This document shows positions 1 to 41,616 of a stretch of DNA of 41,616 bases, piece by piece. The notes under the pieces are model-generated. The model did no database searches, was not told the DNA's origin, and saw only the letters and a program-made list of their open reading frames with translations. Made by a program: the position numbers and the translations under genes. Source of the DNA: Planctomycetaceae bacterium. Its GTDB lineage: Bacteria > Planctomycetota > Planctomycetia > Planctomycetales > Planctomycetaceae. How positions within the stretch are numbered: the stretch's first letter is position 1; each line of letters opens with the position of its first letter. The stretch spans positions 1-41,616 of the forward strand of contig JANQQW010000226.1 in assembly GCA_028284885.1 (NCBI GenBank), written 5' to 3'.

Positions 1-510
1 GACGTCGACGCGGAGGACGCGCTTGCGGTTGCGGGCGGCCAAGGCGGCGACGAAACTCGCCGGCGAGATCACCTGCTCGTCGAGCCGGGCCACCGCGCCC
101 GGGCACTTGGCGAGAACGGCGGGCCGTTCCTCCGAGCGGAGCTTCGTGGGGGCGACGCGGAGCCCGTAGCGGGCGCCGATCATGCCGAGCTGCGACTGCA
201 GGGAACTCGTCCGCCACAGGTGGCAGTGCGGCGTGCGGACGAGCGTGGCGGAGAGGTCCGGCTCGCGGACCCCCTCGAGGCACTCTCGCCAGACACGGGG
301 CATCTCGCGAATCTGCTTCGCCGACCCCGTGAGGGCTCCCTTCAGCGTGTACTTCAGGCCGCCGTGGATGATGCCCTGCGAGGCGACCGTCTGGCCGGTT
401 CCAAGTCGGCCGGACTCGAGCAGCAGGGCCGACCGACCACTCCGGACGAGCTCGTCGAGCGTCCAGAGCCCGGCGGCTCCCCCTCCGAAGACGACAGCGT
501 CGATCTGCAT
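1..510 (-). CDS. FAD-dependent oxidoreductase, N-terminal part (runs off left edge)
   Basis: The first 170 codons are visible and the frame is still open at base 1, so the C-terminus lies outside the window. The protein opens with a beta strand followed by GGGAAGLW (residues 9-16), the dinucleotide-binding GxGxxG loop of the DAO/GlpA-like FAD oxidoreductases, and an acidic residue ends the second strand (ALLLES). ASQGIIHGGLKY further on resembles the segment after the FAD loop in glycerol-3-phosphate and 2-hydroxyglutarate oxidoreductases. The ATG at 508-510 is preceded on the minus strand by a GGAGG about nine bases upstream. Substrate cannot be assigned from this fragment. The gene is divergent from the LEPR-XLL gene. 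Confidence 0.8.
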   Translation of the reverse strand, partial: MQIDAVVFGGGAAGLWTLDELVRSGRSALLLESGRLGTGQTVASQGIIHGGLKYTLKGALTGSAKQIREMPRVWRECLEGVREPDLSATLVRTPHCHLWRTSSLQSQLGMIGARYGLRVAPTKLRSEERPAVLAKCPGAVARLDEQVISPASFVAALAARNRKRVLRVDV

Positions 511-913
511 GGTCGATTCCCTCCGACCGTGGCCCAAGTCCCTGGGCAGACGTCGAATACCTTGTTGTACGACAGTCCCGCGGACGGCGGAAAGGCGAAT
601 CCGGCCCGAAAGCCCAGATTTCCTCGGGGGTTTCGGCGTGCCGTCGTCGCATCGCGTGCGGCGGATCGACCACCTCGTGGGCCACCCGTCGCCGTTCGTC
701 AGCACGCGAGAGCACGTCGCGTCGCCGACGTCGAACGCCGCCGTTTCCGGAAGAGCACGTTCGCGGAAACTTCCCACGAGCGAGCGGCACGCCGCCGAAC
801 AGGGGGGTACGGTTCTGTACCCCTCGCCTCGTGTCTTCGGCCGGGCGGGGCCTCGTGAAGGAGTCGCTGGGCACCGTCGGCGTGATCGGCGGACCTCCTC
901 GCGGGCAAGAACC
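511..913. other. Divergent intergenic region
   Basis: This stretch of about 400 bases separates the divergent FAD oxidoreductase and LEPR-XLL genes and must hold both promoters, but I see no convincing -35/-10 pair. It contains one perfect hairpin: GGGGTAC at 804-810 and GTACCCC at 817-823 with a six-base loop. An open frame continues upstream from the LEPR-XLL gene through here, but its translation has no family features and I do not treat it as coding. Confidence 0.5.
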
Positions 914-2800
914 ATGCAATCTCGATCGAGCGGCTGGGGACTTGGCGACTGGTGGGAACGGACGTTTCGCAGACGCGTTCCCCGCCGGAGACGCCGCCAC
1001 ACGACACCGACCGCCGCCCAGGTGCTCGAGGACCGCACCCTGCTCAGCGGGACGACCTTCAACTTCTCCGTCGACGGCGCGGTCACGCTGAACGGGGCCG
1101 GCACGGTCGACGCGGCCGACGTGTTCGGACTGTCCGAGGACCAACTCGCCTCCGACGATCCGGTCTTCGAGGTCGTCTTCGACGGCTCGGACGTCGGCCT
1201 CGACGGCGCGAACGTCGACGCGTTCGCGTTTCTCGACGACGGCAGTCTGCTCCTCTCGTTCGCCGGTACGACGACGGTGGGCGACCTGACCCTCGACGGC
1301 TCGGACGTCGTCCGCTTCACGCCGACGAGCCTCGGGCAACAGACCGCCGGGACGTTCTCGATGTTCCTCGACGGCAGCCGGCTCGGGCTCGTCGGGCAGG
1401 CCGGCAACGTCGACGCGATCGACGTGCTCGCGGACGGCAGCGTCGTCTTCTCGACCGAGGGCTTCGCCAGCGTGACCGGGACGAACGGCACGCTCGCCGT
1501 GCGGGACGCCGACCTGGTCCGGCTGAGCCCGTCCGCCGACGGAACCTTCGCCGACTCCGAGGTGTCGTTCCACCGCACCGGCGGCGAACTCGGCCTGACC
1601 TTCCCGAGCGAGGACGTCGACGCGCTCTCGGTCGACGAGGGAGGCACGCTGCTGCTCTCCACGTTCGGCAGCTTCGGGATCCCTGGGCTCTCGGGGAGCC
1701 GCGAGGACGTGTTCCGACTGCGGGACGAGGGTGAGGAGTTCGTCCCGTCGTTGCCGTTCGACGGCGGAACCGTCGTTCCGGAGTTGCGGTCGCTCGGCCT
1801 GAACGTCGTCGGATTCGACGTGCGAGTCGTCGCCGAGGACGAGCTGCCGCCCCCCGTCGCCGGCGACGTGACGGCGAACGGGAGCGAGGACGAGGCCGTC
1901 GTCGTCCAGCTGCTCGGCGACCACGCCGACCCGGACGCCGAGCTTCGATACGAGGTGGTCGACGGACCGCAGAACGGCTCGTTCACGCTGAACGAGGAGA
2001 CGGGCGAGCTCGTCTACGTGCCGGACGAGAACTTCCACGGCGAGGACTCGCTGACGTACCGAGTCGTCGTCGTGGGAGCGAACGGCGAGACGGTCGCCAG
2101 CGAGACGGCGACGGTCTCGCTGACCGTCGAGCCGGTGAACGACGCACCGGTCGTGACGGTCGGCGAGTCGGTCGTCGGGCCGGAGGACCAAGCCGTCGCC
2201 GTGCCCGGCATCTCGGTCGCCGACGTCGACACGACGGGCGAACTCCAAGTCGTACTGGAGGTACGGAACGGCCGGCTCACACTCGATCCGGCCGCCGTGG
2301 ACGGTGCGAGCGTGGTCGGCAACCAGACGAGTCGCGTCGTGCTCGTCGGCAACGTCGCCCAGCTCAACGCGCTTCTCGCCGGACTGACGTACAAGGGCCT
2401 CCTCGACTTCTCCGGGCAGGACCGCGTGCTGGTTCGAGTGACCGACCCGGGCGACGGCACGGGGCCCGCACTCGAGGTCGCGGCCGAGCAACAGCTCGTG
2501 ATCCAGTCCACGCGAACGCAGGCGAAAGACCTGCGGGGCCGAGTCGTCGAACTGGTCGGCGACGGCGAGATCAACCGCCGACACGGCCGTCTGTTCAAGG
2601 CGTTGCTGTCGTTCGGCGGAAGTCAGTCTCGGTTCTCGCAGGCCCGTGTCCGCGTCTTCCTGCGAATCGTCGACCGACTCGAGCGGCGGGGACGGTTGAG
2701 TGCCGAGGTGGCCGCCGAGTTGAGAACCTCGGGCCAGTCGTTGCTCGCCAGCCTTCAGACGGTGAACCGGCGACCGTGGTGGTGGCGACGTTGGCGGTGA
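914..2800 (+). CDS. Secreted LEPR-XLL protein with beta-propeller-like repeats and cadherin-like/tandem-95 domains
   Basis: A 628-residue surface or exported protein. Residues 15-29 are strongly basic (WERTFRR then a run of Arg), followed by LEDRTLLSG at 38-46, the planctomycete LEPR-XLL-type N-terminal signature, so I place the start at the ATG at 914 rather than further upstream. Residues of about 70-300 hold at least three repeats of the pattern FDGSxxGL...VDAxxxxxDGSLLLS, probably blades of a propeller-like fold. Around 315-413 is a cadherin-like/tandem-95 module ending EPVNDAPVV, followed by a second related module to about 535. The last 90 residues are helical and basic and end in PWWWRRWR. 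No catalytic motif is seen; a structural or adhesive role is inferred. Confidence 0.85.
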   Translation: MQSRSSGWGLGDWWERTFRRRVPRRRRRHTTPTAAQVLEDRTLLSGTTFNFSVDGAVTLNGAGTVDAADVFGLSEDQLASDDPVFEVVFDGSDVGLDGANVDAFAFLDDGSLLLSFAGTTTVGDLTLDGSDVVRFTPTSLGQQTAGTFSMFLDGSRLGLVGQAGNVDAIDVLADGSVVFSTEGFASVTGTNGTLAVRDADLVRLSPSADGTFADSEVSFHRTGGELGLTFPSEDVDALSVDEGGTLLLSTFGSFGIPGLSGSREDVFRLRDEGEEFVPSLPFDGGTVVPELRSLGLNVVGFDVRVVAEDELPPPVAGDVTANGSEDEAVVVQLLGDHADPDAELRYEVVDGPQNGSFTLNEETGELVYVPDENFHGEDSLTYRVVVVGANGETVASETATVSLTVEPVNDAPVVTVGESVVGPEDQAVAVPGISVADVDTTGELQVVLEVRNGRLTLDPAAVDGASVVGNQTSRVVLVGNVAQLNALLAGLTYKGLLDFSGQDRVLVRVTDPGDGTGPALEVAAEQQLVIQSTRTQAKDLRGRVVELVGDGEINRRHGRLFKALLSFGGSQSRFSQARVRVFLRIVDRLERRGRLSAEVAAELRTSGQSLLASLQTVNRRPWWWRRWR

Positions 2801-2981
2801 CCGGCTGCAGGCCGATCGCATCCGCCCGCAGATCCTCCCCAACCTGCACCAAGGCCGTACTCTGTGCGGCCTCTCAAGTGCCGGAGAGCCCCACGTCGAT
2901 AGCACTCAGGTCGGGGAGGAACGGATTCCGTCGCCGTTGTGGCACCCCGCCCGCGCCCTCGTGGCCCCGACGGAGTTCCGC

Positions 2982-3311
2982 ATGTCTTCTCGCCGCACGG
3001 CCCCGGCCGAAACGACCTCGACACTCACCGACGCGCTTCGCCGGCTGGACGCGGCCGAGCAGCGACTGAGTGACAGCATGGTGGCGTCCGAGCGACGCAT
3101 TGCCGAGTTCGAGGGCCAGTGGCAGGCGCGGCAGTCGAGGATCGTGCAGCGGCTCCGTGTCGTCGACGGTCACGTCGCCGTGCTGACCGGGAACTTCAAC
3201 GCGTCGAAGTCCGCCGAGTCCCCGAAGCGAACCGACGCGAGGCCCCCGCTGCTCGGCGTGGTCGGCGCGCCGGCCGACGCGGCGTCGATGTCGCCGATGG
3301 TCGCCAACTGA
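2982..3311 (+). CDS. Small coiled-coil protein, unknown function
   Basis: A 109-residue frame whose middle part (LTDALRRLDAAEQRLSDSM, then further heptad-like spacing to about residue 60) predicts a charged coiled coil. The C-terminal third is Ala/Pro-rich and probably disordered. There is no signal peptide or membrane segment. I chose the ATG at 2982 because the sequence upstream in the same frame has no protein-like character. Codon choice in the helical part is GC3-rich like the neighbours, which supports coding, but I do not recognise a family and no operon partner is obvious. It could still be a spurious frame. Confidence 0.5.
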   Translation: MSSRRTAPAETTSTLTDALRRLDAAEQRLSDSMVASERRIAEFEGQWQARQSRIVQRLRVVDGHVAVLTGNFNASKSAESPKRTDARPPLLGVVGAPADAASMSPMVAN

Positions 3312-3413
3312 CGTCGTCGTGAGGTCCCGCCGCCACCGACCAGTTCGACCTTGCCTCCTCCTCCGGGTAGGATGAAGCGTCGAGCAAGATTCTCGGTGAG
3401 AACGGGGCAGACG

Positions 3414-4628
3414 ATGACGGAAACGGCCGAATCCCTCGCGCGCTGGCTGCCGGAAGAAGCCGACTCGGTCCGGGTGGCCGACGTGCTGGAGCGGACGGCC
3501 GACCTGCCCGCCGCGTTGACCCCGCTCCGCGAGGAGATCCTCGCGAACCTCGTCATGCTGGCTCAGATTCCGGCCCCGACCGGCGAGGAGGAGGAGCGCG
3601 TTCGGTACGTGCTCGACCGTTTCGTCGAGGCGGGGCTGCCGGACGCCGGCCCGGACGAGGCCGGCAACGCGGTCGGGCTGATTCCCGGTCGCGTCGGCGA
3701 GCGGACGATCGCCGTCGTGGGGCATCTCGACACGATCGTCCCCCGCAACGTCGACCACAACGTGCTCGTGCAGTCGGACCGCTGTCTCGGTCCGGGCATC
3801 AGCGACAACGCCCTCGGGGCCGCCGTCGTCACCATGCTGCCCAGCGTGCTCCGCGAACTCGGCATCGAACTCGACGCGAACCTGCAGCTCGTCGGTTCGG
3901 TCGGCTCGCTCGGGCGGGCGAACCACAGCGGCTTGCGGTTCCTGCTCGACCACCTGCCCCGCCCCATCGACTACGGCGTCTGCGTCGAGGGCGTGCAGCT
4001 CGGGCGGCTCAACTTCTTCTCCATCGGCACGCTGCGCGGAGACATCAGCTGCGATGTCCGGCTCTCGGCGGCCTCGCGGAGCTACGGGTCGGAGAACGCG
4101 ATCGTCGTCCTCAACCACATCGTCAACCGGTTGCTCCAGATCGAGGTCCCCCAACGGCCTTACACCAGCATCCGCCTCGCCCGGATCCGCGGCGGGCTCG
4201 GCTACGACGTCGAGCCGGACCACGCCGAGCTCGGGTTCGAGGTCAACAGCCACTCGGACACCATGATCAAGCGGGTCCAGGGGCAGATCGAGGACTTCGT
4301 CGCCGAGATGAACGCGCGGCACTCGGTGGACGCGTCGGCCGACTTCTTCATGCACCGGCGGGCCGGCGGGCTCCGGTTCTCCCATACGCTGGTGAAGACC
4401 GTGCTCGAGGTGATGAAGCGGCTCGACATCACGGCCGACCAGGGCCACAGCCCGTCGGAGCTCTCCGAGTTCATCGGCCGCGGCATCCCGGCCGTCACGC
4501 TCGGCATCTCCGAGGGGGAGAAGAACCGCAAGAAGCCCGACCACGTGATGATCGAGCCGATCCTCCGTGGCGTGGCCCAACTCGTCGCCGTGCTGCAGGC
4601 GATCGACGGCGGTGCCTGCACCGAGTGA
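3414..4628 (+). CDS. M20-family metallopeptidase homologue lacking the catalytic Glu pair
   Basis: 404 residues with the overall M20 zinc-peptidase layout. GHLDT gives H104 and D106, GPGISDN gives the bridging D131, VEG at 191-193 gives another likely metal ligand, and DHVMIEPI near the C-terminus gives the last His. The place where active members carry the catalytic and metal-binding EE pair reads VGSVGSLGRANHSG (residues 160-173) with no Glu or Asp at all, so hydrolytic activity is doubtful. The dimerisation domain between about 200 and 315 is present. The start is uncertain: ATG 3414 gives MTETAESL and is preferred; ATG 3372 is possible. Related families cleave dipeptides or acyl-amino acids; no substrate can be assigned here. 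Confidence 0.85.
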   Translation: MTETAESLARWLPEEADSVRVADVLERTADLPAALTPLREEILANLVMLAQIPAPTGEEEERVRYVLDRFVEAGLPDAGPDEAGNAVGLIPGRVGERTIAVVGHLDTIVPRNVDHNVLVQSDRCLGPGISDNALGAAVVTMLPSVLRELGIELDANLQLVGSVGSLGRANHSGLRFLLDHLPRPIDYGVCVEGVQLGRLNFFSIGTLRGDISCDVRLSAASRSYGSENAIVVLNHIVNRLLQIEVPQRPYTSIRLARIRGGLGYDVEPDHAELGFEVNSHSDTMIKRVQGQIEDFVAEMNARHSVDASADFFMHRRAGGLRFSHTLVKTVLEVMKRLDITADQGHSPSELSEFIGRGIPAVTLGISEGEKNRKKPDHVMIEPILRGVAQLVAVLQAIDGGACTE

Positions 4629-4821
4629 ACAGGGCCGACCCGGTGTTGCCACGCCGCATCGACGATGCGTTTCCGCAACGTCTTCGAGCCGGGCGACGGC
4701 GTTTTCCGGCGGCATTTCGACGTTCACGCGACTGGCACCCCGTTTGCGTTCCTCTCTCGAAGACCTCGTCGCAGCGAAGTGACGAGGCGAGTTCGCACGC
4801 CTCCCATGCCGGTCTCACCTG

Positions 4822-5649
4822 GTGGACACTCGCGACACCATCGACGTCGCCGCCCTGCTCTCGGCTCACGCCTACCTCCTCGTCGAGTCGCCGCTCGAGG
4901 AGCGCGACGAGGCCGTTCGTCGCGTCTGGCGGCTCGGACGGGAACGCGTGGCCGACTGGACGGCTCGCCTGCACGACCTGAACGAGTCCGCCGACCCGCG
5001 CTCGTCGCTGGCGGCCGCGGAGATCGCCCGCGAGTTCCTGGGGGCGGACGTGCTGGCACGCGTGTGGATTGCACTCCTGTTCGCCCGTGCGAAGCGTCAC
5101 GACGACGTCGATCTGCAGACCATCGGCCACAGCCTGCTGCTCGGCCGGCTGCGGGCCCGTCGCTTCGTCCTCCGCTGGCTGCTCGACGAACCCGGGCTCG
5201 CCGACTCCGTCCTCGCGTCGATCGACCGGCTGCGTCGTCGCAGCGAGCGGTGGACCGACATGCTGCTCGCCCCGTTGGTCTCCCGGTTCGACCTCGACGA
5301 CGTCGCGTTCGACGCGAAACGCTGTCGCGACTTCGCCGCCGACGAGATCGCCGAGGCGGCCTACGATCCGTCGCGGCCGGTCTGGCAGTTGCTGCTCACC
5401 GGCATTCGCGTCGCGTTCGCCGACCTGCCGGACGACGACGCGACGCGGCGGGCGAACTCCGAGTTCGTCTCCGCGATTCTCGCCGGACTGCCGGTCGACG
5501 TGTTCGAACTGGACGGCACCTTCCGAACGCTCACGCACGCCCGCATTCGTCGCGGCTCGGAGGACTCGGACACGCCGTACAAGTCGGGCGTCGACCTGCT
5601 GCTGTCGATGCTGCACTCGTCGACCGGCAAGACGCCCGGCCGGGGCTGA
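4822..5649 (+). CDS. Conserved-looking helical protein of unknown function
   Basis: 275 residues, GTG start at 4822, with no recognised domain. It is mostly alpha-helical, rich in Leu, Arg and Asp, without signal peptide or clear membrane span. The middle (VLARVWIALLFARAKRHDD at about 76-94 and LLLGRLRARRFVLRWLLDEP at about 105-124) looks like packed amphipathic helices. Codon use matches the neighbouring genes and no frame on the other strand makes a better protein, so I treat it as real. It stands alone: about 190 bases separate it from the M20 homologue upstream, and the next gene is convergent and 15 bases away. Confidence 0.65.
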   Translation: MDTRDTIDVAALLSAHAYLLVESPLEERDEAVRRVWRLGRERVADWTARLHDLNESADPRSSLAAAEIAREFLGADVLARVWIALLFARAKRHDDVDLQTIGHSLLLGRLRARRFVLRWLLDEPGLADSVLASIDRLRRRSERWTDMLLAPLVSRFDLDDVAFDAKRCRDFAADEIAEAAYDPSRPVWQLLLTGIRVAFADLPDDDATRRANSEFVSAILAGLPVDVFELDGTFRTLTHARIRRGSEDSDTPYKSGVDLLLSMLHSSTGKTPGRG

Positions 5650-5664
5650 GCCCGGCCGACGGCC

Positions 5665-6042
5665 TCACCGCCGTCGCCAGTCGCCGGACGGAATCGTCGT
5701 TCGCCCCGCAACGGCCGGTTGCACGTACACCCAGCCCGTGCCGCCGCCGTCCGCGTCGCTCCAGACGAACTCCGTCGCGACCCGCTGGTAGAGCCGGGGA
5801 GCGTCCTCGAGTTCGTCCAGCCGGTCGAGACCTCGGTCGTCGACGGCGAAGACCTCGCCGACCACCCGGACCCCGCCGGCGTCGGTCGGGACGAGGGCCG
5901 GGTAGGGACCGCAGTCGACCATCACGAACTCGGCCCGCGTCGTCGCCGCTCCGAGGAAGGTCGCGTCGGCGAGCCGTCCGTGGTTCGGCTCGCCCTGCAG
6001 CAGCGTGCCGTAGACGAACACGACGTGCTTCGAGTTCGACAT
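5665..6042 (-). CDS. Gamma-glutamylcyclotransferase-like (AIG2/GGCT fold) protein
   Basis: 125 residues, the usual length for a single-domain AIG2/GGCT protein. It starts VFVYGTLLQGEPNH (residues 8-21), the family's YGTL substrate loop, and has GEVFAVDD followed by LDELEDAPRLYQR, which contains the conserved Glu expected to act as general base. This family cyclises gamma-glutamyl amides or gamma-glutamylamines to 5-oxoproline; the exact substrate cannot be told. It is cytoplasmic, with no signal. The ATG at 6042 lies just before the YGTL strand, where family members normally begin. It is divergent from the glycosyltransferase gene, with about 130 bases between them. Confidence 0.85.
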   Translation of the reverse strand: MSNSKHVVFVYGTLLQGEPNHGRLADATFLGAATTRAEFVMVDCGPYPALVPTDAGGVRVVGEVFAVDDRGLDRLDELEDAPRLYQRVATEFVWSDADGGGTGWVYVQPAVAGRTTIPSGDWRRR

Positions 6043-6171
6043 CGTCTCGCAGTCTCCGGCCGGTCTGGTGGCCGGTTCGTCGAGCGATTCGGGACCGGCC
6101 GGGCCCGTGCTACAGTCCGGGTCCCCCGTCGTCCGTTCGACGGCTCGTCCGGCCCAACGCTGTCTCGCACG

Positions 6172-6846
6172 ATGCGACTGTCGATCATCGTCCCCGCCCT
6201 CAACGAGGCCCGCAACCTCCCCGACGTGATCGACGAGACGCGTCGGCTGGGCGAGTCGGAGATCGTCGTCGTCGACGGCGGCAGCGAGGACGACACGTGG
6301 GATCGGGCCGCGAGTGCCGACGTTCGAGTGCGGTCGCCGCGCGGCCGGGCCGCCCAGATGAACGCCGGTGCGGACGCTGCGACGGGCGACGTGCTGCTGT
6401 TCCTGCACGCCGACTGCCGGCTGCACCGAAGAGCGTTCGAGGCCGTCCGGACGACCATGGCGGCCGGGTTCGTGGGGGGCTGCTTTCCGATGACGATCGA
6501 GGCACCGGGCTGGGGGTACCGACTCGTCGAGAACAGCGTCAACTTCCGCACGCGGATGTGGTTCTGGGCGTACGGCGACCAGGGGTTCTTCGTCACCCGC
6601 GAGACGTTCAATAGGCTGCAGGGCTTCCCCGACGTCCCGCTGATGGAGGACGTCGTCTTCGCGGAGCGTCTCCGTCGCACGCGTCGCTGGGTCGTCGCCA
6701 ACGCGCCGATTCGCGTCTCCGCCCGGCGGTGGGAGCGGTACGGGTTGTGGACGCAGACGCTCCGCAACCTCACGCTGATCACGAAGTACCGGTTGGGCGT
6801 GCCCCCGGAACGGCTGTCGGCCTACTATTCCGACGAGCCGCGTTGA
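6172..6846 (+). CDS. TIGR04283-type family 2 glycosyltransferase
   Basis: 224 residues. The N-terminus MRLSIIVPALNEARNLPDV is the GT-A nucleotide-binding start, EIVVVDGGSEDDT carries the first acidic motif, GRAAQMNAGA and LLFLHADCRL (the DxD equivalent) follow, and GFPDVPLMEDV ends the catalytic part. This set of motifs, with short length and no membrane segment, matches the rSAM/selenodomain-associated transferase 2 family. The usual companions (a TIGR04282 transferase and a radical SAM protein) are not in the window. A weak -10-like TACAGT lies at 6111-6116 with a poor -35, giving a leader of about 50 bases. Donor and acceptor are unknown. Confidence 0.9.
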   Translation: MRLSIIVPALNEARNLPDVIDETRRLGESEIVVVDGGSEDDTWDRAASADVRVRSPRGRAAQMNAGADAATGDVLLFLHADCRLHRRAFEAVRTTMAAGFVGGCFPMTIEAPGWGYRLVENSVNFRTRMWFWAYGDQGFFVTRETFNRLQGFPDVPLMEDVVFAERLRRTRRWVVANAPIRVSARRWERYGLWTQTLRNLTLITKYRLGVPPERLSAYYSDEPR

Positions 6847-6946
6847 ACGCCGCCGTACGACGGGCACTCCTGCCCGTCGCCACACTGGTTTCGGCCCCCG
6901 AACGACTGCATGGACGGGCAAGAGTACCCGTCCCACGAGACTGCGG

Positions 6947-7711
6947 ATGTCCCCCGAGAAGACCGAGGCGATCGTCGTCAAGCAGGTCGACTTCAGCGAG
7001 TCGAGCCGGGTCGTCACGTTCTTCACCCGCGAACTGGGCCGCGTGACCACGCTCGCCAAGGGGGCCCGACGACTGAAGGGGCCCTTCCAGGTTGCTCTTG
7101 ACCTGCTCGCGACGTGCGACATAGTGTTCCTCCGCAAATCGTCCAGCAGTCTGGACATCCTCACCGATGCGCGGCTTCTCGCGCGATTCGACCCCCCCAA
7201 GAGACAACTCGTTCCCCTCTACGGTGCGTACTACGTCGCCGAGCTCCTCACCGGTCTGACCGAGGACTACGACCCGCACCCGGACCTCTACGACCACACC
7301 CGAACCACCCTCGAACGCCTGCAGGAGGACGACGACCCGTATCCGGCCCTGCTCCGGTTCCAACTCGTGCTGCTCCGCGAGATCGGCCTGCTGCCGAGCT
7401 TCGACGAGCAACTCGTCGCCGGCGAACGACAGCCGCGCGAGACGGGTGACGGACGGAGCGAGAACTCGTTCGCCCTCTGGGTCTCCGAAGGTGGCATGAT
7501 CGCCAGCGAGGACCGCCCGGAACGGTACCGCCACCGCTCGGAGGTCTCGGCCGGAACCCTGCGTGTCCTCGAACGCCTCGCCCAACCGGACGAATCCCTC
7601 GCCCGCCGCATCACCCCCACGGTCCAGCAGCGAAAGGAGATCCAGCACCTGCTCACCGCCGCCCTCTCGGCCAGTCTCGGAAGACGCCCGAAGATGCTGC
7701 GGTACCTGTAG
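6947..7711 (+). CDS. recO: DNA repair protein RecO
   Basis: 254 residues, typical RecO length. The N-terminal OB-fold reads EAIVVKQVDFSESSRVVTFF (residues 7-26) followed by ELGRVTTLAKGARRLKG, the RecO signature, and the helical C-terminal domain follows (LLREIGLLPSFDEQL). RecO binds ssDNA and SSB and works with RecR to load RecA at gaps. The Cys4 zinc-binding site found in many RecO proteins is absent: the stretch FALWVSEGGMIASEDRPERY contains no Cys. The gene stands about 100 bases after the glycosyltransferase and is followed by a GAGTC-rich inverted repeat. Confidence 0.92.
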   Translation: MSPEKTEAIVVKQVDFSESSRVVTFFTRELGRVTTLAKGARRLKGPFQVALDLLATCDIVFLRKSSSSLDILTDARLLARFDPPKRQLVPLYGAYYVAELLTGLTEDYDPHPDLYDHTRTTLERLQEDDDPYPALLRFQLVLLREIGLLPSFDEQLVAGERQPRETGDGRSENSFALWVSEGGMIASEDRPERYRHRSEVSAGTLRVLERLAQPDESLARRITPTVQQRKEIQHLLTAALSASLGRRPKMLRYL

Positions 7712-7713
7712 CC

Positions 7714-7849
7714 GGAGTCAGAGGTCAGGAGTCCGGAGTCGGGAATCAGGAGTCGGGAATCAGGAACCAGTAGTCGGATGTCGGGCCACCCGCACCTCTG
7801 ACTCCTGCCCCCTGACTCCTGCCCCCTGTCCCCTGACTCCCGACTCCTG
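7714..7849. repeat. GAGTC-rich imperfect inverted repeat downstream of recO
   Basis: The left arm (about 7714-7776) is built from copies of GGAGTC(A/G)GGA(A/G)TC-like units, and the right arm (about 7795-7849) from the complementary CTGACTCCTGCCCC-like units. The two arms are imperfect reverse complements around a spacer near 7777-7794, so the transcript could fold into a long hairpin between recO and the BamD-like gene. The unit length is irregular and there are no spacers, which excludes a CRISPR. Possible roles are a terminator/attenuator or a dispersed extragenic repeat; the sequence alone does not decide. Confidence 0.7.
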
Positions 7850-7881
7850 CTCTCTCCCTCTCTCCAGCGTCACGGACGACG

Positions 7882-9351
7882 ATGTTCACCCTCCTCTCAA
7901 GCCAGACTCGCCGACCGGGTGGCCCTGCCTCCCCGGCGGTTCGCGCTGCGCTGTGTGCGGTTCTCGCCTGCACGCTCGGCGCGGGTTGTCGTACCGGACT
8001 CGACATGTCCGCCTTCCGGACCAACGACCAGAAGGAGATCGACCGCCTCGCCAGCACGGACGACGTCCGCGGCCCGCTCGAACGGCTCGTCGGCGGACGT
8101 TCCAAGGACGCCGACATGCACCGCCTCAGCCCCATCGAGGGCGAGGCCGACTTGGAAGCGGCCCGCAAGCTGTTCGACGAAGGCGAGTACTCCAAGGCCG
8201 AGTCGCAGCTGAAGAAGGTCGCGAAGCGGTACGAGGACAGCCCGGTCGAGGAGGACGCCCTGTTCCTGCTCGCCGAGTCCAAGTTCCACCGCGGCGTGCT
8301 GCCGAAGGCCCAGGACCAGTACAACCTGCTGTTGAAGAAGTACCCCTCGTCGCGGCACCTCGAGGTGGCGACGAAGCGACTGTTCGACATCGGCCGCGAG
8401 TGGCTCGACTTCCCGAAGCCGGTGGAGTCGAACGAGATCGCCCAGGTGAACTTCGAGAACCCCTCGCACACACCGCCGCCGAAGGCCGAGAAGACCGGCT
8501 CGCTCGACCCGTCGCGAAGGTTCTCGCTGTTCCCCAACCTGTTCGACAAGCGTCGTCCGCACTTCGACCGGAAGGGCCGCGGCATCGAGGCGATGCGGTC
8601 CATCTGGCTGAACGACCCAACCGGCCCGCTCGCCGACGACGCCCTGCTGCTCGTCGCCAGCCACCACTTCCGCGAGGGGAACTACCGCGAGGCGGACTAC
8701 CTCTACACGATTCTCCGCGAGGAGTACCCGCGGAGCCCGCACCTCGAGAAGGCGTTCGTGCTGGGCGGGTTCGTCAAGCAGGTGGGGTACCAGGGGGCCG
8801 CCTACGACGGCACGGCCCTCGAGGACGCCAAGTCGCTCAAGGAGAGCACGCTCCGCATCTTCCCAGACACCGAGACCCGCGAACGGATCCTCTCCGAACT
8901 CCAGCAGGTGAAGCGGGCCGAGGTCGAACGCGAGTGGGAGGACGTCCGGTTCTGGCAGAAGAAGGGGAAGGACCGCGCGGTCGCCATGCAGTGCCGCGAG
9001 TTGATTCGGCTGTATCCCGAGAGCGAGTACGCCGAGCGGTGCCGCGAGATCCTGCGGGAGCCCCCGCCCGAGGCGGTCGCGCTCGCGACGCCCCTGAAGC
9101 CGCTGCCGAAGTCGACGCTGCTCGAGCGGATTCCGACGCCGCGGCTGCCGAACCTGCTGCCCGTTCCGAGCGACGAGGACGAGAGCGAGGGGGAGGCCGG
9201 GGAAGCCGAGTTGCCGAACACGGACTCTCCGGGTACGGTCCCGCCCCCCAGCGGTCCGGTCGACCAGCCCGGAACGCGTGACCCGAACCCCGTGGCGAAC
9301 CCGCCGATCGCAGGCGGCCGCAGCGGCCGCGTCCGGCTCACCGGCGAGTGA
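7882..9351 (+). CDS. BamD-like TPR lipoprotein
   Basis: 489 residues. The N-terminus has a hydrophobic stretch ending LACTLGAGC, a plausible lipoprotein cleavage region. TPR-like helices follow: AARKLFDEGEYSKAESQLKK, then ALFLLAESKFHRGVLPKAQD, and a later set (ALLLVASHHFREGNYREADY). This is the YfiO/BamD pattern, an outer-membrane lipoprotein of the beta-barrel assembly machine, but the protein is roughly twice the length of E. coli BamD. It has a long insertion at about 190-240 and a Pro/Glu-rich tail after about 390, so it may be a planctomycete variant rather than a strict orthologue. It overlaps lptE by four bases (GTGA), which supports co-translation of two envelope-assembly genes. Confidence 0.75.
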   Translation: MFTLLSSQTRRPGGPASPAVRAALCAVLACTLGAGCRTGLDMSAFRTNDQKEIDRLASTDDVRGPLERLVGGRSKDADMHRLSPIEGEADLEAARKLFDEGEYSKAESQLKKVAKRYEDSPVEEDALFLLAESKFHRGVLPKAQDQYNLLLKKYPSSRHLEVATKRLFDIGREWLDFPKPVESNEIAQVNFENPSHTPPPKAEKTGSLDPSRRFSLFPNLFDKRRPHFDRKGRGIEAMRSIWLNDPTGPLADDALLLVASHHFREGNYREADYLYTILREEYPRSPHLEKAFVLGGFVKQVGYQGAAYDGTALEDAKSLKESTLRIFPDTETRERILSELQQVKRAEVEREWEDVRFWQKKGKDRAVAMQCRELIRLYPESEYAERCREILREPPPEAVALATPLKPLPKSTLLERIPTPRLPNLLPVPSDEDESEGEAGEAELPNTDSPGTVPPPSGPVDQPGTRDPNPVANPPIAGGRSGRVRLTGE

Positions 9352-9926
9352 CACGACCAGACGAGGACCCAGTGCCCGTGAAACCGACGAAGCGATCTCG
9401 ACTCGCACGCGTTTCCCGGGCGCTCGGTCTGCTGCTGCTCGTCCAGAGCACGTCGCTCTCGGGGTGCGGCTACATGGTGGGCGGGGCGTACCCGGCCGAG
9501 GTCCGCACCGTCGCCGTGCCGATCTTCGAGTCGAACAGCTACCGCCGCGGCATCGAGTTCCAGCTGACCGAGGCCGTGCAGAAGCAGATCAAGACGCGGA
9601 CGCCGTTCCTCATCGGCAAGGAGCCGTACGCCGACACCAAGCTGACGGGCCGGATCATCGCACTCGACAAGCGGCAGCTCACGCCTTCGCCGCTCGACCA
9701 GCCCCGCGAGCTGCAGCTGGACCTCGCCGTCCACGTCACCTGGGAGGACCTCCGCACCGGCCGGCTGCTGCAGGAGCGGAACATCCCGCTCGACCCGGAC
9801 GTCGTGCACCTCGTCGCCCAGGCCGAGTTCGCCCCGGAGGTCGGCCAGTCCCGCGAGACGGCCGCCCAGGAGGCCGTCGACCGTCTCGCCACGCGAATCG
9901 TCGACATGATGGAGTCGCCGTGGTGA
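9348..9926 (+). CDS. lptE: LPS-assembly lipoprotein LptE
   Basis: 192 residues from the GTG that overlaps the stop of the upstream gene. A basic n-region (KPTKRSRLAR) and hydrophobic core end in LSGC, a good lipobox. The mature part opens GYMVGGAYPAEVRTVAVPIF and continues SYRRGIEFQLTEAVQKQI, the conserved LptE beginning. LptE plugs the LptD outer-membrane barrel and helps insert lipopolysaccharide. GTG codons at 9372 and 9378 are possible later starts with a shorter n-region. The pairing with a BamD-like gene fits outer-membrane biogenesis. The next gene is convergent, 18 bases away. Confidence 0.88.
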   Translation: MTRPDEDPVPVKPTKRSRLARVSRALGLLLLVQSTSLSGCGYMVGGAYPAEVRTVAVPIFESNSYRRGIEFQLTEAVQKQIKTRTPFLIGKEPYADTKLTGRIIALDKRQLTPSPLDQPRELQLDLAVHVTWEDLRTGRLLQERNIPLDPDVVHLVAQAEFAPEVGQSRETAAQEAVDRLATRIVDMMESPW

Positions 9927-9944
9927 CGCAGTGGCGACGCCGCG

Positions 9945-10814
9945 TCATCCCCGCTGAGCGCGGCGGAGTTCCTCCAGCATGGCCGACATGTCCGGCCACC
10001 GGTCCCGCGGCTCGCAGGCGATTCCCTTCATGAGGGCCGCGGCCACCGTCTCGTCCACGTCCGGAACGAGTTCACGCAGGTCGGTCCCCTCCGTGGCGTA
10101 CGCCCTGAGCGCCGTGTCCACGCTCTTCAGCGACTTCCACGGCCGGCGACCGGCGTACATTTCGTAGGCGGTCACCGCGAAGGAGAAGACGTCGATCCGC
10201 TCGTCGGTCGGCCGGCGCTTGATCAGCTCCGGAGCCATGTAGGCCAGCGTGCCGGTGCGGTTGCCGGGCTGCTGGAACTGCGGGGTGTTCGGCACCACGA
10301 GTCCGAAGTCGATCAGCTTGACCTGGTCCGTCTCGTCGACGATGACGTTCCGCGGGCAGATGTCCCGGTGCAGGAACTTCTGCCGGTGCAGGTACTCGAT
10401 CGCCTCGCCCAACTGGACGACGAGGTCCAGCCGGCCCTTCTGCATGGTCTCGTTCTGCACGTCGACGAGGAAACTGAGCCCCTGCCCCTCGACGAACTCC
10501 ATGCACAGCCACTGCTCGCCGTCGAGCGTGCGTCCCCACTCGTAGGTCTTCACGACGTTCGGATGGGACAGCTGGACGGCGATCTCCCCCTCGGTCGGCT
10601 TCTTGAACTTGGGGTCGAAGCGGCCCTCGAAGCGGTCGGTCTTCTCCTTGTCGAGCACCTTGAGGGCGACCTGCCGGCCGCTCTTGGTGTCCCGCGCCCG
10701 CCAGACCTTCGACATGCTCCCCTGCCCGGTCGGGCCGAGCAGGTCGAACCGCTTGCGCACGTCGATCGGTTTGACGTCCGACTTCTTGCCGAACAGCTTC
10801 TCGAGAAAATTCAT
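9945..10814 (-). CDS. Soluble eukaryote-like Ser/Thr protein kinase
   Basis: 289 residues, essentially only a kinase domain. The glycine loop is GPTGQG (27-32), the ATP-anchoring Lys is K52 in VALKVLDK, the helix C Glu is probably E77, the catalytic loop is HRDICPRN (149-156), DFG is 169-171 and APE is 194-196, so the catalytic residues are complete. There is no membrane span or sensor domain, unlike most bacterial PknB-like kinases, so it is predicted to act in the cytoplasm. The ATG at 10814 is chosen over an upstream TTG because MNFLEKLFGKK begins a sensible N-terminus. It stands alone, convergent with lptE. Substrates are unknown. Confidence 0.92.
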   Translation of the reverse strand: MNFLEKLFGKKSDVKPIDVRKRFDLLGPTGQGSMSKVWRARDTKSGRQVALKVLDKEKTDRFEGRFDPKFKKPTEGEIAVQLSHPNVVKTYEWGRTLDGEQWLCMEFVEGQGLSFLVDVQNETMQKGRLDLVVQLGEAIEYLHRQKFLHRDICPRNVIVDETDQVKLIDFGLVVPNTPQFQQPGNRTGTLAYMAPELIKRRPTDERIDVFSFAVTAYEMYAGRRPWKSLKSVDTALRAYATEGTDLRELVPDVDETVAAALMKGIACEPRDRWPDMSAMLEELRRAQRG

Positions 10815-10923
10815 CGACCGTCTTCGGGAGTCGCCGCGAGAACTCGGGCCCAACCCCGATTCTAACGCCCTCCACGGCGGCGAACCAAGCGGTCACTCCC
10901 CGGATCGACGACTCGCGCCGCAC

Positions 10924-11709
10924 TCAGTGGCTGGGCCGCCCCGTCGCCCGCAGCCGGTCGAACGCCTCCAACTCCTTCGCCTCCGCTCGCAGGACGGCCT
11001 CGTCGACCGGAGGCGGCACCACGGTCGAGTGACCGACGTCGTCCTGCGGTCGCAGCTCGCGAAGGCGGATCGTCCGGAACCAGACGGGCGAGCCGGCATC
11101 CTGCAGACGCAGACTGGTCGGCCGCGCCGCGAGCCGTCCACCGCGACGGAGGAACGCGTGGACGTTCGCCTGCCAACGCGACTCCGTGTAGTCGAAGTCG
11201 ACGACCTTCGTCCCGTTGACCCAGTGCTGGATCACCGTCCCCTGGCAGACGATCCGGCCCGTGTTCCACCGACCTGTCGGGTTCGTGGCGTTCTTCGCGG
11301 GGGGCATGCAGAACGTGAGTGCTCCGCTCGACGTCCGCGGGTTCCGGCCGAGCGGGTGCCGGGCGTCGTCGACGATCTGGTACTCGTAGAGCCCCGGGCG
11401 GTAGAGGAGGCCGCTCTCGCCCCCCCGGTCGATCAGCCACTCGAACCGCAGTTCGAAGTCGTCCGGAAGGCGCTTGCCGGCGAACACGAGCGACTCGCCG
11501 GCCCGCTCCCGGTGAATCGACTCCCGTTCCACCCGCCAGTTGCCCGTGGTCCGCCAGCCGTCCAGGCTTTGGCCGTCGAACAGCAGTTCGAAGCCCGAAC
11601 GGTACTCGTCGTCGGTCAACGTGTTCGGGAACCGGGCCTTCTCTCCGGCGGTCACGGCGGCGGTGGAACAGCTCAGGAGGGTCAACAACGCCAGTTTCGT
11701 CGCGTTCAC
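10924..11709 (-). CDS. Secreted DUF1080 (3-keto-disaccharide hydrolase-type) protein
   Basis: 261 residues with a GTG start preceded by AGAGGA. A signal peptide (about residues 1-21, cut near TAG-EK) precedes GFELLFDGQSLDGW, the hallmark of DUF1080, a laminin-G/concanavalin-like beta sandwich. Later motifs ESGLLYRPGLYEYQIVDD and WNTGRIVCQG also fit. Some members hydrolyse 3-keto-glycosides and most planctomycete paralogues are uncharacterised. The last 40 residues after RLREL form a charged helix outside the core domain. It is a single gene, divergent from the TadE operon. Confidence 0.88.
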   Translation of the reverse strand: MNATKLALLTLLSCSTAAVTAGEKARFPNTLTDDEYRSGFELLFDGQSLDGWRTTGNWRVERESIHRERAGESLVFAGKRLPDDFELRFEWLIDRGGESGLLYRPGLYEYQIVDDARHPLGRNPRTSSGALTFCMPPAKNATNPTGRWNTGRIVCQGTVIQHWVNGTKVVDFDYTESRWQANVHAFLRRGGRLAARPTSLRLQDAGSPVWFRTIRLRELRPQDDVGHSTVVPPPVDEAVLRAEAKELEAFDRLRATGRPSH

Positions 11710-11969
11710 GGGGGTCCTCTGGGCGAAGTTCTCGAACGGCTCCCGCGAGTCTCACGGGAAGAGAGTCGTCTCGGAGAACCTACCTCACGACGCGACTTCG
11801 CCCCCCCGACTTCACTGCCACTGAGTGATGCACTTCGTCGTCGAAGCGGTTCAACCCCCACGAGACACACAACCGTCGCGAGGTCGAATGGTGAATCTGG
11901 CGAGAACCCTGCACGGTCGGACGTTTGACCTAGGGTGGTGGTGGAAAACGCGGGCTTGGCCACGGATCC

Positions 11970-12419
11970 ATGGACAGTCGAACCGGCAGACAATCCGACT
12001 CGCCACGACGTCGTCGGCGTTCTTCACCGACCTCGCCTCGGGATCGAGGCGGAGCGGCGACCGTCGAGTTCGCCGTCTGTTTGCCGGTGTTGATCGCGAT
12101 CACCTTCGGGTCGATCGAGGCCGCCAACGCCATCTACCTCAAGCAGACGGTCGTCACCTCGGCTTACGAGGCGGCTCGCGAGGCGACGCGGATCGGGGGG
12201 CTCGACGCCGACGCCCGTGCCGCGGCCGAGGCCGTCCTCGACGCGAAGGGAGTCACCGGGTACACGGTCACGATCAATCCGGTCGTGACTCTGCTGACGA
12301 CGAGCGGAACCGAGGTGACCGTGACGGTCACGGTTCCGGCGAGTGCGAACGCCATCGGGCCACAGTTCTACTACGAGACGAGCACGATTCAGGCCGTCGT
12401 CGACATGGTCCGCCAGTAG
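11970..12419 (+). CDS. TadE-like pseudopilin
   Basis: 149 residues. A basic, Ser/Arg-rich leader is followed by GGAATVEFAVCLPVLIAITF (residues 27-46), the TadE prepilin-like motif with the Glu at position 5 of the hydrophobic segment, and one membrane helix. The remainder is a small beta-rich extracytoplasmic domain. TadE-like proteins are minor pseudopilins of tight-adherence (Flp) pili, processed by a prepilin peptidase. It is the first gene of three in the same direction, 31 bases before the vWA gene. No Tad ATPase, secretin or Flp pilin gene is in the window. Confidence 0.85.
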   Translation: MDSRTGRQSDSPRRRRRSSPTSPRDRGGAATVEFAVCLPVLIAITFGSIEAANAIYLKQTVVTSAYEAAREATRIGGLDADARAAAEAVLDAKGVTGYTVTINPVVTLLTTSGTEVTVTVTVPASANAIGPQFYYETSTIQAVVDMVRQ

Positions 12420-12450
12420 GTCTCGACCACCACGACTGGAGTGCAGACGA

Positions 12451-13668
12451 GTGAGAAACTCTCCCGGGCCGAGTTCGAGTCCGCAGCGGTCGTCCCGACG
12501 CGGGGCGATGCTGGTCTTCGTCGCGTTCCTGATGGTGATCCTGGTCACGATGACCGTGTTCAGCGTGGACGTGGCCTACATGCAGCTCGTCCGCACGCAG
12601 CTGCAGGTGGCGGCGGACTCCGCCTCCAAGGCGGGCGTGGAGGCCCTGACCCGGACGGGTGACGAGAACGCCGCCGTCGCCGCCGCGATCGCCGCCGCCG
12701 CGCGGAACGAGGTCGCCGGCGCCCCGCTCGTCATCTCGGCGAGCGACGTCCGACTCGGTCGCGGCTCCGCCGACGCCGACGGGAACTGGATCTTCGACGA
12801 GGGGACGGCCCCCTACACCGCGGTTCGCGTCGACGTCGCCATGAACGACTCGACCAGTTCCGGCAGCGTGAACCTGCTGTTCGGCTCCGCGATCGGGCAG
12901 GGCCAGTTCACGCCGGCCGAGTCCTCGACCGCCGCCCACCTCGACCAGGAGATCGTCCTCTGCATCGACCGGTCGCACTCGATGTGCTTCGACGAGGCCG
13001 GTGTCACGTGGCAGTATCCCTCTGGATGGGGGGGCTGGCAGTACAACTCGTCCTACAACTACTGGTACTACGTCGATCCGCTGACGCTGGCTCCGCATCC
13101 GACGGGCAGCCGCTGGGCCTCGCTCGCCGACGCCGTGGAGCTGTTCCTGACGACCGTGGAGACGCGGAACCTCGAGCCGCGGGTCGCCTGCGTGACGTGG
13201 GGCTCGTCGATCGGCTACGGATCCTACGAGTACTCCCTGACCGGGCAGACGGCCGAGGAGGTCACGACCGACGTGACGCTCGGCACCGACTTCGACGGGA
13301 TCGAGGCCGCGATCGCGGCCCGCGGAAACAACGTCATGCTCGGCGGAACGAAGATGTCGGCCGGCATGCAGCGGGCGATCGACATCCTCACCGCGAACGA
13401 CGTCCGGCCGTTGGCGAACAAGACGATCATCCTCATGACCGACGGCAAGTGGAACCAGGGGACCGATCCGACGACGCTCGCCCAGACCGCGTACGACAAC
13501 GGCATCGTGATCCACACGGTGACGTTCATCCCGGGGGCCGACCAGACCACCATGCAGGAGGTCGCCAGCATCACCGGCGGAACGCACTACCACGCGGACA
13601 ACGGTACCGAGCTGCAGGCCGCGTTCGAGGAGCTCGCGCTCACCCTGCCCATCGTCCTCACCGAGTAG
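12451..13668 (+). CDS. TadG-like protein with von Willebrand factor A domain
   Basis: 405 residues from a GTG at 12451; a frame continues upstream but overlaps tadE. RRGAMLVFVAFLMVILVTM at residues 17-35 is the TadE/G prepilin-like anchor. The following helix (TQLQVAADSASKAGVEAL) is typical of TadG. A vWA domain starts near 170 with the MIDAS motif DRSHS (173-177) and has MTDGK around residue 331, so metal binding looks intact. Between them is an unusual aromatic segment (about 187-209, with WQYPSGWGGWQY and YNYWYY). It sits between two TadE genes in one operon; a role in pilus assembly or surface adhesion is inferred. Confidence 0.88.
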   Translation: MRNSPGPSSSPQRSSRRGAMLVFVAFLMVILVTMTVFSVDVAYMQLVRTQLQVAADSASKAGVEALTRTGDENAAVAAAIAAAARNEVAGAPLVISASDVRLGRGSADADGNWIFDEGTAPYTAVRVDVAMNDSTSSGSVNLLFGSAIGQGQFTPAESSTAAHLDQEIVLCIDRSHSMCFDEAGVTWQYPSGWGGWQYNSSYNYWYYVDPLTLAPHPTGSRWASLADAVELFLTTVETRNLEPRVACVTWGSSIGYGSYEYSLTGQTAEEVTTDVTLGTDFDGIEAAIAARGNNVMLGGTKMSAGMQRAIDILTANDVRPLANKTIILMTDGKWNQGTDPTTLAQTAYDNGIVIHTVTFIPGADQTTMQEVASITGGTHYHADNGTELQAAFEELALTLPIVLTE

Positions 13669-13688
13669 CGGAGCTTCGGACCGAACCG

Positions 13689-14123
13689 ATGAAGAACTCG
13701 CGACCAAGTCGTCCGGTGAAGCACGGCCTGTCCGCTCGGCTGGGCGCGATGACCGTCGAATTCGCACTCGTCGCGCCGATCGCGTTCACGATCGTGTTCG
13801 CCGGCATCGAGTTCACCCGTGCGAACACGATTCGCAACACGGCCGAGAACGCCGCCTACGAGGGCGCCCGCGTCGGGATGCTGCCCGGTGCGACGGCGGC
13901 GGAGGCGGAGGCCGCCGCGCAGGACGTGTTGGACGTGATCGGCGTCAACGGGGCCGTCATCACCGTCGAACCGGGCGTCATCGACGACAACACGACCCAG
14001 GTGACCGTCACGATCTCCGTCTCGATGAACCTCAACGGCTGGGTGACGCCCGTGTTCTTCAAGGACGCCACGATGGTCCGCACGGCCACGCTCCAGCGGG
14101 AACGGACCAAGGGCGACATCTGA
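13689..14123 (+). CDS. TadE-like pseudopilin (second copy)
   Basis: 144 residues, starting 20 bases after the vWA gene. LGAMTVEFALVAPIAFTIVF (about 18-37) is the prepilin-like motif with Glu at position 5. A helix with AENAAYEGARVG follows, as in the first TadE of this operon (SAYEAAREATR), then a beta-rich domain. The two TadE proteins share layout and local motifs and may have arisen by duplication. The gene ends convergently with accD, 21 bases apart, with no clear U-rich terminator between them. Confidence 0.85.
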   Translation: MKNSRPSRPVKHGLSARLGAMTVEFALVAPIAFTIVFAGIEFTRANTIRNTAENAAYEGARVGMLPGATAAEAEAAAQDVLDVIGVNGAVITVEPGVIDDNTTQVTVTISVSMNLNGWVTPVFFKDATMVRTATLQRERTKGDI

Positions 14124-14144
14124 TCCGACGTCGCGAGTCGCGGT

Positions 14145-14993
14145 TCAGCCCGAGCAGTAGTCGATGATGCGGGCGATCTCGGTCCGCAGTTCCGGCCGCG
14201 GGACGATGCGGTCGACGAAGCCGTGTTCGAGCAGGAACTCGCTCGTCTGGAAGCCCTCGGGCAGCGTCACCTTCACGGTCGCCTCGACCACGCGCGGGCC
14301 GGCGAAGCCGATGAGGGCTCGCGGTTCGGCGACGACCACGTCCCCCAGCGAGGCGAAGCTGGCGGCGACGCCCCCCATCGTGGGGTTGGTGAGCACGGAG
14401 ACGAACAGCCCGCCACGACGCTGGAACCGGGCGATGGCGGCCGAGACCTTGCCCATCTGCATCAGCGAGAGAATGCCCTCGTGCATGCGGGCCCCGCCGC
14501 CGCTGCCGCTGACGACGACGAGCGGCAGCTTCTGCTCGGTGGCCCGTTCGACGGCACGGGTCAGCTTCTCGCCGACGACCGATCCCATGCTGCCCATGAT
14601 GAAGGCGGAGTCCGTGATGCCGAGGGCGAGCGGCCGGCCCCGCATGTAGCCGCGGCCGACGACGCACGCCTCCGAGAGGCCGGTCCGGGCCTGTTCGTCG
14701 ACGAGTCGCTTGGCGTAGGGCTTCTTGTCGGCGAAGCCGAGCGGGTCGACCGGACGGAGGTTCGCGTCCCACTCCTCGAACGACTCCTCGTCGAGCAGCT
14801 GCGCGATTCGCGTCTTCGTCGGCACGTAGAAGTGGTGGTCGCACTCCGGGCAGCGGCCGCCCAGGTTGTCGACCTGCTTGCGGAACACGGTCGCCTTGCA
14901 TCCGGGGCAACGCAGCCAGAGCCCCTCGGGGACGCCTCGCTTGGGCCGCTGTCCCGGTTCGGACCACTGTTTCTCGGTGGCGTTCGTACTCAC
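14145..14993 (-). CDS. accD: Acetyl-CoA carboxylase carboxyltransferase subunit beta
   Basis: 282 residues, standard AccD length. The N-terminal zinc ribbon has C29, C32, C48 and C51 (CPGC ... CPEC). The crotonase-like core includes [20 protein letters not shown] and [18 protein letters not shown], the conserved acyl-CoA and carboxybiotin site motifs. With AccA it transfers CO2 from carboxybiotin to acetyl-CoA, giving malonyl-CoA for fatty acid synthesis. The start is a GTG overlapping the stop of the upstream phosphatase-like gene by four bases (GTGA), so translation is probably coupled. accA, accB and accC are not in the window. Confidence 0.95.
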
Positions 14994-15601
14994 GTCTGCG
15001 GCGCCTCCTTGCGTCCCTTGTCGCGGGACGACGCGCCGTTCCCGTTCGAGCCGTAGGTGAGCACCTCGGCGACCTCCTCGCCGTCGTCCTGGCCCATGGC
15101 GGGCAACTCGAGGTCGGCCTTCGTGACGATGCAGGAGACGAGCGTGGCGAGCGGCTCGGAGACCACGACCGCGAACGTGCGTTTCTTCTTGAGCGGCTTC
15201 GCGAGCACGCGTTCCAGCCGGTCGGCCGCCTCGCGGATCGGCTCCCCTTCCGGCGGGCAGATCGACTCCGGCGCCTCCTGCCACTGCCTGTAGACCTTGG
15301 GGTACATGCGGCGGACGTCTTCGATGCACATGCCCTCCCAGAGACCCTGGTCGACGTTCCGGAGACCGTCGTCGAACTTCACCGTGAGCCCGAGCTCCGA
15401 GCCGAGCAGTTCCGCCGTGGTCTTCGCGGGATCGCACTCGGAGGTGTAGATCACCTCGAGCGGAATCTCGCGGACCATCTCGGCGAGCCGGTGCACCTGG
15501 TCGCGGCCCCGCCCGTTGAGCGGGAGGTCGAGCGACCCCTTGATGCGGTGCTGCTCGTCGTAGTCGGTGCAGCCGGGTCGGATGACGACCACTTCGGCCA
15601 T
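14990..15601 (-). CDS. Histidine-phosphatase-fold protein with degenerate active site
   Basis: 203 residues with the phosphoglycerate-mutase-like fold: [12 protein letters not shown] at the start, [32 protein letters not shown] and [12 protein letters not shown] in the right order. The active site is broken at three core positions: RHG reads RPG (8-10), the second Arg of the SxxxRAxxTA motif is Pro58, and the second catalytic His reads E149 in VSEP. Only Arg8 remains. A phosphatase or mutase reaction is therefore unlikely; a binding or regulatory role is inferred. It follows rpe by four bases and overlaps accD by four, so the three are co-expressed. The last 25 residues are polar and probably disordered. 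Confidence 0.85.
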
Positions 15602-15605
15602 GGGT

Positions 15606-16316
15606 TCAACTCTGGGGGGAGGAAACGGCCGGGACGGCGAGGCGGTCGAGCTCGGCGATCGCCTGTTCGTAGGGGGCGTCGCCGAAGACGGCGCTCCCGG
15701 CCACGAAGACGTTGGCCCCGGCGGCCGAGACGTCGGCGACGGTGGCCGGGCCGATGCCGCCGTCGACGGACAACGCCACCTCGGCGGGAAGCCGGTCCCG
15801 CAGCCGTCGCAGCTTGTCGAGTGCGACCGGCTGGAAGGACTGCCCGCCGAAGCCGGGTTCGACGCTCATCACCAGCACGAGGTCGCAGTCGTCGAGGAAC
15901 GGCTCGACCGCCTCCACCGGCGTGCCCGGGTTCAGGGCCAGCCCGCTCGCCACGTCCGCCTCGCGAATCCGCCGCAGCAGCTTCGTCGGCTCGGGAACGG
16001 CTTCGACGTGCACGGTGATCGCGTCGCAGCCGGCGGCGAGGTACTCGTCGAGGTACCGTTCCGGGTCGCCGACCATCAGGTGGGCGTCGAAGACGAGGTC
16101 GGTCGCCGACCGTACGGACGCCAGCACCGGCGGGCCGTAGGTCAGGTTGGCGACGAAGTTCCCGTCCATCACGTCCCAGTGGAGCACCTTGGCGCCGGCC
16201 GCCTCGAGCGCCCGGGACTCGTCGGCCAGACGTGCGAAGTCGCACTTCAGCATGGACGGTGCGACCACGCGCTGCCCACGGCCGAGGGTCTCGATGGCGT
16301 TCTGGCGACGTGACAC
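15606..16316 (-). CDS. rpe: Ribulose-phosphate 3-epimerase
   Basis: 236 residues from a GTG at 16316. Beginning at the downstream ATG (16253) would remove the first beta strand (RVVAPSMLKCDFARL), so the GTG is preferred. The TIM-barrel metal ligands are visible: H46 and D48 in HWDVMDG, H79 in FDAHLMV, and the Asp in LSVDGGIG. MSVEPGFGGQSF is the family signature. It interconverts ribulose-5-phosphate and xylulose-5-phosphate in the pentose phosphate pathway; the xylulokinase at 22997 makes the same xylulose-5-phosphate. It is the first gene of the rpe / phosphatase-like / accD operon. Confidence 0.94.
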   Translation of the reverse strand: MSRRQNAIETLGRGQRVVAPSMLKCDFARLADESRALEAAGAKVLHWDVMDGNFVANLTYGPPVLASVRSATDLVFDAHLMVGDPERYLDEYLAAGCDAITVHVEAVPEPTKLLRRIREADVASGLALNPGTPVEAVEPFLDDCDLVLVMSVEPGFGGQSFQPVALDKLRRLRDRLPAEVALSVDGGIGPATVADVSAAGANVFVAGSAVFGDAPYEQAIAELDRLAVPAVSSPQS

Positions 16317-16431
16317 GTCGAGGTTCCTGTGGAGTCCGGCCGCCCGGGACGCACTCGTCCCGGAGACCAGCGGTGCATTCTGGAGGGTGTGCCGAGCGGC
16401 GTCCAGCCGAAAGGCCCCGCCGGGAAACGGA

Positions 16432-16457
16432 GCAGCCCGGCCGTGAAGCCGGGCTGC
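16432..16457 (-). terminator. Hairpin terminator after gap
   Basis: A perfect ten-base stem, GCAGCCCGGC at 16432-16441 and GCCGGGCTGC at 16448-16457, with a six-base loop, lies 26 bases after the stop of gap on the minus strand. It is followed on that strand by a short GTTTCCC rather than a long U tract, so termination may be weak or factor-assisted. It separates gap from the downstream rpe operon. Confidence 0.6.
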
Positions 16458-16483
16458 CGGTGTCGTCGGGACCGTGGTCGCCG

Positions 16484-17500
16484 TCAGAGGGCGGCGATCT
16501 TGGCGATCAGGTCGGCCGTCCGGTTGGAGTAGCCGTACTCGTTGTCGTACCAGCCGAGCACCTTGACCATGTTGTCGGCGATGACGGTGGTCCACTCGGC
16601 GTCGAAGATGACGCTGTGGGAGTTGCCCACGATGTCCGACGAGACGATCGGGTCGGTCGTGTACTCCATGATGCCCTTGAGCGGCCCCTCGGCGGCGGCC
16701 TTCATGGCCTCGTTGATCGCCTCGGCGGTCGCCGGCTTGTCGAGTGTGGCGACCAGGTCGGTGATGCTGCCGACCGGGACCGGAACGCGGAGCGAGATGC
16801 CGGTCAGCTTGCCCTGCATCTCCGGGAGCACCATGCCGACGGCCTTCGCGGCGCCGGTGGTGGTGGGGATGATGTTGACGGCCGCGGCCCGGGCCCGGTG
16901 CGGGTCCTTGTGCAGCTGGTCGGCGGTCTTCTGGTCGTTGGTGTAGGCGTGGCAGGTCGTCATCAGACCGTGCGAGACGCCGAACGTGTCGTTGAGCACC
17001 TTGACCATCGGGGCGAGGCAGTTCGTCGTGCAGCTCGCGTTGGAGATGCAGTCGTGCTCAGAGCTGAGCTGGTCGTCGTTCACGCCCATCACGACGGTGA
17101 GGTCCGGCTCCTTCGCCGGGGCCGAGATGACCACCTTGCGGGCACCCGCGGTCAGGTGGCTGTCGAAGCCCGGCTTGCCGTCGGCGGCGCGGCCGGTGAA
17201 GAACCCGGTCGACTCCAGGGCGACCTCACAGCCGAGCTCCTTCCACGGCAGGTTGCCCGGGTCGCGTTCCGCACAGACCTTGATCTTCTTGCCGTCCACG
17301 ATCAGGTCGCTGCCGTCGACGTCGACCTCGCCGGGGTACCGGCCCTGCACGCTGTCGTACTTCAGCAGCATGGCGAGCGCCTTGGGGTCGCCCAGGTCGT
17401 TGATGGCGACGATGTCGAACTCGTCCGACCGGGCCGCCATGGCGCGGAAGGAGATACGTCCGATGCGGCCGAAGCCGTTGATGCCTACTTTGACAGCCAT
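16484..17500 (-). CDS. gap: Type I glyceraldehyde-3-phosphate dehydrogenase
   Basis: 338 residues, typical length. The Rossmann start is [16 protein letters not shown] (5-20), with N34-D35 at the end of strand 2, which fits NAD preference. The catalytic Cys is C157 in [12 protein letters not shown] and the catalytic His is H184 in [10 protein letters not shown]. The C-terminal [11 protein letters not shown] is conserved. It oxidises glyceraldehyde-3-phosphate to 1,3-bisphosphoglycerate in glycolysis. A strong GAGGAG ribosome site precedes the ATG. It is monocistronic by appearance, with a hairpin terminator after it and a divergent RhuM gene before it. Confidence 0.97.
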
Positions 17501-17711
17501 GTGAGGACTCCTCGTGTTCTCTGTCGGTCGAAGTCTCGGCACGTCACCGAGGGAAAGGTCGAGCGGCGGACCGGACGCAGCCAGTTGCGTTCACACCTGC
17601 GGACTCGCAGGGTCGGCCTCCTGCCGGGATCGCGGGCGCACCCCGATCGCAAGGGGGGGCAGCCATGACGCCGCGAATCCTATCGCTGTCGGCCACGCCA
17701 AACAAGCATCC

Positions 17712-17752
17712 GGCTCGCCCGGCATGACGCCGAACGAGCCAACCGGTACAAT
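17712..17752 (+). promoter_or_regulatory. Promoter of the RhuM gene with palindrome over the -35 box
   Basis: A sigma70-like promoter: ATGACG at 17724-17729, a 17-base spacer, and TACAAT at 17747-17752. A two-tier palindrome centred on 17726 covers the -35 box: outer arms GGCTCG (17712-17717) and CGAGCC (17735-17740), inner arms CGGC (17720-17723) and GCCG (17729-17732). Because it lies upstream of the predicted transcription start, it would act as a DNA operator rather than an RNA hairpin. The ribosome site GGAGG is at 17778-17782, six bases before the GTG. Confidence 0.5.
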
Positions 17753-17788
17753 CGTTCCCGTGCCCGGCAATCCGAACGGAGGCAAGAC

Positions 17789-18832
17789 GTGAGCGACTCG
17801 GTCCCCGCGCCCGAGAGTGGCGACTTCCTCTTCTACAAGACCGAGGACGCGACGACCCGCGTCCGTCTGCTCGTGCACGACAAGACGGTGTGGATGACAC
17901 AGGCTGAAATGGCCGAACTCTTTGAGGTTACGAAGCAGAACATCAGCTTGCACGTGCGCAACATACTCAAGGAGAACGAGTTGGAGCGGGCGTCAGTTGT
18001 CAAGGAATACTTGACAACTGCGGAAGACGGCAAGCAGTACCGCACCCAGCATCACCGCTTGGAGATGATCCTCGCGGTGGGCTACCGCGTCCGCAGTCCC
18101 CGTGGGACGCAGTTTCGGCGTTGGGCCACCGGGACCCTGCAGGAGTATCTGCTCAAGGGGTTCGTCCTCGACGACGAACGCCTGAAGGCCGCGGAGACGA
18201 CGTTCGGCGAGGACTACTTCGAGGAACTGCTGGAGCGCGTACGGGACATCCGTGCCTCGGAGCGGCGGTTCTACCAGAAGATCACGGACATCTATGCGAC
18301 CAGCGTCGACTACGACCCGCAGTCGGAGACGACGAAGACCTTCTTCGCCACGGTCCAGAACAAGCTGGAGTGGGCGATCACCGGCAAGACGGCGGCCGAG
18401 ATCATCGAGTCGCGGGTCGATGCCGCGAAGCCGAACCTCGGGCTGACGACGTGGAAGAACGCTCCCGACGGACGCATCCGCCGAACCGACGTCGTTGTTG
18501 CCAAGAACTACCTGACCCGAGACGAACTCTCCGATCTCAATCGGATCGTCACGATGTACCTCGACTTCGCCGAGGATCAGGCGAAGCGTCGCCGGACGAT
18601 GACGATGGCCCAGTGGGTCGAGCGTCTGGACGCGTTTCTGGAGTTCAACGACCGGGCCGTTCTCCGCCACGCGGGCAAGATTCAGAAGAAGGTTGCCGAC
18701 CGACTGGCTGTCTCGGAGTTCGAGGCGTTCGCCGAGCGTCGTCGGAGGATCGAGTCGATCCGGCCAACGAGCGACTTCGATCGGTTCGTCGAAGGGTTGC
18801 CGAACGAGCCGCCGGGCGACGACGAGACTTGA
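17789..18832 (+). CDS. RhuM family protein
   Basis: 347 residues, GTG start with an ideal GGAGG six bases upstream. The N-terminal third carries the RhuM signature: VWMTQAEMAELFEVTKQNIS (a helix-turn-helix-like segment at about 35-54), then ASVVKEYLTTAEDGKQYRTQ, and VGYRVRSPRGTQFRRWAT. A long helical part follows (about 125-345). RhuM proteins were named from a Salmonella pathogenicity island and are scattered in bacterial accessory regions; their biochemical function is not established. Here it is a single gene between gap and a PQQ propeller. The first 250 bases include AT-richer stretches than the neighbours, which would fit transfer. No recombinase or attachment site is visible. Confidence 0.88.
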   Translation: MSDSVPAPESGDFLFYKTEDATTRVRLLVHDKTVWMTQAEMAELFEVTKQNISLHVRNILKENELERASVVKEYLTTAEDGKQYRTQHHRLEMILAVGYRVRSPRGTQFRRWATGTLQEYLLKGFVLDDERLKAAETTFGEDYFEELLERVRDIRASERRFYQKITDIYATSVDYDPQSETTKTFFATVQNKLEWAITGKTAAEIIESRVDAAKPNLGLTTWKNAPDGRIRRTDVVVAKNYLTRDELSDLNRIVTMYLDFAEDQAKRRRTMTMAQWVERLDAFLEFNDRAVLRHAGKIQKKVADRLAVSEFEAFAERRRRIESIRPTSDFDRFVEGLPNEPPGDDET

Positions 18833-18872
18833 AACGTCCACAGCGCGACGGCGACTTTCACCACGTTGGACG

Positions 18873-18886
18873 CCCCGTTCGCGGGG
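18873..18886 (+). terminator. Small hairpin after the RhuM gene
   Basis: CCCCG at 18873-18877 and CGGGG at 18882-18886 enclose a TTCG loop, 40 bases after the RhuM stop. A TTCG tetraloop on a GC stem is very stable in RNA, but no T tract follows, so this is only a possible terminator or leader element for the PQQ gene starting at 18958. Confidence 0.35.
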
Positions 18887-18957
18887 TGATACGTTGATGC
18901 GTCCACGGCGGCCCGAGGTCGCCCCGCCTACCCGATCTGCCCTACGGAGCACTGCCG

Positions 18958-20205
18958 ATGTCGCCAGCACGTGGACTCGGACTCGTCCTGATCGTCGGAC
19001 TCGCGGCCGCGAGCGTCGCCTCCGCCGAGGAGAACTGGCCACGCTGGCGGGGCCCGCACATGAACGGGCACGCCCACGAGAAGGGGCTCCCGGTCGAGTG
19101 GTCGGCCGACGACGTCGAGTGGAAGGCCCCACTCGAGGGCTGGGGCCAGTCCTCGCCCGTGATCTGGGGCGACCGCATCTTCCTGACGACCGCGCTCGAC
19201 AAGGGGGCCAAGCGGCTCGTCCTCTGCTTCGACCGCAACGATGGCAGCAAGCTGTGGGAGAAGCTCGCCTGGGAGGGCAAGCCAGAGCCCACGCACGCCA
19301 TGAACAGCTGGGCCTCCGCCACCTGCTGCACCGACGGCGAGCACGTCTACGCCTTCTTCGGCCACGGCGGCGGCCTCTTCTGCTACACCGTCGACGGCGA
19401 CCTCGTCTGGAACGTCGGCAACGACAAGCTCGGCACCTTCGCCGGTCCCTGGGGCACCGCCGCCTGCCCCGTCCTCGTCGGCGACCTCGTCGTCCAGAAC
19501 TGCGACTCCGACAAGGACTCGTTCATCGCCGCCTTCGACAAGAAGACGGGCGAGCAGAAGTGGCGAACGGCCCGCCCCGAGGTCCGCGGCTGGAGCACAC
19601 CCATCCTGCTGAACGTCGACGGACGTGACGAACTGATCCTGAACGGTCACCACGGCCCGGTCGCCTACGACCCGGAAACCGGCAAGGAACTCTGGATGGC
19701 CAAGGACGAACGGGGCCGGGGTTCGCCGACCGCCACGCCCACCGTGGGGGGCCGCATCGTCTGCGTCAGCGGCCGCTCGGGCGGCACCATCTACGCCGTC
19801 GAACCGGGCGGGTCGGGCGAGAAGCCCCGCATCTGGAGCCAGCCCCGCAAGGCCGACCGCGATCTCCCCTCGCCCATCTCCATCGGCGACCACGTGATGA
19901 TCGTCACCATGAAGCTCGGCCTCTACACCTGCTACGACGGCCACACCGGCGACCAGGTCGCTCGCGGCCGGCTCGACGGAGCCTTCTCCGCCGCCCCGAT
20001 CGCCTACGACTGCAAGGCCTTCTTCGTCACCGAGTCCGGCACCACCTACGCCATCGAGCCGGGCGACGAGATGAACGTCGTCGCGACCAACAGCGTCGGA
20101 GCCGGCAAGGGCGAGATCTTCCGCTCCTCCATCACCCCCAGCGAAGGCCAGCTCTTCCTGCGGTCCGACAAGTTCCTGTACTGCGTCGGCACGCGGAAGA
20201 AGTAG
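18958..20205 (+). CDS. Exported PQQ-type beta-propeller protein
   Basis: 415 residues. A signal peptide (about 1-23, SVASA-EEN) leads into NWPRWRGPHMNGH, a start shared by many planctomycete PQQ-like propellers. Blades are recognisable by PVIWGDRIFLTTALDKG, CFDRNDGSKLWEK, AAFDKKTGEQKWR, AYDPETGKELWMA and CYDGHTGDQVARG. The PQQ-like fold here resembles BamB and alcohol dehydrogenase propellers, but no PQQ or metal-binding catalytic set is apparent, so a structural or binding role is more likely. It is convergent with the DUF1643 gene, two bases apart. Confidence 0.9.
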   Translation: MSPARGLGLVLIVGLAAASVASAEENWPRWRGPHMNGHAHEKGLPVEWSADDVEWKAPLEGWGQSSPVIWGDRIFLTTALDKGAKRLVLCFDRNDGSKLWEKLAWEGKPEPTHAMNSWASATCCTDGEHVYAFFGHGGGLFCYTVDGDLVWNVGNDKLGTFAGPWGTAACPVLVGDLVVQNCDSDKDSFIAAFDKKTGEQKWRTARPEVRGWSTPILLNVDGRDELILNGHHGPVAYDPETGKELWMAKDERGRGSPTATPTVGGRIVCVSGRSGGTIYAVEPGGSGEKPRIWSQPRKADRDLPSPISIGDHVMIVTMKLGLYTCYDGHTGDQVARGRLDGAFSAAPIAYDCKAFFVTESGTTYAIEPGDEMNVVATNSVGAGKGEIFRSSITPSEGQLFLRSDKFLYCVGTRKK

Positions 20206-20207
20206 GG

Positions 20208-20699
20208 TCACGCCAGCTCGAACTCGACCAACGCGGCACTCGCTCGGACGTAGAGCGGGTGCCGCGGTTCTTCTTTCTTGGTCAGCCCGAAGTGCGACAG
20301 CGACCTGGCCGTGCCGCGCAGCAGGTCGAGTACCTCGGCACCGCGACCTCTTCGCCGACCGTGGTTGCCCCAGCAGCAAACGACGTCGCAGCCGGCGGTC
20401 TCGCGACGCAGAACGCCGTTGTTCCGACGTCCGACGGGGTCGTCGGCTGCGAACAGGCTCGTCGGCTTCGTCGCGCGGAAGGCGAAGACGTTCACCACGA
20501 CGAGTCCGCCGTAACCCTCGCGCCGGGCGAACCCCGTGCAGCGGCGGATCGTGGGGTCGTCCCGATGGGCGTCCGCAGTGGACGGGTTGAGGCCGACGAA
20601 CACGAGTCGTTCGCCGGGGCCCCACGTCCGCCGCAGCGTGTAGCGAAATCGGCCGCAACGTGAGAACGACGCCCGGCGGTCGACGGCGTCGTCGCCCAT
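20208..20699 (-). CDS. DUF1643 protein
   Basis: 163 residues. FVGLNPSTADAHRDDPTIRR (about 34-53), GYGGLVVVNVFAFRATKP, CCWGNHG, and the terminal HPLYVRAS are the DUF1643 signature in order. Function is unknown; the family occurs in bacteria and phages. It has no signal peptide, so it is cytoplasmic. Its ATG overlaps the stop of the upstream DUF1501 gene by one base (TGATG), so it is co-expressed with an exported protein for no obvious reason. Confidence 0.88.
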   Translation of the reverse strand: MGDDAVDRRASFSRCGRFRYTLRRTWGPGERLVFVGLNPSTADAHRDDPTIRRCTGFARREGYGGLVVVNVFAFRATKPTSLFAADDPVGRRNNGVLRRETAGCDVVCCWGNHGRRRGRGAEVLDLLRGTARSLSHFGLTKKEEPRHPLYVRASAALVEFELA

Positions 20700-22105
20700 C
20701 ACACTTCGCTCAGCGGCGTACCCGCGTCCAGCAGGTACTGCGGGCGGCCGGTCGGGTCGGTGAGGGTGACGGCGTGCGGGTCGAGGCCGAGGTGCTGGTA
20801 GATCGTCGCGAACACGTCCTTGTACGTCACCGGTCGGCTGGTGATCTCGCCGGCGAAGCGGTCGGTCGCGCCGATCACCTGCCCGGTCCGCAGCCCGCCG
20901 CCGGCGAGCAGGGCCGGGCCGACGCGGGGCCAGTGGTCCCGGCCCGCCTTCCCGTTGATCTTCGGCGTCCGTCCGAACTCCCCCCACGCGACGACCAGCG
21001 TGTCGTCCAGCAGGCCCCGTTCGTCGAGGTCGGCGACGAACGTCGTCAGCCCGTGGTCCAGCAGCGGCAGCGTCTGCCGCATGCGGAGGAAGTTCCCGGA
21101 GTGCGTGTCGAAGTCCGACAGCGACAGGCTGACCACGCGGACGTCCGCCTCGACCAGCCTGCGGGCCAGCAGGAACTTCAGCGTCGCGTTCGGACGGTCG
21201 GCCGTGGTGAACCAGTCGTCCGTCACGCGGGCGTTCGTGAGGTACCGCCGCCGTTCCGCCTCGGGCACCTGGTCGAGGTCGAGAGCGTCGGCGAGCGCAC
21301 CGGAGACGAGGATGGCAACCGCCTGCTCGCCGAAGCGGTCCATCGCGTCCATCATGCCGGACCGGTCGACCTCGCGGCGGAAGCGGTCGATCTGCCTGAG
21401 AAGAGCCGTCCGGTCGTCGAGGCGGCGGGACGAGAGTTCCGAGTTGAGCCGAAGGCTGGTGGTGTGGTTGCCGCCGCGGCGGGCGAGTTCCTGCACCATG
21501 CCGGGTTCCAGCGGCCGCTCGAACAAGGCCGAGAGGTCCGGCCGGAACGGCTTGTGGGCCGGGCCGAGGAAGCCGGGGCGGGCGCTGTGCCGGGCGAGCG
21601 GACGGCCCTGCATCGCGTCGACGAACGTCGGCACCACGTCGTCGGGCGAGCCCTGCAGCTTCGAGACGACGCTCCCGAGCGCCGGCCGACCGCCCAACGA
21701 CTCCAGGTCCTTCGCCGAGAAGCCCGACTGACACTGGAACCCGTCGTGGCGACCGACCGACTCGGTCAGCGAGCGGATCACCACGAAGCGGTCGGCCGCG
21801 CGGGCGAACTTCGGCATCAACTCGCCGACCGCCAGCCCCGGCACGGCCGACGCGATGCTGCCGAACTCCCCCCGAATCTCGGCCGGCGCGAACGGCTTCG
21901 GATCGACCGTCTCGTGCTGCGGCGGCCCGCCGTCGAGGTGCACGAAGACGACCGACTTCCTCGACGAGCCTCGTCGTCGGTCCCCGGCACGCAGCAGGTC
22001 CGGCAGGCCGAACGAACCGAAGCTGCAGCCGAGCAGCCCACCCGTGGCGAGCCCCAGCAGGTCGCGACGGTGGAGGACGGAAGAGGGCGGTGAGGTCTCG
22101 GGCAT
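20699..22105 (-). CDS. Tat-exported DUF1501 protein
   Basis: 468 residues. A twin-arginine signal (HRRDLLGLATGGLLGC, R13-R14) precedes the DUF1501 domain: VVFVHLDGGPPQHETVDPKP, AADRFVVIRSLTESVGRHDG, SLSLSDFDTHSGNF, VVAWGEFGRTPKING and GRDHWPRVG. The fold is related to alkaline phosphatase/sulfatases, but the metal-binding set is not clearly complete and no reaction is known to me. DUF1501 genes are usually paired with DUF1549/DUF1553 cytochrome-domain genes; this copy is not, unlike the one at 38058. The ATG has GGAG seven bases upstream and its own promoter. Confidence 0.92.
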   Translation of the reverse strand: MPETSPPSSVLHRRDLLGLATGGLLGCSFGSFGLPDLLRAGDRRRGSSRKSVVFVHLDGGPPQHETVDPKPFAPAEIRGEFGSIASAVPGLAVGELMPKFARAADRFVVIRSLTESVGRHDGFQCQSGFSAKDLESLGGRPALGSVVSKLQGSPDDVVPTFVDAMQGRPLARHSARPGFLGPAHKPFRPDLSALFERPLEPGMVQELARRGGNHTTSLRLNSELSSRRLDDRTALLRQIDRFRREVDRSGMMDAMDRFGEQAVAILVSGALADALDLDQVPEAERRRYLTNARVTDDWFTTADRPNATLKFLLARRLVEADVRVVSLSLSDFDTHSGNFLRMRQTLPLLDHGLTTFVADLDERGLLDDTLVVAWGEFGRTPKINGKAGRDHWPRVGPALLAGGGLRTGQVIGATDRFAGEITSRPVTYKDVFATIYQHLGLDPHAVTLTDPTGRPQYLLDAGTPLSEV

Positions 22106-22151
22106 GACGATCTCCAGAACATCGGCATCAATCGTCGCCGATGCGTGTGGA

Positions 22152-22181
22152 AGTGTAGCACCGTTCCCGTGAACGTGTCGA
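22152..22181 (-). promoter_or_regulatory. Promoter of the DUF1501-DUF1643 operon
   Basis: Read on the minus strand: -35 TCGACA (plus-strand 22176-22181), an 18-base spacer, and -10 TACACT (22152-22157). This predicts a start near 22145 and a leader of about 40 bases ending in GGAG and the ATG at 22105. The -35 matches the sigma70 consensus at five of six positions and the -10 at four of six. Confidence 0.5.
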
Positions 22182-22307
22182 TTCGGAGAACGGGCCGGAC
22201 GATTCGACCGGTCACGCCGGAGCAGTTGGTGCTTCGCCGTTCGGCTTCTCTCACTCTTCGTCCGCGCTGTGCTCGAACGCTGCCGCCCGATTCGCGAACT
22301 GGTCTGA

Positions 22308-22988
22308 CTACGCGTCGGTCGGGACGGCGTTGCCCTCGGGATCCCGAGTGCACCAGCAGACGGGAATGGCCAGCAGCGCGCCGGTAGTTGGGGCGACGAG
22401 GTAGACCCAGAGGTGTTCGGTGTGCCCGGAGAGCAGTGCCGGGCCGACCGAGCGAGCGGGGTTCATCGAGGCGCCGCTGATCGGGCCGCCGAACATCGCC
22501 TCGAACAGGATGACCGAGCCGATGGCGATGCCGGCCGTGATCCCCTTCTCCTTCGCCCCCGTCGAGACGTGCAGGATCACGAACATCAGGATGGCCGTCA
22601 GCACGACCTCCAACACGAACGACTGCATCGCGGCGTCGTTTCGCGGCAGCGTCGAGCCGAGCGTGTCGTGCTCGGGGAACATCAACCGCAGCAACGTGCA
22701 CGCCGCGATCGCCCCGGCGACCTGGGCCCCGACGTACGGGGCGACGTCCCGAAGCGGGAACCGGCGGGCGGCCCAGAAGGCGATCGTGACGGCCGGGTTC
22801 ATGTGCGCCCCGGAGACGTCCCCCACGGTGTAGATCATCGCCAGCACGACGAGCCCGAACACCACGGCGATGCCCGCGTGCGTGATCGCCCCGTCCGTCA
22901 CGCCGTCCACGACGACCGCTCCGCAGCCCGCGAAGACGAGCGTGAACGTGGCGAAGAGTTCGGCGAGATAACGACGGGCGTCGGACAT
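22308..22988 (-). CDS. MIP-family aquaporin, NIP-like
   Basis: 226 residues, six membrane helices, with two NPA boxes: GAHMNPAVT and GASMNPARS. The segments GIAVVFGLVVLAMIYTVGDV and FGGPISGASMNPARSVGPAL resemble plant nodulin-26-like (NIP) channels more than AqpZ. Aligned by the NPA boxes, the His found in AqpZ helix 5 is Ala here (in LFEAMFGG) and the residue three before the second NPA Asn is Ala, which implies a wider, less polar filter suited to glycerol, polyols or metalloid acids. It lies eight bases after the xylulokinase gene, so polyol or sugar uptake is a reasonable inference. Confidence 0.9.
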   Translation of the reverse strand: MSDARRYLAELFATFTLVFAGCGAVVVDGVTDGAITHAGIAVVFGLVVLAMIYTVGDVSGAHMNPAVTIAFWAARRFPLRDVAPYVGAQVAGAIAACTLLRLMFPEHDTLGSTLPRNDAAMQSFVLEVVLTAILMFVILHVSTGAKEKGITAGIAIGSVILFEAMFGGPISGASMNPARSVGPALLSGHTEHLWVYLVAPTTGALLAIPVCWCTRDPEGNAVPTDA

Positions 22989-22996
22989 CGGTTCGG

Positions 22997-24532
22997 TCAG
23001 CCCTCGACCTGTCCGGCGATGGTGGCGAAGTCGGTCTTCAGCGACCGGTAGAGTTGGCCGTAGGTCGGGTAGAGGCGGTTGTAGGTTCGCTTGGCCTTCG
23101 TGTCGGGCTTGGTCTCGGTGACGACGGAGATGGTGGCCGAGCAGGCCTCGACCACGTTCTTGTAGGCCCCGGTGCCGGCGGCCGCGAGCAGGGCGACGCC
23201 GTAGGCCGGCCCCTCCTCCGCGTTGATCGTGCAGACCTTCTGGCCGTAGACGTCCGCCTGCATCTGCCGCCAGAACGGGCTGCGGGCGCCGCCGCCGGAG
23301 AGGCGAATCTGACGGACCGGCACGCCCATCTCCTTGATGATCTCCAGCGAGTCCCGCATGGCGTAGGTCGCTCCCTCGACGACGGCCCGGGCGAGATGCC
23401 CCTTCCCGTGCCGCAGCCCGAGGCCGATCCAGGCCCCGCGGGCGTACGGGTCGGCGTGCGGCGTCCGCTCGCCGGTGAGGTAGGGCAGGAAGTACAGCCC
23501 CTCGCAGCCGGCCGGTGCCTCGGCGGCCCGTGCTGTGATCAGTTCGTACGGGTCGATCTTCTTCCGCTTCGCCTCGGCGATCTCCGCCTGACAGAGCGTG
23601 TTGCGAAACCACTGCAGCGAGCCGCCGGCCGAGAGCACACAGCCCATGATGTGCCACTGGCCGCGGACGGCGTGGCAGAAGGTGTGCAGCCGGCCCTCCG
23701 GGTCGTACTGCACCTCGTCGGAGTGGGCGAAGACGACGCCGCTCGTGCCCATCGTCGCCGAGATCACGCCCTTCTTGACGATGCCGTTCCCGACCGCGCT
23801 GGCGGCCTGGTCGCCGCCGCCGCCGACGACCGGCACGCCGGCGTTCAGCCCCATCAGCCTGGCCGCCTCCTTCGTCAGCTCGCCGCTCACCTCCTCGGAC
23901 TCGTAGACCCTCGGGAGCAGCGACGGGTCGAGGTCGAGCTTCCCGAGCAGCGGCTTCGACCAGTCCCGCTTCTTCACGTCCAGCAGCAGCGTGCCGCTGG
24001 CGTCGCTGACCTCGGTCGCGAACTCGCCCGTCAGGCGGAACCGGACGTAGTCCTTGGGGAGCAGCACCTGCCGGGTCTTGTCGAAGTTCCGCTTCTCGTT
24101 GTTCCGCAGCCAGAGGATCTTGGGGGCCGTGAAGCCGGTGAGGGCGGGGTTCGCGACCATCTGGATCAGCCGCTTGCGGCCGCCGGCCCGCTTCTCGATC
24201 TCGACGCACTCGGCTTGGGTCCGCTGGTCGTTCCAGAGAAGGGCCGGGCGGACGACATCGTGCCTCGCGTCGAGGAAGACACTGCCGTGCATCTGGCCGG
24301 AGAGGCCGATCCCCTTCACGTCCGCCTTGTCGACGCGGCCCGCCTTCAGGACCTTCTTGACGGACTTGGTGGTCGCCTGCCACCAGTCGTGCGGTTCCTG
24401 TTCGGACCAGCCCGGCTTGGGGCTGTAGAGGGGGTACTCGACGGTGGCCGAGGCGAGCACGAGGCCGGCCTCGTCGACGGCGAGGGTCTTCGTGCCGCTG
24501 GTGCCGATGTCGATGCCGAGGTAGACCGCCAT
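22997..24532 (-). CDS. xylB: Xylulokinase
   Basis: 511 residues of the FGGY kinase family. The ATP-site start is [17 protein letters not shown] (4-20). [13 protein letters not shown] carries the M81-H82 substrate motif typical of xylulokinases. The catalytic base is D241 in [28 protein letters not shown] is the C-terminal adenine-binding motif. It phosphorylates D-xylulose to xylulose-5-phosphate, which feeds the pentose phosphate pathway. No xylose isomerase is nearby; its partner is the aquaporin eight bases downstream. A related pentulose or polyol product cannot be excluded. Confidence 0.93.
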
Positions 24533-24575
24533 GATGCTCTCGTCCGCGCCGGGGAATCGGGTTGCGGGCGACAGT

Positions 24576-25460
24576 CTACGGGCGGGGCGACTCGTTTTCG
24601 ACTGCGGCCGGCCCGACGAGTTCGCAGACGACGCGGAAGCCGTGCGACGCCCCCTTCAGCTGCGTCGGGATGCGGTCGCGGAACGAGCAGCTGGCCGCCT
24701 CGAAGGCCCAGCCACCCCCGCGGAGCACGCGGTGGTCGGCGTCCGGCTGCTCGGGACCGAGCGGATCGACCCGCGGGGACTCCGCGTAGTAGGTGTCCGA
24801 GTGCCAGTCGTGACACCACTCGAGCACGTTGCCGTGCATGTCGAACAGCCCGAAGTCGTTCGGCGGGTACGATCCGACCTCGACCGGCCGGTCGCGAACC
24901 TCGTTCATGTTGGCGAACCGTGGCCGGAACGCGTCGCCGAAGGCGAACCGGGTCGTCGTCCCGGCCCGGCAGGCGTACTCCCACTCGGCCTCGGTCGGCA
25001 GCCGGTACCGTCGGCCGGCCCGTCGTTCCTCCGGGAGTGCGCTCAACGCCTCGCAGAAGGCGACCGCCTCCGTCCACGACACGGACTCGACCGGGAACCG
25101 CGACGTGTCCGACCACGAGCCGAGCCGGTCCGCCCCCTCGCCCCCCGGGCGGAACCAGCTGGGGTTCTCGCCCGTCACCCGCTCGTACTGCTCCTGCGTG
25201 ACCTCGAACTGGCCGATCAGGAACGACCGCGTGAGAACCACCTCGTGCTGGGGCCGTTCGTCCTGCTCGGCCGCGTCGTCGCCCGGAGCCGCTCCCATCA
25301 GAAAGGTCCCGGCCGGAACGCGACGGAACCGCATGCCGATCGAGTTCATCAGGTCGGTCGGCGGCACCGGTTGGGTCGTCGCCGCGAACCAGACCCAGAG
25401 GCCGACGGCTGCGACGACTCCTCCCGCGACAAGGCCAACGGCGACGGCGGCTCGCGACAC
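24576..25460 (-). CDS. Membrane-anchored FGE/SUMF1-like protein
   Basis: 294 residues from a GTG with GGAG seven bases upstream. Residues 3-27 form one membrane anchor, and the rest is an extracytoplasmic FGE-sulfatase (PF03781) domain: [74 protein letters not shown] and [19 protein letters not shown]. In true formylglycine-generating enzymes the last motif has two active-site Cys; only one is present here, so sulfatase activation is unlikely. Such variants are common in planctomycetes with unknown roles. It follows the WD40 gene by 68 bases on the same strand. Confidence 0.88.
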
Positions 25461-25528
25461 GCGGTACTCCGACTGGGTGGACCGCGGAATCGTAGCGGGA
25501 ACGAGGCGGGATGCGACCGCCGGACGAG

Positions 25529-26503
25529 TCAGGGCTGCTTCGGCAGCGGCCAGAGCTTCAACTCGTTGCCGCCGACCGAGGCGACGTGCCTGCCGCTCGG
25601 CAGGACGGCAAGGCCGTTGACGGCTCCCCGATGCGCTCGGATCGTCGCCGTCGTCTTGCCGGTTCCCACGTCCCAGAATCGAATCGTTCCGAACTCGTCG
25701 CCGGAGACGATCGTCTTGCCGTCCGGCGAGTAGGCGACCACGGTCACGTCGGCGTCGTGACCGGTGAGCGTCGAACGCACCTCGCCGGTCATCGCGTCGC
25801 GGAGAGCGAGCGTGTCGTCCCAGCTGCCGGAGACGAGGGTCTTGCCGTCCGGCGAGTAGGCAACACACGTGACCGCCTCGTCGTGCCCGCCCGGCGCGGC
25901 GATCTGTTCGCCGGTCGTCGTGTCCCAGATGGAGACGTTGTTGTCACCGTCGCCGGTCGCGACTCGCCTGCCGTCCGGCGAGAAGGCGAGGCAGGTGACG
26001 TCGTATTCGTTGTCCTGCCCGATCCGAACCCGGGTCTTGCCGGTCTTCGCGTCACGAATCCGCAGGGTGTCGTCGGCGCTGCCGGTGGCGATCCACTTGC
26101 CGTCCGGCAAGAAGGCGACGCACGTGATCGTCTCGCGGTGCCCGTCGAACGGCCGCGGCTTCTCGTCGTCGCCGAGACTCCGGACGACGAGGCCGCCGTC
26201 CCAACTGCCGACCGCGAGTTGCCTGCCGTCGTGCGAGAAGGCGAGGGCCGTCACGCTGGCGTCGAACGCCTTCCACTCGGCGGCCGGGTCGAGCTTCGGC
26301 GGCGTCCAGGTGCGGACAACACCGTCGTCGCCCCCCGTCGCGACCCGCTTCCCGTTCGGCGAGACGGCTAGCGCGTAGGCCCACCGTTTCGCGACCGACC
26401 GCGCCGCGAGCGGCCCGTCGAGCGGTGGCGGCTCGGTCGGGTCGTCCGCCCGGCCCGGCCATCCGCACAGCAGCAACAGGCAGGTGGCCGCGAACGTCCT
26501 CAC
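25529..26503 (-). CDS. Exported seven-bladed WD40 propeller
   Basis: 324 residues from a GTG that overlaps the stop of the DUF1552-C gene by four bases. The N-terminus (RTFAATCLLLLCGWPGRADD) is a signal peptide. Seven WD40-type repeats follow, each with a core like VTCVAYSPDGKTLVSGSWDD and most ending in WD, RD or a similar dipeptide, enough for one closed propeller. No enzymatic motif is present; a binding scaffold outside the cytoplasmic membrane is inferred. Coupled translation with DUF1552-C suggests it belongs to that module. Confidence 0.9.
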   Translation of the reverse strand: MRTFAATCLLLLCGWPGRADDPTEPPPLDGPLAARSVAKRWAYALAVSPNGKRVATGGDDGVVRTWTPPKLDPAAEWKAFDASVTALAFSHDGRQLAVGSWDGGLVVRSLGDDEKPRPFDGHRETITCVAFLPDGKWIATGSADDTLRIRDAKTGKTRVRIGQDNEYDVTCLAFSPDGRRVATGDGDNNVSIWDTTTGEQIAAPGGHDEAVTCVAYSPDGKTLVSGSWDDTLALRDAMTGEVRSTLTGHDADVTVVAYSPDGKTIVSGDEFGTIRFWDVGTGKTTATIRAHRGAVNGLAVLPSGRHVASVGGNELKLWPLPKQP

Positions 26504-27825
26504 GCGAGGATCTCGGACAGCGGGCCGGTGCTCTCCTTGAAGGAGTTCACCGGGCAGCCGAGCTGCTGGAGGATGGTGAGGTACAGGTCGGAGGCGGACT
26601 TCTCGTTCCCTTTCCACTTCACGTGCTGGCCGTGCTTCAGGCCGAGCTTGTTGCCGCCGGCGAGCAGCATGGGGAAGTTGGAGCCGGAGTGGCTGCTGAT
26701 CTGCGACCCGCCGAGCAGCAGGACGGTGTGGTCGAGCAGCGTGCCGCCGTGCGCCTCGATGGCGTGGAGCTTGTCCATCAGCCGGGCGAGCTTCGCACAG
26801 AACATGCGGTCGCGAAGGCCCATGACCATCACGTCCTTGTTGTCGGCCCCGCGGTTGCCGGTCCCCTTGTGGTGCACGTCGTGGGCTCCACGCAGCGGGG
26901 CGCCGGTCTCCTCCGACCAGCCCTTGTAGTCCTCGTAGTTCGGGCCTCCCTCGCCGCCGAGCGAGTGCGTGACGACGCGGGTCATGTCGGTCTGGAAGGC
27001 GAGGGCGATCAGGTCCATCATCAACTCGATGTGTTCCTGCATGCTGTTCTTCCCCTCGGGGTCGAGCCGCACGCCCTTCTCGTTGAACTGGGGCCGGCCG
27101 CGGTCGAGGATCTCCTCGCGGTCGTTCATCCGCTGCTCGACCTCGCGGATGGAGGTGAGGTACTGGTCGATGCGGAGCCGGTCGGCGTGGCCGAGGCGGG
27201 TCTGCAGGCTCTTCACGTCGCCGACGGCCGTGTCGAGCACGCTGCGGTCGAGGGCGATGCGGGCCTTGGCGGCCTTCAGCTGCGACTTGTCGGCCGGCGG
27301 GAAGAGTCGCTCGAACACCTCGCGGTAGTTCGCGGTCGCCGGGATGTCGGCCCCGAGGGCGTTGCGAGACAGGGTCGTCGTCCCCACGCCGCTTCCGAAC
27401 GAGAGGGCGAGCGACGGGACGTACGTCGGGCCGATGTGCTTGGCGGCCACCTGGTCCATCGAGACCGTGTTCGTGTGGGCGCCCGGCGTCATGTTGATGT
27501 TGTGGCCGGTGAGCCAGTTGTACGGGTGCACGTGCCCGCTGATGCGACCCTGGATGTGCGACAGGCCGCTGAGGACCGAGAACCGGTCGCGGTGGTGGGC
27601 GAGTGGCTCGTGCGACTTCGAGATCGTGTAGTCACTGCCGGTGCCCTCCGGGTACCAGCTGTAGTGGTTGATGCCGCCCGGGATGTAGAAGCAGGCGAGC
27701 CGCGAGGGCTCGGTCTGGCCGGTGGCGGCGAAGACGGTCCGCCCGCCCATCGCCTCCAGCCACGGCAGGGCGAGTGTCGCGCCGAAGCCACGGAGAATCG
27801 TGCGTCGCGAGATCGGGTTGGCCAT
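26500..27825 (-). CDS. Tat-exported DUF1552 protein (copy C)
   Basis: 441 residues. Twin-arginine signal ISRRTILRGFGATLALPWLE (R7-R8). DUF1552 features: LACFYIPGGINHYSWYPEG, FSVLSGLSHIQGRISGHV, the central coiled region (SIREVEQRMNDREEIL), TVLLLGGSQISSHSGSNFPM and the standard C-terminus STGPLSEILA. The family is found mainly in planctomycetes and verrucomicrobia, next to DUF1592 cytochrome-type genes, and has no known reaction. It starts 27 bases after the DUF1592-C stop and overlaps the WD40 gene by four bases. Confidence 0.92.
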   Translation of the reverse strand: MANPISRRTILRGFGATLALPWLEAMGGRTVFAATGQTEPSRLACFYIPGGINHYSWYPEGTGSDYTISKSHEPLAHHRDRFSVLSGLSHIQGRISGHVHPYNWLTGHNINMTPGAHTNTVSMDQVAAKHIGPTYVPSLALSFGSGVGTTTLSRNALGADIPATANYREVFERLFPPADKSQLKAAKARIALDRSVLDTAVGDVKSLQTRLGHADRLRIDQYLTSIREVEQRMNDREEILDRGRPQFNEKGVRLDPEGKNSMQEHIELMMDLIALAFQTDMTRVVTHSLGGEGGPNYEDYKGWSEETGAPLRGAHDVHHKGTGNRGADNKDVMVMGLRDRMFCAKLARLMDKLHAIEAHGGTLLDHTVLLLGGSQISSHSGSNFPMLLAGGNKLGLKHGQHVKWKGNEKSASDLYLTILQQLGCPVNSFKESTGPLSEILA

Positions 27826-27852
27826 GTTCGGTCTCTCGGTGAGAGGAGGGAC

Positions 27853-30372
27853 TCAGGTTTCGAGGAACGCCCGGGACCGCACGAACGCTTTCAGGACGTC
27901 ACGCAGCGGAAACCCCTTCGGCTCCAGTTCGTCGAGGGTGGCCCGAATCTCGACGGCGTCGAGCACGTCGGGCTGGCGACCGGCCCCGTAGACCACGAGG
28001 TTCTTCATGATGCCACGAATCAGGTCGCGTTGATACTTCTGTACGAGCAGTTTCTTGAACGAGGCGTAGTCGGTGAACTCCTCGCCGCGGGGCATGCGGC
28101 CGGTGGCGTCGACCGGGCGGGTCTCGCCGCGGCCGTTCCACTGGATCTTGCCGTCCAGTTCGGACCGGCTGTACTTCTCGTGTTCGACGTCCCGCCAGCG
28201 GCCGCTCAAGTCGAAGTTCTGGAAGGCGAAGCCGAGAGGGTCCATCTTCACGTGGCAGACGGCGCAGTTCGGCTCCTCCTGGTGGATCGCGAGGATCTCC
28301 TTGAACGACTTGCCCTGGTTAGAGCCGTCGTTCGGGTCGAGTTCGGGCACCTCGAGCGGCGGCGGGGGGGGCGGGTCGTCGACGACGTGCCGGAGGGCCC
28401 ACGCGCCGCGGTAGGTGACCCAGTTGTCGCCCATCCAGCAGAGCATCGACTGGATGCCGGCGTGGCCGAGGAAGCCGCCGCCGCGGGGGTCGTCCTTCCG
28501 CAGTTTCACCCTCCGCAGTTCGCTCCCCTCCACCTCGTACCCGTAGAACGCGCCGAGGCTGTCGTTCATCATCGTCCAGTCGCCGTCGACGAGCTCCCGC
28601 GACTTCGCGTTCTGGCGGAAGCACTCGGCGACGTACTCGACCGTCTCGGCCCGCATCGACTCCTTCAGGTACCGGCCGAACTGGAAATTCTGCTGGGAGA
28701 TGTGCTGCATGGCGATCGTGATGGGCTGCTCCATCTCCAGCCACTGCACGACGAACGGCTCGAAGAACGCGTCGCTCCGCGGGTCGGCGAGCAGCCGGTC
28801 GACCTGGTCGCCCAGCACCTTCTCGTCCCGCAGTCTGCCGGCGGCGGCGAGTTCGCGAAGTTCGGCGTCGGGCGGGCCGCCGGTCAGCATGAAGGCGAGC
28901 CGCGACGCGACGGCGTGTTGGGCGATCGACTCGTCCGGGTCGGCCGCCGACACCATGTACCGGAACGGCCCGCTCATCAGGACGGAGTGGAACGACGCCC
29001 GCAACGCCTCGTCGAACGTGAAGCCGTCGCCGCGGAGGCGGGTGTAGAGGTCGAGGAACCGCTTCTTCTCGCCGCTCCTCACGGGTCGTCGCCACGCCCG
29101 TTCCATCCACAGCGACAGCAGCCGGTCGGCGCTCTCGGTCGAGTCGGTGATCTCGCCGACGTCGGCCTCCCACTCGGCCGGCGGCCACGTCGCCACGTAG
29201 TCCCCCTCGATCTCGACCGTCTGCAGGACGACCCACGGGACCGGCTGTTCCTCCGGTTGCCGGAGCTTCTTGCGGTCGTACTTCGGGCGGTAGACGCCCG
29301 GGCCGTCGGGCAGGTCGGCGTCCTTGGAGGTCTTGTCCTCGTTCTCGAAGCCGTCGATCTCGTACGGCAGCTCGACCCGGCTGCTGAGCTCGATCTTCAC
29401 CCCCTTGGAGCCGATCGGCAGGTCGTCGACCTGCACCTCGTAGACGAGTCTTTCGGGGGACTCCAGTGTGCCGGTGATCTCGCGGTACTCGAGCGTGCGG
29501 CCGGCGACCTTCACGCAGAGCCGCGGTGGCGGGGTGTCGTCGAAGAACGTCCGGCCGGCGACCTCGACGGCGAAGCGGACCACGCCGCGACCGTTCTCGG
29601 GACCGGGCACGTAGAACTGCTGAGCGTCGCGGTCGCGGAGCCACTTCGGGTCGCAGTACAGGCCCTCGCCGAGCCGCCCGGTGCCTCGCAGCTTCGCCTG
29701 GACCCCCTGCTCCTTCCACGGGTCGAACGCCTTGCGGACGTCCTTCGTCTCCTTGAAATCGACGACGAAGGTCTGCTCGGAGGCCGGTTCGAGGAAGCGG
29801 ACGCCGTCGACCGCGCGGCGGGTGACGAGCAGGATGCGGTCGACCGAGTCGGCGGCGTCCTGCAGGGCCGACGCCCCGGTGTCGAAGCCGGCGAGCTTGC
29901 CGTCACCGGGCAGAGCGGCGGCGTAGTCGATCTCGAGCCCCGTGACGTCCCGTAGCGCGGCCCCCAGTTCTCGGCGATTCAAACGACGCGTTCCTGCGGT
30001 CCCCGCCTTTGCCCGATGCGCCTCGGCCGCCTCCTCGATCCAGCCGAGCAGCCGCTTCGTCTCGTCGGCGTCCGGCCGCGGCTCGCCTTTCGGGGGCATC
30101 TCGCCGTCGGAGACGCGTTCGTGGATCATGGCCCACAGCCGCGACCGCTCGGCGTTGAAGCCGGTCAACCCGTCGAGCCGCAGGTTCGCCTGTTGGTCGT
30201 CCGGGCCGTGGCAGGCGACGCAGTGAGTCTTCAGGAACTCACGGGCCGACCTCTCGAACCCCGGATCCGCCGCCTCGCTGCCGACGCAGAGGGACGAAAC
30301 GACCCCGACCACCGCGACGGCGAGGCCGAGGCACGTCCCGAACGAGGTGCTGCGGGCCGGAGCGTTGTTCAT
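27853..30372 (-). CDS. DUF1592 cytochrome-type protein (copy C)
   Basis: 839 residues with an N-terminal signal or anchor (about 12-35). Domain order: N-terminal cytochrome c-like domain with CVACH (C51, C54, H55), DUF1587 (TRRLNRRELGAALRDVTGLE), a beta-rich domain of roughly 190 residues, DUF1595, DUF1592 (ASRLAFMLTGGPPDAELREL), DUF1588 with a second CAVCH (C703, C706, H707) followed by DPLGFAFQNFD, and DUF1585 to the end. Two covalently bound haems outside the cytoplasmic membrane are predicted. ATG at 30372 is preferred because the upstream in-frame sequence contains no signal. It has its own promoter near 30500 and is followed by DUF1552-C. Confidence 0.93.
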   Translation of the reverse strand: MNNAPARSTSFGTCLGLAVAVVGVVSSLCVGSEAADPGFERSAREFLKTHCVACHGPDDQQANLRLDGLTGFNAERSRLWAMIHERVSDGEMPPKGEPRPDADETKRLLGWIEEAAEAHRAKAGTAGTRRLNRRELGAALRDVTGLEIDYAAALPGDGKLAGFDTGASALQDAADSVDRILLVTRRAVDGVRFLEPASEQTFVVDFKETKDVRKAFDPWKEQGVQAKLRGTGRLGEGLYCDPKWLRDRDAQQFYVPGPENGRGVVRFAVEVAGRTFFDDTPPPRLCVKVAGRTLEYREITGTLESPERLVYEVQVDDLPIGSKGVKIELSSRVELPYEIDGFENEDKTSKDADLPDGPGVYRPKYDRKKLRQPEEQPVPWVVLQTVEIEGDYVATWPPAEWEADVGEITDSTESADRLLSLWMERAWRRPVRSGEKKRFLDLYTRLRGDGFTFDEALRASFHSVLMSGPFRYMVSAADPDESIAQHAVASRLAFMLTGGPPDAELRELAAAGRLRDEKVLGDQVDRLLADPRSDAFFEPFVVQWLEMEQPITIAMQHISQQNFQFGRYLKESMRAETVEYVAECFRQNAKSRELVDGDWTMMNDSLGAFYGYEVEGSELRRVKLRKDDPRGGGFLGHAGIQSMLCWMGDNWVTYRGAWALRHVVDDPPPPPPLEVPELDPNDGSNQGKSFKEILAIHQEEPNCAVCHVKMDPLGFAFQNFDLSGRWRDVEHEKYSRSELDGKIQWNGRGETRPVDATGRMPRGEEFTDYASFKKLLVQKYQRDLIRGIMKNLVVYGAGRQPDVLDAVEIRATLDELEPKGFPLRDVLKAFVRSRAFLET

Positions 30373-30740
30373 AAGCCGCTCGTGGTAAACGTGTTTAAGC
30401 TGTTGGGTCTGCACGGGTCGCTGGGCCAGAGACGGCAACTCGTCTTCGGAGAATTGACCACGGGACCCGGATCCGTTTCGCTCGATCTTCTCCGATCATA
30501 CCAAGAGAGACGGCAGACATGTTGCGTCTGCCTGCAGAACGTGCCCGAGAGTCGTTCTCCGTTCGGCCTGCGAACGGCTGCTCGGAAATCGTGCTCGCGA
30601 CGCTCGAGCTCTCGCCTGCCGTCGGAGTCCGGGGCGTCGCGACCGGCTCTTGGCCCGATCCGGGCTCGGTGGAGCGTCTCGAACGTCGTCTGGCCGTCGA
30701 GTCTCCGTACGACGACCACCACAGGTTCGCAAGCTGCGTT
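30373..30740. other. Intergenic region splitting the cytochrome-module array
   Basis: 368 bases without a credible gene, between DUF1552-B (upstream) and DUF1592-C (downstream) on the minus strand. It is the largest gap in the array and AT-richer than its surroundings near the promoter. It contains the promoter and palindrome at 30495-30532. I see no terminator hairpin for DUF1552-B. The open frames that cross it in several directions have no family features. Confidence 0.6.
30495..30532 (-). promoter_or_regulatory. Extended -10 promoter with palindromic site for DUF1592-C
   Basis: On the minus strand TGGTATGAT (plus-strand 30495-30503) is an extended -10 element. The -35 position (about 30518-30523) has no consensus hexamer but is covered by an interrupted palindrome: GGCAGAC (30512-30518), seven bases, GTCTGCC (30526-30532). 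A promoter with extended -10, poor -35 and a palindrome centred at -35 suggests control by a DNA-binding regulator. The predicted leader is about 115 bases. Confidence 0.5.
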
Positions 30741-32315
30741 CTAGCCGTTCAGCGTTCCGGGAGCCTTGCCGAACAGGGACTCGATTTTCGTCACCTTGCG
30801 AATCACCTTCCGGTCGCCGGTGTCGCCCGTGCCGGTGAGGGTGACGGCCGTGCCGCAGTGGTACGCGAGGTTGAACCGGTGGAAGTCGCCGAACCCGACC
30901 TCCACCCGCACGGGCGGCCGGTCGTCCACGTCGACGAGGAAGACCCGCGCCTCGTCGAGGTCGTCCGACATGCGGATGCGGCCGCGGACCGTGATCACGT
31001 TCCCCTCGACCTTGACCCAGCTCTCGAACGCCGGCTCGCGGTACGGTTCGTAGTCCGATCCGTCGAGACCGGGCAGCGGCTCCTTGGACCGGGCGAACGA
31101 GTCGAGGTCGATACCGAACATCTGCAGCAGCGACAGGTGCAGCCGGCCGAGTTCCTGGTTCTCGGCGTAGCGGACGTACCGGCCGGTCTTCAGGTGGTCC
31201 TTGCCGCCGGCGAGCACGACGGGAATGCGGGTGACCGTGTGGTTGTCGCTGTGCCCCATGCCGCTGCCGTACAGGACGACGGTGTTGTCGAGGAGCGTGC
31301 GGTCGCCCTCGCGACGGGACTTCAGCCGTGTCAGCAGCGAGTCGAACTTCTCCATGTGCCACAGGCTGATCTTCAACAACGACTCGAGGTTGGACCGGGA
31401 GAAGTTGCGGAAGAAGTGCGACAGGTAGTGGTGCTGCTCCCGGATGCCGAGGAAGTCGAAGATCATCCGGCTGTTGCTGTTGCCCAGCATGTAGGTGATG
31501 CAGCGGGTCTGGTCGGTCCAGAGGGCGAGTTCGACCAGTTCGAGCATTGCCTCGACCTGGTCGTCCAGCGTGCCGCCGGAGCCGGGTCGCTCGAATGTGG
31601 CGAGGTCGTGCCTGGGCGGGGTGGCCGCGATGTTGGCGAGCCGCTTCTCCGACGTGCGGACGACCTCGAGGTACTCGTCCAGCGTGCGTCGGTCCTCGCT
31701 TCCGGCGCGGCGGGCGAGCGACTTCGCGTCGTCGCGGACCCGGTCGAGCACGCTCGTCAGCTCGGCGCGTCGGCGGGGGTCGGCGTGGGGGCTGCGGAAC
31801 AGGCGGTCGAAGATCAACTGCGGGTCGCTCTCCCGCGGGATCGGTGCGCCCGTCGCGTCGTACGAGATGTAGCTGCAGCCGACCTGATTCGGGAACAGCC
31901 CCTCCGTCGTCAGCTCCAGCGAGCGGTGCGGCGTGTCGCCCTGGATGCGGTCGGCGATCAACTGGTCCGTCGACGCGGACCGCTTGTTCTCGTGGTGCCC
32001 CGACAGGAACCGCCGCGTGCTGCTCGCGTGCGACGAGAACCCCCAGTCGCCCATGTTGTCGAGGATCAGCACGTCGTCCCGGTGCCGTTCGAACGGCTTC
32101 ATCAGCGGCGACATGCGGAAGTCGTTCTCGGTCCCGCCGCTGACGTTCCAGGACGGCGGGTGCACGCCGTTCGGCTTGAACAACGTGACGAACCGCAGCG
32201 GCGGCCGCTCCGCCTCGGCCGCCCGGGCCGGGCGTTCCATCAGGTTCAGCAGCGGCAACGGAAGCAGGGCCCCCGTACCGCGGAGGAACGCTCGACGCTG
32301 GAGACGAAGTGGCAC
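30741..32315 (-). CDS. Tat-exported DUF1552 protein with C-terminal beta-domain extension (copy B)
   Basis: 524 residues, GTG start with GAGGAG inside the end of the upstream gene. Twin-arginine signal LQRRAFLRGTG (R7-R8). The DUF1552 core is complete: VTLFKPNGVHPPSW, VLILDNMGDWGFSSH, YLEVVRTSEKRLANI, TVVLYGSGMGHSDNHT, and it reaches the point where copies A and C stop (SKEPLPGLDG, equivalent to STGPLTEVLG). It then continues for 105 residues (420-524) in a beta-rich, charged domain with VEGNVITVRGRIRM and GTAVTLTGTG. This extra domain is not part of DUF1552. It starts three bases after DUF1592-B. Confidence 0.92.
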   Translation of the reverse strand: MPLRLQRRAFLRGTGALLPLPLLNLMERPARAAEAERPPLRFVTLFKPNGVHPPSWNVSGGTENDFRMSPLMKPFERHRDDVLILDNMGDWGFSSHASSTRRFLSGHHENKRSASTDQLIADRIQGDTPHRSLELTTEGLFPNQVGCSYISYDATGAPIPRESDPQLIFDRLFRSPHADPRRRAELTSVLDRVRDDAKSLARRAGSEDRRTLDEYLEVVRTSEKRLANIAATPPRHDLATFERPGSGGTLDDQVEAMLELVELALWTDQTRCITYMLGNSNSRMIFDFLGIREQHHYLSHFFRNFSRSNLESLLKISLWHMEKFDSLLTRLKSRREGDRTLLDNTVVLYGSGMGHSDNHTVTRIPVVLAGGKDHLKTGRYVRYAENQELGRLHLSLLQMFGIDLDSFARSKEPLPGLDGSDYEPYREPAFESWVKVEGNVITVRGRIRMSDDLDEARVFLVDVDDRPPVRVEVGFGDFHRFNLAYHCGTAVTLTGTGDTGDRKVIRKVTKIESLFGKAPGTLNG

Positions 32316-32318
32316 GGC

Positions 32319-34193
32319 TTACTCCTCGGAGAGAATCGTCTCTTGGAACGGCACGCTCTCGGCGACCGCGACGAACAGGTCCCGCCACGTTCCGTTCGAC
32401 TCGTTCAGGTCCTTCACGATCGCCTCGACGGTCGGGCGGTCGTGCAGTTCGAGCCGCCGGCAGAGGGCGTAGGACAAGGTTCGCCGGACGACGTTGCGAA
32501 TCACGTCCTCGCGGCGGGTCGTGACGAGGATCCTCTTCAGCCCGCGGGCGTCGTCGAACCGTTCGCCGGTCGGCAGCCGGCCGGTCGTGTCGTTCTGCGA
32601 GCCGCGCAGGAACTCGCCGCGGCCGCCGTAGGACTCCATTGCGAAACCGAGCGGATCGATGCGGTCGTGGCAGACGGCGCAGCTCGGCTTCGAACGATGC
32701 AGCTCGAACCGTTCCCGGAACGTCAGCTTCTTGCCGGGCGAACTGCCGGGCACCTGGCCGACGTCGGGCGGCGGCTCGGGCAGTTCGTCGCCCAGCACCC
32801 GCTCCAGAATCCACACTCCCCGCTGGATGGGCCCCTTGTTCATCGCCAGTACGCCCGGCATCGTCAGCAGCCCGCCCCGTTCGGTCGTCGCCTCGAGCAC
32901 GATCCGCTGGTTTGGCACCGCTTCGACCTCGATGCCCTTCTGCTTGCGGTAGGGCTTCATCCGCTTGGCGTCGGCCCCGTAGTGGCCGCGGGTGTGCGGG
33001 TTGACGAACGCGACGTTCGCGTCGACGAGTTCGAGCAGCGGCCGGTTCTCGGTGAAGAGGTGGTGCAGGAAGTCGACCGGCTGCGACTTGTACGCCAGCA
33101 TCTGCGGCGGGTTGTTCGAGACGTGTTCGATCTCGTCCAAGCTGAACCACTCGACACCGAGGTGCTCGGCGAGGTTGCGGGCCCGCGGGTCGGTCAGCAT
33201 CCGGTCGATCTCCGCCCGCAGAACCTCGGGCTTCCCGAGTTCGCCGGACGCGGCCCGGTCGAGAAGTCGCTCGTCCGGCATGTCGGACCACAGGAAGTAG
33301 GAGAGCCGTTCCGCGAGCTCGTACCGGTCGACCGGTTGCCGTGCCCCCGGCTCGCCCTCGACGAGCAGCCCGCGGTAGACGAACTTCGACGAGACGAGCA
33401 ACGCCTTCAGTTCGAGTCGCAGGGCCGCCTCGAGCGCTTCGCCCTGCTTCCCGTCGATCCGGGCGACGAGTCGGTCGAATTCCTCGTGCGGCACGGGACG
33501 CCGTCGCGTCCGCCGGGCGAACGTCCGAAGGATGCGGGCCGCGGCGGCCGAGTCGAGCCCGTCGTCGAGCGACCCGGCGAGGGCCTCCAGCGCGTCGCGA
33601 CGGCGGGGCGAGAAGAGCTCCTCGACCCCCGCATGGGCCAAGTGGTTGTACTGGTCCCACACGACCGTCGTCAGCGGGTTCGCGTGCGTGTCGTTCTTGA
33701 AGCCGCTGCGGCCCGGCGGGTCGGTCGGCATCAGCTTCACGACCAGCGACCGTTCCGCCAGTGTCTGCTCGGCCTCGATGACGGCGACCTCGAGGTCGAA
33801 ACCGAGCACGGAAGCCAGCGTGTTCCGGTACTCGTGCACGGCGAGTCGCCGGGGGCGGTGCACGGCCGGTCGCGGTTCGACCGACTCGACGAGGTCCCGG
33901 TACCAGCCGACGATCCGCTTCCGCTCCGCGTCGGTTGGCTGAGGCTCGTCCGCCGGGGGCATCGCCCGGGACTCGAGTCGGTCGACGACGGACTCCCACG
34001 TCTCCCACGCCGAGTCCACTCGGTCGAGTTCGAGGACGGCGGCGAGATCGACGCCGCCGTTCGCGTCCTTCCCCTCGTGGCAGGCGACGCAGTACTTCCT
34101 CACCAGCGGCGCGACCTCGCGGAACGCGTCGTCGGCACGGCCCGTTCCGACGAAGACGACCGCGAGCAGCAGCAGGCAGGAGAGGACTCGCAC
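32319..34193 (-). CDS. Short DUF1592 cytochrome-type protein (copy B)
   Basis: 624 residues, GTG start. Signal peptide (1-20, GTGRA-DD). N-terminal cytochrome-like domain with CVACH (C35, C38, H39), a DUF1587-like segment (PRRLAVHEYRNTLASVLGFD), DUF1592 (AERLSYFLWSDMPDERLLDR), DUF1588 with the second CAVCH (C505, C508, H509) and DPLGFAMESYG, then DUF1585 (NVVRRTLSYALCRRLEL). It lacks the beta-rich domain of about 180 residues that copies A and C carry between DUF1587 and DUF1595, which accounts for its shorter length. It begins four bases after the DUF1552-A stop and is followed three bases later by DUF1552-B. Confidence 0.93.
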   Translation of the reverse strand: MRVLSCLLLLAVVFVGTGRADDAFREVAPLVRKYCVACHEGKDANGGVDLAAVLELDRVDSAWETWESVVDRLESRAMPPADEPQPTDAERKRIVGWYRDLVESVEPRPAVHRPRRLAVHEYRNTLASVLGFDLEVAVIEAEQTLAERSLVVKLMPTDPPGRSGFKNDTHANPLTTVVWDQYNHLAHAGVEELFSPRRRDALEALAGSLDDGLDSAAAARILRTFARRTRRRPVPHEEFDRLVARIDGKQGEALEAALRLELKALLVSSKFVYRGLLVEGEPGARQPVDRYELAERLSYFLWSDMPDERLLDRAASGELGKPEVLRAEIDRMLTDPRARNLAEHLGVEWFSLDEIEHVSNNPPQMLAYKSQPVDFLHHLFTENRPLLELVDANVAFVNPHTRGHYGADAKRMKPYRKQKGIEVEAVPNQRIVLEATTERGGLLTMPGVLAMNKGPIQRGVWILERVLGDELPEPPPDVGQVPGSSPGKKLTFRERFELHRSKPSCAVCHDRIDPLGFAMESYGGRGEFLRGSQNDTTGRLPTGERFDDARGLKRILVTTRREDVIRNVVRRTLSYALCRRLELHDRPTVEAIVKDLNESNGTWRDLFVAVAESVPFQETILSEE

Positions 34194-34197
34194 GCCA

Positions 34198-35541
34198 CTA
34201 CCCGAGGACTTCGGTCAGCGGGCCGGTGCTGTCCGCGAAGCGGTCGGTCCCGACGCCGACGGCGTTCATTGCCGTCAGCAGCAGGTTCGACATCGGCACG
34301 TCCGCGCCGAACCGACGGTACTCGCCGTGCTTCAGGCCGAGTTGGCTGCCGCCGGCGAGGACGAGCGGGTAGTTCGTGTTGTTGTGCGTCTGGCTGTTGC
34401 TGCTGCCGTAGACGACGACCGTGCTGTCGAGCAGCGAGCCGTGCGGTTCCTCTGCGGCGTCGAGTCGCGCGAGGAACCCGGCCAGCCGTTCGGCCATGAA
34501 CCGGTCCCACCGCCCCAGCTTCTCGGCCCCCTCCGGCTTGTTCCAGCCGTGGGCCAGCGAGTGCAGCGAGCCCTTGAATCCCTCGAGCTGCGGGAACTTG
34601 CCCGCCTTCGAGGAGGCGTCCGCCATGTTCGTCACCTGGTAGGTGGCGACGCGGGTCGAGTCCGTACGGAGGGCGAGGTAGACGAGATCGTACATCGTCT
34701 CGATGAACCGTTTCGGGGCCTCGTCGTCGGCGTCGAGGTGCAGCAGTTCGCGGTCCTCGTCGCGAAGCTCGGGGGCCGGGACCTCCAGCCAGTGCTGCGA
34801 CCGCTCGACGCGTTGCTCGATCTCGCGGACGGAGGCGAGGTACTCGTCGAACTTCTCGCGGTCGACGCTGCCGAGCCGCCGCTTCAGGTCGCGGGAGTCC
34901 TCGAGCACGCGGTCCAGCATGCTGGAGGCACTCGCCAGCCGTCGCCGCTTCGCGATCACGTCGTCGTCACCGACGCCGAAGAAGCGGTCGAAGACCCGCC
35001 GCGGCTCGTTGAGGGCCGGGATCGGACGACCCTTGGCGTCGTAGGAGAGCGTGCTCGACCGGGTCGGCTCGCCGACGCCGCCGTCGGTCGAGAGGACGAG
35101 GGACGGGAACCGCGTCCGCCCGCCGACGTGCTGGGCGACGACCTGGTCGGCCGAGACGGTGTTCCGCAGGAACTTGCTCGTCAGCAGGGCCCCGGTGAGG
35201 AACGTGTCACCCGTGTCGTGCCCGCCCATCTTCCGGCCGTTCGGGTGGGACAGCCCGCCCAGGATCGACAGTTTCTCGCGGTGCGGTTCGAGCGGTTCGA
35301 GGCTCTTGTTGTGCGTGTAGTCCCGGCCCTCGCCTTCGGGGAACCAGCTCCACTCCGCCTGCTCGCTCTCCTTCTTCGGCAGCCCGACGCCGAAGCCGAA
35401 GTACATCGAACAGAACCGGCGGGGGCGGTCCGTCGCGGGGGTCTCGCCACGGGCCATGCACTCCAGGAACGGCAGCCCCAACGAGGCCCCGGTGCCGAGG
35501 AGGAACTTGCGGCGGTCGAGATGCCAGGACTTCTGGGCCAT
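34198..35541 (-). CDS. Tat-exported DUF1552 protein (copy A)
   Basis: 447 residues. Twin-arginine signal HLDRRKFLLGTGASLGLPFL (R10-R11). Core motifs: FCSMYFGFGVGLPKKESEQ, LSILGGLSHPNGRKMGGHD, EYLASVREIEQRVERSQ, TVVVYGSSNSQTHNNTNYPL and the terminal STGPLTEVLG. ATG at 35541 was chosen because it gives the usual distance to the RR motif. It starts 22 bases after the DUF1592-A stop and ends four bases before DUF1592-B, so the A and B modules probably share a transcript. Confidence 0.92.
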   Translation of the reverse strand: MAQKSWHLDRRKFLLGTGASLGLPFLECMARGETPATDRPRRFCSMYFGFGVGLPKKESEQAEWSWFPEGEGRDYTHNKSLEPLEPHREKLSILGGLSHPNGRKMGGHDTGDTFLTGALLTSKFLRNTVSADQVVAQHVGGRTRFPSLVLSTDGGVGEPTRSSTLSYDAKGRPIPALNEPRRVFDRFFGVGDDDVIAKRRRLASASSMLDRVLEDSRDLKRRLGSVDREKFDEYLASVREIEQRVERSQHWLEVPAPELRDEDRELLHLDADDEAPKRFIETMYDLVYLALRTDSTRVATYQVTNMADASSKAGKFPQLEGFKGSLHSLAHGWNKPEGAEKLGRWDRFMAERLAGFLARLDAAEEPHGSLLDSTVVVYGSSNSQTHNNTNYPLVLAGGSQLGLKHGEYRRFGADVPMSNLLLTAMNAVGVGTDRFADSTGPLTEVLG

Positions 35542-35563
35542 GGGAGAACTCGTACGGGAGGGG

Positions 35564-37966
35564 CTACTTGGTACGGAACGGCTCGCTCGCGACGATCGTA
35601 CGCACGAGGTCACGGAGCCGACAGTCGTTCGCGACGAACTCGTCGGAGAGTCGGTCGACGGTGGTCAGGTCGGTCAGTTCGAGACGCCGGCCGAGGGCGT
35701 AGGTCAGCATCCGCTCGACGAGCGTCCGGGCGAAGTCGTCGCGACGTTCGGTCAGCAGGTGCTCGCGGAGCGCGTCGGCCCCGTCGATCTCGGTGCCGTC
35801 GGGCAGCACGTCGGACGCGTCGACCGGGCTGGTCGTCGTCTTGCGTCCCTCGCGGCGGCGGACCTCGTCTCGCCAGAGGCCGACGGCGTCGAAGTGTTCG
35901 AGGGCGATGCCCCACGGGTCGATGCCGTCGTGGCAGCTCGCACAGGCCGGCGTGTTGCGGTGAATCTCGAGCTGCTCGCGGACCGAGAGCTTCAGGAACT
36001 TCGGGTCGGCCTCGTCGAGCGTCGGCACGTTCGGCGGCGGCGGCGCGGGGGGATCGCCCAGAAGCCGGTCGCGAATCCAGACGGCCCGGCGGACCGGATG
36101 CGAGTCCCCGCCCGTCGAGTTGGCCAGCAACATTGACGCGTGGCCCAGCACGCCACCGCGGCGCCGGTCGGCCGGCAGCGACACGCGGCGGAACGTCTCG
36201 CCGCGGACTCCCTCGACCCCGTAGTGCTTCGCGAGCCGCTCGTTCAGCATCGTGAAGTCCGAGTCCAGCAGCCGCAGGGCGCTGAGGTCGTGCTCCAGCA
36301 GTTCGCCGAAGAACCGCTGCGTCTCCGACTGCATGTCGGTCTTAAGCCGGTTGTCGAAGTCCGGGTGGAACTCCGGGTTCACGGCGACCCGGTCGACGAC
36401 TTCGAGCCCCAGCCACTGCGACGTGAACTGGTCGACGAGGCGTTGCGATCGCGGGTCGGCGAGCAGGCGGTCGACCTCGGCCGCGAGCGTCTTCGGTTCG
36501 TGCAGCGTCCCGTCCGCGGCCAGCCTCCGTAGCCGTTCGTCCGGCATGGTGCTCCACAGGAAGTACGACAGCCGAGACGCGAGTTCCCAGTCGTCGGCCG
36601 GCCGCTTCTCGTCGCCGGACGGCTCGACGAGGTACAGGAACTCCGGCCGGATCAGTACGTAGGCGAGCGTCTCGCGGATCGCGTCCTCGAACGCCGGGAA
36701 CGTCGGCCGGACCTCGGTGTAGAAGTCGACGAGTTTCGTGATCTCCTCGTCGGTTGCCGGTCGCCGGTACGCTCGGCTCGCGAACCGACGCAGCACCTCG
36801 GTGACGTACGCCTTCTCGTCCGACTCGCGAAGCGGGGAGTCGAACAGTATGCGGCGGTGCGCGGCGGGCGGCCACGCGTCGAAGACCGGGGCGTGGAACT
36901 CGACCGAGTGGACGACCAGCGTCGAGCGGTCGGGTTCGGGCGGGTAGAACGTCCCCTTCCGCTTGTCCCCCTTCTCGCGCTTCTCGGCCTTGGGCCGTGG
37001 CGAGCCGTCGTCCTCGGCGTTCCGCAGCCGCACGACGAGCCCCGGGAACTTGCCCTGTCCGCGGACGGGGAGCGGGAAGTCCTCCAGCCGGCCGCGGAAC
37101 TCGAGCGTCCGTTCCTCGGGCGTGGTGAACTCGACGACGTCGATCTCGTCGAACAGGATCTTCGTGTCCGGCCGGTAGCCGAGCGAGACCTCGAGCAGCG
37201 GGTACGGGGCGTCCGGCACGAGTTCGGCGGAGACGCGGGCCCGGATCAGGAAGTCGCCCCGTTCGGGGTACTCCTTCTTCATGGTCGCGAGGAACCGCTG
37301 CATGCGTTGCAGCCGGTTGGAGCGTTCGACCTTGCCGAGCCAGTTGCCGACGTTGCTCTCGGTGAACTCGTAGTCGAACTGCTTGGGGGCCGGTCCGCTG
37401 ACGATCACCCGGTCCAGAGCACGGCGGGCGGTCTCCAGATAGGCCTCCAGTTGCAGTGACGACATTCGCAGGGCGTTGCCGTCGTTGGTGAAGCCGTCTT
37501 CGGAGGGCGAGTCGGGCGGCAGGTCGCGGACGAAGTTCATGTCGATGCCGAGCAGGTCGGACATCGTGTTCTGGTACTCGACCCGGTTGAGCCGGCGGAG
37601 CACCACGCGTCCGTTCGTTCGCCGCCCCGCCTCGACGGCCTTCTCGATCGCGTTCGAGACCCAGGTCACGACGGTTCGACGTTCGGCCTCGGTGAGCGGC
37701 GTCTCGCCCTCGGGCGGCATCTCCCCCTTCTGCAGGGCGTGCAGCACCTCGTGCCACGTCTCCGCGTCCGCCCGGTCGTCGACGAGGTTCGTCGAGAGCG
37801 TGTCGATCCGGACCCGCCCCTCCTGCGTGTCCGGCCCGTGGCAGGCGACGCACCTCGCCTTCAGGACGGGCAGCACGTCGCGCTCGAAGTCCACCGGTTC
37901 GGCGGCCACGAGCAGTCCCGGCGAGAGACTCGCCGTCAACAGGAGGAGGAGTTGGAGAGCCTTCAT
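35564..37966 (-). CDS. DUF1592 cytochrome-type protein (copy A)
   Basis: 800 residues. Signal peptide (1-22). Cytochrome-like domain with CVACH (C39, C42, H43), MPPEGETPLTEAE, DUF1587 (LRRLNRVEYQNTMSDLLGID), a beta-rich domain (about 190-330) possibly carbohydrate-binding, DUF1595 and DUF1592 (ASRLSYFLWSTMPDERLRRL), DUF1588 with CASCH (C675, C678, H679) and DPWGIALEHFD, and DUF1585 (MLTYALGRRLEL). The ATG at 37966 directly precedes the signal peptide; a TTG at 37987 is an alternative. A promoter is predicted in the 91-base gap upstream. Confidence 0.94.
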   Translation of the reverse strand: MKALQLLLLLTASLSPGLLVAAEPVDFERDVLPVLKARCVACHGPDTQEGRVRIDTLSTNLVDDRADAETWHEVLHALQKGEMPPEGETPLTEAERRTVVTWVSNAIEKAVEAGRRTNGRVVLRRLNRVEYQNTMSDLLGIDMNFVRDLPPDSPSEDGFTNDGNALRMSSLQLEAYLETARRALDRVIVSGPAPKQFDYEFTESNVGNWLGKVERSNRLQRMQRFLATMKKEYPERGDFLIRARVSAELVPDAPYPLLEVSLGYRPDTKILFDEIDVVEFTTPEERTLEFRGRLEDFPLPVRGQGKFPGLVVRLRNAEDDGSPRPKAEKREKGDKRKGTFYPPEPDRSTLVVHSVEFHAPVFDAWPPAAHRRILFDSPLRESDEKAYVTEVLRRFASRAYRRPATDEEITKLVDFYTEVRPTFPAFEDAIRETLAYVLIRPEFLYLVEPSGDEKRPADDWELASRLSYFLWSTMPDERLRRLAADGTLHEPKTLAAEVDRLLADPRSQRLVDQFTSQWLGLEVVDRVAVNPEFHPDFDNRLKTDMQSETQRFFGELLEHDLSALRLLDSDFTMLNERLAKHYGVEGVRGETFRRVSLPADRRRGGVLGHASMLLANSTGGDSHPVRRAVWIRDRLLGDPPAPPPPNVPTLDEADPKFLKLSVREQLEIHRNTPACASCHDGIDPWGIALEHFDAVGLWRDEVRRREGRKTTTSPVDASDVLPDGTEIDGADALREHLLTERRDDFARTLVERMLTYALGRRLELTDLTTVDRLSDEFVANDCRLRDLVRTIVASEPFRTK

Positions 37967-38001
37967 GTCGTCCGACGGTGGGATCAACGGGTGGGAACTC
38001 G

Positions 38002-38030
38002 ATTATGCGTGCAGTTCGCGACGGGATCCA
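38002..38030 (-). promoter_or_regulatory. Candidate promoter of DUF1592-A
   Basis: On the minus strand CATAAT (plus-strand 38002-38007) forms a -10 box matching five of six consensus bases, with TGGATC 17 bases upstream as a weak -35. The predicted transcription start gives a leader of about 30 bases to the ATG at 37966. This would let the A and B modules be expressed apart from the DUF1553-DUF1501 pair. Confidence 0.4.
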
Positions 38031-38057
38031 GACCGGACGTCGTTCCCGTCGCCCGCT

Positions 38058-39581
38058 CTACGCGAGAATCTCCTCGAGCACGCGGCCCTCTTCGGTCGGG
38101 CCGATGAGGCGTTGCCGGAGGCCTTGGTAGTCGACGTGGAAGCGGTGCGGGTCGAGGCCGACGAGGTGCAGGACGGTCGCCTGCAGGTCGCGGACGGAGA
38201 CCGGGTCCTCGGTGACGTAGTAGCCGATGTCGTCGGTCGTCCCGAGCGAACCGGGCGAGACGCCGCCGCCGGCCATCCACGTGGTGAACGCGTGCGGATG
38301 GTGGTCGCGGCCGACGAAGCCCTTCTTGATCTCCTTGTTCACGTTGTTCTGCATCATCGGCGTGCGGCCGAACTCGCCCCCCCAGACGACGAGCGTCTCC
38401 TCCAGCAGGCCGCGGCGGTCGAGGTCGGTCAGCAGCCCGGCGATCGCCCGGTCGATCTGCTGGCACTTGATCGGCAGCGTCTCGTCGATCGACTCGCCCG
38501 GCGACGAGCCGTGGTGGTCCCAGCCCCAGTCGTACAACTGGACGAATCGCACGCCGCTCTCGACGAGCCTTCGGGCCAGCAGGCAGTTGTTCGCGAAGGT
38601 CGGGTCGTCTCCCTTGTACAGCACCCGCGGGTCGGCGGCGGACTCGGCGGCGGAGACGTGCCCCGGCCGGGCCCCGTACAGGTCCAGCGTCTCCTTCGTC
38701 TCGCGGCGGATGTCCATCACCTCGGGGACGGACGCCTGCATGCGGAACGCGAGTTCGTACTGGGCGATACGGGTCAGCGTCTCCGGGTCGCCCGTCTCCT
38801 CGTGCTGCATCGTGTTCAGGTCGCGGACGGCGTCCAGCGTCTTCCGACGTCCGCGGCGACCGAGGCCGTCTGGGTCCGAGAGGTACAGGATCGGGTCCCC
38901 GCCGTCGGTCCGGCACTGCACGCCTTGGTACACGGTCGGCAGGAAGCCCGAGCCCCACAGCGACTTCCCGGCACTGGGTGTCTTCCCGCCGGAGGCGAGC
39001 ACCACGAAGCCCGGCAGGTCGTCCGCCTCGCTCCCGAGGCCGTAGGTGATCCACGACCCCATGGCCGGCCGGCCGAGCAGCGGGCTACCGGTGTGCAGCA
39101 GCAGTTGGGCCGGGGCGTGGTTGAACTGTTCCGTCGTCACCGACCGGATCACGCGGAGCTTGTCGGCGACGCCGGCGAGGTGCGGCAGCAACTCGCTCAT
39201 CCACTGGCCGGTCTCCCCGTGCCGGGCGAACGCGAACTGCCCGCCCAGCATCTTCGGCACCCCTTTGATGAAGGCGAACCGCTTCCCCTCGAGGTACTCC
39301 TTCGGGCACTCCTGGCCGTGGAACTTCGCCAACTCCGGCTTGTGCTCGAACAACTCCAACTGCGACGGCGACCCGGCCATGTGCAGGTAGATGACCGACT
39401 TCGCCTTCGCCGGCAGCCGGACGTCGGGCGACGCGGCTCCCTGCACCGGTTTCGGATCCGCCGCGAGACCGCGGTCGCCCAGCAGCGAGTGCACGGCCAT
39501 CGCACCGAGCCCGAGGCCGCCGGTCCCGAGGAGGTGGCGGCGCGTCACGTTCCGAAGGTCGTCGAGCGGGTTCGGGTTCAC
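38058..39581 (-). CDS. Tat-exported DUF1501 protein
   Basis: 507 residues from a GTG overlapping the upstream DUF1553 gene stop by four bases (GTGA). Twin-arginine signal VTRRHLLGTGGLGLGAMAV (R14-R15). DUF1501 motifs: SVIYLHMAGSPSQLELFEHK, VRFVQLYDWGWDHHG, LVVWGGEFGRTPMMQNN and GRDHHPHAFTTWMAGGG. This longer subtype is the regular partner of DUF1549/DUF1553 proteins. Fold related to the alkaline phosphatase superfamily; substrate unknown. The overlap makes translational coupling with its partner very likely. Confidence 0.94.
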   Translation of the reverse strand: MNPNPLDDLRNVTRRHLLGTGGLGLGAMAVHSLLGDRGLAADPKPVQGAASPDVRLPAKAKSVIYLHMAGSPSQLELFEHKPELAKFHGQECPKEYLEGKRFAFIKGVPKMLGGQFAFARHGETGQWMSELLPHLAGVADKLRVIRSVTTEQFNHAPAQLLLHTGSPLLGRPAMGSWITYGLGSEADDLPGFVVLASGGKTPSAGKSLWGSGFLPTVYQGVQCRTDGGDPILYLSDPDGLGRRGRRKTLDAVRDLNTMQHEETGDPETLTRIAQYELAFRMQASVPEVMDIRRETKETLDLYGARPGHVSAAESAADPRVLYKGDDPTFANNCLLARRLVESGVRFVQLYDWGWDHHGSSPGESIDETLPIKCQQIDRAIAGLLTDLDRRGLLEETLVVWGGEFGRTPMMQNNVNKEIKKGFVGRDHHPHAFTTWMAGGGVSPGSLGTTDDIGYYVTEDPVSVRDLQATVLHLVGLDPHRFHVDYQGLRQRLIGPTEEGRVLEEILA

Positions 39582-41616
39582 GGTTTCGTCACCGTTTCGT
39601 CGAGGTTGAGCAGGACGTTGGCGACGGCGACGAGGGCCGCGTCGCCCGTTTCGAGGCCGGCCGCGGCCAGCAGTTCCCTCGCGGCGGCCCGGTCCGCGGC
39701 GAAGTCCTCGGCGAGCGAGCGGTGCAGTTCGACGAGGCGGTCGCGTTCCCGGTCCGTCGGCGGTCGCACGAGGACGCGGCGGAAACCGTGCGCGAGTTGG
39801 GTGGCGAGGTCGCCGGGCGTCTCGGACATGCGGATGGACAACGCCCCGGCCGCTTCGACGAAGGCCGGGTCGTTCAGCGTGACGAGTGCCTGCAAGGGCG
39901 TGTTGGTGCGGATGCGGCGGACCTGGCAGACCTCGCCGCTGCCGGCGTCGAAGGCGAGCATCGACGGGTACGGGCTCGTCCGCTTGCGGAACGTGTAGAG
40001 GCCGCGGCGGTAGCGGTCCGGCCCGGTCGCGTCGACCCACTTCGAGGCGTTGTACGTCGACTTCCAGACCCCGGCCGGTTGCGGCGGCATGACCGACGGA
40101 CCGCCCACCTCGCGGACCAGCAGCCCGGACGCCGCGAGTGCCTGGTCGCGGATCGTCTCGGCCGGCAGCCGGAACCGCGGGCCGCGGGAGAGCAGCCGGT
40201 TGTTCGGGTCCGCGGCGAGCTTCTCCTCCGTGACGACGCCCGCCTGCCGGTAGGCCGCCGAGAGGACGATCGTGCGGATCAGCCGCTTCGTCGACCAGCC
40301 GTTCTCGCGGAAGTCGACGGCGAGCCAGTCGAGCAGTTCCGGGTGCGTCGGCGGCGTCCCCTGCGTGCCGAAGTCCTCCTCGGTCTCGACGAGGCCGGTC
40401 CCCGTCAACCGGGCCCAGACACGGTTCACGGCCACGCGGGCGGTCAGCGGGTTCTCGGGCAGGAACAGCCACCGGGCGACGCCGAGCCGGTTTCGCGGCA
40501 GGTCCTCCGGCCACTTGCCGAACGTCTCCGGGACGCCCGGTTCGACCGGCTCGCCGGGGTCGAGGAAGTTGCCCCGCTGGTGGATCCGCGTCGTCCGTCG
40601 CTTCCCCTCGGCGAGCTCTCGCATCACGGGCACCTGCGGCACGGCCTTCCGCGCGGCGGCCAGTCGCCCCTCCGCGGCCTTGATCTCCTCCGGCGACGCC
40701 TCGGCGTCCTTCAGCTCTCGCAGCGACTTCTCGAGGTCCGCGATCCGCTTCGCCTGGGCGGGCGTCGGGGCGGCGTGCAGCGGGGCGTCGTTCGGGCGGT
40801 CGGCGTCCTCGGTCTGGTTGAAGAGGGCGTAGAACGCGTAGTACTCGTGGTTGGAGATCGGGTCGTACTTGTGCGAGTGGCACTTCGCACAGCCCATGGT
40901 GAGCCCCATCCAGACCTGCACGGTCGTGTCGACGCGGTCCTTCACGGCGGCCACGCGGAACTCCTCGTTGTCCGTGCCCCCCTCGTCGTTCGTCATGGTG
41001 TTCCGGTGGAAGGCGGTCGCCAGCCGCTGCCGGCTCGTCGCGTTCGGCAGCAGATCGCCGGCGAGCTGCTCCTCCGCGAACCGGTCGTAGGGGAAGTCCC
41101 GGTTGAGGGCGTCGATCACCCAGTCGCGGTACGGCCAGATCGTCCGCGGGCGGTCCTTCTCGTACCCCTTCGTGTCGGCGTAGCGGGCGAGGTCCAGCCA
41201 CGTGCGAGCCCAGTGCTCGCCGTAGGCGTCCGATGCGAGCAGCCGGTCGACGACCCGTTCGTACGCGTCGCCTCGTTCGTCCCGGACGAAGGCGTCCGCT
41301 TCCTCCGGCGTGGGCGGCAGGCCGGTCAGGTCGAGCGAGACCCGCCGCAGCCAGCGATACCGGTCCGCCTCGTCCGCCGGTGACAGCTTCTTCTCCTCGA
41401 GTTTCGCGAGCACGAAATGGTCGATCGCGTGCCGCGGCCAGCCGCCGTCCTCGACGGTTGGCAGCGACGACTTCCGCGGCGGGACGAACGCCCAGTGCCT
41501 CGAGTACTCGGCCCCGTCCGCGATCCACTTTCGCAGAGCCTTCCGTTCCGCGGCCGTGAGCGCGTGCCCGCTGTCAGGCGGGGGCATCACGATCTCGGGG
41601 TCGGCCGACGCGATCC
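39578..41616 (-). CDS. DUF1549/DUF1553 cytochrome-domain protein, 5' end outside window
   Basis: 679 codons visible; the frame is open to the right edge, where IASADPEIVMPPPDSGHALT is the tail of the N-terminal planctomycete cytochrome C domain, so its haem motif lies beyond the window. DUF1549 follows (IDHFVLAKLEEKKLSPADEA, LRRVSLDLTGLPPTPEE, WARTWLDLARYADTKGYEKD), then MGCAKCHSHKYDPI with a CxxCH at 40877-40891, a coiled spacer, and DUF1553 (NPLTARVAVNRVWARLTGTG, RLPAETIRDQALAASGLL, FDAGSGEVCQVRRIRTNTPL). An exported multihaem protein is predicted. It is the first gene of the pair with DUF1501. Confidence 0.94.
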   Translation of the reverse strand, partial: IASADPEIVMPPPDSGHALTAAERKALRKWIADGAEYSRHWAFVPPRKSSLPTVEDGGWPRHAIDHFVLAKLEEKKLSPADEADRYRWLRRVSLDLTGLPPTPEEADAFVRDERGDAYERVVDRLLASDAYGEHWARTWLDLARYADTKGYEKDRPRTIWPYRDWVIDALNRDFPYDRFAEEQLAGDLLPNATSRQRLATAFHRNTMTNDEGGTDNEEFRVAAVKDRVDTTVQVWMGLTMGCAKCHSHKYDPISNHEYYAFYALFNQTEDADRPNDAPLHAAPTPAQAKRIADLEKSLRELKDAEASPEEIKAAEGRLAAARKAVPQVPVMRELAEGKRRTTRIHQRGNFLDPGEPVEPGVPETFGKWPEDLPRNRLGVARWLFLPENPLTARVAVNRVWARLTGTGLVETEEDFGTQGTPPTHPELLDWLAVDFRENGWSTKRLIRTIVLSAAYRQAGVVTEEKLAADPNNRLLSRGPRFRLPAETIRDQALAASGLLVREVGGPSVMPPQPAGVWKSTYNASKWVDATGPDRYRRGLYTFRKRTSPYPSMLAFDAGSGEVCQVRRIRTNTPLQALVTLNDPAFVEAAGALSIRMSETPGDLATQLAHGFRRVLVRPPTDRERDRLVELHRSLAEDFAADRAAARELLAAAGLETGDAALVAVANVLLNLDETVTKP

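Follow-up and report, generated by a model that had tools for sequence, protein, structure and literature searches.

Introduction

The protein analysed here belongs to the DUF1552/HXXSHH family (PF07586), one member of which, RB9955, is tabulated as a secreted DUF1552 protein in the excerpted text of PMC2754498. According to the searched parts of PMC5615132, the genes for PSCyt2 and PSCyt3 usually adjoin genes of two unknown families, and what the PSCyt domain architectures do is described as wholly unknown; the term DUF1552 is absent from the main text as searched.

Here we compare with these systems a DUF1552 protein, copy B, encoded in a window (the whole stretch of DNA analysed) of 41,616 nucleotides from a Planctomycetaceae bacterium. 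Copy B shares with the family the full core match, an adjoining PSCyt/PSD cytochrome gene, and the RR motif, but it has an additional 105-residue C-terminal OB-like domain (the tail), present on 1 of the 37 matches of its genome. No description of such a domain was found in titles and abstract openings of the searched literature on HXXSHH, DUF1501, PSCyt/DUF1592/DUF1588/DUF1553, or OB-fold plus sulfatase.

Results

Copy B is an in-frame fusion within a tandem array

The minus strand carries, at 26500-37987, a tandem array of three cytochrome (PSCyt/PSD)-DUF1552 pairs (A, B, and C), and a DUF1501 match lies upstream of the three pairs at about 38064-39404. The features are as follows, all on the minus strand.

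30741..32315, minus: DUF1552-B gene, encoding 524 aa from a GTG start; identity to close core orthologues within the family 69-79%
30744..31058, minus: C-terminal extension of B, residues 420-524, OB-like domain
30777..31019, minus: predicted OB barrel of B, residues 433-513, strand one through final strand
31344..32195, minus: PF07586 (DUF1552/HXXSHH) match in B, residues 41-324
32277..32297, minus: RRAFLRG of B, presumed twin-arginine (Tat-type) motif
32319..34193, minus: cytB, 624 aa, PSCyt1-DUF1587-1595-1592-1588-1585, insert absent (29 residues between anchors)
34198..35613, minus: DUF1552-A, tail absent
35564..37987, minus: cytA, 807 aa, upstream of A, insert present (204 residues between anchors)
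26500..27825, minus: DUF1552-C, tail absent
27853..30438, minus: cytC, upstream of C, insert present (229 residues between anchors), assigned with our own profiles and not by Pfam scan

Three bases separate the stop codon of the upstream cytB from gene B, a single uninterrupted frame of 524 codons whose first stop is that at its 30741 end. The PF07586 match (E 2.4e-68, 231 bits against a curated cut-off of 30) makes copy B a DUF1552 protein. Where A ends in STGPLTEVLG and C in STGPLSEILA, B has the counterpart SKEPLPGLDG followed by 105 further residues, so that alignment with A and C agrees with the first-pass annotation, which had B overrunning both ends by this length. The annotation had also called the extension a real fusion with no frame change or stop, and the one open frame, together with orthologues in-frame across two phyla, upholds this: the tail of copy B is a real in-frame fusion.

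The model of full-length B was of modest confidence (pLDDT 68.9). All 30 Foldseek matches of the core at E <=0.001 were of the alkaline phosphatase/sulfatase type, with Z up to 16.9 against sulfatases and phosphodiesterases, and on this modest model the core is predicted to share the fold of the alkaline phosphatase/sulfatase superfamily. H296, H300, and H359 were invariant in six aligned DUF1552 proteins; the usual sulfatase metal motifs were not evident by eye. The sequence RRAFLRG, which we take to be a twin-arginine (Tat-type) motif, has both arginines invariant across 52 aligned proteins.

The tail marks a DUF1552 subfamily present in two phyla

Most DUF1552 proteins lack the tail, which in the source genome is present on one of 37 PF07586 matches; a tail search of that genome returned the window copy and two chance-level matches only (E 0.1 and 0.4). 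Among 30 DUF1552 loci read, 28 stop no more than 15 residues past the family end; the other two are B and L128, a partial match too incomplete for its end to be assessed. Likewise, the family end was complete in 41 of 44 tail-less DUF1552 frames, all 41 stopping within 19 residues past it. A tail that is a general DUF1552 feature is rejected by these counts.

Family-wide, the tail was found in 21 of 170 genomes. In a phylum sample of 392 genomes, with up to 11 candidates per genome scored, nine had a tail match, and in seven of these it was a tail-bearing DUF1552 protein. The other two, a small protein in G353 (E 1.2e-4) and a probably non-coding frame in G321 (E 1.2e-3), were unconvincing as cases of the tail alone or fused elsewhere, which the first reading had proposed to look for, and on this sample we reject the idea of a common stand-alone domain.

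A scan of contigs yielded 75 stretches and 62 confirmed loci, of which, by record title, 19 are from Planctomycetota, 42 from Verrucomicrobiota, and one (L067) is without phylum; two isolates contribute two loci apiece. Because it was seeded by a single peptide pattern, the scan is biased to the closer of the two tail types described below. The protein is whole (>=515 aa) in 53 loci, cut near contig ends in seven (at or near the 5' end in L016, L043, L053, L061, L062, and L067; off the 3' end in L026), and a remnant in two. The remnants, L072:4486-5346 and L073:5887-6321, retain only the C-terminal portion of a B-type gene. Among the loci is the chromosome record of Planctomycetes bacterium SV_7m_r (L034), which has two matches, a stronger one (E 1.4e-42) and a weaker one (E 1.0e-23). 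To judge from these sequences, the tail is not peculiar to B and marks a DUF1552 subfamily spanning two phyla, a presence that means old age or transfer.

Proteins with either tail type form one clade

Tails of the close type are 51-73% identical to that of B, and those of the distant type (L011, L094-L099) 18-28%; L166-L168 fall with the distant type in the tree. Comparison of B-type with L011-type tails by hhalign gave 96.8%, against 1.0% for a reversed-column control, indicating that the two types are kin.

A core-only search of the 170 family genomes, with up to 10 candidates per genome scored, found orthologues at 69-79% in 21 genomes, all 21 of which also had the tail, core and tail being on separate contigs in two. 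The next tier consisted of nine places at 37-41% identity, corresponding to the distant tail type, and at lower scores came DUF1552 proteins at 33-42%; nine of these were fetched (L153-L161), none with a tail.

Tail-bearing cores were monophyletic in a careful 70-row tree (100/100), which included the window core and excluded four long-branch tail-less rows, and in a quick 73-row tree (SH-aLRT 99), made from 73 of 113 different cores without the window's own. Several long tail-less branches were unsurely placed in both. The tail label needs one change on the tree, and the simplest history is a single fusion that predates the split of the two tail types.

The tail is conserved and most likely an OB fold

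A 59-tail alignment comprised copy B plus 58 of the 62 confirmed loci, including the remnant L072; L026 and L073 (too short), L070 (X), and L057 (duplicate tail) were left out. Of 117 columns, 26 were invariant, grouped in GRxRMSDxLDEA and FxDFHxxNxxYHxG. Invariant tail residues in a 52-row alignment include W433, G445, R446, R448, M449, S450, D451, L453, D454, F475, D477, F478, H479, N482, Y485, H486, G488, and G495, and when both tail types were aligned (15 tails), invariance was confined to L414, G416, W433, G445, G488, and G495. Pairs drawn from 54 whole proteins were on average 75% identical in the core and 62% in the tail. For 100 pairs whose cores were more than 85% identical, mean pN/pS was 0.13 for the tail and 0.08 for the core, these values being uncorrected and some pairs near saturation of synonymous sites. 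The ratios indicate purifying selection on the tail, a little more relaxed than on the core, and they reject, together with conservation across two phyla, a chance or wrong reading frame.

A scan of copy B against Pfam and NCBIfam gave no family match in the tail at E <=1. AlphaFold2, run on residues 411-524 with 59 sequences, produced a confident model (pLDDT 87.6, pTM 0.75), which rejects a disordered segment. With residue 411 as position 1, the model has strands E23-27, E30-39, E48-53, and E56-62, then helices H65-70 and H73-76, and then strands E80-88 and E94-103. An OB fold is a barrel of five strands in which a helix links strand 3 to strand 4, and the strand-helix order of the tail fits this definition, while the PDB matches are individually weak (E 7e-3, Z 7.4). 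Foldseek gave E 7.2e-3 at top and nothing below 0.001 (best 50 of 710 at E <=10), and among the 50 matches listed VIA-align reached Z 7.4, the tool's trust level starting at 8. Neighbours among these include RPA, SSB, PriB, AspRS, IF1, and YgiW, and we take the listed PDB rows of both tools to be OB-fold-containing proteins. Since the rows agree and the strand-helix order fits, an OB fold is by far the likeliest for the modelled tail. The alternating beta strands named in the first-pass annotation coincide with the model, and of the two folds it had offered, OB or beta-sandwich, strand-helix order and PDB neighbours clearly favour the first over the second.

The second Foldseek row was YgiW (BOF, PF04076; PDB 1nnx; E 1.1e-2, probability 1.00). 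YgiW/BOF is a small OB domain located outside the cytoplasm; unlike it, the tail is fused here onto another protein. BOF membership is rejected, as PF04076 was absent from the 59 tails at E <=10, and it had no match in 59 related genomes. PF01336, the tRNA_anti-codon OB family, had no significant match (two of 59 tails, E 0.1 at best), and matches to PF00993 (20 of 59 members, best E 0.01), to six further Pfam families (one or two tail members each), and to PF03767 in L165 (E 3e-4, below the family cut-off) were put down to chance. Searching PDB sequences gave E 0.063 at best with the tail profile and 0.49 at best with the full profile.

Small secreted OB-like planctomycete proteins with weak DUF5818 similarity (L222, L224-L238) resemble the tail in strand pattern but differ in standing alone and having an apparent signal peptide, judged by eye. 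Against a mixed tail profile, hhalign gave them 44% probability (E 2.3e-4), with controls (20 shuffled, one reversed) at or below 1.1%; the value was 2.9% with close tails and 14.2% with distant tails. With scores divided in this way, they are possible distant kin of the tail. Proteins of this type (L222:1706-2011, G353) occurred in 12 of 294 phylum genomes searched.

Tail-bearing proteins are paired with a short cytochrome

Tail-bearing DUF1552 genes are steadily paired with a short cytochrome of planctomycete type. The number of residues between two anchor models of our own was 15-51 in all 59 tail-bearing pairs (50 and 9 in two sets), against 155-523 in tail-less pairs other than the 3 of 27 that were equally short (L179, L190, and L208). 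Cytochromes of the short class are without an insert of about 200 aa, whose site in cytB lies between DUF1587 and DUF1595. The 27 tail-less pairs include the second pair of L217; L183 and L188, being the same gene, contribute a single pair, and the L185 cytochrome was assigned to the DUF1552 gene on its other side, both being tail-less, so that the count is unaffected. With no whole cytochrome past the filters, 22 tail-less and 12 tail-bearing loci were uncounted, as were the tail-bearing L216 and L219; among the uncounted tail-less loci, L195 had 35 residues between partial anchors and others far more.

As the 59 tail-bearing pairs are one clade, the association reflects few independent events. 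A short cytochrome does not require the tail, because L208 (the same gene as L160), tail-less and near the tail clade in the tree, has one; a strict trade-off between tail and insert is weakened by the three tail-less pairs with a short cytochrome.

In the close type, a cytB-like gene immediately precedes the tail-bearing gene in the 49 loci that extend far enough to include a whole cytochrome, the window included. Gene order varies in the distant type, with DUF1552 ahead of the cytochrome in L210-L215 and behind it in L218-L220. Extra cytochrome/DUF1552 frames lie up to 6 kb away in some close-type loci; L058 has an A-like pair, and further pairs were found in L217 and beside L221, one in each case. 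No third neighbour gene common to all loci was seen, and the largest neighbour cluster resembles frames antisense to the pair. One single-linkage cluster of neighbour frames covers 26 loci (L022, L025, L030, L034, and L041 among them); its longest member reads as a sulfatase, and at least seven of its frames lie on the opposite strand, 9 bases past the tail-bearing frame.

Discussion

We read copy B as a hydrolase-like protein that is exported and bears an OB binding module for use with its cytochrome partner, a reading to which we give a probability of roughly 0.45 and in which the binding role is what we infer. An ancestor that had a twin-arginine signal, and a core resembling the alkaline phosphatase superfamily, would have gained one C-terminal OB-fold domain, which may act as a binding module outside the cytoplasm. 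The module would most likely tether the DUF1552 protein to the partner cytochrome, or the two of them to a common ligand, and might stand in for the insert of about 200 aa in the cytochromes of most tail-less DUF1552 proteins. Against docking, the tail evolves faster than the core (62% versus 75% identity), as a fixed docking surface need not.

A less probable alternative, though the strongest of those considered, is that the OB domain binds glycans or anions and so delivers the hydrolase-like core to its substrate, in the style of a carbohydrate-binding module. The R, D, H, N, and Y residues conserved in the tail would suit it, as would the export-type signal and the sulfatase-superfamily-like core; yet no Pfam family passes its cut-off in the tails, and 26 of 117 invariant columns over two phyla is more uniform than we would expect of such a module. 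In the consulted portion of PMC5615132, carbohydrate-binding modules occur in PSCyt genes, with sulfatase genes nearby, which also favours it.

It is unlikely that the tail is instead a structural cap packed on the DUF1552 core, where it would shape the active site and have no separate partner. Tail and core were seen apart only in frames cut by contig ends, in the two remnants, and in the two weak non-DUF1552 matches, and many sulfatase alignments of the full model extend into the tail; several NPP-type structures, however, align over about 36-421 without it, though others reach 519-523, and the tail search showed B to be the one tail-bearing protein of the genome's 37 DUF1552 matches. Nucleic-acid binding, suggested by RPA, SSB, PriB, and tRNA synthetases among the neighbours of the tail and by the weak PF01336 matches, is very improbable: the protein has an export-type signal, and OB folds bind many ligands besides nucleic acids.

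Returning to the preferred reading of a binding module used with the cytochrome, its boldest form, in which an uncatalogued secreted OB domain defines the two-phylum subfamily and the binding module has shifted from the cytochrome, as the insert, to the DUF1552 protein, is doubtful. Cytochrome/DUF1552 pairs are abundant, and the 37 DUF1552 matches of this genome form a large paralogous set. A conserved extra domain on one subfamily offers a handle on this set, as it is small, well modelled, and could be produced alone for testing of partners.
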